Shown here: one piece after another, positions 1 through 64,000 of the stretch
Layout of the letters: every line of letters starts with the position of its first letter
Position numbering within the stretch: the first letter of the stretch is position 1
Source: Geobacter sp.
GTDB taxonomy: Bacteria; Desulfobacterota; Desulfuromonadia; Geobacterales; Geobacteraceae
Reading direction: 5' to 3'
Assembly (NCBI GenBank): GCA_016177775.1
Contig: JACOUQ010000013.1
Location: 1 to 64,000 of the forward strand
Length of the DNA stretch: 64,000 nucleotides
Notes under the pieces: model-generated
The model's input: only the letters and a program-made list of their open reading frames with translations
What the model was told of the DNA's origin: nothing
Databases searched by the model: none
Made by a program: the position numbers and the translations under genes

Positions 1-140
1 CCGCGTATATCAGAATGATCAAACGTCGCCAATAGGTTCTGCCCCGGCATATGCCCTGGAATATACGTACCAGCATAACCGCTTGCAAAAGCGAACAGGA
101 GAGCTTTTTTCTTCTTGACAACTGACAACCATATCAGGCT

Positions 141-175
141 GTAGCTCGTAGGTAAACCAGCAACCTACGGCCTAC
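141..175. repeat. Hairpin at the thiC 3' end
   Basis: Arms 141-153 (GTAGCTCGTAGGT) and 163-175 (ACCTACGGCCTAC) pair at 11 of 13 positions around a 9-nt loop. The right arm overlaps the thiC stop codon at 172-174. On the minus strand the arm reads as two 7-bp units (GTAGGCC, GTAGGTT). A second 7-bp pair (TTGACAA, CTGACAA) lies at about 115-128. It may stabilise or end the thi transcript, but there is no clean U-tract. Confidence 0.5.
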
Positions 176-1476
176 ACGCTACTAGCCGTTTTCTCCATAG
201 CGTCGTCCATCACCTTGTAGGCGCAGAACTCGCCGCACATGGTGCAGGCGCCGTGATCGGCGACACCTGACTCTGCCCTGAGCCGGCGCGCCTTCTCCGG
301 GTCGAGGGCCAGGGAGAACTGCCCCTCCCAGTCGAGCTTCTTGCGGCACTTCGCCATCCGGATGTCACGGTCGATTGCCCCCTTCACCCCCTTGGCGATA
401 TCCGCCGCGTGTGCGGCGATGCGGGAGGCAATCACCCCTTCGCGAACGTCTTCCACCGTGGGGAGGCGCAGGTGCTCGGAGGGGGTGACGTAGCAGAGGA
501 AGTCGGCGCCGGCGGAGGCGGCGATGGCGCCGCCGATGGCGCAGGTGATATGGTCGTAGCCTGGAGCAATATCGGTGACGAGCGGTCCCAGGACATAGAA
601 CGGCGCCCCGTGGCAGAGGCGTTTCTGCAGCAGGATGTTCGCTTCGATCTGGTTGATGGGCACATGCCCCGGCCCCTCGATCATTACCTGCACTCCGGCA
701 GCCTGCGCCCGCTGGGTCAGCTCCCCCAGCAGGATCAGCTCATGGATCTGCGCCCGGTCGGTGGCGTCCGCCAGGCAGCCGGGACGGAATCCGTCGCCGA
801 GCGACAGGGTCATGTCGTACTCCCTGACAATCTCCAGCAGCCTGTCGAAGTGCTCGAACAGGGGATTTTCCATGTTGTTGTGCGCCATCCACTCCACGGT
901 GAAGGCGCCGCCGCGGGAGACCACGTCCATCAGCCTCCCCTCGTTCTTCATCCTCTCCACTGTGCCGCGGGTCACGCCGCAATGGACGGTGATGAAATCG
1001 ACGCCGTCTTCGGCGTGCTTGATGATCCCCTCGAAGATGTCGTCCACGGTCATGTCGACGATGGCCTTCTTTTTAGTGCGTACAGCGTCCAGCGCCGCCT
1101 GGTAGAGCGGGACGGAGCCGATGCAGGCATTGGTCTCGGCGATGATTGCCCGGCGGATCTCGTCCACCGGACCGCCGGTGGAGAGGTCCATGATGGCGTC
1201 CGCGCCGTGTTTCACGGCAACCCTGGCCTTCTCCAGTTCCTTGGAGATGTCCAGGTCGTCGGCCGACGAGCCGATGTTGGCATTGACCTTGGTCCGCAGC
1301 CCTTTTCCCACTGCCAGCGGTCGGCCGTTTTTGTGCTTTATGTTGTGGCAGATTATGACGGTTCCTGCCGCTATCCCTTCCCGGATGAGCTCGGGGGCAA
1401 CTCCCTCTGCGAGGGCCGCCTCCTTCATCTTGTCGGTGATGATCCCCTGGCGGGCGTAGTCAAGCTGAGTCTTCAT
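172..1476 (-). CDS. thiC: Phosphomethylpyrimidine synthase ThiC
   Basis: ThiC is the cytoplasmic radical-SAM enzyme that rearranges aminoimidazole ribotide into the HMP-P pyrimidine of thiamine. The 434-residue protein belongs to the short ThiC type (the E. coli enzyme is over 600 residues). The cluster-binding cysteines are at the C-terminus (ACTMCGEFC, about residues 410-418), spaced CX2CX3C. A conserved core motif is [10 protein letters not shown]. The ATG start is preceded by AGGAG on the minus strand. It is the second gene after thiED (41-nt gap), and both should be controlled by the TPP riboswitch upstream of thiED. Confidence 0.95.
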
Positions 1477-1517
1477 GTGACTGCTCCTTGTTCACAAATC
1501 GTTTCACATTTTACTTT

Positions 1518-2990
1518 TCACGAGATTTCCATCTCCCGGGAGGCGAGAAAATGATTCACCGGACCATGTCCTTTGCCAAGGGGCCTGGAAAGCCTGATTG
1601 CGCTTGTAATGAATTCCTTGGCCTTGGCTATGGCGGCAGGAAGCGGTATTCCCTGGGCAAGGAAGGTGGCGATGGCCGAGGCATAGGTGCAGCCGGTGCC
1701 GTGGGTGAAGCTGGTGAATACCCTCTCGGCGGGAAACCGCGTGAATCTCAGGCCATCGAAGAGAATATCCACCGATTCCCGTCCGGGGAGATGCCCTCCT
1801 TTGAGAAGGACGTTTTTGGCACCCCATTTGTGCAACGAGCGGGCGGCTTCCCGCATGCCGCTTTCGTCGGTGATGGTAAGCCCGGTAAGGCGCTCCGCCT
1901 CGGGGATGTTCGGGGTAACAAGGTAGCTGAGCGGGAGCATATGCTCGATGAACGCCTGCACGGCATCACCGTCGCTCAGCGAAGTTCCGCCTTTGGCCAC
2001 CATTACCGGGTCGGTGACCACCAACCGCTTCCGGTATTCTCTGAGCTTGTCCGCCAGGGTCTCGGTGATCTGCGCCGAATGGAGCATGCCTGTCTTGACC
2101 ACGTCCACCGGGATGTCGGAAAGCACGGCGTCTAGCTGCTCCGCGACAAAGGAGGGAGGGAGGCTGTGGATTCCGGTGACGCCCCGCGTATTCTGGGCTG
2201 TGAGGGCGGTGATCACAGAGGCGCCGTAGCTTCCCAGAAGCGTTATGGTCTTGATGTCGCCCTGGATGCCGGCGCCGCCGCCGGAATCGCTCCCTGCCAC
2301 CGTAAGTACCGCCCCCCGCGGCATATCCTTCCGGCGGTTGAAAAGCACCAGGAGCTCGGCCGCAGCAAGTGCCGGGTCCGGCGCATCCATTATCGACGAG
2401 ATAACGGCAATGGCGTCGGCGCCAGCATCGATGACCCGGCAGGCATTGCCATGGGTGATCCCGCCGATGGCCACGATCGGAATGGAGATTCTGTCACGCA
2501 GCGCCGCAAGGGCTTCGGGGCCGGGCAGATGCACGATCTCTTTGCTGGCAGTCGGATACATGGAGCCGAAACCTATGTAATTCGCCCCTTCCGTCTCGGC
2601 CTGCATGGCCTCAGCCTGGTTGTGCGTCGAGACGCCGATCAGTTTGTCCGGGCCCAGCAGGCGGCGGGCTTCGGTTACGGACCCGTCGTTCTGGCCCAGG
2701 TGCACACCGTCCGCGTCCAGTTCCTTTGCCAGACGCAGGTCGTCGTTTACGATGAAAGCAGCACCATAGGCTTCGCAGAGCTGCTTGATCTCCAGCCCTT
2801 CGGCAAACTTTGCATCGTAATTCTTATGTTTGTTCCGGTACTGCAGTACGGTCACCCCGCCGCTCAGGGCCGCCTCCACCTTCTCCTTCAGGTGGTCGCC
2901 ATGGTCGGTGATGAGGTAAAGTCCCTGTATTGCAAATCTGGAAGGTTCTCTGTTGACCACCAGTCGCATCAGGTGTGGTTTGCTGTCCAT
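1518..2990 (-). CDS. thiED: Bifunctional ThiE-ThiD thiamine biosynthesis protein
   Basis: This is a fusion of thiamine-phosphate synthase (ThiE, about residues 20-215, with YLITDHGD and VDAGADAIAVISS) and HMP/HMP-P kinase (ThiD, about residues 225-490, with VAGSDSGGGAGIQGD). It phosphorylates HMP-P to HMP-PP and joins it to thiazole phosphate to give thiamine phosphate. I place the start at the ATG at 2990, which has an AGG-type site about 8 nt upstream. A TTG at 3008 would add six residues. It is first in the minus-strand thiED-thiC operon. The stop codon lies in a short 7-bp-periodic stretch (GTGAAAA, GTAAAAT, GTGAAAC) that fills the gap to thiC. Confidence 0.93.
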   Translation of the reverse strand: MDSKPHLMRLVVNREPSRFAIQGLYLITDHGDHLKEKVEAALSGGVTVLQYRNKHKNYDAKFAEGLEIKQLCEAYGAAFIVNDDLRLAKELDADGVHLGQNDGSVTEARRLLGPDKLIGVSTHNQAEAMQAETEGANYIGFGSMYPTASKEIVHLPGPEALAALRDRISIPIVAIGGITHGNACRVIDAGADAIAVISSIMDAPDPALAAAELLVLFNRRKDMPRGAVLTVAGSDSGGGAGIQGDIKTITLLGSYGASVITALTAQNTRGVTGIHSLPPSFVAEQLDAVLSDIPVDVVKTGMLHSAQITETLADKLREYRKRLVVTDPVMVAKGGTSLSDGDAVQAFIEHMLPLSYLVTPNIPEAERLTGLTITDESGMREAARSLHKWGAKNVLLKGGHLPGRESVDILFDGLRFTRFPAERVFTSFTHGTGCTYASAIATFLAQGIPLPAAIAKAKEFITSAIRLSRPLGKGHGPVNHFLASREMEIS

Positions 2991-3075
2991 AAAATTACCT
3001 GCCTTCAAGACAAAAAAGCCGCGACAAAAGTCACGGCTCCCTGGATATGCTCCGGATGCTGGTTTCTTTTGGCCG

Positions 3076-3290
3076 CTTTCCTACGCCGGTGTCAACCGGA
3101 TCAGGTTCAAAGGGTTCCCTTGGCGGGGAACGCCACTTTTGGGCAATTTCGTCGTCAGGCTTCGTGCTCACTTGTGCGGCGTAGCGCTGCTACGCCTCCG
3201 CGTTCCCGCTCGCCTTCCTAGAACTTGCCGCAAAATTGTCGTTCCCTGACTTTGCGTCGGGTCTCAGTTCTTGCGAACTCCCCCAGCTGG
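3076..3290 (-). ncRNA. TPP (THI-box) riboswitch with enlarged P3 arm
   Basis: On the minus strand the 3' half carries the diagnostic CCCTTTGAACCTGATC followed by GGTTGACACCGGCGTAGG (about 3116-3079). The 5' half has CTGAGA at about 3266-3261, preceded by a GTTCGCAAGAAC stem-loop. Between them GGGAACG (3246-3240) pairs with CGTTCCC (3132-3126), extending P3. About 107 nt are enclosed, including a perfect 8-bp hairpin (GGCGTAGC/GCTACGCC, 3178-3196). It lies directly upstream of thiED and should repress it when TPP is abundant. Core motifs are clear; outer limits are approximate. Confidence 0.9.
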
Positions 3291-3309
3291 CTTGTCAAAC
3301 AATGGTGTA

Positions 3310-3338
3310 AACGTACCGGAACTTTTACGGAAAGTCAA
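3310..3338 (-). promoter_or_regulatory. Possible sigma-70 promoter for the TPP riboswitch and thi operon
   Basis: On the minus strand, TTGACT at 3338-3333 is followed after 17 nt by TACGTT at 3315-3310, about 20-30 nt upstream of the riboswitch. The -35 box is good and the -10 box is weak, so this is only a placement suggestion. Confidence 0.35.
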
Positions 3339-3396
3339 CGGCTTTTGGGGGGATTTGGGCTTTACACCGGCTCGACGAACGTGGTAGAAAAATATT

Positions 3397-4527
3397 ATGG
3401 AAAGTCGTCCGACATTCGCGGAAATTGACCTGTCAGCGCTTCGGCACAACTACCGGCAGGTGCGGGAGGTGGTGCCGCAATGGTGCGATATTCTCGCGGT
3501 CGTCAAGGCGGATGCCTACGGCCACGGGTTCATGGACATCGCCGCCGAACTGGACCGGCTCGGGGTCAATGCGTTCGGGGTAGCCTTCCTGGCCGAGGGG
3601 ATTCAACTGCGCAAGGCGGGGATCGACCGTCCTGTCCTCCTTCTGGGCGGAGTGTATCCGGGCCAGGAGCGCAAATGCATCGGCTTCAACCTCTCCACCG
3701 CGGTATTCTCGCTGGAGCAGGCACGGGTGCTGGACGAGACGGCTGCCAGGCTCTACCGGAAGGCCAGGATCCATCTGAAGGTGGACACCGGGATGGGACG
3801 GCTCGGCATCCCCCACGATGAGGCGGCTGATTTCCTCAAAGAGTTGCAGCGGCTGAAGCATATAGAGCTTGAGGGGATCATCTCCCATTTTGCCTCAGCG
3901 GATGAGTTGGACGAGAACGGCCGGAGCTACACCGACCGGCAGGCAAACCGTTTCGAGGCGGTGGTGCGGGAGGCGAAGGCCCAGGGGTTTGCCCCCCGCT
4001 ACATCCACATTGCCAACAGCGCCGCTGCATTCAGCCGGCAATTCTCTTTCTGCACACTGGTGCGTCCCGGCATCGTCCTGTATGGCGCCCTCCCGTCGGC
4101 TGACTTTGCGGGGAAGCTGGATATCCGTCCTGTCATGCACCTGAAAAGCCGGGTTGCCATGCTCAAATTGGTGGAGCCTGGGGTGAGTATCAGCTATGCC
4201 AGGCGCTACGTGTCCGAGCGACCGACGTTCATCGCCAGCGTGCCGGTCGGTTATGCCGACGGATACTCCCGAGCCCTCACCAACCGGGGAGAGGCGCTCA
4301 TACGCGGCCGACGCGCCAAGGTGGCCGGCACCATATGCATGGACTGGATCATGCTGGATGTGACCGACATCCCGGGAGTCGCTGTGGGGGATGAGGTGGT
4401 CCTGCTCGGCTGTGACAGCCAGGGGAACTGTGTGCGGGCCGAGGAGCTGGCCGAATGGGCCGGCACGATTCCGTACGAGATTTTCTGCGGTATCAGCAAG
4501 CGGGTGCCGCGGGTGTATGTTTCCTGA
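3397..4527 (+). CDS. alr: Alanine racemase
   Basis: This PLP enzyme interconverts L- and D-alanine for peptidoglycan. The 376 residues match the family length. The PLP-binding lysine lies in [10 protein letters not shown] (about residue 37) at the start of a TIM barrel. The second catalytic base is the Tyr of the ISYARRY segment near residue 268. The C-terminal beta domain includes [14 protein letters not shown]. It is divergent from the thi operon and 45 bp before the first TMTC-like gene. Confidence 0.95.
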
Positions 4528-4572
4528 TTACATGCTTACTGTTGAATTTTTGAAAGGTACCAGCTTTCCCGC

Positions 4573-6198
4573 ATGAGTCCAAGCAAATTAAAAATTGCAT
4601 ATGCCGGAAAATCCGAACTGTGGCTGCATATGGCTGTACTGCTTGTTCTTGTCGTTGCAACCTATTTCCATTCACTGGAGAACGGTTTCAATATTGACGA
4701 CGCACAGCTCGTCAAAAACAACACAGCCGTTCACGGTTTCACCGTCGCAAATATCCGGCAAATGTTCACAACTGTTTCAAACGGCCTTGAATACCTGCCG
4801 GTCAGGGATATTACCTACGCACTTGATTTCACTGTGTTTGGGCCGAATCCGTCAGGATTCCATTTTTCCAACCTCATTTACTACTTCATTGCTTGTGCGG
4901 CCCTCTATCTTTTTTTACGCCGCATGTTCGTTCGTTGGTCGATACCGGGCGGGACAGCATTGTTGGCAGTTTCGCTGTACGCCCTTCATCCCATGCATGT
5001 CGAGTCGGTCGCAGGGATAGCCCAGAGAAAAGACCTCGTATCGGGACTTCTCTTCTTCCTGAGTCTTCATCAATTTCTGCTTTACAAGGAGCAGGGCAAT
5101 GTGGTGCGATATATAACCTCATTTTTACTGTTTCTGCTGGCCCTGTTTGGGAAAGCGACAGTTATTTCATTGCCCTTTCTTATTCTCACCCTTGATTTTT
5201 TTGCTGATGATTTTCGCGAAACATTCGACAGAAAACTGCTACGCGCCTCTCCGTATGTGGCGGCATCAACCCTTTATTCCATCATTCAGTCGAGGATTTT
5301 TGCAGCAAATGATGTACTCATCAATGCCTTTGACAGCACATTTTTCGAGCGACTTGCTACCGCAGCCGAAGCGGTCTTTTTTTATCTGAAAATGCTTGTC
5401 GTTCCTTATCCGCTTTTTATTTACCGGACGTTCGACATTGAACGGCAACCGCTCGGCCTTGTCGCAATAGCCTCTTTTGTCGGGACTGCCCTTCTTCTAT
5501 GGCTTGCCTTTCGTTTCCGATCTCGAAATCCGCTGCTTTCTTTCTGTATATTCTGGTTTCTGATCACACTTGTTCCTGTTGTCGGGCTTGTTCCGAGCGG
5601 GACAATCGTAGCAGATCGCTATCTTTTCCTCCCCTCGGCTTCCTACTGCGTAGCGGCAAGCTACGGAGTGTTCAAGATTTCCGACTTGCCGAAGGGAAGG
5701 ATTATTGCCGTATCCTTTGTTCTGCTCCTGGTCTCTAGCTATTTTTGGATATCATTTCAACGTATCCCCGACTGGAAAGACTCCCTCACCCTTTTTCATG
5801 CGAATATTCGGCAGGGTTCGCGCGACCCGTTTCATTACTGGATTGTTGGGCGTGCTTATTACAATCGGGGTAATTATAACGAGGCTTTCGGTTATTTCGA
5901 GGTGGCTAAAAAATTGCATTCACCATATGCCACTGATTATGCAGTACTGAAGGCTTATTACTTCATTAAAAAAGATGATGTCGCGACAGCTGTCGCATGG
6001 CTGGAGAGCATAAACAGGCCGGACAAGTTGGATATTCTTGATGTTGCTTATCTATATGGCGTAGTTGCGGCAATCAACGGCGACACGGTGAAATCGCGGG
6101 AATATTACGATAGGGCCTTGGAAGGGAAAACACAGTTGCGTATTTTCAGCCGGCACGATGTGAACAGAGCTGTCGGCTTATTGGGTGGTCTTCAGTGA
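4573..6198 (+). CDS. TMTC-like GT-C membrane protein with C-terminal TPRs (paralog 1)
   Basis: This 541-residue inner-membrane protein starts with one TM helix, then a periplasmic loop with NGFNIDD (Asp42-Asp43), the position where GT-C glycosyltransferases keep acidic catalytic residues. [22 protein letters not shown] and GKATVISLPF follow, the arrangement seen in PMT/TMTC O-mannosyltransferases. About ten TM helices are followed by PDWKDSLTL and a TPR-like C-terminal region (about residues 410-540). The likely role is transfer of a sugar from a polyprenyl carrier to protein or glycan; donor and acceptor cannot be read. It is the first of five closely similar copies in 12 kb, with lower GC than alr. 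Confidence 0.75.
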   Translation: MSPSKLKIAYAGKSELWLHMAVLLVLVVATYFHSLENGFNIDDAQLVKNNTAVHGFTVANIRQMFTTVSNGLEYLPVRDITYALDFTVFGPNPSGFHFSNLIYYFIACAALYLFLRRMFVRWSIPGGTALLAVSLYALHPMHVESVAGIAQRKDLVSGLLFFLSLHQFLLYKEQGNVVRYITSFLLFLLALFGKATVISLPFLILTLDFFADDFRETFDRKLLRASPYVAASTLYSIIQSRIFAANDVLINAFDSTFFERLATAAEAVFFYLKMLVVPYPLFIYRTFDIERQPLGLVAIASFVGTALLLWLAFRFRSRNPLLSFCIFWFLITLVPVVGLVPSGTIVADRYLFLPSASYCVAASYGVFKISDLPKGRIIAVSFVLLLVSSYFWISFQRIPDWKDSLTLFHANIRQGSRDPFHYWIVGRAYYNRGNYNEAFGYFEVAKKLHSPYATDYAVLKAYYFIKKDDVATAVAWLESINRPDKLDILDVAYLYGVVAAINGDTVKSREYYDRALEGKTQLRIFSRHDVNRAVGLLGGLQ

Positions 6199-6269
6199 TG
6201 ACTAACTCGATTGGCCCATTGAATCAGTGGCGCGGATGCATCTGTCTGCGTAATAACGAGGCAAAGTAG

Positions 6270-7937
6270 ATGCAGGATAAAATATTGAATTATTCGCTGA
6301 ACTCAAGTCGATGGGTACATCTGCTGATTGTTGCTGTCCTTATTGTCATTACGTATCATTCAGCTGTAACTAACGGGTTCAACGTAGATGACGGCGCATT
6401 GCTTACGCAAAACGCTTCAGTTCATGGGCTTTCAGTCTCCAACTTGAAGCAGCTGTTCACGTCGGTTCCGAACGAGTTGGAATACTTGCCGGTCAGGGAT
6501 GTTTCATACGCGATCGAATATTCTGCATGGGGCCTCAAACCTTTCGGTTATCACATTTCGAATATCGCATATTTCATTCTCGTTTGCTCACTTGTATATG
6601 TCTTCGTCGAGCGGCTTGCTAACGGCGGAATCCCGGAGGCCAAAAGCCTGGCGCTATTTACAGCGGTTCTGTTTGCCGTGCATCCGGTGCATGTGGAAGT
6701 TGTAGCGGGGATAGCTCAACGAAAAGACGTATTAGCAGCACTGTTTCTTCTGCTAAGCCTTTATTTTTATTCGCGCTTTCGAGAAACATCCCGGGCACGC
6801 CTTTATTGGGCGGCTCTAGGTGCTTTTGTGCTTGCGCTCTTTTCCAAGGCATCGGCGGTCACGCTGCCATTCCTTGTGTTAGGGCTCGATGCCTATTGGC
6901 CACGCACGGACAAAGCCCGATGGCGGGAGCCTATTTTCAGAGCCATCCCGTTTTTTCTTATTGCCGTCATCTATACGGTTTTCCAAAGCGCCGTGTTGCT
7001 GAAAACAGGTGTGATTACCAGCCAGAAAGCATTTTCTCCATTTGAACGCCTGATGCTTCTGCCCGCGTCTGTCACTTACTATCTCAAGATGCTTACAATC
7101 CCAACCCACCTTTATTGGATTCACCCATTTGTTGCAGACCGTCCAGGAATCGTCCCCGCATTTTATGCCGAAATTGCAATGGTCGTCATTCTGTGTGCAG
7201 CCGCCTGGTATCTTCGACGGAAATTGCCAATTGCCGGTTTTGCCATTTATTGTTTTTTAGCTACCGTATTGCCGGTCTCTGGACTCGTTCCCACCACTGG
7301 TGTAATAGTTGCCGATCGTTATCTGTTTATCCCTTCACTCGGGTTTTGCATATTCCTTGCGTATATTGTGCACCGGTGCTGGCTGTACAATGTGCAGAGC
7401 CGTATTGTTAGCGTAATTGCCCTGATCGCGCTGGTTTCTGGGTATGCCGCCATTTCGCTGAAACGGGTTCCAGATTGGAGGGACGAGGTGTCCCTTCATC
7501 TGTCCAATATTCGGGATTTCCCCGCCATTGGAACCGACCCCGGACTCAAGCTTCTCAAAGCCCGTCTGTATGTGCTGACGGCAAAGGCCTGTTACGCGAA
7601 AAAGAGAAAAGCGGAAGCCTTCGGGTATTTGGAAGAAGCGGTCAGGCTGGACCCCTCGCGGGGGCTAGATGCTGCAATATTCGCGGCGAGTGAAGCGTAT
7701 TTTGCCCGGAATCTTGATGAAGCCCTGAGGGTACTCGATAATATCTCGGCATTCAATAAAAGCGACATTTTCGAGGTGAATTTCCTCTACGGCAAGGTAC
7801 TGTATGCAAAAGGTGACTATGTCGGGGCACGGAGAAGCTTCGAACATGCTTTGACCAGCAAGCACGATCTTGGTCTAATATCGGTCAGTCGCCGCACGAT
7901 CGTTGCGCAGCTTGAATCTTTCGGGAAAGAACGGTGA
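6270..7937 (+). CDS. TMTC-like GT-C membrane protein with C-terminal TPRs (paralog 2)
   Basis: This 555-residue protein has the same architecture as its upstream neighbour: N-terminal TM helix, NGFNVDD (Asp40-Asp41), [29 protein letters not shown], multiple TM helices, and a C-terminal helical repeat region with [14 protein letters not shown]. The [12 protein letters not shown] loop is shared by all five copies of this group. The wecB start codon lies one base after its stop. Function is inferred from fold and motif order only. Confidence 0.75.
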
Positions 7938-7938
7938 T

Positions 7939-9069
7939 ATGAAGAAAGTTCTAACCATTTTCGGCACTCGACCGGAAGCGATCAAAATGGCGCCGGTGAT
8001 CAGTAAACTTCGTGAATATCCCGAGGTTTTCCGCAGCCGGGTGTGCGTGACCGCCCAGCACCGAGAGATGCTGGACCAAGTGCTGGACCTCTTCGGCATA
8101 CGGCCTGACTATGATCTGGACATCATGAAACCGGGGCAGGATCTCTACGACGTCACCTGCGGGGTCCTGACGGGCCTGAGGAAGGTCCTGACCGATGAGA
8201 AGCCGGACATTGTTCTTGTGCACGGAGACACTACCACTACAATGGCCGCCAGTCTCGCTGCCTTTTACCGGCGCATCCCGGTCGGTCACGTGGAGGCCGG
8301 CCTTCGCACCCATGACAAGTACGCCCCGTTTCCCGAGGAGATCAACCGCCGTGTGGCCGGCTGCGTAGCCGACTATCATTTCGCTCCTACCCCGGCTGCT
8401 CGTTGCAATCTGCTGGGGGAGGGGGTCCCCCCCGAATCTGTATTCGTGACTGGCAACACGGTTATAGATGCGCTTTTTTCCATAATTGGACGCATTCAGC
8501 ATGATTCTCCCTTGCTGGAGCGCCTTGCCGGGCGATTCCCTTTTCTTGATCCTGCGAAAAGGCTAGTACTGGTGACCGGCCACCGCCGGGAAAACTTCGG
8601 CACCGGCTTCGAGAACATCTGCCGCGCCCTGGCCGACCTGGCCGGCAGGTATCCGGAAGTGCAGATCCTTTACCCGGTCCACCTCAATCCCAATGTACGG
8701 GAACCTGTGCAACGGCTTCTCGGCGGGGAACGATTTCCAAATGTTCACCTCATCGAACCGGTGGAGTATCTCCCGTTTGTCTATCTCATGAACCGGGCCT
8801 TTCTGATCATCACCGACTCCGGCGGGGTGCAGGAAGAGGCGCCTTCTCTTGGCAAGCCGGTACTCGTCATGAGGGAAACGACCGAGCGGCCGGAGGCTGT
8901 GGAAGCCGGGACTGTGCGGTTGGTCGGCACAGACCGGGAAAAGATCGTGAACGAAAGCGTTCGTCTCCTGGATGACACGGAGGCATACCGGAGCATGGCT
9001 CAGGCAGGCAATCCATACGGCGACGGCTTGGCGGCGGATCGGATAGTGGAAGTCCTGCGCAGGATTTAG
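7939..9069 (+). CDS. wecB: UDP-N-acetylglucosamine 2-epimerase (non-hydrolysing)
   Basis: This enzyme epimerises UDP-GlcNAc to UDP-ManNAc for surface polysaccharide. The 376 residues equal the usual WecB length. Visible motifs are the N-terminal [45 protein letters not shown], and the UDP-binding [19 protein letters not shown] start at the ATG at 7939, one base after the previous stop; an upstream in-frame codon would add 12 non-conserved residues inside the preceding gene. It is tightly packed between two membrane-protein genes. Confidence 0.93.
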
Positions 9070-10635
9070 ATGGTTATGGAGAATTTCATAAATAAGAAAT
9101 TTCCGGTTTTTTCTGTACAGGTTTCCGTATTGGAGAAATCCCTTTGTTTCTGCTTGCTGGCAGTGATGTTCTGTTTTTTTACCACTCCGATCGAAGACGG
9201 GGACCTGTTCTGGCACCTGAAAACAGGGGAGTGGATCTGGCAGAACCGGACATTGCCCGTTCAAGACCTCTTTTCTTATACTGTTTCCGACATAAATCCG
9301 TTCAGGCCGGGTTCCGGAAGGGTAAGGTTCATTCTGCAGCAGTATTGGCTGGGCCAGGTTTGCCTTTTCCTGGTCTGGAAGGCGCTGGGTTATACTGGGA
9401 TCATACTTCTCAGGGCAGCGACCTATACAACGATTCTTGCTATAATTTTCTTCTGGATGCGCCGGAAAGGGGGTGGCGCAGCGCCTCTCCTGTTTTCATT
9501 CCTGACAGGGACCATCCTTCTGACCTTCCCCAGCGAACGTCCGCAACTGTTCACCTTTCTGTTCATGCCGGTCTGCCTGTATCTCCTGGAACGGGTCAGG
9601 AGCGACGACCGGATAGTTCCCGCAGGAGCGCTGCTTCCTCTTCTCATGCTGGTGTGGGCCAACATGCACGGCGGATATATCCTTGGCGTAGTCCTCATAT
9701 CCTTTTATCTGCTGTTCGAATTTCTCGGCTTCGCGGGAAAGAAGAGGCAAAAGCCCGGCTGGCCGAGAGTTGCGGTGCTTCTGTTGGCCTTGGCCGCAGC
9801 AGGGGCGAATCCATGCGGATATGACGCATTCCGTGAAGCGGTCGGCACACTTCCCGCTTACAGTTCGGTTGTACAGGAAAACGCCTCGCCGTTCACTGCC
9901 GCCATCCGGTACCATTTCTATTATCCAGGGTACTGGCTTTTCCTGGCGATAGCAACGGGAGTCACGGTCTGGCGATGCAAGGAATTCCCCCCGGTTCACC
10001 TTCTTATCATTCTGTTCCTTGCGGTTTTGTCACTGACAAGTTCACGCTACATGCCCTTTCTACTCATGACAGCACCGCTGCTGGCCGGCCATGTAAGGGA
10101 ACCTGGAGCCCGCCATAAATGGGTGATAGTTGCTGTGCTCCTTGCCGTCTGGGCGGTAACCGTCAAGCCAAAGAGGCTCTTTAACTTTGGCCCGATCCAT
10201 TTCTTTCCTGACAAGGCCGTCCGGTTTTTGCAGGAAAACCGTCCTGCGCCTCAACTGTTCAATTTCTATTATTGGGGGGGATACCTCATATGGAACCTGC
10301 CGGAATACAAGGTTTTCGTCGACGGCCGGGCATTGGTGGAAGAGGTTGTCGTCGTCTATAACAAGGCACTTTATACCGATGAATGGCGGACAGTCCTCGA
10401 TGCTAACGGGGTCAACACAGTCCTGTTGCCGGCAGTTGACATGATGAATGGCAGCCTTTTCCCCTTGGCTTTGAACTTACTTCGGGACAATGAATGGAAA
10501 CTGGTGTACAACAACTATCTTTCCATGGTTTTCGTAAGGGACATTGCCTCGAATGCGCAGATAATAAGAAGTCATTCCATCAACAAGTCCGAAGTCTTTC
10601 AGGCGCTGCTACAATATGGCGCAACGAGGCAGTGA
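9070..10635 (+). CDS. Polytopic membrane protein, GT-C-like
   Basis: The 521 residues contain about ten hydrophobic segments. After the first TM helix, EDGDLFWHLKTGEWI (residues 42-56) matches the acidic D-x-D-x-x-WHLxxG pattern of a large family of GT-C-like bacterial membrane proteins. Near the C-terminus YWGGYLIWNLPEYKVFVDGR (about residues 396-415) is a second hallmark of the same family. The substrate is unknown. The start codon directly follows the wecB stop, suggesting translational coupling and a role in the same glycan pathway. It is not a close relative of the TMTC-like paralogs. Confidence 0.65.
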   Translation: MVMENFINKKFPVFSVQVSVLEKSLCFCLLAVMFCFFTTPIEDGDLFWHLKTGEWIWQNRTLPVQDLFSYTVSDINPFRPGSGRVRFILQQYWLGQVCLFLVWKALGYTGIILLRAATYTTILAIIFFWMRRKGGGAAPLLFSFLTGTILLTFPSERPQLFTFLFMPVCLYLLERVRSDDRIVPAGALLPLLMLVWANMHGGYILGVVLISFYLLFEFLGFAGKKRQKPGWPRVAVLLLALAAAGANPCGYDAFREAVGTLPAYSSVVQENASPFTAAIRYHFYYPGYWLFLAIATGVTVWRCKEFPPVHLLIILFLAVLSLTSSRYMPFLLMTAPLLAGHVREPGARHKWVIVAVLLAVWAVTVKPKRLFNFGPIHFFPDKAVRFLQENRPAPQLFNFYYWGGYLIWNLPEYKVFVDGRALVEEVVVVYNKALYTDEWRTVLDANGVNTVLLPAVDMMNGSLFPLALNLLRDNEWKLVYNNYLSMVFVRDIASNAQIIRSHSINKSEVFQALLQYGATRQ

Positions 10636-10686
10636 AGATTTTGATGATGGCTCTGTTTTCAGATTTTTTTTGAATAGGAGGCAGCT

Positions 10687-11424
10687 ATGATCCTTGTCGT
10701 TCTCCCTGCCTATAATGAGGCATCCTGCATTGGCGCACTCTTGGAGAGCTATTGCGAGGTGTTGAATGAGGAAAACAGAAAATGCCGTGTCATCGTGGTG
10801 GATGATGGGAGCAGCGACGGAACCGGCGAAGTTGTCCTCGGTTTTCGTGACAGGCTACCGATTGAGCTGATCACCCACCCCGGAAACAGGGGCCTTGCGG
10901 AGGCTCTCAGGACAGGCTTGCACCGTGCATTGGAGGTCGCAGGCGACCGGGATGTCGTCGTGACAATGGATGCGGACAACAGTCATCTTCCCGGTCTTCT
11001 CCCCCGGATGGTTGCGCTGATACGTGAGGGGCACGATGTGGTAATCGCCTCCCGTTACCGGAAGGGGGCGGTCATTAAGGGGGTAAGCGGCTTTCGTCAG
11101 ATTCTGAGCCTGGGGGCAGGTTTTCTTTTCCGCTGCATACTGCCGTTAAAGGGTGCCAGCGATTATACCTGCGGTTATCGTGCCTATCGGGCATCCATAT
11201 TGCGGCGGGCCTTCGCGGATTACGGCGAGGCATACATCTCCGAGAAGGGCTTCTCCTGCATGGTTGATCTTTTGTTGAAGCTAAGGAAGTACGACCCTAT
11301 TATTACGGAAGTCCCGATAATCCTCCGCTACGACCAGAAGACAAGTGATAGCAAAATGAATGTTGCTAAGACTGTCAGGCAGACTCTGCTCCTGCTTGTA
11401 CGCAGGCGCTTAGGACTACCATGA
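10687..11424 (+). CDS. GT2 family glycosyltransferase (polyprenol-phosphate type)
   Basis: This 245-residue GT-A enzyme shows LPAYNEASCIG at the N-terminus, VVDDGSSDGT (about residues 37-46), and MDADNSHLPG as the metal-binding DxD region. It lacks a TM anchor, resembling dolichol-phosphate mannosyltransferase. It could charge the lipid carrier with the sugar used by the adjacent GT-C proteins (inference). AGGAGG precedes the ATG, and its stop overlaps the next start (ATGA). Confidence 0.85.
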   Translation: MILVVLPAYNEASCIGALLESYCEVLNEENRKCRVIVVDDGSSDGTGEVVLGFRDRLPIELITHPGNRGLAEALRTGLHRALEVAGDRDVVVTMDADNSHLPGLLPRMVALIREGHDVVIASRYRKGAVIKGVSGFRQILSLGAGFLFRCILPLKGASDYTCGYRAYRASILRRAFADYGEAYISEKGFSCMVDLLLKLRKYDPIITEVPIILRYDQKTSDSKMNVAKTVRQTLLLLVRRRLGLP

Positions 11425-13055
11425 GAGCGACCAATGCAAAAATGATGGGGCTGATTCATGCCACTTTCATCGCAGCAGTCGTAGTTTTCGTCTACGCCAA
11501 CTCACTGCAAAACGATTTTAATATCGACGACGAATACCTTGTAATCAATAATAACGCCGTTCACGGCTTGACCTGGGACAATTTCAGGGCGATCTTGACC
11601 TCGGTGCCGAACGGACTGGAGTATTTGCCGGTTCGCGACCTGACCTACATGCTCGACTTTGCCTTCTGGGGGCTTAACCCTTTTGGCTACCACCTGGCGA
11701 ATCTGCTCTATTACGTCTGCTTCTGTATACTCTTCTACTTCGTCATTCGAAAGCTGTTAATTCCCTTCTCCATTGATGCGCAACGGATATCCTTCATTTC
11801 CACGCTCATTTTTGCGGTGCACCCGGTACACGTAGAGGCAGTAGCGGGGATTGCCCAGCGCAAGGATATTCTAGCCGGGATTTTTTCTTTGTTGAGCCTT
11901 CATTACTTTATTCGCTATGAGAAGTCCGGCACAAGGATGGTCTATGCGGTTTCCATTCTTTCATTTGTGCTGGCGCTTTTTTCAAAGGCCACTGTAGTCA
12001 GTTTTCCAGCCCTGATTTTGCTTGTCGATTTTTTCCTTCATCGGAATAAGAACGATGCCGGTTTTCAGCGACGAGCATTTATTGTCATACCGTACCTGCT
12101 GGTTGCCGCCGGCTTTACCATCGTGCAGATGATGATCATGAGGGAAGCAGGGGTTATCAGTGAAAACTTGCACGGATTCGGCAGTGGCTATTCCATACGG
12201 GTTTACAGCTCGTTGCGGGCGGTGTTCTATTACCTGAAACTCCTTGTCTGGCCTCATCCTCTTTCCATTTCACCATTTTTCGAGATGTCTCGCCATATTT
12301 ATGACACCACTGTGGTCCTTTCTGCTGTGGGGGTGATACTTCTTACTTCGTTGATCTTTGTCCTGCGGCGATCACAGCCGATTCTCTCGTTCGCCATAGG
12401 TTGGTATCTGATTTGCCTTATACCGGTGGTAGGCCTTGTCCCTACCGGCACCATCGTGGCTGAGCGCTACCTGCTATTGCCATCGGCCGGATTCTGCCTT
12501 GCGGTTGGGTACGGTTTGAGCCGCCTTGTCCAAGAGAGACGGAGCATCTTACGCTGGGGTGCGCTATCCGTTTTGGCCGGCACGCTCGTGTTCTTTTCCG
12601 TGCTTTCTCACATGAGGAACCGGGACTGGAAAGACCACCTTACCCTGCTGATGGCGAACATCCGGGATGTCCCGGAGAATACCCAGATTTACTGGATGGC
12701 CGGCAAAGCCTACTTCAATCGGGGGGACCAGGAGAAAGCCTTCGAACTTCTGGACAAGGCCAGGAAGCTGAATCCCGGATACGAAGCACATTACCAATTG
12801 TTCAGGGCGATTGCGGAGTATGAGGGGGAAAGATATGGAGAGGCGTTGCGGATGCTAGAAAAGATTCCTGCCGGTGATGCTGTCGTTGACGTTAATTACC
12901 TGTACGGGATGATTTACCAAGCTCAAGGAGACGCTTACAGGGCAAGGACGAGCTTGTTGCGGGCGGTGAGAAGCCCTGTTTCCCTGGGGGTGGTTGAAAG
13001 AAAAGCTGTTGCTGACTATGTAAGTACTATGGGTGAGAACAGTCCGCGCCCATAA
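11421..13055 (+). CDS. TMTC-like GT-C membrane protein with C-terminal TPRs (paralog 3)
   Basis: This 544-residue copy has NDFNIDD (Asp36-Asp37), [65 protein letters not shown] and TPR-like helices with AFELLDKARKLNPGY. It overlaps the GT2 gene by 4 bp, so the polyprenol-type GT2 and this GT-C enzyme are probably translated together, which supports a donor-synthase/transferase pairing. Confidence 0.78.
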   Translation: MRATNAKMMGLIHATFIAAVVVFVYANSLQNDFNIDDEYLVINNNAVHGLTWDNFRAILTSVPNGLEYLPVRDLTYMLDFAFWGLNPFGYHLANLLYYVCFCILFYFVIRKLLIPFSIDAQRISFISTLIFAVHPVHVEAVAGIAQRKDILAGIFSLLSLHYFIRYEKSGTRMVYAVSILSFVLALFSKATVVSFPALILLVDFFLHRNKNDAGFQRRAFIVIPYLLVAAGFTIVQMMIMREAGVISENLHGFGSGYSIRVYSSLRAVFYYLKLLVWPHPLSISPFFEMSRHIYDTTVVLSAVGVILLTSLIFVLRRSQPILSFAIGWYLICLIPVVGLVPTGTIVAERYLLLPSAGFCLAVGYGLSRLVQERRSILRWGALSVLAGTLVFFSVLSHMRNRDWKDHLTLLMANIRDVPENTQIYWMAGKAYFNRGDQEKAFELLDKARKLNPGYEAHYQLFRAIAEYEGERYGEALRMLEKIPAGDAVVDVNYLYGMIYQAQGDAYRARTSLLRAVRSPVSLGVVERKAVADYVSTMGENSPRP

Positions 13056-13108
13056 CTGTTGGATGTAGAAAGTGAAAGGGGAGAGCCTTTCAAGTTGGGA
13101 GATCGTTG

Positions 13109-14713
13109 ATGTCCTCCGGACAGTCGAGATTGGCCACAAAACATATTGCATTGATACTCCTGCTTGTTATCGGCGTTTATGCCAATTCGCTCTTGAACGG
13201 ATTCGCCTTGGACGACGAAGGCTTATTGCTGCTGAATCCAGCTGTTCACGGTTTTTCGTCGGGTAATGTATCGTCGGTATTCACATCCGTCCCGAACAAG
13301 ATGGAGTACCTTCCGGTCAGAGATTTGTCCTACATGCTGGATTACCAGATTTGGGGGTTGAACCCCTTTGGCTATCATCTTGCTAATCTGTTGTACTACC
13401 TGTTAGTATGCGCGGTCGTGTATCTGCTCGTTTGCAAGGTGCTGAGATTGTGGGAGGAAAAACCGGAAATCACGGCATTATTTGCATCCCTTCTGTTTGC
13501 GGTGCATCCGCTTCACGTGGAATCCGTTGCAGCGATTTCGCAACGGAAGGATCTTCTGTCGACGCTTTTCCTGTTGAACAGCATTTATTTTTATATTAAC
13601 GACAAGTGCCGCCGGTGGGAATATCCGGTTGCCTTGCTTGCGTTTGTTCTGGCAATCTTTTCTAAAGCCACGGTACTGTCCGCTCCGATTGTCATGGTCG
13701 GACTTGATCTTGCGAGGCACGGGAGAAAAACGCCGCAAAAGGCCGAAGTGCTTTTGAAAGCGATTCCATTCTTCGGGGTGGCAGCTTCGGCAAGCATGCT
13801 CAACACTTTTGTCATGCAGCGCATGGGGGTATTAAGTGATGCAGGTGGAGGAATTCAATTAGCGCGGAAGATTGCGACCATCGTCGACGCCTTTGCATAT
13901 TATTTGAAAATCATCATTTTTCCTTATCCGCTAAACATAAACCCCCCCTTCTTGATCAAGCCGTTCAACGTCATTACTATTGCCAGCCTGATAGCAATTA
14001 TTGCAATCGTGGCAGTTGCCGTCATCTACAGGAGAACGCAGCCGGTCATTACCTTGGCCATTGGATGGTGGATGGCTACAATGCTCCCAATACTTGGCAT
14101 GGCGGCGTCCAGGGGGCTGGTAGCTGAAAGGTATATGATTCTTCCTTCTCTGGGTTATTGTCTTCTGCTCGGCTGGGGTCTGTGCCGGCTTCTCCCAAAG
14201 CCACATTTCGTAAAGGCGGTAGTGCCTTTTCTCATGCTACTGATCGTAATTTACGGCACGATTACAATCAGAAGAAATTTTGACTGGAAAGACAGCGTTA
14301 CGCTTTATCTTCAGGCGATCAAGGATTCTCCGAAAAAAACCCGTAATTACTGGTTGGTTGCTTCGGAGTACTTCGGCCAGAAAAACTACACGGAGACCCT
14401 CCGGTACCTTGATATGGCACGTCGCCTCAATCCGAATTACAATATCGATTATGAAGTTTTTTCTGCCTTGATTGATTATCAGGAAAAGCGGTACGATGAA
14501 GCTTTTTCAGTTCTGGATCGCCTGCCGTCGCCGCTTCGTGATGATATTCTCGAAGTCAATTACCTGTACGGCAAGCTTTATGAAACCAGGGGAGATCGAG
14601 ATAAGACCCTTTTCTTTTATCGGAAAGCTCTTGCAAGCAGTCAGGGCCTTCGCATCATCTTTCCTCCCGCGGTTTCGGAGGAGATCAACAGGGTGGTGGC
14701 GAGCGGCAGGTGA
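13109..14713 (+). CDS. TMTC-like GT-C membrane protein with C-terminal TPRs (paralog 4)
   Basis: The motif order matches the neighbouring copies: NGFALDD (Asp35-Asp36), YLPVRDLSYMLDY, HPLHVESVAAISQRKD, FSKATVLSAP, FDWKDSVTLY, then TPR-like helices (YLDMARRLNPNY). The ATG at 13109 has GGGAG about 7 nt upstream and is preferred over the TTG one codon earlier. The ISQRKD variant and the missing T in the VADRY region set it slightly apart from the others. Confidence 0.77.
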   Translation: MSSGQSRLATKHIALILLLVIGVYANSLLNGFALDDEGLLLLNPAVHGFSSGNVSSVFTSVPNKMEYLPVRDLSYMLDYQIWGLNPFGYHLANLLYYLLVCAVVYLLVCKVLRLWEEKPEITALFASLLFAVHPLHVESVAAISQRKDLLSTLFLLNSIYFYINDKCRRWEYPVALLAFVLAIFSKATVLSAPIVMVGLDLARHGRKTPQKAEVLLKAIPFFGVAASASMLNTFVMQRMGVLSDAGGGIQLARKIATIVDAFAYYLKIIIFPYPLNINPPFLIKPFNVITIASLIAIIAIVAVAVIYRRTQPVITLAIGWWMATMLPILGMAASRGLVAERYMILPSLGYCLLLGWGLCRLLPKPHFVKAVVPFLMLLIVIYGTITIRRNFDWKDSVTLYLQAIKDSPKKTRNYWLVASEYFGQKNYTETLRYLDMARRLNPNYNIDYEVFSALIDYQEKRYDEAFSVLDRLPSPLRDDILEVNYLYGKLYETRGDRDKTLFFYRKALASSQGLRIIFPPAVSEEINRVVASGR

Positions 14714-14799
14714 AGAAAGTTGCTTCCGACTGGCCTGGAGCAAACTTTGCTTTAGCGTATGAATTGTCTGATGAAAAAGAGAATTAAGTGGGGCATTAA

Positions 14800-16434
14800 G
14801 TGCATAACGTTCAACATGATATTGATACGAAAAAAAGAGTTGTTACATATCCTGCTTTATTTCATCACCTGTTGGTGGGTACGATAGCAGTCTTTGTCTA
14901 CTGGAGATCGCTGTTTAACGGATTTAATGTAGATGATGACGCACTCGTTATACTTAACACTGCAGTGCACGGCCTTAGTTGGCAGAATTTCAAGCTCCTT
15001 TTCACATCGACGCCCAACGGACTCGAATACCTTCCTGTGCGTGATCTGACCTACTGTCTCGATTACCAGTTGTGGGGACTTAACCCGTTCGGTTATCACC
15101 TGTCGAATCTTTTTTACTACTTGCTCACATGCCTGGTGCTCTATGTTTTCCTGAATAAGCTTCTTTTCAGATGGACGACATCGTCCCCACAGGTTGCCTT
15201 ATTTACTACCTTACTCTATGCAGTACATCCGCTCCATGTTGAGTCCGTAGCCGGAATTGCGCAACGAAAAGACCTGGTTTCAGGGATATTCTGCTTCGTG
15301 AGTCTGTATTTGTTCCTCCGGTTTAGGGAGACCAAGCTAAAAGGGTATTACGCGGCATCGCTTATCTTCTTTGCCTTGGCCTTGCTGTCAAAGTCAACGG
15401 TCATAATACTACCACTCTATATAGCGTTGCTGGAGCTGACTGCTACGGCAGTGCCGGGCAAATCTCTGGGCAGAAAGATTCTTCCCGCGATTCCTTATGG
15501 AGCGATTTCGGTAATAGTTCCCTTGGCTACATACAGACTTCTCTTCAACGTCGGTGTCGTAAGTGCAGGCAACTACCAGGCGGAAGGGCGTATTGCAACA
15601 GCTCTGCTGGCAGTTTTTTATTACCTGAAGAGGCTGCTCGTTCCGTATCCACTATACTTTAATCATCCATTTACAGGAGCTGCAACTGTTTTCAGGCTTG
15701 ATGTCGCCATAGCATTCGTGGCATTGATTATGATAGTATACCTCCTAATCCGTTACAGAAGAGACAACCCAATAGTTTGCTTTGGCGGATTCTTTTTTCT
15801 GGCAAGTCTGCCCCCGGTTATTGGGTTGATTCCGGCCAGTACATTGGTTGCAGACCGTTATGCGTTTCTTCCTTCTGTCGGCTTCTGTCTCGTTCTCGGA
15901 TGGGTGCTCGCAGCGATTCAAGCGGCAAAACGCAGTGCCGCCACAGCTGCTGCAGTTATGTTGATTGGGGTGCTTATGATTTTTTCCGCCATCTCCTATG
16001 ATCGCATTCGTGACTGGAAAGATTATCCTACCCTTATGATTTCCGATATTAGGCATTTCCCAAAGCGGCCGAGGCTTTACATGCTGGTAGGAAAATACTA
16101 TTTCACTAAAGGCGATTACAGGACGGCTTTTGAATACCTGGAGCAGGCGCGGAACCTGAACCCTGCTTATAATTTGGACTATGCACTTTTTGCGTCGATG
16201 CAGGCTGTCGCAGAAAACCGTTTCATGGATGCATTGCATCAACTTGACCAGATAACAGTTCCAATCAAGGGAGATATCATGGATTTTAACTACCAGTACG
16301 GATACATCCATGAACGGATGGGGAATTATGAGACGGCACGGGAGTATTATCGAAAGGCCTTGAATAGCAAAGAGAGGCTTTATGTTATGAGAATCAACCT
16401 TGACACGATTAAGAACCTATTGGGCGGCAAATGA
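14800..16434 (+). CDS. TMTC-like GT-C membrane protein with C-terminal TPRs (paralog 5)
   Basis: This 544-residue copy has NGFNVDD (Asp45-Asp46), [39 protein letters not shown] and TPR-like helices (YLEQARNLNPAYN). The start is a GTG with a weak ribosome site after an 86-nt spacer. Its TGA stop overlaps the ATG of selD (ATGA). The five copies differ enough to be old duplications rather than recent amplification. Confidence 0.75.
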   Translation: MHNVQHDIDTKKRVVTYPALFHHLLVGTIAVFVYWRSLFNGFNVDDDALVILNTAVHGLSWQNFKLLFTSTPNGLEYLPVRDLTYCLDYQLWGLNPFGYHLSNLFYYLLTCLVLYVFLNKLLFRWTTSSPQVALFTTLLYAVHPLHVESVAGIAQRKDLVSGIFCFVSLYLFLRFRETKLKGYYAASLIFFALALLSKSTVIILPLYIALLELTATAVPGKSLGRKILPAIPYGAISVIVPLATYRLLFNVGVVSAGNYQAEGRIATALLAVFYYLKRLLVPYPLYFNHPFTGAATVFRLDVAIAFVALIMIVYLLIRYRRDNPIVCFGGFFFLASLPPVIGLIPASTLVADRYAFLPSVGFCLVLGWVLAAIQAAKRSAATAAAVMLIGVLMIFSAISYDRIRDWKDYPTLMISDIRHFPKRPRLYMLVGKYYFTKGDYRTAFEYLEQARNLNPAYNLDYALFASMQAVAENRFMDALHQLDQITVPIKGDIMDFNYQYGYIHERMGNYETAREYYRKALNSKERLYVMRINLDTIKNLLGGK

Positions 16435-17456
16435 AGCTTACCTCCTTGGTCAAAGCGGCCGGTTGAGCTGCCAAACTGGGCCCGGCGGGCCTGGAGGAAG
16501 CTTTGCGCGACCTTCCCGGAGCAGACAACCCTTCCCTGCTGGTGGGGCCGGAGACTGCCGACGACGCAGGAGTCTTTCTGCTCGACGCGCATCGTGCCCT
16601 CGTGGAGACGACCGACATTATCACGCCGCTGGTGGACGACCCGTTCGACTTCGGCCGTATCGCGGCGGCGAACGCCATTTCCGACGTTTACGCAATGGGG
16701 GGGACGCCGCTCACTGTAATGAACCTGGTTTTTTTTCCTGCCTGCGCGCTCCCTCCAGATGTTCTACGGCGGATACTCGCCGGCGGAATGGAGGTGATCA
16801 GGGAGGCGGGAGCCTGCCTGGTGGGGGGGCATACCGTTGAGGACGAGGAACTGAAGTACGGCCTCGCCGTCACTGGGATCGTCGATCCGGGGCGCATCGT
16901 GCGGAACTCCACCGCCCGCTCCGGCGACCGGCTGCTACTGACCAAGCCGCTCGGGACCGGGATCGTATCCACTGCAATCAAGGCGGAAATGGTTGCCGAA
17001 GAGGCAGTTTCGGAGGCTGTCCGCTGGATGACCACCTTGAACCGGCAGGCCGCCGAACTGATGGTCGATTGCCGCGCCTCCGCCGCCACCGATGTCACCG
17101 GCTTCGGCCTTGTGGGACATGCCTGCGAAATGGCCCGCGGGGCAGGGGTGACCATGCGCATTCAGCGGGAGGCCGTTCCTGTCATGGAGGGAGTTGCCGA
17201 GCTGGTGCGCGACGGTCTGGTGCCGGCGGGGTGCTACCGCAATCGCGATTATTACACCCACTATGTTGCAGGCAAGGATATCGCGGGCGATTCCCACCTC
17301 CCCCTTTTCGATCCCCAGACCTCGGGAGGGCTCCTCATATCTCTGGCACACGAGGATGCGGAAAATTTCCTGGCACGGGCAGCAGCTGAAGGGTGCAGTG
17401 CCATATCGATTGGCGAAGTAATCAAATCCAGCGGGAAACTGGTTGAAATCGACTGA
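16431..17456 (+). CDS. selD: Selenide, water dikinase SelD (selenoprotein, in-frame UGA)
   Basis: SelD makes selenophosphate from selenide and ATP. From the ATG at 16431 the frame reads [11 protein letters not shown], then TGA at 16464-16466, then [13 protein letters not shown] and the rest of SelD ([46 protein letters not shown]). The UGA falls exactly where the family has catalytic Cys/Sec, three residues before the catalytic Lys, so it should be read as Sec12 (341 residues in total). A hairpin follows at 16476-16494 (8 bp including two G-U pairs, loop GGC), at the right distance for a bacterial SECIS. A conventional reading starting at 16503 would lose the catalytic site. The start overlaps the upstream stop. 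Confidence 0.93.
16467..16500 (+). promoter_or_regulatory. Candidate bacterial SECIS element in selD
   Basis: Immediately 3' of the UGA, bases 16476-16483 pair with 16487-16494 around a GGC triloop. The loop starts 17 nt after the UGA, within the spacing bacterial SelB needs, and contains the expected G residues. It overlaps coding sequence, as bacterial SECIS elements do. Confidence 0.7.
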
Positions 17457-18714
17457 GCAGTACGTCATAGCGATTGACGCGGGCACGACCACCCTTGCCG
17501 CCTCCCTTCTTGATCCGGGGTCGGGGCGGCGGTTTGCCTCCCGTTCAGCGCTCAACCCGCAAAGGGCCTTCGGCGCCGACGTAGTGTCGCGTCTTGCCTA
17601 TGCCTGCGCCGCTGAAGGAAATTTACTCGAGCTGAAAACTGCGCTCAATGAAGGAATCAGTTCCCTGGTGCTGGGCGTGCTTGCGGACGCAGGGGTAGAG
17701 CCTGCATCGCTCGGACGGATCGCACTGGCCGGAAATCCTGCAATGGAACACCTCCTCCTGGGTTTGCCGGTAAATTCACTTGCCTTTCCTCCATACCGTC
17801 CCCTGTTCACTGAAGGAAGGAGAATCAATACAGCCGACCTGGGTTGGGCTCTATCGACGGAGCTTTACCTTTTCCCGCTTCCCGGAGGGTTCGTAGGGGG
17901 CGACCTTGTGGCTTTCCTATATGGCCAGGGTGTTGCCAGTCCCCACTCCCCAATTCCAGGTCCAGCTCTTTTCCTCGACATAGGCACAAACGGCGAGATC
18001 GCCGTTTCCAGCGGGAGCGCAATTTATGCAACCTCAGCAGCTGCCGGCCCAGCCCTGGAGGGTGGCAATCTCTCCTGCGGCATTACGGCAACGGCGGGAG
18101 CAATATGCGAGGTAAGCATTGTCGGGGAGCGGCTTCGATATTCCACCATCGGCGGGACGTCCCCACTCGGCATATGCGGATCGGCGGTCATTGACCTGGT
18201 AGCGGAGCTCGTGCGGGTGGGCATTCTGGATGCAAGCGGCAGGCTGCTCCCTCCGGATGATATCCCCACCAACCTGGCGAATTGCGTGCAAAAGGTGGAC
18301 GGCCAGTGGACGTTCGTTGTTTATCGGGACGCCGAGAGGTTGGTCTATCTCAGCCAGGAGGACATCCGGCAGGTTCAGTTTGCCAAGGGGGCAATACGTG
18401 CCGGGATGGAGGTTCTGGCCGAGCGTGGCGGCCTACGATGGGAGGCTCTTGAGAAGGTGGTTTTGACCGGCTCTTTCGGTGCGTGCCTTGCGCCGGAGAG
18501 CTTAAAAAACATTGGTATTTTCACGGCAAAGATGGTAGAAATATGCGGTTTTGTCCGGGATGGGGCACTGGCCGGAGTGGAAAAGGTGCTCTGCGCTCCC
18601 GCTGGCTTCAAGGCAGCAGAAAGCTTGGCGGCATCAATCCGGGTCATCCCCCTTTCCGGCACTCCTTCCTTCGAGATGCACTTTCTGGAGCAGATGAACT
18701 TTCCTGAAATCTAA
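17443..18714 (+). CDS. RACo-like ASKHA-domain protein (DUF4445 family)
   Basis: The 423 residues form an ASKHA ATPase with [18 protein letters not shown] at the N-terminus, [11 protein letters not shown] mid-protein, [14 protein letters not shown] and a C-terminal [12 protein letters not shown]. This is the ATPase part of RACo, which drives reductive activation of corrinoid proteins. The N-terminal 2Fe-2S ferredoxin domain of full-length RACo (about 600 residues) is absent, so an electron donor would have to be separate. The start is a TTG inside the selD 3' end (14-bp overlap), suggesting coupling to selD. Function beyond the fold is uncertain. Confidence 0.75.
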
Positions 18715-18728
18715 AACCAAGTTCTTTC

Positions 18729-18928
18729 ACCACGGAGACACAAAGGCACGGAGAAAATCAATTTCCTGGAACCGCAAAGACGCAAAGTTCTCGAAGAAAA
18801 ACCACAAAGGGTTTTATAAGATTAGAATATCTGGCATTGCGTTTTATCCCTCTTTGCGTCTGTTGTTTCTTTCCGGTTAATTGGTTTTTGCGTTTTCGCA
18901 GTTCTCCGTGCCTCCGTGTCTCTGTGGT
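18729..18928. repeat. Palindromic element with 9-bp-type repeat arms
   Basis: Left arm 18729-18755 (beginning ACCACGGAGACACAAAGG) and right arm 18902-18928 (ending CCGTGTCTCTGTGGT) are reverse complements at about 24 of 27 positions. Inside are further matching pieces (GCAAAGACGCAAAG near 18773 against CTTTGCGTC near 18852). Units of about 9 bp repeat within the arms. The element fills the ASKHA-purH gap and would sit in the purH leader if transcribed with it. Confidence 0.75.
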
Positions 18929-18954
18929 AGATTTTTTTCAAGGAGCATACGAAA

Positions 18955-20520
18955 ATGGCAAAAATCACCCGAGCCCTCATCAGCCTCTCGGACAAGACCG
19001 GCATAGTCGAATTCGCCAGGGAACTGGCATCCTATGATGTCGAAATTCTTTCTACCGGCGGGACCGCGAAGCTGTTGCGCGATGCGGGGCTTGCAGTCAA
19101 GGACGTATCGGATTTTACCGGTTTCCCGGAGATGCTCGACGGCCGGGTCAAGACCCTCCATCCCAAGGTACACGGCGGGCTGCTCGGCATGCGTTCCAAC
19201 GCCGAACACGTGGCGACTATGAAGGCCTACGGGATCGAGCCGATAGACATGGTGGTGGTGAACCTCTATCCCTTCGAGGCGACCGTGGCCAAGCCGGACT
19301 GCACCCTGGAGGACGCCATCGAGAATATCGACATCGGTGGTCCTACGATGCTCCGTTCCGCGGCCAAGAACAATGCTGACGTGACCGTCATTGTCGACCA
19401 CAACGACTACCGCCTGGTGCTGGACGAAATGAAGGCTTCTGGCGGTTCCGTGTCAAAGGAAACCAACTTCCGTCTCGCGGTAAAGGTCTACCAGCATACC
19501 GCTGCCTACGACGGGGCCATCTCCAACTGGCTGGGCGCCAGGACCGGCGAAGGTGTTGCCGACTATCCCGACACCATAACCCTCCAGTTCAGGAAGGCGC
19601 AGGGGATGCGCTACGGCGAGAATCCGCATCAGTCAGCGGCTTTCTATGTGGAGCGCGACGTGAAGGAGGCATCGGTTTCCACCGCCCGCCAGCTCCAGGG
19701 GAAGGAGCTTTCCTACAACAACATCGCTGATACCGATGCAGCCTTGGAATGCGTCAAGCAGTTCCCGGAAGGGGCTGCCTGCGTCATAGTAAAGCATGCC
19801 AATCCTTGCGGCGTGGCTCTTGGTGCCAATGTTCTGGAAGCATACGACCGTGCCTACAGGACTGACACAGAGTCCGCCTTCGGCGGTATCATCGCCTTCA
19901 ACCGGGAACTGGATGTGGAAACTGCCAGGGCCATTGTTGACCGGCAGTTCGTGGAAGTGATCATTGCCCCCAAGGTTTCCCAAGCTGTAATCGACGTAGT
20001 AGCCGCCAAGAAGAACGTGAGGCTCCTGGAGTGCGGCGAATGGCCCCAGAGGCCGCTCCCCCGCCTTGACCTCAAGCGGGTGAACGGTGGCATCCTTGTC
20101 CAGGATACCGACCTCGATCTTTACAGCGAACTTAAGGTGGCAACGAAACGGGCGCCAACCGAGAAGGAGATGGAGGACCTCATTTTCACCTGGAGGGTGG
20201 CCAAGTTCGTGAAATCCAACGCCATTGTCTACGGCAAGGAGAGAATGACCGTCGGCGTCGGCGCCGGTCAGATGAGTCGGGTGAATTCTGCCCGCATAGC
20301 CGCCATCAAGGCGGAACATGCCGGGCTTGAAGTAAAGGGGGCGGTGATGGCCTCCGACGCATTCTTCCCGTTCCGAGACGGGATCGATAACGCCGCGGCC
20401 GCCGGGGTCACCGCGGTCATTCAACCCGGCGGCAGCATGCGCGACGAAGAAGTGATCGCCGCCGCCAACGAGCACGGCATGGCGATGGTCTTTACCGGGA
20501 TGAGGCATTTCAGGCATTGA
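18955..20520 (+). CDS. purH: Bifunctional AICAR transformylase/IMP cyclohydrolase
   Basis: PurH performs the last two steps of IMP synthesis. The 521 residues have the usual length. The cyclohydrolase (MGS-like) domain is N-terminal ([39 protein letters not shown]). The AICARFT domain follows ([24 protein letters not shown], and C-terminal [12 protein letters not shown]). The ATG follows a CAAGGAG-type site. purD and purE follow within 2.4 kb. Confidence 0.97.
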
Positions 20521-20527
20521 AAAAACT

Positions 20528-20890
20528 GTGCAAGTAAGAGTTATGGATATGGAAACATTGCGTCCCCATCTGGTCCCCGCACTGGCTGTGCTGGCTGTGG
20601 TATTTGCCCTCTATGCCGTCTGTCTCGGCCACGATTTCCAGATAATGTGGGACGATAACCTCTATGTGACCGCCAACGAGGCAGCCAAGGGGTTTTCCCT
20701 GCAACACCTGAAGTTCGCCTTGACTACTTGTTGAGTGCCACGTTGTCGTGGCACTCAACAACTTCTAATTACGTCGGGAACTACGCGCCGGTCCAAATCA
20801 TATCCATACATGCTGGATTATGAGTTGTGGGGTATGCGGCCTGCCGGCTTTATTCTGACGGCATGGATTGACATTAACCTGGTTTGTATG
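20528..20890 (+). pseudogene. Decayed TMTC-like GT-C gene fragment
   Basis: The frame from 20528 encodes one TM helix and IMWDDNLYVTANEAAKGFS, the N-terminal loop of a GT-C/TPR protein (compare FNIDD of the 4.5-16.4 kb copies). After ALTT it is broken by a perfect 34-bp hairpin (20728-20761). Beyond it the homology resumes as NYAPVQII and, one base out of frame, SYMLDYELWGMRPAGF, then stops. The result is an insertion, a frameshift and loss of the remaining roughly 450 codons. It belongs to a third subfamily (WGMRPAGF) different from the intact copies. Confidence 0.8.
20728..20761. repeat. Perfect 15-bp inverted repeat inserted in the pseudogene
   Basis: TTGTTGAGTGCCACG (20728-20742), loop TTGT, CGTGGCACTCAACAA (20747-20761), with no mismatch. 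It interrupts the GT-C reading frame between ALTT and the continuing homology. No U-tract follows on either strand, so a terminator role is not obvious. Confidence 0.85.
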
Positions 20891-20926
20891 ACCGATCAAT
20901 GCATCGGATAACTTTGAGAGAGGTTT

Positions 20927-22210
20927 ATGGATATGAAAGTGCTAGTTATCGGCAGCGGCGGCAGGGAGCATGCGCTGGTCTGGAAGATCGCCCAGTCGCC
21001 GCTGGTCACCAGGGTCTTCTGCGCCCCCGGCAATCCGGGCATAGGGACCATTGCGGAATGCGTCGACATCAAGGTGGATGACCTGCAAGGGCTCCTTTCG
21101 TTCGCCAAGCGGGAGGAGATCGACCTCACCGTGGTCGGCCCCGAGCTCCCCCTTTCTCTTGGAGTGGTCGACCTTTTCGAGGAGTATGGCCTGAAGATCT
21201 TCGGCGCCCGCCGGAATGCGGCGCTGATCGAGGCGAGCAAGGCTTTTTCCAAGGAAATCATGAAGAAGTACAACGTACCTACCGCCGCCTACGACGTCTT
21301 CACCGAAGTGGAGCCGGCCCTTGCCTTTATCGAGCGGCATGGTGCGCCCATCGTCGTGAAGGCCGACGGTCTCGCCGCCGGCAAGGGGGTAATTGTTGCC
21401 CAAACGGCCCAGGAGGCGCAGGAGGCCGTGCGGGACATGCTTTCCGGCAATACCTTCGGTACCGCTGGTGCCCGCGTGGTGATCGAGGAGTTCCTCAAGG
21501 GGGAAGAGGCGTCGTTTCTCGCATTCACCGACGGAAAGAATATCATCCCTCTTGCCAGTGCCCAGGACCACAAGGCGGTTTTCGACGGCGACCAGGGGCC
21601 CAACACTGGGGGGATGGGGGCGTACTCGCCGGCCCCGGTGGTGACCCCAGCCATCCACGAAAAGGCGATGGAAGAGGTAATGCGCCGCACCATCGACGGC
21701 ATGGCGGCCGAGGGACGCCCCTACCGCGGCGTGCTTTACGCGGGGCTGATGATCGACGGCGGGGAGGTGAAGACCCTGGAGTTTAACGCCCGCTTCGGCG
21801 ATCCCGAGTGCCAGCCCTTGCTGATGCGGATGAAGTCGGACATCGTGCCGGTGCTCCTGGCCGTGGCTCAAGGGGATCTTGCCGGGGTGGAGATCGAGTG
21901 GCACGACAAGGCGGCGGTCTGCGTGGTGATGGCAGCTGCGGGCTACCCTGGCGAATACCGCAAGGGGGATGTGATCAACGGCCTGGATGAGGCAGGGCGC
22001 ATCGACGACCTGTACGTCTTCCATGCCGGCACCGCCCTGAAGGAAGAGAAATTCGTCACCAACGGCGGCCGGGTGCTCGGTGTCACGGCCCTCGGCGATA
22101 CGGTCGAGTCCGCCATTGAGAAGGCCTACGAGGGAGTGGCCGCCGTCCGCTGGGAGGGGGTCCACTACCGGACCGATATCGGTGCGAAAGCGGTTGGTAA
22201 GAAACGATAG
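20927..22210 (+). CDS. purD: Phosphoribosylamine-glycine ligase (GARS)
   Basis: This ATP-grasp enzyme joins glycine to phosphoribosylamine in purine synthesis. The 427 residues match PurD. Motifs are VLVIGSGGREHAL at the N-terminus, APGNPGI, VVKADGLAAGKGV, GPNTGGMGAYSPAPV and LEFNARFGDPECQ. The start is ATG 20927 or ATG 20933 (MKVLVIG), both served by AGAGAGG. It lies downstream of purH across the pseudogene. Confidence 0.97.
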   Translation: MDMKVLVIGSGGREHALVWKIAQSPLVTRVFCAPGNPGIGTIAECVDIKVDDLQGLLSFAKREEIDLTVVGPELPLSLGVVDLFEEYGLKIFGARRNAALIEASKAFSKEIMKKYNVPTAAYDVFTEVEPALAFIERHGAPIVVKADGLAAGKGVIVAQTAQEAQEAVRDMLSGNTFGTAGARVVIEEFLKGEEASFLAFTDGKNIIPLASAQDHKAVFDGDQGPNTGGMGAYSPAPVVTPAIHEKAMEEVMRRTIDGMAAEGRPYRGVLYAGLMIDGGEVKTLEFNARFGDPECQPLLMRMKSDIVPVLLAVAQGDLAGVEIEWHDKAAVCVVMAAAGYPGEYRKGDVINGLDEAGRIDDLYVFHAGTALKEEKFVTNGGRVLGVTALGDTVESAIEKAYEGVAAVRWEGVHYRTDIGAKAVGKKR

Positions 22211-22213
22211 TAT

Positions 22214-22308
22214 GAAGCGAGAGTGAAAGGCGAGAGTTGAAGGCGCCGGGACGTAACCGCCTTTTTCACTCCATACTCTCGCTTCATGCTGTCGCTTTAC
22301 ACTCTCGA
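22214..22308. repeat. Facing 13-bp-periodic arrays between purD and purE
   Basis: GCGAGAG-type units start at 22217, 22230 and 22243 (period 13). Their reverse complements (CTCTCGC, TGTCGC, CTCTCGA) end at 22282, 22295 and 22308 (period 13). TGAAGCGAGAGT (22214-22225) and ACTCTCGCTTCA (22275-22286) are perfect complements. The transcript could form a stem between the two cistrons. Confidence 0.8.
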
Positions 22309-22337
22309 TTCATGTTCATGCAGATTAAGGAGACAAA

Positions 22338-22844
22338 ATGACCAATCCACAAGTGCTCATTCTCATAGGCAGCGATTCCGACTTGCCGGTGATGGAGGAG
22401 GCGGAGAAGGTCCTCAAGGAGTTCGGTGTTGCCTGCGAGATGCGGATTTCCTCGGCGCACCGCACGCCGAAGCTGACTGCGGCACTTACTGCCGGCGCGG
22501 CAGACCGGGGAATCAAAGTCATAATTGCCGGCGCCGGCATGGCAGCCCACCTGGCCGGTGTTGTTGCGGCCGAAACGACATTGCCGGTCATCGGCGTGCC
22601 GACCGGCGGCGGGGCGCTGAATGGTGTGGACGCCCTCTACGCCATGGTCCAGATGCCGGGGGGGGTTCCGGTTGCCACCATGGCCATCGGCAAGGCAGGG
22701 GCGAAGAATGCCGGCATCTTTGCCGTGCAGTTGCTGGCGCTTTCCGACAGCGGCCTTGCCGGGAAGCTCGTCGCTTATCGCGAACGGATGGCTGCTGAAG
22801 TGATCGCCAGGGATGAAAAGCTGCAAACAGAACGGGCCTCATGA
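22338..22844 (+). CDS. purE: N5-carboxyaminoimidazole ribonucleotide mutase
   Basis: PurE (class I) converts N5-CAIR to CAIR. The 168 residues include IGSDSDLPVMEEAEKVL, ISSAHRTP (catalytic His region) and AGMAAHLAGVVAA. The ATG is preceded by AAGGAGA. It is separated from purD by the facing 13-bp arrays, yet remains co-directional. Confidence 0.96.
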   Translation: MTNPQVLILIGSDSDLPVMEEAEKVLKEFGVACEMRISSAHRTPKLTAALTAGAADRGIKVIIAGAGMAAHLAGVVAAETTLPVIGVPTGGGALNGVDALYAMVQMPGGVPVATMAIGKAGAKNAGIFAVQLLALSDSGLAGKLVAYRERMAAEVIARDEKLQTERAS

Positions 22845-22935
22845 CCCTGTCCCCCGAAAGCCCGGACAGCCCCATGGGAAGGGGTTTTTCCTTGACAAAG
22901 CAAGGAAGCCCGTATTATTTTTTTTAAATTTGGGT

Positions 22936-22951
22936 TTGCATGGTTTTTGCT
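22936..22951 (+). promoter_or_regulatory. Weak sigma-54-like site upstream of resB
   Basis: TTGCATG-GTTT-TTGCT has the -24/-12 spacing of RpoN promoters and a good -12 box, but the -24 box has TG instead of GG. A sigma-70 alternative is TTGACA (22892-22897) with TATTAT 15 nt later. Either could start the cytochrome region. Confidence 0.3.
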
Positions 22952-23048
22952 TAAGCAATCTGTTTGAGTATTTTTGCCCCTCTTTGCCGCGAAATCACCA
23001 TTGCGAAACGGAAAAGCGCGGACGACACCGTTCTAAGGAGAAACCGTC

Positions 23049-24398
23049 TTGACGACCAACAAAAGCTTTGCCACGTCTCTATGGGACTTTTTCTGCTCAC
23101 TGAAGCTCTCCATTTTCCTGCTGATCGCCCTTGCCGTCACTTCAATAATCGGCACGGTCATTCCCCAGGGACCGCCACCCCCGGAATATCTGCAGACCAT
23201 CAGCGAGACCAAGTTCCTTGTCTACCAGAAGCTCGGCTTTTTCGATATGTACCACTCCTGGTGGTTCATCGCTCTCCTCTACCTCCTTACCCTGAATCTC
23301 ATCGCCTGTTCGATCAAGCGGCTCCCCAGGGTCTGGAAGATCATTTCCGAACCGACCCTGGTCATGGACAGCGGCCTGGAAAGGTCCCTCACCTGCACCC
23401 GCCAATTCAAGATGGCAGGTGATGCCGCCACCAACAGGGACAGGATGGTCGCATTCCTCAAGGCCGAATTCACCGAGCCGGTCGTGACCGAAACGGACGG
23501 GGAGTTCCACCTTTTTGCCCAGAAAGGGGCCTACAGCCGTTTCGGTGTGTATGTAGTCCACTCCAGCATCATTATCATTTTCATCGGCGCCATTCTCGGC
23601 TCGCTGTTCGGCTACAAGGCCTTTGTCAGCATTGTCGAGGGGACCGGCACGTCAACGGCCTACAACACGCGGACCGAGCAGCCGATAGATCTCGGTTTTA
23701 CCATCAAGTGCGAGGATTTTTCGGTTTCATACTACGATACCGGCGCGCCGAAGGAGTTCAAGAGCATCCTCACGATCATTGACAACGGCAAGCCCGTGAT
23801 CGAGCGCCGTCCCACCATCGTCAACAGTCCCCTCTCCTACAAGGGGATCACCTTCTACCAGTCGAGCTACGGCCCGGCCGGAGACCCGATCTTCTACCTC
23901 TCCGTGCGGAAGCGCGCTGGCGGTGAGCCTGTCAAGATAACGGCCCGACAGGGAGAGCGGGTTTCCCTGCCGACCGGCGGCTTCGTGCGGGTCATGGATT
24001 ACGCCCCGGAGGTCCGCTCGGCCATGCCGCAGTTTTCCGGCCCCGCGGCACGCCTGGAGATCGTTCCCCCTGCGGGCGCCCCCCAGTATGCGCTTGTGCT
24101 CAAGGATTATCCGGATTTCGACGCCCAGCGCGGCGGCGATCTGATCTTCGCTTACGAGGGGGTTGACGAGAAGCAGTACACCGGCCTCCAGGTGGCTAAG
24201 GACCCGGGGGTCCTGGTGGTCTGGACCGGCTGCACACTCATGGTCGTCGGCATTTTCATCGCCTTTTTCCTGTCCCACAGACGAATCTGGATCAGGGTGT
24301 CCAAGGGTGAGGTCACCATCGGCGGCACCGCGAATCGGAACCAGCCGGCTTTCCAACTCCGTTTCGACGCCTTGGCGGACAAACTCAAGCAGCAGTAA
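23049..24398 (+). CDS. resB: ResB-like cytochrome c biogenesis protein
   Basis: ResB (Ccs1) works with CcsA in system II to carry heme across the inner membrane and attach it to apocytochromes. The 449 residues show TM helices near residues 20-40, 70-90, 160-180 and about 400-420, with a large periplasmic domain between the last two (SPLSYKGITFYQSSYG). GTVIPQG after TM1 is typical. The start is TTG at 23049 with AAGGAG about 9 nt upstream. ccsA follows 20 bp later, then the cytochrome genes it presumably serves. Confidence 0.93.
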   Translation: MTTNKSFATSLWDFFCSLKLSIFLLIALAVTSIIGTVIPQGPPPPEYLQTISETKFLVYQKLGFFDMYHSWWFIALLYLLTLNLIACSIKRLPRVWKIISEPTLVMDSGLERSLTCTRQFKMAGDAATNRDRMVAFLKAEFTEPVVTETDGEFHLFAQKGAYSRFGVYVVHSSIIIIFIGAILGSLFGYKAFVSIVEGTGTSTAYNTRTEQPIDLGFTIKCEDFSVSYYDTGAPKEFKSILTIIDNGKPVIERRPTIVNSPLSYKGITFYQSSYGPAGDPIFYLSVRKRAGGEPVKITARQGERVSLPTGGFVRVMDYAPEVRSAMPQFSGPAARLEIVPPAGAPQYALVLKDYPDFDAQRGGDLIFAYEGVDEKQYTGLQVAKDPGVLVVWTGCTLMVVGIFIAFFLSHRRIWIRVSKGEVTIGGTANRNQPAFQLRFDALADKLKQQ

Positions 24399-24418
24399 AT
24401 CCTAGTGGAGGAGAAACA

Positions 24419-25273
24419 ATGTCCAGTTCCCTGCTGTTCAATATCACCACCTTTGCCTATCTGATCTCGATGGTGGTTTTCTTTGCCTTTCTTGCCAGCA
24501 AGAACAAAGCGGTTGGCCTTGCCGGTAGCCTGACCGCTTTTGCGGGATTCGCGATCCAGACTGTCGCAATACTGCTCCGCTGGAAGGAATCCTACGACAT
24601 GGGGCGCGGCCACGCCCCCCTTTCCAATCTGTATGAATCGGTGGTCTTTTTCGCCTGGACCATCGTCCTGATCTTCGGCATCCTGGATATCAAGTACAAG
24701 TATCGCGTTATCGGCGCTTTTGTCGTGCCGTTTGCGCTTCTCGGCATGGCTTGGGCGCAGCTCGGGCTCGATAGCGGCATTCAGCCGCTGGTTCCGGCGC
24801 TGCAGAGCAACTGGCTGCTGTATCACGTTATTACCTGCTTTCTCGGCTATGCCGCCTTTGCCGTTGCCTGCGGCATCTCCATCATGTACCTGATCAAGGT
24901 AAGGCAGGAGGAGTCAGAGGGTACCTCGCCGGCCGGAGGGATCATTGCCACTTTTCCATCCTCGAAGATTCTGGATGATTTGAACTATAAGGCCATCATG
25001 GTCGGCTTCCCGCTTCTCACCATCGGCATCATCACCGGCGCGGCCTGGGCCAATTATGCCTGGGGGACCTACTGGAGCTGGGACCCGAAGGAGACCTGGT
25101 CGCTGATCGTCTGGTTCGTATATGCCGCATTCCTTCACGCACGAATCACCAGGGGGTGGGTCGGCAAAAAAGCCGCCGTGCTTTCTATCGTAGGATTTGC
25201 CTCGACAATCTTCTGCTATCTGGGGGTCAACCTCTTCCTGTCCGGCCTGCACAGCTACGGCGGGGGAGGGTAG
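24419..25273 (+). CDS. ccsA: CcsA/ResC-type cytochrome c maturation protein
   Basis: The 284 residues form about eight TM helices. The tryptophan-rich heme-handling motif WANYAWGTYWSWDPKET lies near residue 210. Conserved histidines (RGHAPLSNLYESVVF near the start, YHVITCFLGYAAF) are the expected external heme ligands. GGAGG precedes the ATG. It is paired with resB, as in other system II loci. Confidence 0.95.
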   Translation: MSSSLLFNITTFAYLISMVVFFAFLASKNKAVGLAGSLTAFAGFAIQTVAILLRWKESYDMGRGHAPLSNLYESVVFFAWTIVLIFGILDIKYKYRVIGAFVVPFALLGMAWAQLGLDSGIQPLVPALQSNWLLYHVITCFLGYAAFAVACGISIMYLIKVRQEESEGTSPAGGIIATFPSSKILDDLNYKAIMVGFPLLTIGIITGAAWANYAWGTYWSWDPKETWSLIVWFVYAAFLHARITRGWVGKKAAVLSIVGFASTIFCYLGVNLFLSGLHSYGGGG

Positions 25274-25309
25274 CAAATCATCGGCTGCCGCCGAATGACA
25301 GGAAATTTG

Positions 25310-26170
25310 ATGCGTTCTGCCGGTTTACATATTGCCGCAGGCCTGCTGCTGGCGCTTTGTTTTTTGAACGCCGCCGCGGCCGGCGCGGACGACTCGGGGT
25401 GTGTCAGCACCGCCTGTCATCCGGATATGGGAAAAGATAGGTTCGTTCATGCGCCCATCCTTTCCCATGATTGCAGCAGCTGCCACGTTGCGACCGGCAA
25501 GCGCCATCCGGCGGAAAAGGGGGCGTTCACCCTTGCCGCGAGTGGCGCCAAGCTCTGTTATATGTGCCACGAGGAGAAGGGGCGGGAAAAATCCGTCCAT
25601 GCTCCGGTGGAATCCGGTGACTGCACGAGCTGCCACGACCCACACCAGTCTCCTTATCGCCGCCAGTTGAAGGAATTCGGTGCCCAACTATGCTTCACCT
25701 GTCACGACGGCATGGAGCGAATGTTCAAGGAGAACAGGTCGGCTCACGCGCCGTTTCTCGAAGGGGATTGCCTGGCATGCCATGATCCGCACTCCTCGGA
25801 CTTCGGCAAACTGCTGGCCTCCTCCTATCCTGGCGAATATTATCTTTCGTATTCTCCGGATAGCTACAGGCTCTGCTTCGGCTGCCATAGTTCCGACATC
25901 GCCACTTACCGGCGCACCACCGTTGACACGGGATTCCGCAATGGAGACATTAACCTGCATTACATCCATGTCAACAGGGTGGACAAGGGGCGGTCGTGCA
26001 AGGTATGCCACGATCCCCACGCTGCGCAGCAGTACAAGCTCGTCAAGAGCAACATCCCGGGGTTTGGCAAATGGCTTGTGCCGTTCAAGCTGAAACTGAC
26101 CAAAACCGGAGGCACATGCATAGTGGGGTGTCATAAGCCCCAATCTTACGATCGCGAACAGGCGCGCTAG
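25310..26170 (+). CDS. Multiheme c-type cytochrome (7 CXXCH plus two atypical sites)
   Basis: This exported cytochrome has a signal peptide (hydrophobic LHIAAGLLLALCFLNAAAA) and seven CXXCH motifs: CSSCH, CYMCH, CTSCH, CFTCH, CLACH, CFGCH, CKVCH. CVSTACH (CX4CH) near the N-terminus and CIVGCH (CX3CH) near the C-terminus may bind two more hemes. Recurrent CxxCHDPH pairs resemble the doubled-CXXCH family. ATG 25310 is chosen because AGGA lies about 8 nt upstream; the ATG at 25295 has no ribosome site. It likely transfers electrons in the periplasm or at the outer membrane. Confidence 0.88.
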   Translation: MRSAGLHIAAGLLLALCFLNAAAAGADDSGCVSTACHPDMGKDRFVHAPILSHDCSSCHVATGKRHPAEKGAFTLAASGAKLCYMCHEEKGREKSVHAPVESGDCTSCHDPHQSPYRRQLKEFGAQLCFTCHDGMERMFKENRSAHAPFLEGDCLACHDPHSSDFGKLLASSYPGEYYLSYSPDSYRLCFGCHSSDIATYRRTTVDTGFRNGDINLHYIHVNRVDKGRSCKVCHDPHAAQQYKLVKSNIPGFGKWLVPFKLKLTKTGGTCIVGCHKPQSYDREQAR

Positions 26171-26194
26171 GCTTCTGGACGCGTCGGAGCATAG

Positions 26195-27196
26195 ATGGCC
26201 GTGAAATTTCTCGCAATTCGGATACGAACGCTTACTGTGGCACTGATCTGCCTGTTGGCATTTACCGCCCAAGCCCTGGCTGCCATGACCTTTATCTATC
26301 CTGATGACAAAAGCTGGGTGGTCCGTTCGGACCATTTCATAATCAAGCTCAATACCGTTGATGTCACCGGGGTAAGAGTCAATGTCAACAACGTCCCCGG
26401 CGACTTGCTGGAGGTTGGGACGCCGGAATACCGCAAGGCATTTCGGGACATGTTGATCCTCCAGCCTTTGTGGGATCCTGGGAAAAACCAGGTGGTTGTG
26501 GAGGCCTTCAAAGGGGAGGAGCGTGTCGAGACGGCCACGGCGGAAATCTTTTATTTCGTGGGCAACGATTATGCCCTTATTCCGCCGGAGTACAAGCCTA
26601 TCTCTCTCCACACGCCGGAGCGGGAAAAGGTCTGCGTCCATTGCCACAACATGAGCGCGGCGGCAACTGCAGGCGTGGAAAAGGAGAGCCCCTGCTTCAC
26701 CTGCCACAGGAAGGTGCTGACCGCCCGGTATGTGCACGGGCCGACCGGCACGTACTCCTGTGCTTATTGTCATACTGGCACCGGGAGGATGAAGTACGCG
26801 GTTACCAGGCGCGGGGGCGCACTTTGTTACGATTGTCACACCGATAGGGGGACGGTCTTCAAGGGGTTCAAATACCCCCACGGCCCGGTCGCCGCCGGGA
26901 TGTGCGAGTACTGCCACGATCCGCATGGAAGCTTTTATGCCATGCAGTTGCGCGGCTCCGTGAATGATATATGTCTATCTTGCCACGAGAGCGTCCGCAA
27001 GGGTATTCACATCGTTCGGACCGCCACGGGGGAGGGGCATATCCTGAGCGGCAGGCCTGACCCCTCCAAGCCCGGATCGGGCCGCGAGATGTCGTGCGTC
27101 TCCTGCCATGATCCCCATGGCGGCGATGTCCGCTATTATTTCCAGAGCAAGGCAGAGGACCGGATGGCGCTTTGCCAGCTCTGTCACAACAAGTGA
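26195..27196 (+). CDS. Octaheme c-type cytochrome with N-terminal beta-sandwich region
   Basis: The 333 residues begin with a signal peptide ending near ALAA. A region without cysteines follows (about 30-125, FIYPDDKSWVVRSD, probably Ig-like). Eight CXXCH motifs come next (CVHCH, CFTCH, CAYCH, CYDCH, CEYCH, CLSCH, CVSCH, CQLCH), several as CHDPHG pairs. The beta-region could dock to a partner such as the adjacent NHL lipoprotein (inference). It lies 24 bp after the previous cytochrome gene. Confidence 0.88.
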   Translation: MAVKFLAIRIRTLTVALICLLAFTAQALAAMTFIYPDDKSWVVRSDHFIIKLNTVDVTGVRVNVNNVPGDLLEVGTPEYRKAFRDMLILQPLWDPGKNQVVVEAFKGEERVETATAEIFYFVGNDYALIPPEYKPISLHTPEREKVCVHCHNMSAAATAGVEKESPCFTCHRKVLTARYVHGPTGTYSCAYCHTGTGRMKYAVTRRGGALCYDCHTDRGTVFKGFKYPHGPVAAGMCEYCHDPHGSFYAMQLRGSVNDICLSCHESVRKGIHIVRTATGEGHILSGRPDPSKPGSGREMSCVSCHDPHGGDVRYYFQSKAEDRMALCQLCHNK

Positions 27197-27252
27197 TATA
27201 AACTTTCCTGCCTGAAGACTGAAATTGAAAGTAACAAAACAGGGGTGCAATA

Positions 27253-28365
27253 ATGGTTCTGAAACAAATCGTTCAAAGGCTTGTGGTTGCTTGTACGCTA
27301 TTGGTAATGGCCGGATGTGCCTCCGCGCCGGAGGTGAAGCGACGTTTCTTCTGGCCGCCGCTCCCCGATGAGCCTAAAATCGAATGGCTCGGCGCTTACC
27401 GGAGCAAGCTGGACATGCCCCGCACGCCGTTTGAAAATTTCATGGCAAATTTAGTCGGGCTCCCTGACGCGGTATACTTGACCCGCCCTCTGGGGATAGT
27501 GAGCGACGGGGCGGACCGGGTATATGTATCGGACGTGGTAACGGTGAGTGTTATCGTGTTCGACTTCAAAAAGCGCGATGCCAACTACCTGGGGGCAGGG
27601 CAGAAGGATGGCCTGGCCTTATTCAAGCACCCCAGCGGCCTGGCAATCGATCGTGAAAATAATCTCTATGTCTGCGATTCCGCGGATAGACGCATTTCCG
27701 TTTTTTCACCGGATGAGGCGCTTCTCCGCTCCATCGACATCTCCAAAATCACGGAGCAGCCTATTGGGGTGGCCGTTGACAACGAGCGAAAGCGGCTTCT
27801 GGTGGGGGATGTGCGCTTGCAGGTGATACGGGTCCTGGATTTGGCGGGGAAACTGCTCTTCACAGTTGGCATGGAGGGGGGAGGGGATAAGGACGGTGCT
27901 TTTCTTTTTCCCGGGATGCTTTCGGTCATGAAAAACGGCAATATTGTGGTGGCGGACAGCATGAACGCCAGGGTCCAGATATTCGACCCGGACGGCAAAT
28001 TCATCCGAAAATTCGGCCGCCGGGGCGATTCGCCAGGCGATTTCCAGCTCATCAAGGGTGTTGCGGTCGACTCGGAGAACCACATCTATATAACCGACGG
28101 CAAGGCGCATGTTGTCTATATCTTTTCAGAAAACGGCGATTATCTACTTTCGATGGGCGGGGCCTATACCGCGGATGTGATCGCCGCTCCGGGGGGCTTT
28201 TTAATCCCCCAGGGGATTTATATTGACGGGAAGGACACCATCTATGTCGTGGACCAGATGAACCGCAGGTTTCAGATGTTCCAGTACATGAACGAGCGCT
28301 ATCTCAAGGAACACCCTGTGGAGACGGAGGTCCCCACCTCCGTGTCGGTACCGCCGCCTAAATAG
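27253..28365 (+). CDS. NHL-repeat beta-propeller lipoprotein 1
   Basis: The 370 residues start with a lipoprotein signal (LVMAGC, Cys at about 22). RRFFWPPLPDEPKIEWLGAY follows, then about six NHL blades (YVSDVVTVSV, LYVCDSADRRISVF, VVADSMNARVQIFDPDG, IYITDGKAHVVYIF, IYVVDQMNRRFQMFQY). It is probably anchored at the outer membrane as a binding or scaffold protein for the cytochromes. It is a clear paralog of the lipoprotein at 29.6-30.6 kb, on the other side of the OmcE-like gene. AGGGG precedes the ATG. Confidence 0.88.
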   Translation: MVLKQIVQRLVVACTLLVMAGCASAPEVKRRFFWPPLPDEPKIEWLGAYRSKLDMPRTPFENFMANLVGLPDAVYLTRPLGIVSDGADRVYVSDVVTVSVIVFDFKKRDANYLGAGQKDGLALFKHPSGLAIDRENNLYVCDSADRRISVFSPDEALLRSIDISKITEQPIGVAVDNERKRLLVGDVRLQVIRVLDLAGKLLFTVGMEGGGDKDGAFLFPGMLSVMKNGNIVVADSMNARVQIFDPDGKFIRKFGRRGDSPGDFQLIKGVAVDSENHIYITDGKAHVVYIFSENGDYLLSMGGAYTADVIAAPGGFLIPQGIYIDGKDTIYVVDQMNRRFQMFQYMNERYLKEHPVETEVPTSVSVPPPK

Positions 28366-28481
28366 GTTTGCAGCGTTTTAGCAGATTTCAGGCGAAATGG
28401 CCATGTCGTCGGTTGTTCTGCCGGATTGTGTCTTATGGGAAACTCCTTGAAATGACATGGAATTGAGGTGCTATTGGCTGG

Positions 28482-28497
28482 TGGCATGCAACTTGCT
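28482..28497 (+). promoter_or_regulatory. Sigma-54 promoter for the omcE-like gene
   Basis: TGGCATG-CAAC-TTGCT matches the RpoN consensus TGGCACG-N4-TTGCW at all but one position, with exact -24 GG/-12 GC spacing. Transcription would start near 28508 and give a leader of about 190 nt. The leader contains a perfect 8-bp inverted repeat (ATCCGTGG 28532-28539, CCACGGAT 28580-28587). The rest of the 335-bp gap shows no gene. Confidence 0.75.
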
Positions 28498-28700
28498 TTT
28501 GTTTATATGTAGCTTTGCAAACACAACTCGTATCCGTGGATGGCAAGATGAAATGCTGATTTTGATCCATGTAGTGTAACCACGGATGAGGCGCATGTGA
28601 ACCTGACGAGATGGGGGGTGGTCACGGCCAGACAGCAAGGATGAAGAAGTTGCAAATGTAATGTCACATCAGAAAGATAACAAAAAAGGAGAACATGAAA

Positions 28701-29360
28701 ATGAAGAAAGCACTGTCACTTCTCGCTGCCGTTGCCGTTCTGGCGATCGGCACCACCGCCATGGCCGCTTCGATGCTTGCCAGCAAGCACGACATGACCA
28801 AGTACGGCACCACGCTCAACTCCACCGGCACCAACAAAGAGGTCTGCGTTTTCTGTCACACCCCGCACAACGCTTCCAGAACCCGCGCCCTCTGGAACCG
28901 CTCTAACTCCACCAGTACCTTTGCCCTCTACACCTCCGGCGCCAATGAAGAGTCTTCCAACTGGTACATGAGCGGCAGCAAGGAAGGCACCATCACCGCC
29001 GGCAGCGCATCCCTCATGTGCCTCAGCTGCCATGACGGTGCGACCTCCATCAAAGGCAACGTTGTCAACGCGAAGGGTACCATCACCCTGACCAACGACA
29101 CGGTCACCGGCAATGCCAACCTCGGCAGCGACCTGACCAACGACCACCCGATCAACTTCAATTACGCCAATGTTCAGTCTGCAGGGAATCAGACCGGCAA
29201 ACTGGTTGCCGCCACCGGCACCATGGTTGGTACCGCCAAGCTCATCGAAGGTGCCCTCGAGTGCGCCAGCTGCCACGATGTGCACAACACCACCAACGTT
29301 CCGTTCCTCCGTGAAACCATTCAAGGCAGCCAGCTCTGCCTCCAGTGCCACATCAAGTAA
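28701..29360 (+). CDS. omcE: OmcE-like tetraheme c-type cytochrome
   Basis: This 219-residue exported cytochrome has a standard signal peptide ending in TTAMA and exactly four CXXCH sites (CVFCH, CLSCH, CASCH, CLQCH), separated by Ser/Thr/Asn/Gly-rich stretches. Size, heme number and gene neighbourhood fit OmcE, the Geobacter tetraheme cytochrome that polymerises into extracellular filaments; this is family-level recognition, not an alignment. ATG 28701 lies 9 nt after AGGAG; ATG 28695 is too close. It is a single-gene unit: sigma-54 promoter before, strong terminator after. Confidence 0.8.
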   Translation: MKKALSLLAAVAVLAIGTTAMAASMLASKHDMTKYGTTLNSTGTNKEVCVFCHTPHNASRTRALWNRSNSTSTFALYTSGANEESSNWYMSGSKEGTITAGSASLMCLSCHDGATSIKGNVVNAKGTITLTNDTVTGNANLGSDLTNDHPINFNYANVQSAGNQTGKLVAATGTMVGTAKLIEGALECASCHDVHNTTNVPFLRETIQGSQLCLQCHIK

Positions 29361-29391
29361 TACTGTAATCGACTGTTATCAGATGGTTTTC

Positions 29392-29419
29392 AGGGGTGGA
29401 TTCGTCCACCCCTTTTTTT
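29392..29419 (+). terminator. Rho-independent terminator after the omcE-like gene
   Basis: AGGGGTGGA (29392-29400), UUCG loop, TCCACCCCT (29405-29413), then a run of T to 29419. A 9-bp perfect stem with a stable tetraloop and U-tract. Confidence 0.95.
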
Positions 29420-29575
29420 GTCCGGCGGCCGACAATGCGCAGGGTTTTGGCGGTTGCAACCGATGGCTGAATGTGTTAAAAATAAATATTTGATTTATGA
29501 TCACCATAGGTGGTAATCAGTGAAACGCTTTTCACGTGGGACAATTGCGATTATCGCTTCAAACCGTACAAGCCT

Positions 29576-30649
29576 GTGAATCGACTCCTTAAAATCTCTG
29601 CTTTCCTTCTTATTGCCGCACTGTTCTGCGGATGTGCCGAGACCACGGTCTCCAGGGGCCGTTATTTCTGGCCCCCCCCGCCGGAGCGTCCCCGACTGGA
29701 ATGGATCGGCGCGTACTCAAGCCAGCTCGACCTCCCGATGACCACCAAGCGCAAGATGAAATGGGTGCTGGTTGGCGAGGACTCTCCCATTACTTTTGCC
29801 TCCCCCATGGATATCAAGTCGGACGGCAATGGCCGGGTCTTTGTGTCAGACCCTGGCAAGTCCTCAGTCTTTATCTACGACATGAAACAGAACGAGGTGC
29901 GAATTCTTCCCCGCCAGTCCGATGAAATAAGGTTCCACCAGCCGATTTCCGTTGCGCTGGACGACGAGGGGAAGCTTTACATTGCCGACAGTTGGCTGAA
30001 AATCGTGCTGGTGTACGATTCCCGGGAGGAGTTCAGGGGGATAATCAATATAAAGGGCCATGTCAAGAAGATATCTGCCATTGCGGTCGACAGGGCGCGA
30101 AAACGGCTTCTAGTGGCGGATATCGGGGAACACAAGATCAAGGTGTTCAACTTGTCCGGAGAGTTTCAGTTCGAGTTTGGGGGGCAGGGCGAAGGTGACG
30201 GTGAGTTCAGTTATCCGATGGCGTTGGCAGTGAACCTGGCAGGGGAGGTCGTGGTGGCTGACTCAATGAACGCCAGGGTTCAAATCTTTGACGGAAACGG
30301 CCTGTTTCTGCGCAAGTTCGGCAGCCGTGGCAGTGGCGTCGGTGATTTCCAGCTCATCAAGGGTGTGGCCACCGATTCGGACAACAACATTTACGTGACC
30401 GATGGCAGAACCCACCGGGTTCTCGTCTTTAGTGCAACCGGTGAGTTTCTACTTCCGGTCGGAGGGTTGTACTCCATAGCAAGCCGGAAGCTGGCGCCGG
30501 GAGGTTTCGTGCTTCCCCAGGGGATCGATGTTGACCGGAACGATACGATTTACGTGGTGGACCAGATGAACAAGCGTTTCCAGGTCTTTCAATACCTGAC
30601 AGAGAAATATCTCGGGGAGCACCCTGTTCAAGAGAAACTCCGGCCGTGA
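29576..30649 (+). CDS. NHL-repeat beta-propeller lipoprotein 2
   Basis: Starting at GTG 29576 gives a clean lipoprotein signal ending in LFCGC (Cys at about 20); an upstream GTG at 29510 would place 22 non-signal residues in front. The mature part repeats the paralog's layout: RYFWPPPPERPRLEWIGAY, then NHL blades (VFVSDPGKSSVFIYD, LYIADSWLKIVLVYD, VVADSMNARVQIFDGNG, IYVTDGRTHRVLVF, IYVVDQMNKRFQVFQY). It is probably an outer-membrane partner of the cytochromes. Two propeller lipoproteins around one tetraheme cytochrome suggest paired or alternative docking roles (inference). Confidence 0.85.
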   Translation: MNRLLKISAFLLIAALFCGCAETTVSRGRYFWPPPPERPRLEWIGAYSSQLDLPMTTKRKMKWVLVGEDSPITFASPMDIKSDGNGRVFVSDPGKSSVFIYDMKQNEVRILPRQSDEIRFHQPISVALDDEGKLYIADSWLKIVLVYDSREEFRGIINIKGHVKKISAIAVDRARKRLLVADIGEHKIKVFNLSGEFQFEFGGQGEGDGEFSYPMALAVNLAGEVVVADSMNARVQIFDGNGLFLRKFGSRGSGVGDFQLIKGVATDSDNNIYVTDGRTHRVLVFSATGEFLLPVGGLYSIASRKLAPGGFVLPQGIDVDRNDTIYVVDQMNKRFQVFQYLTEKYLGEHPVQEKLRP

Positions 30650-30808
30650 CGGCTCTTGATTGACGGTGAGATATTCCGCTGTGTTTTCGCTGGGAATGTC
30701 GGGCAAAAGGCAACAAACCGCAGATGTATATAAATTAGTATGCTCTAGCATTGAGTTGCCTGTCCTGCGGGGTAGTGCAGAAGGTCTTCGCCGACAGCCT
30801 CTCCCTTG

Positions 30809-30824
30809 TGGAATGCTTTTTGCA
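30809..30824 (+). promoter_or_regulatory. Sigma-54-like promoter for the beta-barrel gene
   Basis: TGGAATG-CTTT-TTGCA keeps the -24 GG, -12 GC and exact spacing of RpoN sites. Transcription would begin near 30836. This supports the CDS start at 30893, since a start at 30806 would precede the transcript. Confidence 0.55.
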
Positions 30825-30892
30825 ACATTCATTTTGGGCCATTGTCCTCAGGGCATGGCTGGCGAAGGAAATCCCCCACGGACTTGCTCTCC

Positions 30893-33112
30893 ATGCGCTT
30901 GATGTTTCGTACACATACACTGCTACCCCTCCTTGCTGCGGCGTTCTCTATCCTGCCGCTGAAGGCGGCGTATGCCGCCCTTTCAGGGACGGCGGAGGTG
31001 GAATACATCAAGTACGATGCGGAAAGAAATGGGAGCCGTGAGCTTGAGGCCACATCATTCCGCCACAACTATTCAGTTAATTACAACACGGTTGGAAGCT
31101 TCATTGGGGGGCGCCTCGGCGGTTACAAGGGGATGATCGGCTATGAATGGGGAGCCTTCGATACCGAGCTTGTCACCCCCGGCGAGACATTCAACCCTTC
31201 CATGTCGAGCGGCAATTTACTATACAGCGGTGAATTTCTTCTGGACCCACGTGAGCTCCCCTTGAGACTCAGTATGCACAGCCGGGATACACTGCGCAAC
31301 AGTTTCGTGAAAGATACCGTCTCGGCGGCAAATGCCAGCGGAGGACTGATCAACCCCGGCGTCATGACCGATATCAACAATACCGGCACCAATATAGAGA
31401 GTGGCGCAACTCTGCGGTTCGGCGTGAAAAACGGCATGACCAACGGCTACAACGCCATTTTCCGCCATGTCCCCCTTCTTCTACTCGACTACAAGGACGT
31501 TGTTCGAAAGAACATGAACGGGCAATCTCGAATCGATACTCGGCTGAAGCGGCTGGCATTTGTGAGCCTCAACAAGAAGGATAACTGGTTCCATTACCGG
31601 TTGACCAGGTACACAGATAACCTCAGCCCGCTCATGAGCTATAGCTTGACTCAAGTGCAACTGGGAACGGTGGACGAAAAGCTGGAACGCCGCTGGATAG
31701 AATTTACCAACTGGATAAAAGTGTCGACCGATGTCCAGTTCACCAAGCGGGTGGAACAAAGCAAGCTTCCGGCAGAATCCTACGACGTCAATCTTTTTGT
31801 GACAGCGACCAGAAAAAACTGGGAACTCCGCAACTTCAATTCATTTACGCGTAGTTTCGATCACAATACGCAAAAGGTGTATCTGGATCGCAATGTCCCC
31901 ATTTTCCTGAACGGCGTCTGGGGGAGGGCAACTGACTGGTCGGTCCGCCTCTCCACGCAGGATACAACCGAACGCCCCCCTGACGCTGCTGTCACTGAAA
32001 GCCGCGACCTGATCGCGTCATACAGGATCAATACGTTCAATCGCTCCAATTTCACCCTTGGCCATACCGCAAGCGTGGAGCATTATACTAATCTCGGAGT
32101 CAAGACACTGGTTCTGTCCGGCAATCTGCAGACGGCGAGCACCCGGAAATTTTCCGATTCTTACCGCATGGCGGCGGCCTATAGCGTCATGCGTTTCGAC
32201 ACCGAAAACAACGGGGGCGCACAGACAAACCTTAGCCATGACATTACAGGGAATGTTAGCTACCTGTCGCCATCCAGGCGCATTTCTCTGAATTTGATCG
32301 AACAGTTCAAGATGGCGGACGGTGTTTCCACTACAAACGGTCAGACCACCTTATTCGCCTCCAGCAGCTTTACTGAAAGCTCTGCTTCGACTAAACGTGC
32401 CCAGACAGCCTCCACTGGTTACAAGCGCATGAGCTCAACCTTCAAGGCGGATTGGACCCCAGAGGAGCGCGTGCAAGTCGGTGGATACGTCGCGCAGGAG
32501 ATGTTCATGGAGGATGAGAGGGAGGCGGAACAAAGCTGGACCATGCAGGCCTATGCCCGATATAATAAGGAGCGCCTCTCGGCTAACCTGACCGCCACCT
32601 ACATTGATCGTTCAGGTCCAGCGAATACGGCGAGCCGGGATTTCAGGGGGACGGTCAATGCTGGGTATTACATGAACAAGGACGTAACCTTCGGCCTCAG
32701 GGCCTCTTACATCAACACCAGCACCAGTGGTTCCAGCGTAACCAATATGGACATGGCCCAGTCTTTAAGCTACCGGTACATGACCTTGTCCGGCGGTCCT
32801 CGCAGATTGCTGGAAGCCTCTGAGGAGTTTAGCTACACACGGAATGCTGCTGCGAGCGGAAGTCCCCTTTCAAGGAAAAGGCTGACGCTTGGATTGAGCT
32901 ATTATCCGTGGGCGAACCTCTTTGTTTCTAACAGGCTATCCTATGCCTGGGGCGATGCCGATTCACAGACCGATCTCCTTTACAATGGCTCCATCGGCAT
33001 TTCGTATGCCAAATTGCAGGCAAGCCTGGATTACAGTTACGGAACACGCGAAGCGAAAAACGACAATCGCAAGGAGTCGAGGCTTGCCGCCAACATGAAG
33101 AAGTTTTTCTGA
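30893..33112 (+). CDS. Large outer-membrane beta-barrel protein
   Basis: From ATG 30893 the 739-residue protein has a signal peptide (TLLPLLAAAFSILPLKAAYA) and then long amphipathic alternation typical of beta strands (SLSYRYMTLSG, NLTATYIDRSG, GRLGGYKGMIGYEWG). It ends in phenylalanine (KKFF), the usual barrel-insertion signal. It has no cysteines for heme. It probably forms an outer-membrane pore related in role to the porins of porin-cytochrome conduits (MtrB-like), though the family is not certain. It has its own sigma-54-like promoter and a terminator 30 bp downstream. Confidence 0.75.
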   Translation: MRLMFRTHTLLPLLAAAFSILPLKAAYAALSGTAEVEYIKYDAERNGSRELEATSFRHNYSVNYNTVGSFIGGRLGGYKGMIGYEWGAFDTELVTPGETFNPSMSSGNLLYSGEFLLDPRELPLRLSMHSRDTLRNSFVKDTVSAANASGGLINPGVMTDINNTGTNIESGATLRFGVKNGMTNGYNAIFRHVPLLLLDYKDVVRKNMNGQSRIDTRLKRLAFVSLNKKDNWFHYRLTRYTDNLSPLMSYSLTQVQLGTVDEKLERRWIEFTNWIKVSTDVQFTKRVEQSKLPAESYDVNLFVTATRKNWELRNFNSFTRSFDHNTQKVYLDRNVPIFLNGVWGRATDWSVRLSTQDTTERPPDAAVTESRDLIASYRINTFNRSNFTLGHTASVEHYTNLGVKTLVLSGNLQTASTRKFSDSYRMAAAYSVMRFDTENNGGAQTNLSHDITGNVSYLSPSRRISLNLIEQFKMADGVSTTNGQTTLFASSSFTESSASTKRAQTASTGYKRMSSTFKADWTPEERVQVGGYVAQEMFMEDEREAEQSWTMQAYARYNKERLSANLTATYIDRSGPANTASRDFRGTVNAGYYMNKDVTFGLRASYINTSTSGSSVTNMDMAQSLSYRYMTLSGGPRRLLEASEEFSYTRNAAASGSPLSRKRLTLGLSYYPWANLFVSNRLSYAWGDADSQTDLLYNGSIGISYAKLQASLDYSYGTREAKNDNRKESRLAANMKKFF

Positions 33113-33142
33113 CCGCAGCCAGGGGTGGAGGATTAAAGCGAC

Positions 33143-33167
33143 AAACCGGGAACCCCCCGGTTTTTTT
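33143..33167 (+). terminator. Rho-independent terminator after the beta-barrel gene
   Basis: AAACCGGG (33143-33150), loop AACCC, CCCGGTTT (33156-33163), with T to 33167. It closes the electron-transfer region. Confidence 0.93.
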
Positions 33168-33183
33168 GTGCAAGTTGAAGGAC

Positions 33184-33234
33184 GGTGAAAAGTGAAAGGT
33201 AAATGGACCCAAATGGGCCTAAAGTAAATGGTGA
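33184..33234 (+). repeat. 7-bp array before the first polysaccharide glycosyltransferase
   Basis: GGTGAAA, AGTGAAA and GGTAAAT are consecutive 7-bp units at 33184-33204. A further GGTGAAA overlaps the start codon of the next gene (ATG 33228). It is the first of many such arrays in the polysaccharide locus. Confidence 0.65.
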
Positions 33235-34202
33235 AAAAAATTTCCGTCATTATACCGGTAAAGCCGGGTGGAGCTGTGAAGGCCATTGGGCCGCTGATGG
33301 GCGCGGACTACCCTGCCGATGCGTTCGAGGTGCTTGTAGCGGAGGGACGCTCTCCCAGCAGCCAGCGAAACGAGGCGGCACGCATGGCTTCAGGCGAGCT
33401 TCTCTACTTTCTCGATGATGATTCAATGGCCCCTCCCGATGCCCTGTTGCGCATTTCCCGCCATTTCGATGCCACTGGTGTCGTCGCTGTCGGGGGGCCT
33501 TCGTTGACGCCTGCCACTGACTCTTCATTACAACGGGCCTTCGGCTTGGCCTTTGCCTCCATTTTCGGCGGAGGGGGGGTACGGACGCGCTATTGGAAAA
33601 CGGGCAGGGCAAGATCGACCGGCGACCACGAACTCATACTCTGCAATCTCAGCTTTCGGCGCGAGCAATTCCTCGACCATGGAGGCTTCGACGAGCGGCT
33701 CTATCCCAACGAGGAGAACGAGCTTATGGACCGGCTCGTCAAGTCGGGAGGGACCCTCATCCACGATCCCGACCTTGCCGTTAGCCGCAGCCAGCGTCCC
33801 ACCTTCCGGGCGTTCGTGAGACAGCTTTTCACCTACGGCAGGGGGCGTGGAGAACAGAGCCGGATCAGCGGCTCGATCAAGCCGATGGCGCTCGTGCCCG
33901 CACTCTTTCTCCTGTATCTGACATCCGTGCCAGTCGTGGGCAAGCCGATTTACTCGATTCCGCTTTTGTGCTATCTAATATTGAACGTGATATTTTCCGT
34001 CCTGGAAGCCGGCCGGGGTGGATCTCCCAATCTTTCCCTCCGCCTTCTCGCGATATTCCCGACCTTTCATCTCTGTTATGGCGCCGGAGTCATGGTAGGG
34101 CTGGCATTTCCCCGCTACCGCACGCAGCGCGAATGCGGGGAGGTTATGGTGAGGCGGGTGAAAGAATTCGGGGGCTGGGGACCAGGGGCCGGTGAACGGT
34201 AA
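33228..34202 (+). CDS. GT2 family glycosyltransferase
   Basis: The 324-residue enzyme starts ISVIIPVKPGG. It lacks the usual DDGS box but has SQRNEAARMASGELLYFLDDDSMAPP (the DxD region near residue 62) and acceptor-side YPNEENELMDRLVKSGG. Two hydrophobic segments near 220-290 suggest membrane association. The C-terminal residues (GGWGPGAGER) are encoded by the 7-bp array that overlaps its stop. Sugar specificity is unknown. Confidence 0.8.
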   Translation: MVKKISVIIPVKPGGAVKAIGPLMGADYPADAFEVLVAEGRSPSSQRNEAARMASGELLYFLDDDSMAPPDALLRISRHFDATGVVAVGGPSLTPATDSSLQRAFGLAFASIFGGGGVRTRYWKTGRARSTGDHELILCNLSFRREQFLDHGGFDERLYPNEENELMDRLVKSGGTLIHDPDLAVSRSQRPTFRAFVRQLFTYGRGRGEQSRISGSIKPMALVPALFLLYLTSVPVVGKPIYSIPLLCYLILNVIFSVLEAGRGGSPNLSLRLLAIFPTFHLCYGAGVMVGLAFPRYRTQRECGEVMVRRVKEFGGWGPGAGER

Positions 34203-34290
34203 AACCGCCGACATCTTTAGAATCACGCCGAGCTGTGGCGGGAGGGATTTTGAGAACTTGCCGGTCCCCGATCCCCGGTCCCCAGTCCCG
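34170..34290. repeat. Facing 7-bp arrays (GGGGACC type)
   Basis: Forward units GGGGGCT, GGGGACC, AGGGGCC, GGTGAAC, GGTAAAA occupy 34170-34204. Facing units GGTCCCC, GATCCCC, GGTCCCC, AGTCCCG occupy 34263-34290. The period is exactly 7 on both sides. The forward side includes the stop of the upstream GT2 gene. The facing side ends just before the ribosome site of the next gene. Confidence 0.85.
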
Positions 34291-34306
34291 GCCTTTAGGA
34301 GTCAAA

Positions 34307-35278
34307 GTGGACCTGAGCATCGTCGTACCAATTTATAACGAAGAAGAGAACATCCCGGAATTGCACCGGCACATTGCCGAGGCGCTGGATGCGAGCGGCC
34401 TCGATTACGAGGTTGTCCTGGTGGATGACGGCTCTACCGACCACTCCTTTTCACTGTTGAAGGAAATTGCCGGCAAGGACCCACGGGTCAAGGTTATCCG
34501 CTTCCGCCGCAATTTCGGCCAGACCGCGGCCATGGCGGCCGGCTTCGACGCGGCCCGCGGCGAAGTGGTGGTGCCGATGGACGGCGACCTCCAGAACGAT
34601 CCGGCTGACATCCCACTCCTGATGGCCAGGATCCGCGAGGGGTACGACGTGGTTTCGGGCTGGCGCAAGGACCGGCAGGACACCTTCATCAACCGCCGTC
34701 TCCCGTCCATAATTGCAAATTCCCTGATTTCCCGCATGACCGGAGTCCACCTCCACGACTACGGCTGCACCCTCAAGGCTTACCGCCGCGAGGTGCTGGA
34801 GGGGATCAACCTTTACGGCGAGATGCACCGTTTCGTCCCGGCCCTGGCCTCCCAGGTGGGGGCGCGGGTCACCGAAATGCCGGTCCGCCATCATCCGCGG
34901 CTCCACGGCGTCAGCAAATACGGCATCTCCCGCACCATGCGGGTCGTCCTCGACCTGATGACGGTCAAGTTCCTCCTCTCCTATTCCACCAAACCGATCC
35001 AACTCTTCGGCAAGTGGGGGATATACACCCTGGCTGCCTCCTTCCTTACCGGCGGCGCCACCCTCTACATGAAGCTGTTCGAGCATATGAGCATGAACAG
35101 GAACCCGCTCCTGATCCTCACCGGCTTTCTCCTCTTCATGGGTGTGCAGTTCATCGTCCTGGGGCTTCTGGGTGAGCTCAACGCCCGCACTTACTACGAG
35201 GCGCAAGCAAAGCCCATTTACGTGATTCGCGAGCGAATCAACGTTGGGGACCGGGGACCGGGGACCGGGGACCGGTAA
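34307..35278 (+). CDS. GT2 family polyprenyl-phosphate glycosyltransferase with TM anchor
   Basis: Start GTG 34307 has AGGAG 7 nt upstream; the frame is open further 5' only through repeat sequence. The 323 residues contain LSIVVPIYNEEENIPEL, LVDDGSTDHS, MDGDLQNDPADIP (catalytic DxD) and two C-terminal TM helices, the plan of ArnC/GtrB/DPM-type enzymes that load a sugar on undecaprenyl phosphate. The last residues (GDRGPGTGDR) are encoded by four GGGGACC repeats. Confidence 0.88.
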   Translation: MDLSIVVPIYNEEENIPELHRHIAEALDASGLDYEVVLVDDGSTDHSFSLLKEIAGKDPRVKVIRFRRNFGQTAAMAAGFDAARGEVVVPMDGDLQNDPADIPLLMARIREGYDVVSGWRKDRQDTFINRRLPSIIANSLISRMTGVHLHDYGCTLKAYRREVLEGINLYGEMHRFVPALASQVGARVTEMPVRHHPRLHGVSKYGISRTMRVVLDLMTVKFLLSYSTKPIQLFGKWGIYTLAASFLTGGATLYMKLFEHMSMNRNPLLILTGFLLFMGVQFIVLGLLGELNARTYYEAQAKPIYVIRERINVGDRGPGTGDR

Positions 35279-35757
35279 AAGCGATAAAGGCAGGAACAAG
35301 TGGGTGGGGGAAGCTGTTATGCGGGATCACAAGGAGCTGGATGTCTGGAAAACTGGTGTTGGGCTGGTTAAGGAGGTATATGTCTTAACCAGAGAGTTCC
35401 CGAAAGAAGAGCTGTATGGTTTGACGAATCAATTGAGAAGGGCCGCGGTTTCCATCCCGTCCAATATAGCGGAGGGAGCGGCAAGGCAGACGAATAAGGA
35501 GTTTGTACAATTTCTTTATATTGCTCTCGGGTCGGTGGCCGAAGTTGAAACCCAGCTTGCCATTGCTCAAGAATTGCAATACGTCCCTATGGGTGAGACT
35601 CTGCTAGGTCGAGTCGCTTCTCTCCGAAAAATGCTGCACGGCCTGATCCGGCATTATCGTACCAAAGTGGATGCGAATGAATAGTTTTTCCCCGTCCCCG
35701 GTTTCCGATTCCGGTTCCCCGATCTTGCCGGTCCCCGGTCCCCGGTCCCCGGTCCCC
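35246..35757. repeat. Inverted 7-bp arrays enclosing a four-helix-bundle gene
   Basis: Four perfect GGGGACC copies (35246-35273) face four perfect GGTCCCC copies (35730-35757), with further degenerate units between 35694 and 35729. The 456 bp between them hold one complete gene, an IVS-family protein. The left array lies in the 3' end of the upstream GT2 gene and the right array in the 5' end of the downstream GT4 frame. The layout looks like a gene carried between inverted arms. Confidence 0.85.
35319..35684 (+). CDS. Four-helix-bundle protein, 23S rRNA intervening-sequence (IVS) family
   Basis: The 121 residues have the family signature: HKELDVWKTGVGLVKEVY, LTNQLRRAAVSIPSNIAEGA, KEFVQFLYIALGSVAEVETQL. 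Members are encoded in IVS elements of 23S rRNA in Leptospira and Coxiella and are related to the Avd accessory protein of diversity-generating retroelements. Basic helical bundles in this family can bind nucleic acid. The molecular role here is unknown. ATG 35319 is chosen; upstream in-frame codons are repeat sequence. It is bracketed by inverted 7-bp arrays and has a paralog at 37.9 kb in the same setting. Confidence 0.88.
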   Translation: MRDHKELDVWKTGVGLVKEVYVLTREFPKEELYGLTNQLRRAAVSIPSNIAEGAARQTNKEFVQFLYIALGSVAEVETQLAIAQELQYVPMGETLLGRVASLRKMLHGLIRHYRTKVDANE

Positions 35758-36930
35758 AGCACGCTCCGCGTGCTGATGCTCGCCCCCACCCCCTACTTTG
35801 CCGACCGGGGGTGCCATGTCCGGATCTACGAAGAGGCGCGGGCCCTTATCAACCTCGGGCATCAGGTCCGAATCGTCACCTACCACATCGGCCGCGACAT
35901 GCCGGGCATACCCACGGTCCGCATCCCCAGAATCCCCTGGTACAAAAAGCTCGTCGCCGGCCCCTCCTGGCACAAGCCGTACCTGGACCTCCTCCTCTTC
36001 TTCACGGCGCTCCGCGAGGCGCGCGCTTTCCGCCCCGACATCATCCACGCCCACCTTCACGAGGGGGCCTTCATCGGGATGCTTCTTAAGCGGCTGCTTC
36101 GCGTCCCCATAGTCTTCGACTGCCAGGGGAGCCTGACCGCCGAGATCATCGACCACGGCTTCATTCGCAAGGGTGGGGTGCTGCACAGGCTTTTCGGCCT
36201 TCTGGAGGACCTCATCAACCGGCAGGCCGACTTCATCATCGCCAGCTCTACCCCCGGCGCCCGCGACCTGCTGGAGAACCGGGGCGTACCCCCCGAGCGG
36301 GTGCTGGGCCTTATCGACGGGGTGGACACCGAGATTTTCCGCCCCTATCCGAAGGACGAGGCACGCCGCGCTCTCGGGCTCCCGCCAGACAGTCCAGTCG
36401 TGGTCTTCCTCGGCATCCTCAACCGTTACCAGGGTGTGGATCTCTTGCTGGAATCGGTAGAACTCCTCAAAAAGCGCGGCACGGCCCCGCACTTCCTCAT
36501 CATGGGATTCCCGGAGGAGAAATACCGGCAAAAGGCGGAAGATATAGGGGTTGCCGACGGCATCACCTTCACTGGCCGGATCGATTACGCGCAGGCGCCG
36601 CTCTTTCTCTGCGCCGGCGACGTGGCCCTCTCCCCGAAGATCTCGGCCACCGAGGCCAACGGCAAACTCTTCAACTACCTGGCCTGTGGCCTCCCGACGG
36701 TCGTCTTCGACACCCCGGTCAACCGCGAGATCCTGGGGGACGCCGGGGTTTACGCCCGTTTTGGAGATGCTGTTGACTTTGCCGACAAGTTGGAAGGGCT
36801 CTTGCAGGATAGCGCGCTGCGGGCCGTTCTTGCCGCCAGAAGCCGCGAAAAGGCGGTGCATGAGCATTCCTGGGACGCGCGGGCAAAACGGTTGGCGGAA
36901 ATCTATGCCAACCTGGTGAATGGTGAATAG
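35671..36930 (+). CDS. GT4 family glycosyltransferase
   Basis: A two-domain GT-B enzyme with N-terminal APTPYFADRGCHVRIYEEA and C-terminal KISATEANGKLFNYLACGLPTVVFDTP (donor-binding E). I keep the open frame from 35671, but the first 33 or so codons are array sequence (…PVPGPRSPVPS). The conserved fold begins at LRVLMLAPTP, so initiation at GTG 35770 is possible, although no ribosome site is seen there. It overlaps the IVS-family gene by 14 bp. Sugar specificity is unknown. Confidence 0.85.
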   Translation: MRMNSFSPSPVSDSGSPILPVPGPRSPVPSTLRVLMLAPTPYFADRGCHVRIYEEARALINLGHQVRIVTYHIGRDMPGIPTVRIPRIPWYKKLVAGPSWHKPYLDLLLFFTALREARAFRPDIIHAHLHEGAFIGMLLKRLLRVPIVFDCQGSLTAEIIDHGFIRKGGVLHRLFGLLEDLINRQADFIIASSTPGARDLLENRGVPPERVLGLIDGVDTEIFRPYPKDEARRALGLPPDSPVVVFLGILNRYQGVDLLLESVELLKKRGTAPHFLIMGFPEEKYRQKAEDIGVADGITFTGRIDYAQAPLFLCAGDVALSPKISATEANGKLFNYLACGLPTVVFDTPVNREILGDAGVYARFGDAVDFADKLEGLLQDSALRAVLAARSREKAVHEHSWDARAKRLAEIYANLVNGE

Positions 36931-36942
36931 TGAATGGTGAAT
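36915..36942 (+). repeat. Intercistronic GGTGAAT array carrying stop and start codons
   Basis: GGTGAAT, GGTGAAT, AGTGAAT, GGTGAAT. The TAG stop of the GT4 gene (36928-36930) and the ATG of the next gene (36934) both lie inside the array. GGTGA matches the 3' part of the extended Shine-Dalgarno sequence, so the array may itself recruit ribosomes. C-rich 7-bp units follow at about 36980-37005. Confidence 0.8.
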
Positions 36943-37788
36943 AAAGCAAAGCCGATTCCAGGTCCTTTAGGCTCAGTTGGGTCCCAGTCTCCGGTCCCCG
37001 GTCCCCGCATTTCCATAATAATGCCTTGCTTCCAGCAGCGCCCGTTCCTGGAGGAAGCGGTCCGGTCGGTGCTTGACCAGAAGGGGATGGAGGTGGAGCT
37101 GATTGTCATGGACCCAGGCTCCACCGACGGTTCCCGTGAAATGCTGCTGGCGCTGCGCGAAGAGTATGGCGAGCGGCTCGTTCTCTGTTTCGAGCCTGAC
37201 AGCGGTCAATCCGACGCGGTCAACAAGGGGATGGCGCGGGCGCAGGGGAGGGTGCTCGGGTGGCTCAACTCCGACGACCGGCTCCGCCCCGGTGCCCTGG
37301 TGGAGGTTGCGCCGCTTCTCACATCAGATGAGCCCCGCTGGCTCTACGGCCGTGCAGGCATGATCGACGGGACGGGTCGCCCTATCTCCAGCCTCATCAC
37401 CAGGTACAAGAACCTGCGGAGCGCACGCTTCTCCCGCCTCAAGCTTCTGACCGAGAACTTCATCCCCCAGATGGCGGTCTTCTGGAGCCGTGCCATGTGG
37501 GACCGGGCCGGGGGGCTGCGGGTAGATAAGCACCTGGACATGGACTACGACCTCTGGCTCCGCTTCGCCGCCGTGGCCGAGCCGGTGGTATTGGCCGATG
37601 AACTGGCCGACTTCCGGGTCCATGCCGGGGCAAAAGGGAGCCGCCAGACCGCCCCCCAGCTCGACGCCGCATACCAGACCGCCCACGAACATGCTGCCGG
37701 TATGGGCTGGCGAGGGCAACTAGCTCTACTGTTCCATAAACTATTGAGCCTGCGGACGCGCATTGTTTATTGGCTGGTGAAGCCGTAG
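36934..37788 (+). CDS. GT2 family glycosyltransferase
   Basis: A 284-residue GT-A enzyme: ISIIMPCFQQRPFLEEAVRSV, MDPGSTDGSREML, GWLNSDDRLRPGAL (DxD region), and the acceptor motif LDMDYDLWLRFAAVAEPV. The first 25 or so residues (…SQSPVPGPR) are translated repeat sequence and not conserved in the fold. Transfer to a growing glycan at the cytoplasmic membrane is likely; specificity is unknown. Confidence 0.85.
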   Translation: MVNKAKPIPGPLGSVGSQSPVPGPRISIIMPCFQQRPFLEEAVRSVLDQKGMEVELIVMDPGSTDGSREMLLALREEYGERLVLCFEPDSGQSDAVNKGMARAQGRVLGWLNSDDRLRPGALVEVAPLLTSDEPRWLYGRAGMIDGTGRPISSLITRYKNLRSARFSRLKLLTENFIPQMAVFWSRAMWDRAGGLRVDKHLDMDYDLWLRFAAVAEPVVLADELADFRVHAGAKGSRQTAPQLDAAYQTAHEHAAGMGWRGQLALLFHKLLSLRTRIVYWLVKP

Positions 37789-37794
37789 GGAGGG

Positions 37795-37872
37795 GCGAGA
37801 GGGTGGAGCGAGAGTCGGGAGCGAAAGGGGAAAGCGAAAGTTAGAGGCGAAAGAGAAGGGCGATAGGAGAGG
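37795..37872 (+). repeat. Six 13-bp tandem units upstream of the second IVS-family gene
   Basis: GCGA starts at 37795, 37808, 37821, 37834, 37847 and 37860, exactly 13 bp apart. Units include GCGAGAGGGTGGA, GCGAGAGTCGGGA and GCGAAAGGGGAAA. The array fills the gap between the GT2 stop (37788) and the IVS-family start (37880). Confidence 0.9.
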
Positions 37873-37879
37873 CCGGAAT

Positions 37880-38248
37880 ATGAAGCGTGCTGCCAATAAT
37901 CACAAGGACCTTCTGGTATGGCGCATGAGCATGGAGCTTGCCGAGATTGTTTATAAACTTACGGAATCGATGCCTTCGTCCGAACAATTCGGTCTTACCT
38001 CGCAAATGCGCCGGGCAGTGGTATCAGTCCCTTCCAACATTGCAGAGGGGGCTGCACGAAATACCAAAAAAGAATTTGTGCAATTTCTCCATATTGCGCT
38101 CGGTTCGCTTGCGGAACTGGAAACGCAATTGCTTCTTGCAGAAAAGTTAAAATTTTTGGAGAATGTTCCTGTGGGAAAAGCAAACCAAGTGAAGCAGCTT
38201 CTTCTTGGGTTGATCGTAAATGCGAGGGGTAGAAGCGTGAGTAAGTAG
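37880..38248 (+). CDS. Four-helix-bundle protein, 23S rRNA IVS family (paralog)
   Basis: The 122 residues read NHKDLLVWRMSMELAEIVYK, LTSQMRRAVVSVPSNIAEGA, KEFVQFLHIALGSLAELETQ. It is clearly paralogous to the 35.3-kb copy but diverged, so not a recent duplicate. The gene sits between a forward 13-bp array and inverted arrays of the same 13-mer. Its last codons (GRSVSK and stop) are already inside the downstream array. Function is unknown; association with repeats is the informative context. Confidence 0.88.
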   Translation: MKRAANNHKDLLVWRMSMELAEIVYKLTESMPSSEQFGLTSQMRRAVVSVPSNIAEGAARNTKKEFVQFLHIALGSLAELETQLLLAEKLKFLENVPVGKANQVKQLLLGLIVNARGRSVSK

Positions 38249-38371
38249 CGTGAGTGAAGGGCATGAGTGAAGGGCGAGATTTTCGACGCATTTGATTCAC
38301 GCTTTACACCCCCTCACGCTCCAAACTATCGCCTCTAGCTCTCGCTCCATACTTTCGCTCCATACTCGCGC
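38235..38371. repeat. Facing 13-bp arrays downstream of the second IVS-family gene
   Basis: Forward units start at 38235, 38248, 38261 and 38274 (GCGTGAGTAAGTA, GCGTGAGTGAAGG, GCATGAGTGAAGG, GCGAGATT). Inverted units end at 38319, 38332, 38345, 38358 and 38371 (CTCACGC, CTATCGC, CTCTCGC, CTTTCGC, CTCGCGC), all 13 bp apart. With the array at 37795 they enclose the IVS-family gene. The ABC permease start follows at 38385. Confidence 0.9.
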
Positions 38372-38384
38372 TTCAGGAGAAACA

Positions 38385-39209
38385 ATGTCCGAAGAAATAA
38401 TCATCCAGCCAGGCATGAGCATCAAACACTACTGGCGCGATCTGTGGCGCTACCGGGAGCTGTTCTGGTTCCTCTCCTGGCGCGACATCCTGGTGCGCTA
38501 CAAGCAGACCGTCATCGGCGTGGCGTGGAGCGTCCTTCGCCCTCTCCTTACCATGATCGTCTTCACCGTGGTCTTCGGCCGCCTGGCCAAGCTTCCCGCC
38601 GAGGCCGGGGCGCCCTACCCGGTCATGGTCTTTGCCGCCATGCTGCCGTGGAACTTCTTCTCCAACGCCCTGTCCGAGGGGAGCAACTCTCTCATTGCCA
38701 ACGCCAACATGCTCACCAAGGTCTACTTCCCGCGGCTCATTGTCCCGGCCAGCTCGGTCATCGTCGCATTGGTCGACTTCCTGATCTCCTTCGCCATACT
38801 CCTCCTGCTCATGGCCTGGTATAGTTTTGCCCCCGGCTGGCGGATGGTGGCGATACCCCTATTCCTGGGGCTCGCCTTCATGGTCTCCTTCGGCTTCTCC
38901 CTCTGGTTCGCGGCCCTCAACGTCAAGTACCGCGACTTCCGCTACGTCGTCCCCTTCATCGTCCAGTTCGGCCTCTACGTTTCGCCGGTCGGTTTCTCCA
39001 GCGCCATTGTCCCGGAGAAGTGGCGGCTTCTCTACTCCCTCAACCCCATGGTCGGCGTCATCGACGGTTTCCGCTGGGCCATCCTCGGCGGCGGGTCGGC
39101 CATCCACTGGCCCGGCTTCTGCCTCTCCTGCGCTATCAGCGTGCTGGTCTTCCTTGGCGGGATCCGCTATTTCAGGAGGATGGAGCGGGAATTCGCGGAT
39201 GTCATCTAG
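38385..39209 (+). CDS. wzm: ABC-2 type polysaccharide export permease
   Basis: Wzm-type inner-membrane permease exporting lipid-linked O-antigen or capsule with an ATPase (wzt at 40.9 kb). The 274 residues have six TM helices after an N-terminal amphipathic stretch (YRELFWFLSWRDILVRYKQT), then IGVAWSVLRPLLTMIVFTVV. Conserved SLNPMVGVIDGFRWA lies near the C-terminus. ATG 38385 has AGGAGA about 8 nt upstream; the longer frame upstream is repeat sequence. The gene is separated from wzt by repeats, a toxin module and a pseudopilin fragment, unusual for this normally adjacent pair. Confidence 0.92.
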   Translation: MSEEIIIQPGMSIKHYWRDLWRYRELFWFLSWRDILVRYKQTVIGVAWSVLRPLLTMIVFTVVFGRLAKLPAEAGAPYPVMVFAAMLPWNFFSNALSEGSNSLIANANMLTKVYFPRLIVPASSVIVALVDFLISFAILLLLMAWYSFAPGWRMVAIPLFLGLAFMVSFGFSLWFAALNVKYRDFRYVVPFIVQFGLYVSPVGFSSAIVPEKWRLLYSLNPMVGVIDGFRWAILGGGSAIHWPGFCLSCAISVLVFLGGIRYFRRMEREFADVI

Positions 39210-39211
39210 GC

Positions 39212-39492
39212 GGGGAATGGGGAATGGGGAAAAGCTCAAAACCTGTCTCTCGCCCGCTCGCTGGCGCTCGCTAGAGCACGCAGAGGTCGCAGAGGAAGGC
39301 AAAAGACAAAGAAAAGTTTTCTTGGGTTTTTAAAACCATAAAAAGGTTTAAAGCAGTTCTCAGCGTACTCTGCGGGCTCTAGAGAGCGAAGCGAACGGGC
39401 GAGAGACAAAAAGGTTTTCCAGCCGGCCGATGGTGAGAAAAGGGTGCAAGGAATGAGGATTCGTTCGCTTTTTTCCCCATTCACCATTCACG
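39212..39492. repeat. Outer 7-bp arrays around a palindromic element
   Basis: Forward GGGGAAT, GGGGAAT, GGGGAAA (39212-39232) face ATTCACC, ATTCACG plus TTCCCC (39472-39492). They enclose the 163-bp palindromic element at 39245-39407, so two repeat classes are nested. Together they fill most of the 407-bp gap between wzm and the toxin module. No gene is seen in the gap. Confidence 0.75.
39245..39407. repeat. Palindromic element copy 1 (GTCTCTCGCCCG ends)
   Basis: It begins GTCTCTCGCCCGCTCGCT and ends in the imperfect reverse complement (AAGCGAACGGGCGAGAGAC). The arms are about 42 bp, with internal CGCAGAGGT/CGCAGAGGA 9-bp units and an AT-rich centre. A second copy lies at 59875-60031; the right arms of the two copies differ at only about two positions. 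No open frame or transposase is present. Confidence 0.88.
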
Positions 39493-39616
39493 GTATCTGG
39501 TTTCAGCGTTTTATGGCTTTTTTTGAAAGAAACGGGTATCATAATGAAGTCTAGCCCCTCCACAAATATAGTGGGAGAGCGCTTGTTGTTCTTCGCGTGG
39601 GAAAGAGATCGTCCTT

Positions 39617-39874
39617 ATGCAGACAAAAACAAAATATGAAGAAATGGTGCTGAACGAAGTTCGGAAAATGCCTAGGGATGCATTGCCTCAAGTTGTCAGG
39701 ATGCTTCGTTCATTTCAGGAGGGCATCAGTATTGTCAGAAGCCGAGCTGAAAAGAAGACGCCGGATACCGGCCTTTGCGGCATATGGCAGGATGATCGCA
39801 GCCCGGATGAGATCATCGAGGATATTCATGCTCACCGAACCGGCTTTGGAAAGCGGAGCAGGAGAATAATATGA
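39617..39874 (+). CDS. Small protein of a PIN-toxin module (antitoxin candidate 1)
   Basis: An 85-residue protein: an N-terminal helical part (KYEEMVLNEVRKMPRDALPQ), a charged middle, and a C-terminal LCGIWQDDRSPDEIIEDIH. This tail pattern is common in small proteins encoded before PIN-domain toxins and may bind the toxin. The stop overlaps the next start (ATGA). DNA-binding is not evident. Confidence 0.6.
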   Translation: MQTKTKYEEMVLNEVRKMPRDALPQVVRMLRSFQEGISIVRSRAEKKTPDTGLCGIWQDDRSPDEIIEDIHAHRTGFGKRSRRII

Positions 39875-40113
39875 AAGCCAATACCATTGAATATGTCGGT
39901 GAATTGCTCAGTGACGGACATATTTCGATCCCTGGCAATATTAAAAGAAGGCTCGGTAAGAAAAAATATCGAATAAATGTAACCATAGAACTAGAAGAGA
40001 CTGAAAAGGGTTTCGGCCGCGGATTTTCATTCGGCGAGGTGAGGAAACTGCTGGCTCCCATTCGTGGAGAGCTTGCGCAAGACGTAATTTCAGACCGTGA
40101 GGACCGGTTGTGA
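39871..40113 (+). CDS. Small hypothetical protein of a PIN-toxin module (antitoxin candidate 2)
   Basis: An 80-residue protein with an N-terminal GHISIPGNIKRRLGKKKYRINVTIEL stretch reminiscent of AbrB/MazE-type swapped-hairpin antitoxins (the SIP…IR.LG pattern) and an acidic C-terminus. It overlaps both neighbours by 4 bp, so three proteins are translationally coupled. It is the better candidate for the DNA-binding autorepressor, but recognition is by pattern only. Confidence 0.6.
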   Translation: MKANTIEYVGELLSDGHISIPGNIKRRLGKKKYRINVTIELEETEKGFGRGFSFGEVRKLLAPIRGELAQDVISDREDRL

Positions 40114-40556
40114 GCAAAAGATACTTTTTCGACACGAGCGCATTGGTCAAGCTCTATCGTCAGGAAAAGGGAACCGATGCGCTTGATGATGTCATGAGCC
40201 GCGAGCAACCTGTGTTGGTGATTTCAGATTTATCGGTTATTGAAATCATATCTGCTTTTGCGAAAAAGGTTCGGTCCAGGGAAATAAACGACAAAATATT
40301 CAATAAGGCAGTTTCCGCATTTGAAAAAGATATTACATTGTTTGAGGTGATTGAGGTCGACTCCACTGTTAAGTCCGGAGCCATTTCATTATTGAAAAAA
40401 TTGGCTACTAAACAGGGCCTGCGCACCCTTGATGCTATACAGCTCTCGGCGGTAATGACCGCGCATGGCAAGAAGCCGATCGATCTTTTTGTGCTTGCGG
40501 ACAGATTGCTTGCGGATGTCGCAAAGGCAGAAGGGTTGAATGTGTTATGTGTCTGA
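40110..40556 (+). CDS. PIN-domain (VapC-like) ribonuclease toxin
   Basis: The 148 residues carry the PIN acidic set: Asp in FFDTSALVKLY (about residue 8), Glu in LSVIEIISAFAKK (about 45), Asp in LRTLDAIQLS (about 111), and Asp in FVLADRLLADVAKAEG. VapC-like proteins cleave tRNA or rRNA when freed from antitoxin. It is the third gene of a coupled module lodged between wzm and wzt, with lower GC than the flanking export genes. Confidence 0.82.
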   Translation: MSKRYFFDTSALVKLYRQEKGTDALDDVMSREQPVLVISDLSVIEIISAFAKKVRSREINDKIFNKAVSAFEKDITLFEVIEVDSTVKSGAISLLKKLATKQGLRTLDAIQLSAVMTAHGKKPIDLFVLADRLLADVAKAEGLNVLCV

Positions 40557-40700
40557 GGTCTGCCCGTCCTTCTCATTCCCCGTTCACCTTTAGTCCCATG
40601 TATTGTCGGGTCATTCCCCATTCCCCGGTGTCTAACTCTTCACAGGGTTCAAGCCGTTTACAAGGTTCAAACAATTCACCATTCACCCTTCACCATTCAC
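40557..40700. repeat. Inverted-orientation 7-bp arrays upstream of the pseudopilin remnant
   Basis: CAC recurs at 40677, 40684, 40691 and 40698 (ATTCACC/CTTCACC units, period 7). Looser ATTCCCC and GTTCACC units start near 40575. They occupy exactly the place where a prepilin leader should be encoded. Confidence 0.7.
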
Positions 40701-40921
40701 GGGGGTTCACCGTCGTCGAACTCTCCGTGGTACTTGTCGTCATCGAGCTGATTTTTGTCAGTGTGCTGAAGCTGGAGACTGTGTACCGTAATTACAAGAT
40801 CAGGCAGGTGGTTAATCACTACCGGAAGTTGTCGGCGGCGGTGAAGGTGTATCGGGAGAATACGGGTATTATCCTAACGACGATCCCAAGGCGAATGTGC
40901 TTTGCTGCAATAATTGATTAA
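40701..40921 (+). pseudogene. Truncated, frameshifted type IV pseudopilin remnant
   Basis: The frame reads GFTVVELSVVLVVIELIF, a prepilin N-methylation segment (Glu5 present), then YRNYKIRQVVNHYRKLSAAVKVYRENTG. One added base after ENTG would continue as YYPNDDPKANVLCCNN and a stop, resembling the YPGDDPKA segment of pseudopilins, so a one-base deletion near 40868 is likely. The leader peptide is replaced by 7-bp repeats and the protein is far too short. Probably non-functional. Confidence 0.72.
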
Positions 40922-40930
40922 TGGAGTGAC

Positions 40931-42220
40931 ATGGCAGTCATACAAGTCGAAAATCTGAGCAAGAAATATATTCTTTCACACGAGGGGCGCGAGTCTTACA
41001 CTGCCCTGCGTGATGTCATGGCAGAACGCTTCCGCGCCTTCGGCAAGCGGCTCTTTTCTCTTCACGCCTCACCCTTCACTCATCACTCCTCCCAAGAGGA
41101 GTTCTGGGCATTGAAGGATGTTTCCTTTGAGATCAACCAAGGTGACCGGGTCGGCATTATCGGCCGCAACGGAGCAGGCAAGTCGACCTTGCTCAAGATA
41201 CTTTCAAGGATCGTGGAGCCGACCACCGGCAGGGTGAGAATAAAGGGACGGGTGGCAAGTTTGCTAGAGGTGGGGACTGGCTTCCATCCCGAGCTTACCG
41301 GGCGAGAGAATATCTTCCTCAACGGCGCCATCCTCGGCATGAGTAGAGCCGAGATCCAGCGCAAGTTCGATGAGATCGTAGCGTTTGCCGAAGTGGAGCA
41401 GTTTCTTGATACCCCCGTCAAGCGTTATTCCAGCGGCATGTACGTACGGCTCGCCTTTGCCGTGGCCGCCCACCTTGAGCCGGAAATTCTCATCGTTGAC
41501 GAAGTCTTGGCTGTCGGGGATGCCCAGTTCCAGAAGAAATGTCTGGGCAAGATGGAAGACGTGTCCGCTAAGGAAGGGCGGACGGTGTTGTTTGTGAGTC
41601 ATAACATGAATGCAATCGAACAACTTTGTACAAGTGTCATGTTTCTAGTAAAAGGTGAATTAAATAATTACAGCGACAATGTGCGTTCAGTAATGGTCGA
41701 GTACTTATTTAACAAAAACAATAAATTTGATACAAATGAATGGGTTAATTCTGGTAAAGAATACGAAAATCCTTGGTTCATTCCACTGAAATTTTATATA
41801 GCTAATGAGCATGGTGATAACCAGCTAATGCCTGTTAGTAATAATTCGGAAATGTGGCTATATATAGAAGGAGAAGTAACTCAAATAGATCCTGCTCTTC
41901 AAGTGGGATATGCCATTTATACAAACGAAGGCGATCTATTGTATTGGTCTTGCCAAGTAGATGTGGCGGAAGAAAAATGGCCAAAATTAGAAAAAGGCAA
42001 TTGTGTTCTTAAAAGCCAGATTCCTAAAAGACTACTAAATGAAGGTACATATAGAATTGAACTTATTGTAGCTCTTTATTATAGGCAATGGTTATGTCGG
42101 CCAGCTGATAATTCGCCTTACGTATTGTTGACTGTTAAAGGGGGGTTGAGCGATTCCCCATATTGGATGGTTAAAAGACCAGGGATTTTGGCGCCTGTAT
42201 TACCTTGGATTCTAGAATAA
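40931..42220 (+). CDS. wzt: ABC exporter ATP-binding protein with Wzt-type C-terminal domain
   Basis: The 429 residues include Walker A GRNGAGKST, signature YSSGMYVRLAFAVAAHLEPE and Walker B ILIVDE, followed from about residue 240 by a beta-sandwich Wzt-C domain that selects the polysaccharide to export. Residues about 42-56 (LFSLHASPFTHHSSQ) are encoded by four 7-bp repeats (41061-41089) between the first ABC strands. Base composition changes sharply near 41.63 kb: the ATPase half is GC-rich, the C-terminal half strongly AT-rich. That suggests a mosaic gene. Confidence 0.92.
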   Translation: MAVIQVENLSKKYILSHEGRESYTALRDVMAERFRAFGKRLFSLHASPFTHHSSQEEFWALKDVSFEINQGDRVGIIGRNGAGKSTLLKILSRIVEPTTGRVRIKGRVASLLEVGTGFHPELTGRENIFLNGAILGMSRAEIQRKFDEIVAFAEVEQFLDTPVKRYSSGMYVRLAFAVAAHLEPEILIVDEVLAVGDAQFQKKCLGKMEDVSAKEGRTVLFVSHNMNAIEQLCTSVMFLVKGELNNYSDNVRSVMVEYLFNKNNKFDTNEWVNSGKEYENPWFIPLKFYIANEHGDNQLMPVSNNSEMWLYIEGEVTQIDPALQVGYAIYTNEGDLLYWSCQVDVAEEKWPKLEKGNCVLKSQIPKRLLNEGTYRIELIVALYYRQWLCRPADNSPYVLLTVKGGLSDSPYWMVKRPGILAPVLPWILE

Positions 42221-42247
42221 TAGTTTGTTCAGTTTAAGGAGATTGAA

Positions 42248-43471
42248 ATGTTTTTCCCTGAACTAATAAAACATATTAAACCAACAGATAGGGTTTTGGA
42301 AGTTGGCCCGGGTTCAGATCCTTTCCCCCGGTCAGATATCTTGTTGGAAAAAAGATTTGACGACGATAATGAGACAGAAGCACAGCGCGGCTTTGCTCCT
42401 CCTTTGAAAAGTGGAAAAGAAGTTATTTATTACAACGGTGGCAAATTCCCCTTTGAAGATAAGGAATTTGATTATGTAATATGTTCACATGTACTGGAAC
42501 ACGTTCCTGAACAAGATTTACAGTTATTTATTTCTGAATTACAACGTGTAGCTAATAAAGGTTATATTGAATTTCCCAACATCTTCTATGAGCTAATCAA
42601 TTACCAAAACGTTCATCTTTGGCTCATGAACTTTAGAGATGACACAATATTATTATTAGATAAGAAAAAATTCAATAGCAATTATATCCATAAAATATAT
42701 AGAGAAATGTTTCATAATCCTGATCAGTATATGTGGCATGCTATTGATAGATATAAAGAATTCTTTTTTTGTGGTTATGAATGGGGGAATAATATTGCTT
42801 TCCGTTTGGTAGACGATTTCGACGATCTTATTAACGTCGAAGACTTTAACAGATATAAGCGATATTTTGCAGAACAGGCAAACGTAGTAAAATCTAATAG
42901 TTTTACGATTTTAAAGCGTCTTTATAAAATTATTAATGCTATATTGTCTGTACCGATTGAAATTATACATCGAATGTTTTTTGTTGATAAATCTAAATAC
43001 TTTGTGCATAAAACAGCGCAATTAGAAAAAAGAGATTTGATTCTTATAAACAAAAACGCAGAAATAAAAGACTTTGTGATTATAAGAACCTATAGCAATC
43101 CTGTAATCATTGGTGAATATACTCAAATTAACCCTTTCACTGTAATTTATGGACATAATAGCGTCATTATTGGTAATAATGTTATGATAGCCCCACATTG
43201 TATGATTGCTTCTGGGAATCATGACTTTATACAAACAGAAAAGCCAATGCGATTTGCCGGTAGCCTGACTAAGGGACCTATCATAATTGAAGATAATGTA
43301 TGGATTGGGGCAAACACAACTATAACTGATGGGGTAAAAATTGGTCAAGATGCAGTTATTGCCGCTAATAGTGTAGTAATAAGTGATATCGGTCCATATG
43401 ATATTGCAGCAGGAGTGCCGGCAAAAATTATTGGTAATAGATTGGAAAAATACCCCAAAAATAACATATGA
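42248..43471 (+). CDS. Methyltransferase-hexapeptide acyltransferase fusion
   Basis: The 407 residues have an N-terminal class I SAM methyltransferase-like domain (VLEVGPGSDPFPRSD, FDYVICSHVLEHVPEQD, about residues 1-170) and a C-terminal left-handed beta-helix acyltransferase (IIGEYTQINPFTVIYG, MIASGNHDF, IIIEDNVWIGANTTI, AAGVPAKIIGNRL, about 275-400). It likely modifies glycan termini with methyl and/or acetyl groups. The gene is as AT-rich as the Wzt C-terminal half beside it and unlike everything around, pointing to joint transfer. Confidence 0.82.
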   Translation: MFFPELIKHIKPTDRVLEVGPGSDPFPRSDILLEKRFDDDNETEAQRGFAPPLKSGKEVIYYNGGKFPFEDKEFDYVICSHVLEHVPEQDLQLFISELQRVANKGYIEFPNIFYELINYQNVHLWLMNFRDDTILLLDKKKFNSNYIHKIYREMFHNPDQYMWHAIDRYKEFFFCGYEWGNNIAFRLVDDFDDLINVEDFNRYKRYFAEQANVVKSNSFTILKRLYKIINAILSVPIEIIHRMFFVDKSKYFVHKTAQLEKRDLILINKNAEIKDFVIIRTYSNPVIIGEYTQINPFTVIYGHNSVIIGNNVMIAPHCMIASGNHDFIQTEKPMRFAGSLTKGPIIIEDNVWIGANTTITDGVKIGQDAVIAANSVVISDIGPYDIAAGVPAKIIGNRLEKYPKNNI

Positions 43472-43495
43472 TACACCCTTTATCTCAGTGACAAT

Positions 43496-44275
43496 ATGAG
43501 TACTATTTCAGTCATCATCCCTACCTGGAACCGCGCCAGCCTACTCGGGAAAGCCATCCGCAGCGCCCTTTCCCAGACGATTCCTCCCATGGAAGTATTG
43601 GTCTGCGACGATGGCTCGACGGACAATACAAGACAGGTGATGGACGCGATAGGAGATGCACGGGTGCGCTTGTTGACCGGTGCGCGCGGCGGCAGGCCGG
43701 CGATTCCCCGCAACCGCGGCATCCGCGAGGCCAAGGGGGAGTGGCTGGCGTTTCTGGACGATGACGATGAATGGGTGCCGGAAAAGCTGGAAAGGCAGCT
43801 CGACCATGCGCGAAAACTCGATTGCAGGGCAGCCTGCTCGGATGCCGTCAGATTACTCACAGGCCATGGAACTGACGGAAGTTATCTGTCGCTGGCAATG
43901 GACCGGCTGAACTTTAGCGCTTTGCTGCACGTTAACCAGGTCATCTGCAGTTCGGCTATGATCCACCGTTCTCTTATCCCTCTGGTGGAGGGGTTCCCCG
44001 AGGATGAAGCGTTAAAAGCGCTGGAGGATTATTCGCTGTGGCTGCGCGTTGCCACGCAGACGGATTTTGCCTATGTGGCCGAGCCGCTTGTGATGTATCG
44101 CGACCAGCTCGAAGATAGTATCCGGACCCACGGACAGGGCGAATGGGAGCAGAGGCGAAGGGTTTTGGCCAACCTGCTGCGTTGGCTGGCGGGCAAAGGG
44201 CTTCCCGGAGTTTCCTTCAAAACCCGCCTTCATTATTACCGAGCGGTTCTGAACACCCTTACGAGAGGTTGCTGA
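43496..44275 (+). CDS. GT2 family glycosyltransferase
   Basis: A 259-residue GT-A enzyme: ISVIIPTWNRASLLGKAI, VCDDGSTDNTRQVMDAI, EWLAFLDDDDEWVPEKL (DxD region), and LEDYSLWLRVATQTDFAYV on the acceptor side. GC returns to the genome-typical level here, marking the end of the AT-rich island. Specificity is unknown. Confidence 0.88.
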   Translation: MSTISVIIPTWNRASLLGKAIRSALSQTIPPMEVLVCDDGSTDNTRQVMDAIGDARVRLLTGARGGRPAIPRNRGIREAKGEWLAFLDDDDEWVPEKLERQLDHARKLDCRAACSDAVRLLTGHGTDGSYLSLAMDRLNFSALLHVNQVICSSAMIHRSLIPLVEGFPEDEALKALEDYSLWLRVATQTDFAYVAEPLVMYRDQLEDSIRTHGQGEWEQRRRVLANLLRWLAGKGLPGVSFKTRLHYYRAVLNTLTRGC

Positions 44276-44285
44276 CCCTGAATCT

Positions 44286-45467
44286 ATGAAGATTCTTCAC
44301 GCGGTTGAATTCTACCATCCTTCCGTCGGCGGTATGCAGGAGGTTGTAAAACAGCTCTCCGAGCGAATGGCCGCTATGGGACACGACGTGACTGTGGCGA
44401 CGACGCGACTGCCTGAACGTGGCGATGCAGTGCTGAACGGCGTGAGGATCGCGGAGTTCGACATTTCCGGGAACCTGGCGCGGGGGATGGCAGGGGAGGT
44501 CGACTCTTTCCGGGAGTTTGTGCTTTCGGGCGGCTACGACGTGGTGACCTGCTTTGCAGCCCAGCAGTGGGCGACTGACGCCCTGCTGCCAGTACTTGAC
44601 CGGATAAGAGCCGCAAAGGTGTTTGTCCCCACCGGTTTCTCCGGTCTTTACGATCCGCTATACAAAGAATACTTCGCGTCCATGGGGAATTGGCTGAAAC
44701 AGTTCGACATGAATGTCTTCCTGTCGGAAGATTACCGGGATATCAATTTTGCCCGTTCCTGCGGAGTGGATAAAATGACGGTCATCCCCAACGGAGCTGC
44801 CGAGGACGAGTTTCTGCCGGACGCTGGGGTTGATGCCCGGCAGCTCATGAAGATACCCCGGGATCATTTGTTGATCCTGCACGTCGGTTCCCATACCGGC
44901 ATTAAGGGGCATGCGGAAGCGATCCGGATATTCGCCAGGGCGGCCATTAAGAACGCCACCTTTCTAATGATTGCCAATGACTTCGGCGGCTGCACGCGGG
45001 GGTGCCGGATGAAGGAAACGCTTTTCAATGCTTGGCCGAAGCGGCTTTTGGACGGCAAGCGACTGCTTGTGGCCTCCCTCCCGAGGAGGAAGACGGTGGC
45101 CGCATACAAGGCGGCCGACCTGTTTCTGTTCCCCTCCAACATCGAGTGCTCGCCGCTGGTGCTGTTCGAATCCATGGCCTCCGGGACGCCGTTTCTCTCC
45201 ACAGACGTGGGGAACGCGGCAGAAATCGTCCGCTGGTCGGGCGGTGGAGAAATTTTGCCGACAAGTACCGATGCGAATGGATATGCGCGGGCTGATTTGG
45301 AAGGGTCGGCTCGCATGCTGGCTGATCTCTGCAGGGACGCTGTAAGAAGAAAAAGCTTGGGCGAGGCAGGATATGCTGCCTGGCGGGAACGGTTCACTTG
45401 GGAGAAGATCGCGCGTGAGTACGAAGGGTTATATTACAGGGTTGTCAGGGACAAGGCATGCAACTAA
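44286..45467 (+). CDS. GT4 family glycosyltransferase
   Basis: A 393-residue GT-B enzyme: MKILHAVEFYHPSVGGMQEVV at the N-terminus (glycine-rich acceptor loop), LLILHVGSHTGIKGHAEAIR opening the C-terminal domain, and the donor-site FLFPSNIECSPLVLFESMASG. It overlaps the next gene by 10 bp. Confidence 0.88.
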   Translation: MKILHAVEFYHPSVGGMQEVVKQLSERMAAMGHDVTVATTRLPERGDAVLNGVRIAEFDISGNLARGMAGEVDSFREFVLSGGYDVVTCFAAQQWATDALLPVLDRIRAAKVFVPTGFSGLYDPLYKEYFASMGNWLKQFDMNVFLSEDYRDINFARSCGVDKMTVIPNGAAEDEFLPDAGVDARQLMKIPRDHLLILHVGSHTGIKGHAEAIRIFARAAIKNATFLMIANDFGGCTRGCRMKETLFNAWPKRLLDGKRLLVASLPRRKTVAAYKAADLFLFPSNIECSPLVLFESMASGTPFLSTDVGNAAEIVRWSGGGEILPTSTDANGYARADLEGSARMLADLCRDAVRRKSLGEAGYAAWRERFTWEKIAREYEGLYYRVVRDKACN

Positions 45468-46183
45468 AGGGCTTGTTGAGCCGATTGTTTGGGGGAGGAT
45501 ACGGAAAGAGCCAGCCGGATGTGTCCCCCAATCGCCACTGTAGCGAGTTTGAAGTCAACAACTGGGCCATTTCTGATTTTGTCATCAGGAAACTTTTCCC
45601 GATCGTCGGTTTCAAGCCGTTTCCGCTGAACGAGCAGATGTTGATATTGGCGGCTATATTGCGGCTGCGGCCGACCCATATCTTCGAATGGGGTACCAAT
45701 ATCGGGAAATCCGCCCGGATATTTCACGAGGTCTGCAAGGAGTTCGGTATCAATGCGGAGATCCATTCCATCGACTTGCCCGATGACATGGAACATGTGG
45801 AACACCCTAAGGAGAGAAGGGGGTACCTGGTCAGGGGGATAACTGGAGTAACGCTTCACCAGGGTGACGGCCTCGACACGTCACTACGGATATTGTCACG
45901 CTGCGGAGCTGCGGATGTTTCGCCGCTTTTTTTCATCGATGGCGACCATAGCTATGAATCGGTCAGGCGTGAACTCGAAGGGGTAATCGACCGGGTGCCT
46001 GCCGCGAATGTTTTGTTGCACGACACGTTTTACCAGTCAGTGGAATCCGGGTACAACATCGGTCCTTACAAGGCCATCGAGGATGTTCTAGGGAAGAGAA
46101 CGCATTCATTCAGGATTCTTTCCCAAAACATCGGGCTCCCCGGCATGACGCTCCTCTGGCAGCCCCGTTCCAAGCGAGCGTAA
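45458..46183 (+). CDS. Class I SAM-dependent methyltransferase (CmcI-like)
   Basis: 241 residues with IFEWGTNIGKSARIFHEV (SAM-binding loop variant), IHSIDLPDD, PLFFIDGDHSYESVRREL and VLLHDTFYQ. The FIDGDHSYE motif is typical of sugar-modifying methyltransferases in polysaccharide clusters. The target is probably a glycan hydroxyl (inference). It is coupled to the upstream GT4 gene by overlap and followed by GT11 after 3 bp. Confidence 0.78.
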   Translation: MQLKGLLSRLFGGGYGKSQPDVSPNRHCSEFEVNNWAISDFVIRKLFPIVGFKPFPLNEQMLILAAILRLRPTHIFEWGTNIGKSARIFHEVCKEFGINAEIHSIDLPDDMEHVEHPKERRGYLVRGITGVTLHQGDGLDTSLRILSRCGAADVSPLFFIDGDHSYESVRRELEGVIDRVPAANVLLHDTFYQSVESGYNIGPYKAIEDVLGKRTHSFRILSQNIGLPGMTLLWQPRSKRA

Positions 46184-46186
46184 CGC

Positions 46187-47065
46187 ATGATCATCGTCAA
46201 ACTTACCGGCGGCCTAGGCAACCAGATGTTCCAGTACGCCGCTGGACGCCGCCTGGCTCATTTCCGCAATACCCCTCTCAAGCTCGATCTGTCATGGTTC
46301 AGCGACTTTTCGCCGATGGATACGCCGCGCGCCTACGCACTTGCCCCTTTCTCCATACAGGCCGAACCATCCACGGCAGAAGAAACCGCAATAGTGCGGG
46401 AGCCTAAATACGGCATGCTCAGGCAGCTCTTTAACAAAATCAATCCTTCCTACCGCCCGACCCACATCCGCGAAAAGCGGTTCCGCTTCGATCCTTCGAC
46501 ACTCTCACTCCCCGGCAACGTCTACCTCGACGGCTACTGGCAAAGCGAGAAATACTTCAGCGACATCGCCTCCATCATCCGGCGCGAGTTTACGGTGCGG
46601 ACCGAGCCGGACGCGCCCAACTGCGAGGTAGCCGGGCTCATCAAGGGGTGCGAGGCGGTCTCCATCCATTTCCGCCGTGGGGATTACGTGGCCGATGCGA
46701 AGACAGCCGCGTATCACGGGATATGCTCCGTCGCTTACTATCACGAGGCGGTCAAGCTGGTCGCGGCGCGGGTGGATGAGCCGCACTTCTTCGTGTTCTC
46801 CGATGATCCCGCCTGGGTGCGGGAGAACTTCGCCATTCCCCATCCCATGACAGTAGTGGACCACAACGGCCCGGACCAGGCCCATGAAGACCTGCGATTG
46901 ATGTCGCTTTGCCGGCACCACATCATTGCCAACAGCTCGTTCAGCTGGTGGGGGGCGTGGCTCTCCGACAACCCGGACAAGATTGTTATCGCCCCGCGTC
47001 GATGGTTTGCCGAAAAATCCATCGATACGCGCGATCTGCTGCCGGAGGGGTGGGTGAGGGTTTGA
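46187..47065 (+). CDS. GT11 alpha-1,2-fucosyltransferase
   Basis: A 292-residue enzyme transferring fucose from GDP-fucose. Motifs: IVKLTGGLGNQMFQYAAGR at the N-terminus, VSIHFRRGDYV (GDP-binding), and IANSSFSWWGAWLSDNPDK near the C-terminus, all hallmarks of GT11. Its donor would be made by Gmd and Fcl at 58.8-61.0 kb, so the surface polymer probably contains L-fucose (or 6-deoxy-galactose derivatives). A short run of G-rich 7-bp units lies over its 3' end. Confidence 0.93.
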   Translation: MIIVKLTGGLGNQMFQYAAGRRLAHFRNTPLKLDLSWFSDFSPMDTPRAYALAPFSIQAEPSTAEETAIVREPKYGMLRQLFNKINPSYRPTHIREKRFRFDPSTLSLPGNVYLDGYWQSEKYFSDIASIIRREFTVRTEPDAPNCEVAGLIKGCEAVSIHFRRGDYVADAKTAAYHGICSVAYYHEAVKLVAARVDEPHFFVFSDDPAWVRENFAIPHPMTVVDHNGPDQAHEDLRLMSLCRHHIIANSSFSWWGAWLSDNPDKIVIAPRRWFAEKSIDTRDLLPEGWVRV

Positions 47066-47102
47066 GGCGGTGAAAGGCGAAGTCAAATTAAAGATTGCTA
47101 TC

Positions 47103-47117
47103 TTGTCATTTTGACAA
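47103..47117. promoter_or_regulatory. Perfect palindrome TTGTCA-TTT-TGACAA upstream of the ATPase gene
   Basis: A 6-bp perfect inverted repeat with a 3-nt spacer in a short AT-rich promoter-like stretch, 17 bp before the ATG. TTGTCA or TTGACA could serve as a -35 box. It is an operator candidate; the binding protein is unknown. Confidence 0.45.
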
Positions 47118-47133
47118 TATAGTATGTGTAATT

Positions 47134-48348
47134 ATGACATATCTGTCGCGAGAAATTACAAACTCCATAACCAGTGCCCTTGACGATATGCCGGTTGTCG
47201 CCATCACCGGCATGAGGCAGACGGGGAAAAGCACCTTCCTGCAACAGCAGGCGGAACTTCAGGGAAGAAAATATGTAACCCTGGATGACTTTGCCCAGTT
47301 GGCGGCGGCGCGGGAAAACCCGGACGGCTTCATCGAAACGGATGAGCCCCTCATCATTGACGAGGCGCAACGCTGCCCCGAGCTTTTCGTTGCGATCAAA
47401 CGGGCGGTAGATCGCAACCGGGTGCCCGGCAGATTCATCCTTTCCGGTTCCGCAAACTTCCTCCTGATGAAAAACATCTCCGAAAGCCTCGCCGGAAGAG
47501 CAACCTATTTCAATATGCATCCGTTCACACGTCGCGAGCTTGATGGCGGACTGACGGAAAAACCGTTCCTAAGGCAGTTTTTTGAAAGCCAGACGATTAC
47601 CGGGCTGCCGGAAGTTTCTCCTGTCCCGCTGGATGCCGTTATTAAGGGTGGCATGCCTTCGGTCTGCCTGGGAAGTTTGAAGAACGCGGTCAATTGGTTC
47701 AAGGGATACGAGCATACCTATCTGGATCGAGACATTCGCGACCTGAGCCGTATCGGCAACATAATTCCATTTCGAGGCCTATTGCATCTCGCCGCGTTGA
47801 GGACCGGTGGAATCCTCAGCATAAGCGAACTGGGGAGGGACGCTCGCCTTACCTCCGCGACGGTTTCCAGTTATCTGTCAATTATGGAAGTATCCTGCAT
47901 TTTCTACCGGCTTGCTCCCTATTTAAAAAATCGGGCCAGCAGGCTGATAAAATCCCCCAAGTTCTATTTGGGAGATTCCGGACTCGCCTGTTACCTGGCG
48001 GGAAAGGACGACCTTGCGGATGATCCGCTCAAGGGTGCGCTGCTTGAAACATACGTGGCACAGAATATCGTCGGGATCATCGATTCGACTTGGCCGCGGG
48101 CGCGCCTGTTTTTCTGGAATATCCAGGGACGCCATGAAGTGGATTTTGTCATCGAGGCGGGGAACTCCTGCATAGCCATTGAAGTCAAAGCGGCTGCACG
48201 GTGGGAAAAGGAGGACCTGGCCGGCCTTAAATCCTTTGTCGCCGCAACGCCGCATTGCAGAGCCGGGATACTCGCTTATAACGGATCAACACCGGTCAGC
48301 CTGGGGGACAAGTTGTGGGCTATTCCTCTTGCCTTGTTGCTGAAGTGA
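47134..48348 (+). CDS. AAA ATPase with DUF4143 domain
   Basis: 404 residues with Walker A GMRQTGKST (about residue 28), Walker B PLIIDEAQR, sensor-like FILSGSAN, then a DUF4143 region with YLDRDIRDLSRIGNI and a C-terminal nuclease-like VDFVIEAGNSCIAIEVKAA (PD-(D/E)XK-like spacing). Such proteins are widespread accessory ATPases of uncertain function. ATG 47134 is preferred over an upstream codon. It interrupts the glycosyltransferase series and has its own AT-rich upstream region, so it may be an acquired cargo gene. Confidence 0.87.
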   Translation: MTYLSREITNSITSALDDMPVVAITGMRQTGKSTFLQQQAELQGRKYVTLDDFAQLAAARENPDGFIETDEPLIIDEAQRCPELFVAIKRAVDRNRVPGRFILSGSANFLLMKNISESLAGRATYFNMHPFTRRELDGGLTEKPFLRQFFESQTITGLPEVSPVPLDAVIKGGMPSVCLGSLKNAVNWFKGYEHTYLDRDIRDLSRIGNIIPFRGLLHLAALRTGGILSISELGRDARLTSATVSSYLSIMEVSCIFYRLAPYLKNRASRLIKSPKFYLGDSGLACYLAGKDDLADDPLKGALLETYVAQNIVGIIDSTWPRARLFFWNIQGRHEVDFVIEAGNSCIAIEVKAAARWEKEDLAGLKSFVAATPHCRAGILAYNGSTPVSLGDKLWAIPLALLLK

Positions 48349-48373
48349 AAGGGAAACGGGGAAAGTATTCAGG

Positions 48374-50491
48374 ATGTTGAAGGATAGTAAGCATATACCA
48401 CGTGTTACAGTCCTGATGCCTGTTTACAATGGCGAGCGGTTTCTGCGCGAGGCGATTGACAGCATCCTGGCCCAGTCCTTCACCGATTTCGAGCTGCTCA
48501 TCATCAACGACGGTTCCACGGACGGCAGCGCCGGCATCATCGAGTCATACGGCGACCCGCGCATCCGGCTGGTGCACAATGAACGTAACCTGGGGCTGGT
48601 TGCCACCCTGAACCGGGGGATCGACCTGGCTCGCGGCGAATATCTGGCCAGGATGGATGCTGACGACGTGAGCCTGCCGGAGCGGTTGGAGCGGCAGGTG
48701 ACCTACCTGGACGCCCACCCCGGCGTGGGGGTCTGCGCCGTCCGGGTGGCGCTGATCGGTTCCGAAGGAGAGGCGCGCGGCGAATGGGACATGGACCGGC
48801 AGACAACGAGCTGGCAGGAGATCCGGGCGTGCCTGCCGAAAAGTAATTGCATCGCCCACCCCGGTGTGATGGCCAGAAAAGACCTTCTGGCGCGGTATCG
48901 CTACCGGGCCGAGCAACTGCATGCCGAGGATTACGACCTCTGGCTCCGCCTCTGCGCCGACGGGCACAAGATCGGGAAGATTGCCGAGCCGTTGCTCCGT
49001 TATCGGGTCCACGATGAGTCGGTGACCGTGAAGTCAAGGGGTGCGGTTGCTCCCATGCGGTCGCTTTTGCGTGTCAAGGGGCGTTACCTGCTTCACCGTA
49101 GGGGGCGCGCGGTTTTCAACCTGTTCGACTGGCGGGTGGCTGTTCAGTTAATGGGTGATCTGGTCATTTATGCCGGGATGCTGGCAAAGCGGCAGGTGCC
49201 GGCGGCGGAGCGCGAGGACCACCATCAGCCAGGCGCCCTTGCCGGCTTCGACCTTATTCTCTTCACGGACTCCTTTCCCTTCGGAAGCAAGGAGCCGTTT
49301 CTGGAGACCGAGCTGGAGTACCTAGCCAGAAGGTTCGAAAAAATCCTGGTCATCCCTTTTTCCGCCCCGGCAGGAGAGGCGGCGCGGCCGCTGCCCGGAA
49401 ACGTCGCCTTCACTGAGCCGCTCTGGTCCTTCGGAGGGGGCGGTTTCGGCAAGGTGCTGCGAGGGGTGTTCAACCGCTCCCCCTTGTGGCCGCATCTGCG
49501 GGAATTCGTGGAGAAGAGGGTCTATGCCAGTCCAAGGCGGTTCTCCCTCTGGGGGTATTCCCTGCTGGTGGCCAGGTATCTTTGCGCCCACAAAGGGCTC
49601 AGGGAGCTGCTGGCCGCCAACCGGGATGCACTCCTTTACTTTTACTGGGGATCGAACGGCGCCTGGACCGTCCCCTGTATCAGGAGGAGAAACAGGGAGG
49701 CGCGGATCGTTACCCGCTTTCACGGGGTCGATCTCTATGCCTACCGCCAGGACAATGCGGGCTACCTCCCCTTGCAGGAGGCGGTGCTGACCGATTCCAC
49801 CCGTGCGGTCTTCGTCTGTGACGACGGGCTGCAATATGCCCGGCGGACGGTCGCTCCGTCCGTCTTCAACGGCGTGCTGTTCCGGATGGGGGTCGCGGAC
49901 CGGGGGATGAGTCGGGCAAGCGGGGACGGGGTGTTCCGGATTGCCAGTTGCTCACGGCTGGTGCCACTCAAGCGGATCCAGATGATTGCCGACGCCTTGG
50001 CTCGACTTGACTTTCCCGTGGAATGGACCCATATCGGAGACGGCCCGCTGCGGCCGGAGATCATTGAGCTTGTCGGGCGACTGCCGAAAAATGTGATGGC
50101 ACGGCTTCTTGGTCAGATGCCTAACCGGGAGGTTGGCGGTTTTTATGCTGCACATCCCGTGGACCTGTTCGTGAACGTGAGTGAAAGCGAGGGGCTGCCG
50201 GTCTCCATCATGGAGGCCCTGGCGGCTGGCATTCCAGTGTTGGCCACCGCCGTCGGGGGGACTTCGGAGCTGGTGGACGATGCTGTGGGCAGGCTGCTTC
50301 CTGCCGCGATTGATGGCGCTTTCCTGGCAAAAGAGATCACTGCCTTCAGGGAACGGTATCTGGCAGGGGGGGCGGAGCTGCGCGAAGCGGCGCGTCGGCG
50401 CTGGGCGGAGCGGGCGGATGCTGCAACGGTGTATGATGCCTTTGTCGCGTTCCTGGCTGGCCTTGCGAAAAGAGATGGCAATGGGGCTTGA
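48374..50491 (+). CDS. Fused GT2-GT4 glycosyltransferase
   Basis: 705 residues: an N-terminal GT2 domain (VTVLMPVYNGERFLREAI, INDGSTDGSAGII, YLARMDADDVSLPERL, HAEDYDLWLRLCADG; about 1-270) followed by a complete GT4 domain (LILFTDSFPFGSKEPFLETE, RFHGVDLYAYRQD, SESEGLPVSIMEALAAGIPV; about 290-700). One polypeptide could add two successive sugars. Both active-site regions look intact. It overlaps the next gene by 17 bp. Confidence 0.87.
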   Translation: MLKDSKHIPRVTVLMPVYNGERFLREAIDSILAQSFTDFELLIINDGSTDGSAGIIESYGDPRIRLVHNERNLGLVATLNRGIDLARGEYLARMDADDVSLPERLERQVTYLDAHPGVGVCAVRVALIGSEGEARGEWDMDRQTTSWQEIRACLPKSNCIAHPGVMARKDLLARYRYRAEQLHAEDYDLWLRLCADGHKIGKIAEPLLRYRVHDESVTVKSRGAVAPMRSLLRVKGRYLLHRRGRAVFNLFDWRVAVQLMGDLVIYAGMLAKRQVPAAEREDHHQPGALAGFDLILFTDSFPFGSKEPFLETELEYLARRFEKILVIPFSAPAGEAARPLPGNVAFTEPLWSFGGGGFGKVLRGVFNRSPLWPHLREFVEKRVYASPRRFSLWGYSLLVARYLCAHKGLRELLAANRDALLYFYWGSNGAWTVPCIRRRNREARIVTRFHGVDLYAYRQDNAGYLPLQEAVLTDSTRAVFVCDDGLQYARRTVAPSVFNGVLFRMGVADRGMSRASGDGVFRIASCSRLVPLKRIQMIADALARLDFPVEWTHIGDGPLRPEIIELVGRLPKNVMARLLGQMPNREVGGFYAAHPVDLFVNVSESEGLPVSIMEALAAGIPVLATAVGGTSELVDDAVGRLLPAAIDGAFLAKEITAFRERYLAGGAELREAARRRWAERADAATVYDAFVAFLAGLAKRDGNGA

Positions 50492-51731
50492 GAAGGTGGT
50501 GATAATTACCCCTTTCTGGCGTCGCGCAAATCATCTGAGCGCGGTAAGGGTGGAGCGCTTCGTCCGGTGGTTCGCCGGGGCCGGAGTGAGGGTGGTGCTG
50601 GTGCGGGCGGGGAGCGCCGATCAGGCAATCTCCAGGGAGTGGGGGGTGGAGGTGGCGGTGCGCGACCCCCTGGGGCTTCACCCCGACGAAGGGGCTGCCT
50701 CCGCGATTCAAGGCACAAGGGAATATTCACCGTTGGTGACCCTGGCCGCCGCCCTGGCATTCAACCCGGACCCCGGCATCCTCTGGGCGCGCCGGGCGGC
50801 GAAGCATCCGCTGGTGCTGGAACATGGGCGCGGGGCGGGATTCGTCATCTCCTCCAGCCCCCCCGAGTCGGCCCACCTTGCCGCCGCTTCCCTTGCCGAA
50901 AGGCTCGGGGCCGAACTTGCCGTGGATATGCGCGATGGGTGGTTGGATGAGCCGCTCAAGCCGTTGCTCCAGAAATCGCGCCTGCAGCGCTGGCGGGAGG
51001 GGCGGCTGGAGAGGCGGGTGATCGAGCAGGCCCGCGTGGTCTTTGTTACATCGACCCGCTGGCAAGCCCTGCTGGAGGAGCGTCTGCCGCAGGCCAGGGG
51101 GAAGGTGACGGTCCTGACCAACTGCTACCCCTCTCCGCAGCTTGAAGTACCCTTCCAACCACAGCCGGAGGAGCCTTATGATCTGGTTTATGCTGGCCGG
51201 TTCACCGGTTCCAAGTTCGACAACCGGCCTGGGATACTCCTGGAGCCCCTGTTTGCCGGGCTCAGGCAGGTAGAGGGAACTTTCCGCGTCGTTATCCTGG
51301 GGGCTTTAACCAGTAACGACCTTGAGGAAATCGCCCCCTGGCGGGAGAAGTTCGCCTCCGTGGGTGTAGATTTAGTTACGCGCCCCCAGGTGGAGAGGAC
51401 AGCACTGGCGGAAATTTTGGCCAAAGCTCGCGGCCTGCTGCTGCTTTCGGCAACGAGGGCCTCGATCCTGGCCAAACTGTTCGATTACATCCCGACCCGG
51501 CGGCCGATCCTTGCGATAACCCTGAAAGACAGCTCGGTCTGGGACTTGTCGGCCAGAGTCCCCCAGCTTTTTGCCGTGGACATGCACGATCCTGCGGCTG
51601 GGCAGTCCTCTGTGGCGGACTTCCTGATGGCGTGCGCCACCAACGAATACGCGGCCGAAGTTCCGCCGGAGTTTGGAGAAGAGCACAACGCCGGGATTTT
51701 CCTGAGAGAGCTGTCCCGTTCGAGTAAGTGA
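50475..51731 (+). CDS. GT4-like glycosyltransferase
   Basis: 418 residues from ATG 50475 (or ATG 50481), VVIITPFWRRANHLSAVRVER. GT-B features are GAELAVDMRDGWLDEPL, VFVTSTRWQALLEERLP, YDLVYAGRFTGS opening the C-domain, and a donor-site RGLLLLSATRASILAKLFDYI where the usual E is not obvious. The open frame extends farther upstream only as a shadow of the preceding gene. Specificity is unknown. Confidence 0.78.
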   Translation: MAMGLEKVVIITPFWRRANHLSAVRVERFVRWFAGAGVRVVLVRAGSADQAISREWGVEVAVRDPLGLHPDEGAASAIQGTREYSPLVTLAAALAFNPDPGILWARRAAKHPLVLEHGRGAGFVISSSPPESAHLAAASLAERLGAELAVDMRDGWLDEPLKPLLQKSRLQRWREGRLERRVIEQARVVFVTSTRWQALLEERLPQARGKVTVLTNCYPSPQLEVPFQPQPEEPYDLVYAGRFTGSKFDNRPGILLEPLFAGLRQVEGTFRVVILGALTSNDLEEIAPWREKFASVGVDLVTRPQVERTALAEILAKARGLLLLSATRASILAKLFDYIPTRRPILAITLKDSSVWDLSARVPQLFAVDMHDPAAGQSSVADFLMACATNEYAAEVPPEFGEEHNAGIFLRELSRSSK

Positions 51732-51732
51732 C

Positions 51733-52491
51733 ATGGAAAAATCATTCAATTATTATCTCAACATAGCCATCTCCAGTATCCCCGAGTCCCTGAAAAAGCC
51801 CTTTTTCTCGGGGAATGGACGGTATTGCCCGGTTTGCGGGAACAGGCTCCGGAGATTTCTCTCTTATGGTCTGCCTGGCATGCCTGCCCGCCCTGATGCC
51901 CTCTGCCCCATCTGTGGCTCCCTGGAGCGGCATCGCCTGGCCTGGTCCGTCCTGGAGCGCAAGACCGATCTCTTTGACGGCGCCGCGAAAAAGATGCTGC
52001 ACGTGGCCCCGGAGCCGATCATGGAGCGCAAATTCAGGCAGATCGCCGGCCTTGAGTACCTGTCCGCGGACATCGCCGATCCCCGGGCCATGATGCAGAT
52101 GGACATAACCGCCATCTCCCTCCCCGATGGCACCTTCGACCTGTTTTATTGCAGCCACGTTCTCGAACACATTCCCGAGGACCGGCAGGCCATGCGGGAA
52201 CTGCTCCGGGTCCTGAAGCCGGGAGGGTGGGGCGTCGTGATGGTTCCCATCGGCGCGGACAGGACGGTGGAGGACCCCTCGATCGTTTCCTCCGAGGAGC
52301 GGCGCAGGGTTTTCGGCCAGGAGGACCACGTCAGGATATACGGCCCGGATGTGCGACAGCGCCTGGAGGAGGCGGGATTCCGGGTTGAAAGCATCACCGC
52401 CGGGGGAATTGCGGGCGCAAGGGAGCAACAGTGGCTGGGGATAGCAGAGAACGAGGTGCTGTTTCTATGTACTAGGCCGATTGCTCAGTGA
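51733..52491 (+). CDS. SAM-dependent methyltransferase with N-terminal zinc-ribbon cysteines
   Basis: 252 residues. Residues about 34-62 hold two CxxC pairs (YCPVCGN and LCPICGS) likely binding zinc. The methyltransferase domain has KMLHVAPEPIMERKF, YLSADI, FDLFYCSHVLEHIPEDRQAM and LLRVLKPGGWGVVMVPI (Methyltransf_11 type). It probably methylates a sugar or lipid-linked glycan. Its TGA stop lies in a GGTGAAT array. Confidence 0.83.
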   Translation: MEKSFNYYLNIAISSIPESLKKPFFSGNGRYCPVCGNRLRRFLSYGLPGMPARPDALCPICGSLERHRLAWSVLERKTDLFDGAAKKMLHVAPEPIMERKFRQIAGLEYLSADIADPRAMMQMDITAISLPDGTFDLFYCSHVLEHIPEDRQAMRELLRVLKPGGWGVVMVPIGADRTVEDPSIVSSEERRRVFGQEDHVRIYGPDVRQRLEEAGFRVESITAGGIAGAREQQWLGIAENEVLFLCTRPIAQ

Positions 52492-52507
52492 ATGGTGAAT
52501 CGTGAAA
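52487..52507 (+). repeat. Intercistronic 7-bp array (AGTGAAT, GGTGAAT, CGTGAAA)
   Basis: Three units. The methyltransferase stop (TGA 52489-52491) and the next start (GTG 52502) both lie in the array. Confidence 0.75.
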
Positions 52508-53224
52508 CTCTCGGTCTGCATGGCGACATATAATGGCGAACGCTTCATCCGGCGGCAGCTGGAGACGATTCTCTCCCAGCTCGGGCCGGAGGACGAGGTG
52601 GTGGTGTCGGACGACTCCTCCAGCGACCGGACCGTGGAGATCGTCCGCTCCATCGCCGATCATCGCATCCGGCTCTTCGCCGGCAATACCTTCCGCAGCC
52701 CCATCTTCAACTTCGAGAATGCGCTGAAACAGGCCACCGGCGACGTGATCGCCCTGGCCGACCAGGATGACGTCTGGCTGCCGGACAAAGTGGCGGTGAT
52801 CCGCCAGCAGTTCGCGGGGCGCGGGGAGGAGGTATTCCTGATCGTCATGGATGGCCGGGTGGTGGACGAGGAGGAGCGGGTTCTGGAGGAATCCATCTTC
52901 CGCAGGATCAACGCCGGGCCGGGGCTGCTGAAGAACCTCTACGACAACACGTTCCTCGGGTGCGCCCTGGCATTCACCCGGAAGCTCCTGGATATTGCCC
53001 TCCCCTTTCCGCGCAATATCCCCATGCACGACATGTGGCTGGGGGACCTGGCCCAGATATTCGGGAGCGTGGAATTCGTGCCGGAGAAGACCATCCTCTA
53101 CCGCAAGCACGGGGCAAGCTTGACCGATTTCAAACGCCGCTTCATCCCTATGACCCAGATCAAGCGGCGCTGGTGGCTGGCTTATAATCTGGTGAAACGG
53201 TGGTGGGAAAGACGTGAAGGGTGA
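52502..53224 (+). CDS. GT2 family glycosyltransferase (rhamnosyltransferase-like)
   Basis: A 240-residue GT-A enzyme: KLSVCMATYNGERFIRRQLE, VVVSDDSSSDRTVEIV, ALADQDDVWLPDKV (the DQDD variant typical of rhamnosyltransferase-like GT2), and IPMHDMWLGDLAQIFG. The GTG start lies in the array, and its TGA stop precedes the next ATG inside another array. Confidence 0.88.
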   Translation: MKLSVCMATYNGERFIRRQLETILSQLGPEDEVVVSDDSSSDRTVEIVRSIADHRIRLFAGNTFRSPIFNFENALKQATGDVIALADQDDVWLPDKVAVIRQQFAGRGEEVFLIVMDGRVVDEEERVLEESIFRRINAGPGLLKNLYDNTFLGCALAFTRKLLDIALPFPRNIPMHDMWLGDLAQIFGSVEFVPEKTILYRKHGASLTDFKRRFIPMTQIKRRWWLAYNLVKRWWERREG

Positions 53225-53233
53225 ATGGTGAAA
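53213..53233 (+). repeat. Intercistronic 7-bp array with TGA-ATG junction
   Basis: CGTGAAG, GGTGAAT, GGTGAAA. The TGA of the GT2 gene (53222-53224) is followed directly by ATG (53225) within one GGTGAAT unit plus the next G. Confidence 0.8.
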
Positions 53234-54976
53234 AACGTGGCGGATAGTTTCATCAACTTCATAACCGGCAATATCCGGCGGGCCACTTTGTGGCATTGCC
53301 TGCTGATTGCCCTTGTCGGGCTTGCGGCCTACGCGAACACCTTCAGCGTGCCGTTCCAACTGGACGATGTGCGGGCCATTGCGCAGAATCCGGCAGTGGT
53401 GAACATGGATATCCCGTTTTCATACAGGCGGGCCGTGGGGCTCTGGTCCTTCGCCCTGAACTACCGCCTGCACGGCCTGAATGTCGCCGGCTACCACTTG
53501 GTGAACCTGGCGATCCACATCGGCACGGCGCTGCTGGTTTATGCCCTTTTGAACTTCGGGGGCTGGGGACTGGGGACTGGGGACCGGGAAAGAGAGGGAT
53601 CGGTTAAGGCTTTTACCGGTCCCCATTCCCCAGTCTCTAATTCCCGCTTGGTTGCCCTTTTCACCGCGCTCATCTTCGTGGCCCATCCGGTGCAGACTCA
53701 GGCCGTGACTTACATCGTGCAGCGTTTCGCCTCGCTGGCCACATTCTTCTTTGTGGCAGCGATCGTCTGTTATGCCAGGGGGCGCCTGACCGCCGGCGGG
53801 AAGGGTTGGCTCTGGCATGTCGGCGGGATCGCCTGCGCGGTGCTGGCCATGAAGACCAAGGAAATCGCCTTCACTCTGCCCATTGTGATCGCTCTGTATG
53901 AGGCGCTCTTCTTCCGTGGGGGCTTTGTCCGCCGCGCTGCGGCGGTGGTGCCCTATCTGCTGACCATGGCCATCATCCCCCTTGCGTTCGTGCGCCTTGG
54001 GGGCGCTGTTCCCGCCGCCCAGGTCCTGGACCAGGCGAGGCAGGCGACCAGCGTGCAGACCATGCTGCCGCGGATCGATTATCTCTTCACCCAGTTTCGG
54101 GTGATCATCACCTATCTACGGCTGCTCATCTTCCCGGTCAACCAGAACCTGGACTACGACTTCCCGGTGTATCATTCGTTTTTCGCGCCACCGGTGTTTC
54201 TCTCTTCCCTGCTCCTCCTGGCGCTGTTTGCAACGGCGGTGTGGCTGGTCCTTAAGACACGACCCACGCCTCACGATTCACTCTTCACCTTTCACCCTTC
54301 ACGGCTTTTGGCCTTTGGTATCCTCTGGTTCTTCATTACGCTCTCGGTCGAATCGAGCGTTATCCCCATCGTGGATGTTATCTTTGAGCACCGCGTTTAT
54401 CTCCCTTCGATTGGCGCCATACTTGCATTCGTGTCGGCTGTTGCCATGCTTGCCGGGCGACGCGGGCTTGCGGTGCCACTGTTTGCAGGCCTGGCCGTTG
54501 TTGTGGTGATATTCGCCAGTGCCGCGTTTCGGCGGAATCTGGTCTGGAGTGACGAGGTGAATCTCTGGAGTGACGTGACCGCAAAATCTCCCAATCTCTC
54601 ACGTCCATGGAACAATCTGGGGTACGCCTGGCTGAAGCGGAACGATCAGGGGCGGGCGCTCCCCTCGCTAATCCGTTCAATCGAGCTGAATCCAGCTTAT
54701 ACCGATGCCTACCTGAACATCGAACTCGCCTTGCGCCGGATGGGGACGTTCCGCGGGAAGATGGCCAACTCGGCCGGAATGGTGGATGGGCGGGGTAACC
54801 TGGATGTTCGTTGCCTGAGGCGCTGGGGAGCCATCTCCAACAATAACCTGGGCCTTGCCTACGAAAGCATGGGGAGATACAAGGAAGCTACAGCAGCATT
54901 CAGGAAGGCGCTAATAATGGACCCGGAGATGGCGCAGGCGCGGTTGAATCTTAAAGCAGTGAGTGATGAATGGTGA
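53225..54976 (+). CDS. TMTC-like GT-C membrane protein with TPRs (paralog 6), repeat-invaded
   Basis: 583 residues: TM helix, VPFQLDD (Asp47-Asp48), WSFALNYRLHGLNVAGYHLVN, HPVQTQAVTYIVQRFASLA, KTKEIAFTLP, VESSVIPIVDVIFEHRVYLPS, then TPRs (NPAYTDAYLNIELAL, AFRKALIMDPEMAQARLNL). It forms a subfamily with the 56.2-kb gene rather than with the 4.5-16.4 kb copies. Two in-frame repeat insertions lie in predicted loops: residues about 112-141 (facing GGGGACT-type arrays) and about 348-361 (six CAC-type units). Confidence 0.8.
   Translation: MVKNVADSFINFITGNIRRATLWHCLLIALVGLAAYANTFSVPFQLDDVRAIAQNPAVVNMDIPFSYRRAVGLWSFALNYRLHGLNVAGYHLVNLAIHIGTALLVYALLNFGGWGLGTGDREREGSVKAFTGPHSPVSNSRLVALFTALIFVAHPVQTQAVTYIVQRFASLATFFFVAAIVCYARGRLTAGGKGWLWHVGGIACAVLAMKTKEIAFTLPIVIALYEALFFRGGFVRRAAAVVPYLLTMAIIPLAFVRLGGAVPAAQVLDQARQATSVQTMLPRIDYLFTQFRVIITYLRLLIFPVNQNLDYDFPVYHSFFAPPVFLSSLLLLALFATAVWLVLKTRPTPHDSLFTFHPSRLLAFGILWFFITLSVESSVIPIVDVIFEHRVYLPSIGAILAFVSAVAMLAGRRGLAVPLFAGLAVVVVIFASAAFRRNLVWSDEVNLWSDVTAKSPNLSRPWNNLGYAWLKRNDQGRALPSLIRSIELNPAYTDAYLNIELALRRMGTFRGKMANSAGMVDGRGNLDVRCLRRWGAISNNNLGLAYESMGRYKEATAAFRKALIMDPEMAQARLNLKAVSDEW
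53558..53639. repeat. Facing 7-bp arrays inside a TMTC-like gene
   Basis: Forward GGGGGCT, GGGGACT, GGGGACT, GGGGACC (53558-53585) face the inverted ATTCCCC/GGTCCCC-type units (about 53618-53639). The insertion keeps the frame and adds about 30 Gly/Ser/Pro-rich residues between TM helices. Confidence 0.85.
54265..54306. repeat. Six CAC-type 7-bp units inside the same TMTC-like gene
   Basis: CACGCCT, CACGATT, CACTCTT, CACCTTT, CACCCTT, CACGGCT, perfectly spaced by 7 bp. They encode a loop reading about RPTPHDSLFTFHPSR. Confidence 0.85.
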
Positions 54977-54992
54977 ATGGTGAATGGTGAGA
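54965..54992 (+). repeat. Intercistronic 7-bp array with TGA-ATG junction
   Basis: GATGAAT, GGTGAAT, GGTGAAT, GGTGAGA. The upstream stop (TGA 54974-54976) and the downstream ATG (54977) are adjacent inside it. Confidence 0.82.
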
Positions 54993-55696
54993 ACTTAAAA
55001 ACCTTGATTCTTATTCCCGCCTACAACGAGGGGGAGGGGATTGCCAGAGTCATCGCCAGGGTGAGACAGGCAGTCCCTGATGCCGACATTCTGGTGGTAA
55101 ACGACGGCTCGCGGGATGAAACCGCTGCTGCCGCGGCCTCTGCCGGGGTCATTGTTGTTTCCCATCCATTCAACATGGGGTACGGCGTGGCGATTCAGAC
55201 TGGCTACAAGTATGCCTTCCGCCACGGCTATGACTTCCTTGCCCAGATCGATGCCGACGGCCAGCACGATCCTGAGTGTATACCCATGCTTCTGGCACCG
55301 GTTATCGCCGGTGAAACGGATTTCGTCATCGGCTCTCGCTTCCTGGAGGCGGGGAGCTATACACCTCCGCTCCCTCGCCGGATCGCCATGGGGTTTTTCA
55401 GAAAACTGGTTTCGTTCCTGACGGGTACGGCCATAACCGATTCCACCTCGGGGTTCCAGGCGTTCAACAGGGAGGTGATCCGCTATTTCACCAGGGATTC
55501 CTTCCCCTGCGACTACCCGGACGCCGACATGCTGATCACCATCCATCGGGCCGGGTTCCGGATCCGCGAGCTGCCCGCGCGGATGTTCGTGAGCCCGAGC
55601 GGTCGATCAATGCACAGCGGCTGGAAGCCGTTCTATTACATGTTCAAGATGATGCTGTCGATCTTTGTCACTTTGCTGCGCAGGCGGGAACGGTGA
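54977..55696 (+). CDS. GT2 family glycosyltransferase (polyprenol-phosphate type)
   Basis: A 239-residue enzyme. The first residues (MVNGEN) are array-encoded, then TLILIPAYNEGEGIARVIAR, VVNDGSRDETA, AQIDADGQHDPECIPML (DxD), VIGSRFLEAGSY and a C-terminal hydrophobic stretch. Dolichol-phosphate-mannose-synthase-like enzymes next to a DUF2304 protein are a recurrent pair. It likely supplies lipid-linked sugar for the flanking GT-C proteins (inference). Confidence 0.88.
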   Translation: MVNGENLKTLILIPAYNEGEGIARVIARVRQAVPDADILVVNDGSRDETAAAAASAGVIVVSHPFNMGYGVAIQTGYKYAFRHGYDFLAQIDADGQHDPECIPMLLAPVIAGETDFVIGSRFLEAGSYTPPLPRRIAMGFFRKLVSFLTGTAITDSTSGFQAFNREVIRYFTRDSFPCDYPDADMLITIHRAGFRIRELPARMFVSPSGRSMHSGWKPFYYMFKMMLSIFVTLLRRRER

Positions 55697-55769
55697 ATGG
55701 TGAATGGTGAATGGCAGCAATTGGTTTAAGAAGTGGTCCCGGGGCTTTTGCCATTCACTACCTTTCACG
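55692..55769. repeat. Facing 7-bp arrays between GT2 and DUF2304 genes
   Basis: Three GGTGAAT units (55692-55712, containing the GT2 stop) face CATTCAC and TTTCACG units (about 55752-55769). The facing side is less regular (10-bp step). Confidence 0.65.
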
Positions 55770-55788
55770 GGTTTGAAGGAGTCAAGCC

Positions 55789-56151
55789 ATGCCTTTGCAA
55801 CAGAAGATATTCGCCCTTACGGTCTGCATGATCGTGTTCGCATTCACCATCGAGCTGGTCCGCAGGCGGCGGCTGCGGGAGGAGTATTCGGTCCTCTGGC
55901 TCGCCACCAGCGCCATCATGTTCGTGCTGGTTCTGAAGTACGACTGGCTCGTGGCCCTGACCGGCCTGATCGGCGCCGGCCTCCCCACCACCACCCTGTT
56001 CATCGGCGCGATCATCTTCCTGATGCTCATAGCCGTGCAGTTCTCCATCAAGGTGTCGAAGCTCACCGACCAGGTGAAGAACTTGGCCCAGGAGAACGCG
56101 TTGCTGCGGGGGGAAATTGAAAACGTGAGTCGTGAGAAAGGTGAGTCGTGA
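55789..56151 (+). CDS. DUF2304 family membrane protein
   Basis: 120 residues with three TM helices (IFALTVCMIVFAFTIELV, then segments near 40-58 and 65-85), the family's RRLREEYSVLWLATS motif, and a C-terminal coiled coil (VSKLTDQVKNLAQENALLRG). DUF2304 proteins usually accompany polyprenol-phosphate GT2 enzymes and may help them or flip the product; the function is unproven. AGGAG precedes the ATG. The last residues (NVSREKGES) and the stop are encoded by a GTGAGTC array. Confidence 0.85.
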   Translation: MPLQQKIFALTVCMIVFAFTIELVRRRRLREEYSVLWLATSAIMFVLVLKYDWLVALTGLIGAGLPTTTLFIGAIIFLMLIAVQFSIKVSKLTDQVKNLAQENALLRGEIENVSREKGES

Positions 56152-56185
56152 GTTGTAAATAGCTACTCACTTCTCACGATTCACC
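56124..56185. repeat. Facing 7-bp arrays (CGTGAGT type) at the DUF2304 3' end
   Basis: Forward CGTGAGT, CGTGAGA and further GTGAGTC units cover 56124-56157, including the stop at 56149-56151. CAC recurs at 56168, 56175 and 56182 on the facing side (CTCACTT, CTCACGA, TTCACC). Confidence 0.82.
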
Positions 56186-56223
56186 TTTAAATCGCTCATG
56201 TATCGTGACTAACGTGCTCTGAT

Positions 56224-58047
56224 ATGACAAGACTGCTTGATCTCATACGTAAAAATCCCGTTCCCTGGGGGATAGCCGCCATCTGGCTGGTGGGGTGGAT
56301 GGTTTACGGCCGGACCCTGGATGTCCCCTGGTATTTCGACGACCAGCACGCAATCGTCGACAATCCGCTGCTCAGGGACCTGGGTGCGAACCTGCGCAGG
56401 GTCTGGTATCCCCGCGGCTTCGCCGATCTGACCTTTGCCCTGAACTACCGGCTGGGAGGGGACGATCCCGCCGGCTACCATGTTTTCAATATCGCCGTTC
56501 ACCTTATGGCGGCCAGCTGCGTGTACCTCATCCTGCGGCGCCTGATCCACGATGCCGGGCTGCTTCCCCTGCTCGGCGCCCTCCTGTTTCTGGTCCATCC
56601 GCTTCAGACGCAGGCGGTAACCTACGTGGTCCAGCGCTATGCCTCGCTGGCCGGCCTGTTCACATTCGCGGCCCTTTATGCCTTTATCCGCGCCCGCTCG
56701 CAGTTGACGCACAGTGGCCGCTTTACGGACATTTCCCACCTGGCCTGGTATTTGGCCGCCCTTCTCCTCGGCGCCATGGCCGTTTTCACCAAGCAGAACG
56801 CGGCATTTCTGCCGGTTGCGCTCCTTGCACTCCTGTGGGTGGTACCGGAGCTTCGCCCGGCCGACTGGCGTCGGGCGTTCCTGTCGCTCCTTCCTTTCTT
56901 CATCGCTCCATGCCTGACCGCAGCCTGGCAGTTCGGCCTGCTGCACGGAGGGACGATCAGCCTGGAGCACGCTGGAGCGGCCGACAGCCTCATGTTCCTC
57001 AATGCCGACAACCAGGGGGGGAGGGGGGTGGTTTCCCCCCTTTTCTACCTGTTCACCGAGTTTTCCGTCATTTGGGTCTACTTGCGGCTCATGGTGCTTC
57101 CTTACGGACAGGCGCTCGATTACGGCTATCCCGTGGTGGAGCACCTGCTGACCGCCCAGAATATGGCCGCCCTTGGAGGGCTGCTGCTCCTGGTGGCCCT
57201 GGCGCTGTACTGCCGTTCCCGCAAACCACTGGTTAGCGCCGGGATTTTCTGGTTCTTCCTGGCGCTTGCCGTCGAGTCGTCAATAATCGTGCTCGACCCC
57301 CTCTTCGAGCATCGCCTCTATATCCCGCTTTTCGGTTTCGTCCTGGTTCTGACCGCGGTTTCGCGCCCTTTCGCCGCGAAGCAGGCTTTTTGCCTGCTGC
57401 TGGCCGGAGTGGTCGCCCTGTTCGCTGTGCTGGCCTGGGAACGCAATGAACTATGGCGCAACAGTGTGGCGTTTCTGGAGGACAATGCCCGGAGTCGGCC
57501 CGAGAATTATCGCATTTACCACGGGCTTGCGCAGGAGTACCGGAAAACGGAGCCGGACCGGGCGATCTCGGTGCTCGAAAAGTCGCTGGAAGTCAACCCG
57601 TTCGCCTGGGAAACATACATCACACTGGCCGTCCTTTATTCCGAACAGGGGGATGCGGCGAAGGCCACTACGCTGCTTAAGCGCGCCATCGGCCTGAACC
57701 CCGCGAACGCCAACGCCTATCTCAATCTTGGCAAGATAAGCGAAGACCAGGGGCAACGCGCCGAGGCCGAGCGGTTTTACCGGCGGGCCATCGAGCTGAA
57801 GCCGGACTTCGGAATCGCTTACTACAATCTGGGCGTTCTGCTGTACCAGCAGCACCGGCAGCGCGAATCGCTGGATGCGTTGCGCCAGGCAGTACGTTTC
57901 AGGAGGCAGGATGCCGACGCCCTGTACAATCTTGCCGTAGTCGCAGCTGAACTGCGGGACCGCCGCGAGGTTGCCGCCACCCTGGAGGCGCTGCGCTCTC
58001 TCGACCCGGCCAAGGCCGCCCAACTCGAAGAGTCGTTGCGGGAATAA
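56224..58047 (+). CDS. TMTC-like GT-C membrane protein with TPRs (paralog 7)
   Basis: 607 residues: TM helix, VPWYFDD (Asp39-Asp40), FALNYRLGGDDPAGYHVFN, HPLQTQAVTYVVQRYASLA, FTKQNAAFLP, VESSIIVLDPLFEHRLYIPL, then at least four clear TPRs (AISVLEKSLEVNPFAWETYI, ATTLLKRAIGLNPANANAYL, AERFYRRAIELKPDFGIAYY, SLDALRQAVRFRRQDADALY). No repeat insertion occurs at the loop where the 53.2-kb sister carries one, which shows that insertion is extra sequence. Confidence 0.82.
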   Translation: MTRLLDLIRKNPVPWGIAAIWLVGWMVYGRTLDVPWYFDDQHAIVDNPLLRDLGANLRRVWYPRGFADLTFALNYRLGGDDPAGYHVFNIAVHLMAASCVYLILRRLIHDAGLLPLLGALLFLVHPLQTQAVTYVVQRYASLAGLFTFAALYAFIRARSQLTHSGRFTDISHLAWYLAALLLGAMAVFTKQNAAFLPVALLALLWVVPELRPADWRRAFLSLLPFFIAPCLTAAWQFGLLHGGTISLEHAGAADSLMFLNADNQGGRGVVSPLFYLFTEFSVIWVYLRLMVLPYGQALDYGYPVVEHLLTAQNMAALGGLLLLVALALYCRSRKPLVSAGIFWFFLALAVESSIIVLDPLFEHRLYIPLFGFVLVLTAVSRPFAAKQAFCLLLAGVVALFAVLAWERNELWRNSVAFLEDNARSRPENYRIYHGLAQEYRKTEPDRAISVLEKSLEVNPFAWETYITLAVLYSEQGDAAKATTLLKRAIGLNPANANAYLNLGKISEDQGQRAEAERFYRRAIELKPDFGIAYYNLGVLLYQQHRQRESLDALRQAVRFRRQDADALYNLAVVAAELRDRREVAATLEALRSLDPAKAAQLEESLRE

Positions 58048-58070
58048 CCTGCTTTTGCTGTTGCTTTTCC

Positions 58071-58098
58071 ATGATGTTTGATATATTGTTCAAATCAT
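58071..58098. promoter_or_regulatory. Operator-like inverted repeat over the regulator start
   Basis: ATGATGTTTGA (58071-58081) and TCAAATCAT (58090-58098) form an imperfect palindrome in an AT-rich stretch. It overlaps the ATG of the winged-helix regulator, a common position for autorepression. Confidence 0.4.
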
Positions 58099-58720
58099 GA
58101 ACGGTACTCGCAACAAGGACTACGACCCATATCGCTCGTTTCTCCTCATGGAGGAGATCGCCAAGGAGGAGCCCCTTTCCCAGCGGGAGCTGGCAAGCCG
58201 CCTCGGCATTGCCCTGGGGCTCGTCAATTCATATCTGAAGAACCTGGTCGCCAAGGGATATGTACGCATCAGTTCCTTTCCCCGTAACCGCTACGCCTAT
58301 CTCCTGACCCCCCAGGGGCTGGCCGAGAAGAGCCGGCTGGCCTACCAGCACCTAAACTATTTCACCAACCTCTACCGGATTGCTCGTCACGATTACCTGG
58401 AACTGTTCCGCGCCCTGGAATCCGCGGGCATAAGGAAGGTGATCTTCTGCGGTGTTGACGAGGTGGCCGAGATCGCCTACCTCTCCTTGCGGGAAACCGG
58501 CATCGAACTGGTGGCGGTCATGGATGATGGTTGCGCCGGAGAGGTATTTTTTGGTCAGCCGGTTGTTTCGCTGGAGCGTGGGCTTCTCCTGGGGAGGCAC
58601 AAGGTAGTGATTGCCTCGCTCAAACGGGGGGAAGCGCTGCGGGAGGAGCTCTTGCGGCTGGGCGTTGCTGGGGAAGATATTATTCTGGTGAGTCGTGAGC
58701 GAAAACCCGGTGAGTCGTGA
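58097..58720 (+). CDS. Winged-helix regulator with C-terminal Rossmann-like domain (EPS-associated type)
   Basis: 207 residues: an N-terminal MarR-type winged helix (SQRELASRLGIALGLVNSYLKNLVAKGYVRI, then LLTPQGLAEKSR) and, from about residue 110, a nucleotide-sugar-sensor-like alpha/beta domain (IRKVIFCGVDEVAEIAYLSL). EPS-associated MarR regulators near gmd-type genes share this plan. It probably controls this polysaccharide locus. The C-terminal codons and stop lie in a GTGAGTC array. Confidence 0.8.
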   Translation: MNGTRNKDYDPYRSFLLMEEIAKEEPLSQRELASRLGIALGLVNSYLKNLVAKGYVRISSFPRNRYAYLLTPQGLAEKSRLAYQHLNYFTNLYRIARHDYLELFRALESAGIRKVIFCGVDEVAEIAYLSLRETGIELVAVMDDGCAGEVFFGQPVVSLERGLLLGRHKVVIASLKRGEALREELLRLGVAGEDIILVSRERKPGES

Positions 58721-58802
58721 GTTAATAAATCGGTGAGTCGTGAGTGAAAAAGTGAGCGGTTCATTCCTCACCGCTTCATCTCTCACGACTCACGATTCAC
58801 CG
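58687..58802. repeat. Facing 7-bp arrays (GTGAGTC type) before gmd
   Basis: Three forward pairs GGTGAGT-CGTGAGN begin at 58687, 58709 and 58732. Facing CTCACGA, CTCACGA, TTCACCG occupy 58782-58802. The regulator stop (58718-58720) lies in the second pair; the gmd ribosome site follows the facing side. Confidence 0.88.
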
Positions 58803-58819
58803 CCTTTAAAGGAGGAAAA

Positions 58820-59869
58820 ATGAAACGTGCACTGATTACGGGCATAACGGGCCAGGACGGTTCCTACCTGGCGGAGCTTCTGCTTCAGAAGGGGTACGAG
58901 GTGCATGGCATCATCCGCCGCTCATCTTCGTTCAACACCGGCCGGATCAATCACATCTACCGCGACCCGCACGAGCAGGGGGTGCGGCTCTTTCTCCACT
59001 ATGGCGACCTGAACGACGCCAGCTCCATCAACAAGGTGCTGCGCGACGTGCGTCCGGATGAAATCTACAATCTTGGCGCCCAGAGCCATGTCAGGGTATC
59101 CTTCGACGTGCCGGAGTACACCGGCGAGGTGGACGCCCTGGGGTCAGTGCGCATCCTGGAGGGGATCCGCGAGACCGAGATCAATACGAAGTTCTACCAG
59201 GCTTCCTCCTCCGAGCTGTACGGCAAGGTGGTGGAGACCCCGCAAAAAGAGACCACTCCCTTCTATCCCCGCTCTCCATATGCCTGCGCCAAGGCCTATG
59301 CCTATTACATCACCGTCAACTACCGGGAGAGCTACAACCTCTTCGCCTGCAATGGCATCCTCTTCAACCACGAATCCCCCCGGCGCGGCGAGACCTTCGT
59401 AACCCGCAAGATCACCCGTGCCGCGGCCCGGATCAAGCTCGGAATGCAGAAGTGCCTCTATCTGGGGAACCTGGAGGCCAAGCGCGACTGGGGGTTTGCC
59501 GGGGACTACGTGGAGGCGATGTGGCTGATGCTCCAGCAGCCGGAGCCGGACGATTACGTGGTGGCAACAGGCGATACCCATTCTGTGCGAGAATTTGCGG
59601 AAAAGGTGTTCGCCCGGCTCGACATGCCACTGGAGTGGCAGGGGGAAGGTGTTCACGAGAAGGGGATCGATACGAAGACCGGCAAAATCGTCATCGAGAT
59701 AGACCCGAAGTATTTCCGTCCTGCCGAGGTGGACCTCTTGCTGGGTGACCCGGCCAAGGCGAAGCGCCAGCTCGGCTGGGAGCCGAAGGTGGATTTCCAA
59801 GGGCTGGTGGACATGATGGTGGATGAGGACCTGGCGATTGCCGAGCGGGAGAAGCGGGCGGACGGCTAA
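58820..59869 (+). CDS. gmd: GDP-mannose 4,6-dehydratase
   Basis: Extended SDR enzyme making GDP-4-keto-6-deoxymannose. 349 residues: [17 protein letters not shown] (NADP loop), [47 protein letters not shown] (catalytic YxxxK), and [26 protein letters not shown] precedes the ATG. It works with fcl downstream to give GDP-L-fucose for the GT11 enzyme. Confidence 0.96.
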
Positions 59870-59874
59870 AATCG

Positions 59875-60031
59875 GTCTCTCGCCCGCTCACTGCGTTCGC
59901 TAGAGCACGCAGAGAACACAGAGAAAAGCCTTAAATGCTTTTATTGTTTCAAGCCCTGGAATTTTTCTTTCTTTTTGCCTTCCTCTGCGAACTCTGCGGG
60001 CTCTAGAGAGCTAAGCGAACGGGCGAGAGAC
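59875..60031. repeat. Palindromic element copy 2 (GTCTCTCGCCCG ends)
   Basis: The left arm starts GTCTCTCGCCCGCTCACT and the right arm ends AAGCGAACGGGCGAGAGAC. It has the same ends and internal CGCAGAGAA/CACAGAGAA units as the copy at 39245-39407; the centre differs. It fills the gmd-fcl gap, and fcl starts 19 bp after it. Confidence 0.88.
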
Positions 60032-60049
60032 AGTGCTTGTGGGGGTTGC

Positions 60050-61042
60050 ATGAACAAAGATGCGAAAATTTATGTGGCAGGGCACAGGGGACTGGTAGGC
60101 TCGGCCTTGGTCAGGAAGCTCGAAGCGGAAGGTTTCGGCAATCTGCTGCTCAAGACGAGCAGCGAGCTCGACCTGCGTGACCAGGCTGCCGTCACCGAAT
60201 TCTTCGCGGCGGAAAAGCCCGACTACGTATTCCTGGCCGCCGCCAAGGTCGGCGGGATCGTCGCCAACAGCACCTACCCGGCCGAGTTTATCTACGACAA
60301 CCTCCAGATCCAGAACAACATCATCCATAAAGCGTATCTCACCGGGGTGAAGCGCCTCCTCTTCCTGGGGAGCACCTGCATATATCCGAAGCTGGCGCCC
60401 CAGCCGATGAAGGAGGAGTACCTCCTGACCGGGCCGCTGGAGCCGACCAATTCCCCCTATGCGATTGCCAAGATCGCCGGAATAGAGATGTGCCGCTCCT
60501 ACAACCGCCAGTACGGCACGAAATTCCTGGCCGCTATGCCGACCAATCTCTATGGCCCGAACGATAATTTCGACCTCACGACCTCCCACGTCCTGCCTGC
60601 GCTGCTGCGCAAGTTTCATGAACAGAAGGTGAGGAGTGAGGAGAGAGGGGTGAGGAGTGACGACAAAGTCGTCATCTGGGGCACTGGCACTCCCTGCCGC
60701 GAGTTCCTCCACGTGGACGACCTGGCCGACGCCTCCCTCTTCCTGATGAAACTTCCTGAAGATGTTTACTCCTCACTCCTCACCCCTCACTCCTCACCCG
60801 CCTTAATAAACATAGGCACCGGCGAGGAAGTCACCATCCGCGACCTGGCGCTTCTGATCAAAGAGGTGGTCGGCTTCGAGGGGGAGCTGGTGTTCGATGC
60901 AAGCAAGCCGGATGGAACGCCGCGGAAGCTCTGCGACGTATCGCGGCTCCACTCCCTAGGCTGGTGCCACAGGACAGGACTGGAGGAGGGATTGAGGATG
61001 ACGTACGAGTGGTATCTGAAGGCTGTGAGCCGCCAGGATTGA
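60050..61042 (+). CDS. fcl: GDP-L-fucose synthase
   Basis: Epimerase/reductase completing GDP-L-fucose. 330 residues: [62 protein letters not shown] (YxxxK), [18 protein letters not shown], and [22 protein letters not shown] 60050 is chosen because the upstream frame is palindromic-element sequence. Two surface loops (about residues 193-206 and 240-250) are built from 7-bp repeats that are reverse complements of each other. Catalytic regions are intact. Confidence 0.94.
60629..60800. repeat. Reverse-complementary 7-bp arrays at two loops of fcl
   Basis: GTGAGGA, GTGAGGA, GAGAGGG, GTGAGGA, GTGACGA (60629-60663) face ACTCCTC, ACTCCTC, ACCCCTC, ACTCCTC (60768-60795). Conserved enzyme sequence lies between them. 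Both arrays are in frame and code for loop residues. Confidence 0.9.
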
Positions 61043-61064
61043 GACACGCAAAGGAGACGTTGAC

Positions 61065-62060
61065 GTGATCATATCGAGAACACCCGTTAGATTGAGCTTT
61101 TTTGGCGGTGGGACAGATTACCGTGAATATTTCGAGCGCCATGGCGGTGCGGTGCTCGGGACCACCATCGACAAGTATACCTACGTCAGCGTCAACCGGC
61201 TGAGCGAGTTCTTCGAGTACAAGATCCGGGTCGGTTACTCCAGGGCCGAGCTGGTCAACGATGTGAGCGAAATCGTTCATCCAAGCGTCCGGGAGACCCT
61301 CAAGTACAAGCATGTTAACGGGAATCTGGACATCCATATCTTTGCGGATCTGCCGGCGCGCACGGGGCTCGGTTCTTCATCCTCCTTCACGGTCGGTTTC
61401 CTGAATGCCTTGTACGCCCTGGAAGGGAAGGTCATTTCCAAGCAGCGGCTCGCCGAGGAGGCAATCCACATCGAACAGCAGCTGATCAGGGAGAATGTCG
61501 GCTGTCAGGACCAGATGCATGCCGCGTTTGGCGGCCTCAACATCATCGAGTTCCGCAAGGAAGGGATCACGGTCCGTCCGGTGGTGATCACGAAGGAGAA
61601 GTACGATTATTTCAATGATTCGCTGCTGGTCTTTTACACCGGCCTGAGCCGCCTGGCGAGCGAGATAGCGAAGGAGCAGATCGAGAACACGCTTACGTGC
61701 ACTCTTGACGATTATCTCGAGCGGATGCACGGGATGGTCTACGATGCGGAGCAGGTCATCTCGGAACAAGAGCCGGCCGATATGGTGCGCTCTCTTGGTG
61801 AGCTTCTCCACGAAGGGTGGACCCTCAAGAAGCGCCTTTCGACCAAGATCACGACCGATTTCATCGATGATATCTACGCCAAGGCCCGCCAAGCCGGTGC
61901 CTACGGCGGCAAGCTCGGAGGGGCAGGCGGCGGCGGATTTCTCTTCATGCTCGTTCCGGAAGACAAAAAGGGAGCGGTCAGAAAGGCGCTCGACGGCCTC
62001 CTGGAGGTCAGTTTTCGCTTCGAGAGCGAAGGGTCGAAGATTATCTATCTGACCAATTAG
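61065..62060 (+). CDS. hddA: GHMP kinase, D-glycero-D-manno-heptose 7-phosphate kinase type
   Basis: 331 residues: RTPVRLSFFGGGTDYREYFE (substrate), LPARTGLGSSSSFTVGFLNAL (GHMP ATP loop), and GKLGGAGGGGFLFMLVP (motif 3). This matches HddA-type sugar kinases of GDP-heptose synthesis. AAGGAG precedes the GTG start. Together with the next gene it would give a nucleotide-activated heptose, unless the substrate has diverged. No isomerase or phosphatase of that route is in view. Confidence 0.85.
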   Translation: MIISRTPVRLSFFGGGTDYREYFERHGGAVLGTTIDKYTYVSVNRLSEFFEYKIRVGYSRAELVNDVSEIVHPSVRETLKYKHVNGNLDIHIFADLPARTGLGSSSSFTVGFLNALYALEGKVISKQRLAEEAIHIEQQLIRENVGCQDQMHAAFGGLNIIEFRKEGITVRPVVITKEKYDYFNDSLLVFYTGLSRLASEIAKEQIENTLTCTLDDYLERMHGMVYDAEQVISEQEPADMVRSLGELLHEGWTLKKRLSTKITTDFIDDIYAKARQAGAYGGKLGGAGGGGFLFMLVPEDKKGAVRKALDGLLEVSFRFESEGSKIIYLTN

Positions 62061-62074
62061 GGAATCGGGAACCT

Positions 62075-64000
<1,926 letters not shown>

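Follow-up and report, generated by a model that had tools for sequence, protein, structure and literature searches.

What places a small gene, alone between two facing arrays of seven-base repeats, in the middle of a pair of glycosyltransferase (sugar-transferase) genes? The locus lies in a 64,000-nt stretch of a Geobacter contig (JACOUQ010000013.1, positions 1 to 64,000), here called the window, where an insert of ~500 bases with one small gene separates the two glycosyltransferase genes. The gene belongs to the IVS (S23p) family. To our knowledge this family, also annotated "four helix bundle protein", is widespread in bacterial genomes without known function, and we know of no agreed origin for the rRNA intervening sequences (IVSs). 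Separate explanations, as G-quadruplex, regulatory or slippage sequences, have been given for the dispersed heptamer repeats of several phyla.

Anatomy of the insert

The preliminary description of this locus reported facing GGGGACC and GGTCCCC arrays around one lone gene, and this was confirmed: each array is 100% periodic, and the IVS gene is the sole protein gene enclosed (Table 1). The arms form a 39-nt inverted repeat of 92% complementarity, and the frames of the upstream (GT2) and downstream (GT4) glycosyltransferase genes both extend in frame into the arrays. The window holds 13 period-7 arrays of such strength; in ten simulated windows there was not one. When the whole insert was folded as RNA, the minimum free energy structure paired both arms (z -6.6); an Rfam search of the window returned no match.

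The IVS protein matches PF05635 (E 1.4e-37, 125.6 bits, curated cut-off 24) and TIGR02436 (E 8.9e-37, 128.6 bits, curated cut-off 33.8), and its nearest solved structure is 2GSC (Xcc0516; E 1.5e-25, five chains). GC content of its gene is 0.495, versus 0.61-0.64 in the glycosyltransferase genes on either side.

Table 1. Coordinates of the window's IVS genes, their arms and neighboring features
Feature	Position	Strand	Basis or remark
Gene-less candidate pair, GGGGACC (34177-34183) facing a GGTCCCC-type array (34261-34289)	34177..34289	.	next operon junction
Upstream glycosyltransferase gene (GT2)	34235..35278	+	C-terminus translates into left array (INVGDRGPGTGDR*)
Left arm, 4.3 perfect GGGGACC units	35246..35275	+	repeat and inverted-repeat detection
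IVS-family (S23p, four-helix-bundle) gene, 121 aa	35319..35684	+	PF05635/TIGR02436 profile matches
Downstream glycosyltransferase gene (GT4)	35671..36930	+	open frame crosses right arm
Degenerate heptamer stretch, inward extension of right arm	35688..35720	-	inverted-repeat comparison
Right arm, 4.3 perfect GGTCCCC units, reverse complement of left arm	35728..35757	-	repeats; RNA fold pairs arms
Second IVS element, degenerate left arm, GGAGCGA-type units	37804..37853	+	flank alignment
Second IVS-family gene, 122 aa, GC 0.466	37880..38248	+	
Second IVS element, degenerate right arm	38326..38375	-	flank alignment

A second IVS gene is found 2.5 kb downstream of the first and has degenerate facing arms around it; perfect arrays are particular to the window copy, not general to the class. 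Two other stretches of the window have facing arrays. At 39212-40626, ~1.4 kb lies between GGGGAAT and ATTCCCC arrays; its small genes look like an antitoxin/PIN toxin pair, and the same stretch holds a gene-less CGCAGAG-type repeat of the putative GxxExxY kind (see below). At 60629-60797, GTGAGGA and TCCTCAC arrays with ~107 bp between them fall within an intact frame (59975-61042) resembling an epimerase gene; since that pair sits inside an intact open frame, a facing pair can be tolerated in coding sequence.

IVS genes and facing arrays across genomes

We searched 58 relatives (Geobacterales) with PF05635 and read 73 IVS loci. A strict detector found a period-7 array within 150 bp on both sides in 42 and on at least one side in 54; some of the loci that escape it have units of 6, 8 or 9 nt, or arms that have degenerated. 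To score complementarity, the left flank was aligned with the right flank in reverse complement, and a score of at least 30 counted as strong. This level was reached by 53/72 Geobacterales IVS genes, versus 4/701 other ORFs (Fisher p about 1e-60). The control comprised 703 ORFs in 858 kb, sampled as stretches of the same relatives' genomes; six of the 703 reached 30, two of these being IVS genes themselves. Median scores at the Geobacterales IVS flanks were 39 for true pairs and 15 for mismatched left/right pairs. Top among non-IVS ORFs were two carB-like large-subunit ORFs (L097 12781-19414), at 84 and 104. RAYT genes served as another control, and their flanks bear REP-type hairpins more than tandem heptamers.

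A wider set of 80 genome loci of many phyla and 18 viral contigs gave 92 usable loci outside Geobacterales. Here the median score was 32 and 54/92 loci reached 30, versus 1.3% of mismatched pairs. On cyanobacterial plasmids, eight of the ten IVS loci inspected first are enclosed by facing arrays; these ten include copies that separate cas6 from cas4, and one ribonucleotide reductase gene from the other. In Xanthomonadaceae, a conserved junction, between what we read from the translated ends of its neighbors as putative accB and accC, hosts IVS genes enclosed by facing GGGAATC-type arrays; their protein is closely related to Xcc0516. None of the examined IVS loci had 23S rRNA flanks by motif search, and no IVS gene was found in phage records.

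The preliminary description had called for such a survey and had held that IVS genes elsewhere without arrays would speak against its reading; the survey bears it out, and array-less genes are a minority. Clear facing arrays are missing around roughly one in four IVS genes of Geobacterales and ~40% elsewhere, which would fit decay or domestication.

GxxExxY (PDDEXK_3, PF13366) genes of the relatives (L116-L145) also have facing tandem arrays, of 8-10-nt units (examples are CACGGAGA, CGCAGATGAA and CACGAAAGA), and 16/30 of their loci reach the complementarity threshold. These are possibly a second element class, built alike.

Units vary between IVS loci; in 43/64 the right and left units are reverse complements with at most one mismatch. 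Different IVS genes within a single genome carry units unrelated to one another, so the idea that the host genome sets the unit was rejected. Between genomes, units are more alike the higher the protein identity (Mantel 0/500). Orthology as the only cause of shared units was excluded by restricting the comparison to pairs with non-homologous flanks: at protein identity of at least 0.65 the mean unit distance is 0.50 of 7, with 14/14 within one mismatch, and at identity below 0.45 it is about 3 (Mantel 0/1000). A single dominant clade behind the co-variation was likewise rejected, as the relationship persists on re-test after removal of the GTTC clade; it is also present in the set from other phyla. 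Unit and protein change in concert, so the element's own, putatively pentameric, protein probably uses the array as its recognition site.

Filled sites, empty sites and gene-less pairs

GT2 and GT4 are adjacent in all 30 loci that were read for their junction, the window's own included. An IVS gene lies between them in five (G000, G007, G008, G014 and G035), with arrays on both sides in the first four and, by the strict detector, on the right only in G035. A further locus, G019, read apart from the 30, has an IVS gene and both arrays at the same junction. Facing arrays without a gene are found there in G002 and G004, and the strict detector finds no array in the remaining 23, where the two genes mostly abut or overlap and a few have a longer spacer of other sequence. 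Most gene-less relatives are then without an array at the window's junction, the outcome that favors an insertion in the empty-site comparison proposed earlier for this locus. At the filled sites the unit has drifted with both arms in step, giving GGGGACC, GGGACCA, CGGGAAG and GGAACTC types. The loop of the G004 pair contains ATGCGGG, which are the first codons of the window gene (a short match), and there are hints that this pair may have arisen by internal deletion.

Other junctions have other occupants. A second is occupied in G028 by an IVS element and in G010 by a GxxExxY gene flanked by CACGAAT arrays; G020 shows such arrays without a gene. At a third, the IVS element of G032 stands in place of the RAYT and REPs found in G012 and G017; homology of G032 to the latter two both stops and resumes at the outer ends of the arrays, just outside them. 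It looks as if small elements share a few operon junctions as landing sites. Overall, the junctions in these six genomes (L019, L091, L344, L345, L357 and L358) host IVS, GxxExxY or RAYT/REP, depending on the species. A dispersed repeat of ~85 nt was also noted within the genus, with dozens of copies per genome (L091 320-410, and many places in G012-G034).

Recent, clean insertions were seen on cyanobacterial plasmids. Among conjugative plasmids that are ~97% identical and differ by one IVS element, the empty site reads AAAAAGTAATTAACAAAT and the filled site AAAAA-GTAAT-AAATCAGAATTCAG ... gene ... CTGAGTTCTTCTTT-GTAAT-TAACAAAT, with GTAAT duplicated. In a second plasmid family the empty site reads AGGTTCTAGGTTATG and the filled site, one G short, AGG-TTCTA-AATCAGGAG ... 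gene ... CTTCTGGA-TTCTA-GTTATG, with TTCTA duplicated. These two target duplications are perfect, and both come from the same element family; the chance of a 5-bp match at two given points there is about 0.002. A third junction has TAATG/TTATG, agreeing at 4 of 5 positions. Junctions L366, L374 and L368 showed no target duplication, and the empty site there holds different sequence or a short substitute. The marks of a DNA transposable element or MITE, namely inverted terminal repeats, empty sites and target duplication, are all seen, the duplications in cyanobacterial relatives and not for the window copy itself, whose flanks are too diverged. The cas6/cas4 interval, which holds an IVS element in Anabaena 90, is occupied in a Dolichospermum plasmid (L376) by a different inverted-repeat insert, with GTAGGTTGGGTTGACG ends.

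Facing arrays without a gene are common in the Geobacterales genomes studied. Tandem GGGGACY counts reach 13, 47, 62 and 79 where an IVS gene of this unit is present and have a median of 0 in other genomes (p 9e-4). Dispersed GTTCTA and GTTCAA arrays are likewise commoner beside the matching IVS gene (p 2e-3 and p 4e-6), and the control with swapped unit/gene combinations is weak (p 0.04 and 0.20). Gene-less facing arrays of matching unit are probably non-autonomous derivatives. The preliminary description had taken repeat-only pairs for non-autonomous relatives; the unit counts and the gene-less pairs in G002 and G004 support that reading short of proof, and since phylogeny confounds the count correlations we infer, rather than demonstrate, their mobilization in trans.

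Orientation is biased as well. Where both neighbors are co-directional, the IVS gene is in sense with them at 43/48 Geobacterales loci and 52/64 loci elsewhere; some of these loci are orthologous, which makes p-values for the bias optimistic. The bias could come from selection within operons or from an RNA intermediate.

A probable minimal mobile element and its relation to known systems

An IVS element is supported by the association of gene with arrays, their joint gain, the co-variation of unit with protein, the empty sites and the two 5-bp duplications. We consider it likely that the window's insert represents a minimal mobile element, consisting of one IVS/S23p gene between inverted arrays of ~7-nt units and inserting as a unit. 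Gene and arrays would enter between-gene junctions jointly, as one DNA segment of ~0.4-0.5 kb; a 5-bp target duplication would mark recent insertions, and copies would survive mostly in sense orientation inside operons. In RNA the arrays can pair into a long stem around the gene, as in 23S rRNA IVSs, and RNase III would be expected to cut that stem. The protein would bind its own heptamers, and gene-less pairs may be moved by elements elsewhere in the genome. The element encodes no transposase, nuclease or reverse transcriptase, the IVS gene being all it has; cutting and joining of DNA would then fall to an enzyme encoded outside it, and no helper transposase acting in trans was identified. 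A bolder version, to which we lean slightly less than halfway, would make these pan-bacterial minimal elements whose sole gene encodes a non-catalytic pentameric protein specific to its own fast-changing heptamer array; gene-less copies would spread in trans, and the elements would be the source of the Geobacter, Xanthomonas and Nostoc heptamers and the ancestor of 23S rRNA IVSs.

Facing heptamer arrays might instead be simple repeats that the host makes at gene ends, by slippage or through hairpins, with IVS genes settling inside them. Gene-less facing arrays are indeed common here and are on record elsewhere (PMC4692102, PMC2700814). However, other ORFs are almost never enclosed by facing arrays, arrays are absent from most gene-less sites at the window's junction and from the best plasmid empty sites, and the unit goes with the protein and not with the host genome, which makes such a habitat highly improbable. 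The order of events in which arrays come first and the gene later is rejected by the empty sites together with the unit/protein co-variation.

It is quite unlikely, too, that the element moves through RNA, its excised stem-loop being reverse-transcribed in trans with the IVS protein as an RNA chaperone, as Avd is in diversity-generating retroelements. The sense-strand bias (43:5 and 52:12), the long self-complementary RNA (z -6.6) and the kinship of IVS protein and Avd (PMC10053308) would suit this route; but the elements are without a reverse transcriptase, a constant 5-bp duplication (two cases) fits a staggered DNA cut, and purifying selection in operons would equally yield the bias. The IVS protein could also be a host regulator of dispersed heptamer arrays, in DNA or mRNA, the arrays at its own gene being autoregulatory. 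Earlier authors have proposed regulatory roles for heptamers (PMC2700814, PMC4679880), and unit-matched dispersed arrays do accompany the IVS gene. We hold this reading to be rather unlikely, as the sporadic distribution, a GC content below that of flanking genes, presence/absence polymorphism on plasmids and the substitution of other elements at shared junctions all look selfish, though regulation and a mobile element are not exclusive of each other.

IVS elements, as mobile DNA, look overlooked and very small. One element type would unite the S23p family, the rRNA IVSs and the dispersed heptamer repeats, and would help explain puzzling 7-base repeats elsewhere. The elements also offer a natural series of protein/DNA-word pairs, and because the heptamer changes with the protein, the question of recognition is directly testable.

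A general link of IVS genes to heptamer arrays did not appear in a search of mostly open-access papers, and priority is uncertain. Heptamers themselves have been described: tandem GGACCGG at 49 places in G. metallireducens (PMC2700814), GGGAATC, in convergent pairs, in Xanthomonas and GGGGA(C/T)T in Nostoc (PMC4692102), and TAACTGA in Beggiatoaceae (PMC4679880). They resemble ours in unit size, in near-identical units (GGGGACC; GGGAATC) and in their convergent pairs, but excerpts of those papers interpret them as G4, regulatory or slippage features, with no tie to IVS genes or to a gene-bearing mobile element.

REPIN/RAYT systems (PMC3116915) are similar in having compact inverted-repeat units, dispersed in trans and matched to one gene lineage that they flank. 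RAYTs, however, belong to the Y1 transposases and each REP is a single palindrome, whereas no catalytic fold is known for the IVS protein and the element's ends are tandem heptamers; the window protein matches PF05635 and, weakly, Avd only, which places it outside REPIN/RAYT. The Avd matches (NF033474, E 0.007; PF22296, E 0.004; PHROG Avd, E 9e-8; the profile models far below Avd cut-offs) mark a distant homolog of the Avd of diversity-generating retroelements, though the IVS element has neither the reverse transcriptase nor the template/variable repeats of those systems.

The closest comparison is the 23S rRNA IVS of Coxiella burnetii, a ~430-nt insert whose ends pair into a stem and which has been termed selfish and suspected mobile; tandem heptamers stand ahead of its S23p gene, but, as a point against the model, the S23p protein is apparently not made in Coxiella (PMC4990558). 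The preliminary description placed an IVS-like element between protein genes, and with arrays around most IVS genes, array-free empty sites, a unit that follows the protein and these Coxiella heptamers, that view has stood up. Because heptamers precede the S23p gene, on the 5' side at least, the analogy suggests that rRNA IVSs may be the same thing as the IVS elements between protein genes. Both have the same protein family and complementary ends that form a stem. The window element differs in lying between two glycosyltransferase genes and not inside a 23S rRNA gene, and the elements described here have long arrays on both sides, units that vary with lineage, and gene-less pairs dispersed through the genome.
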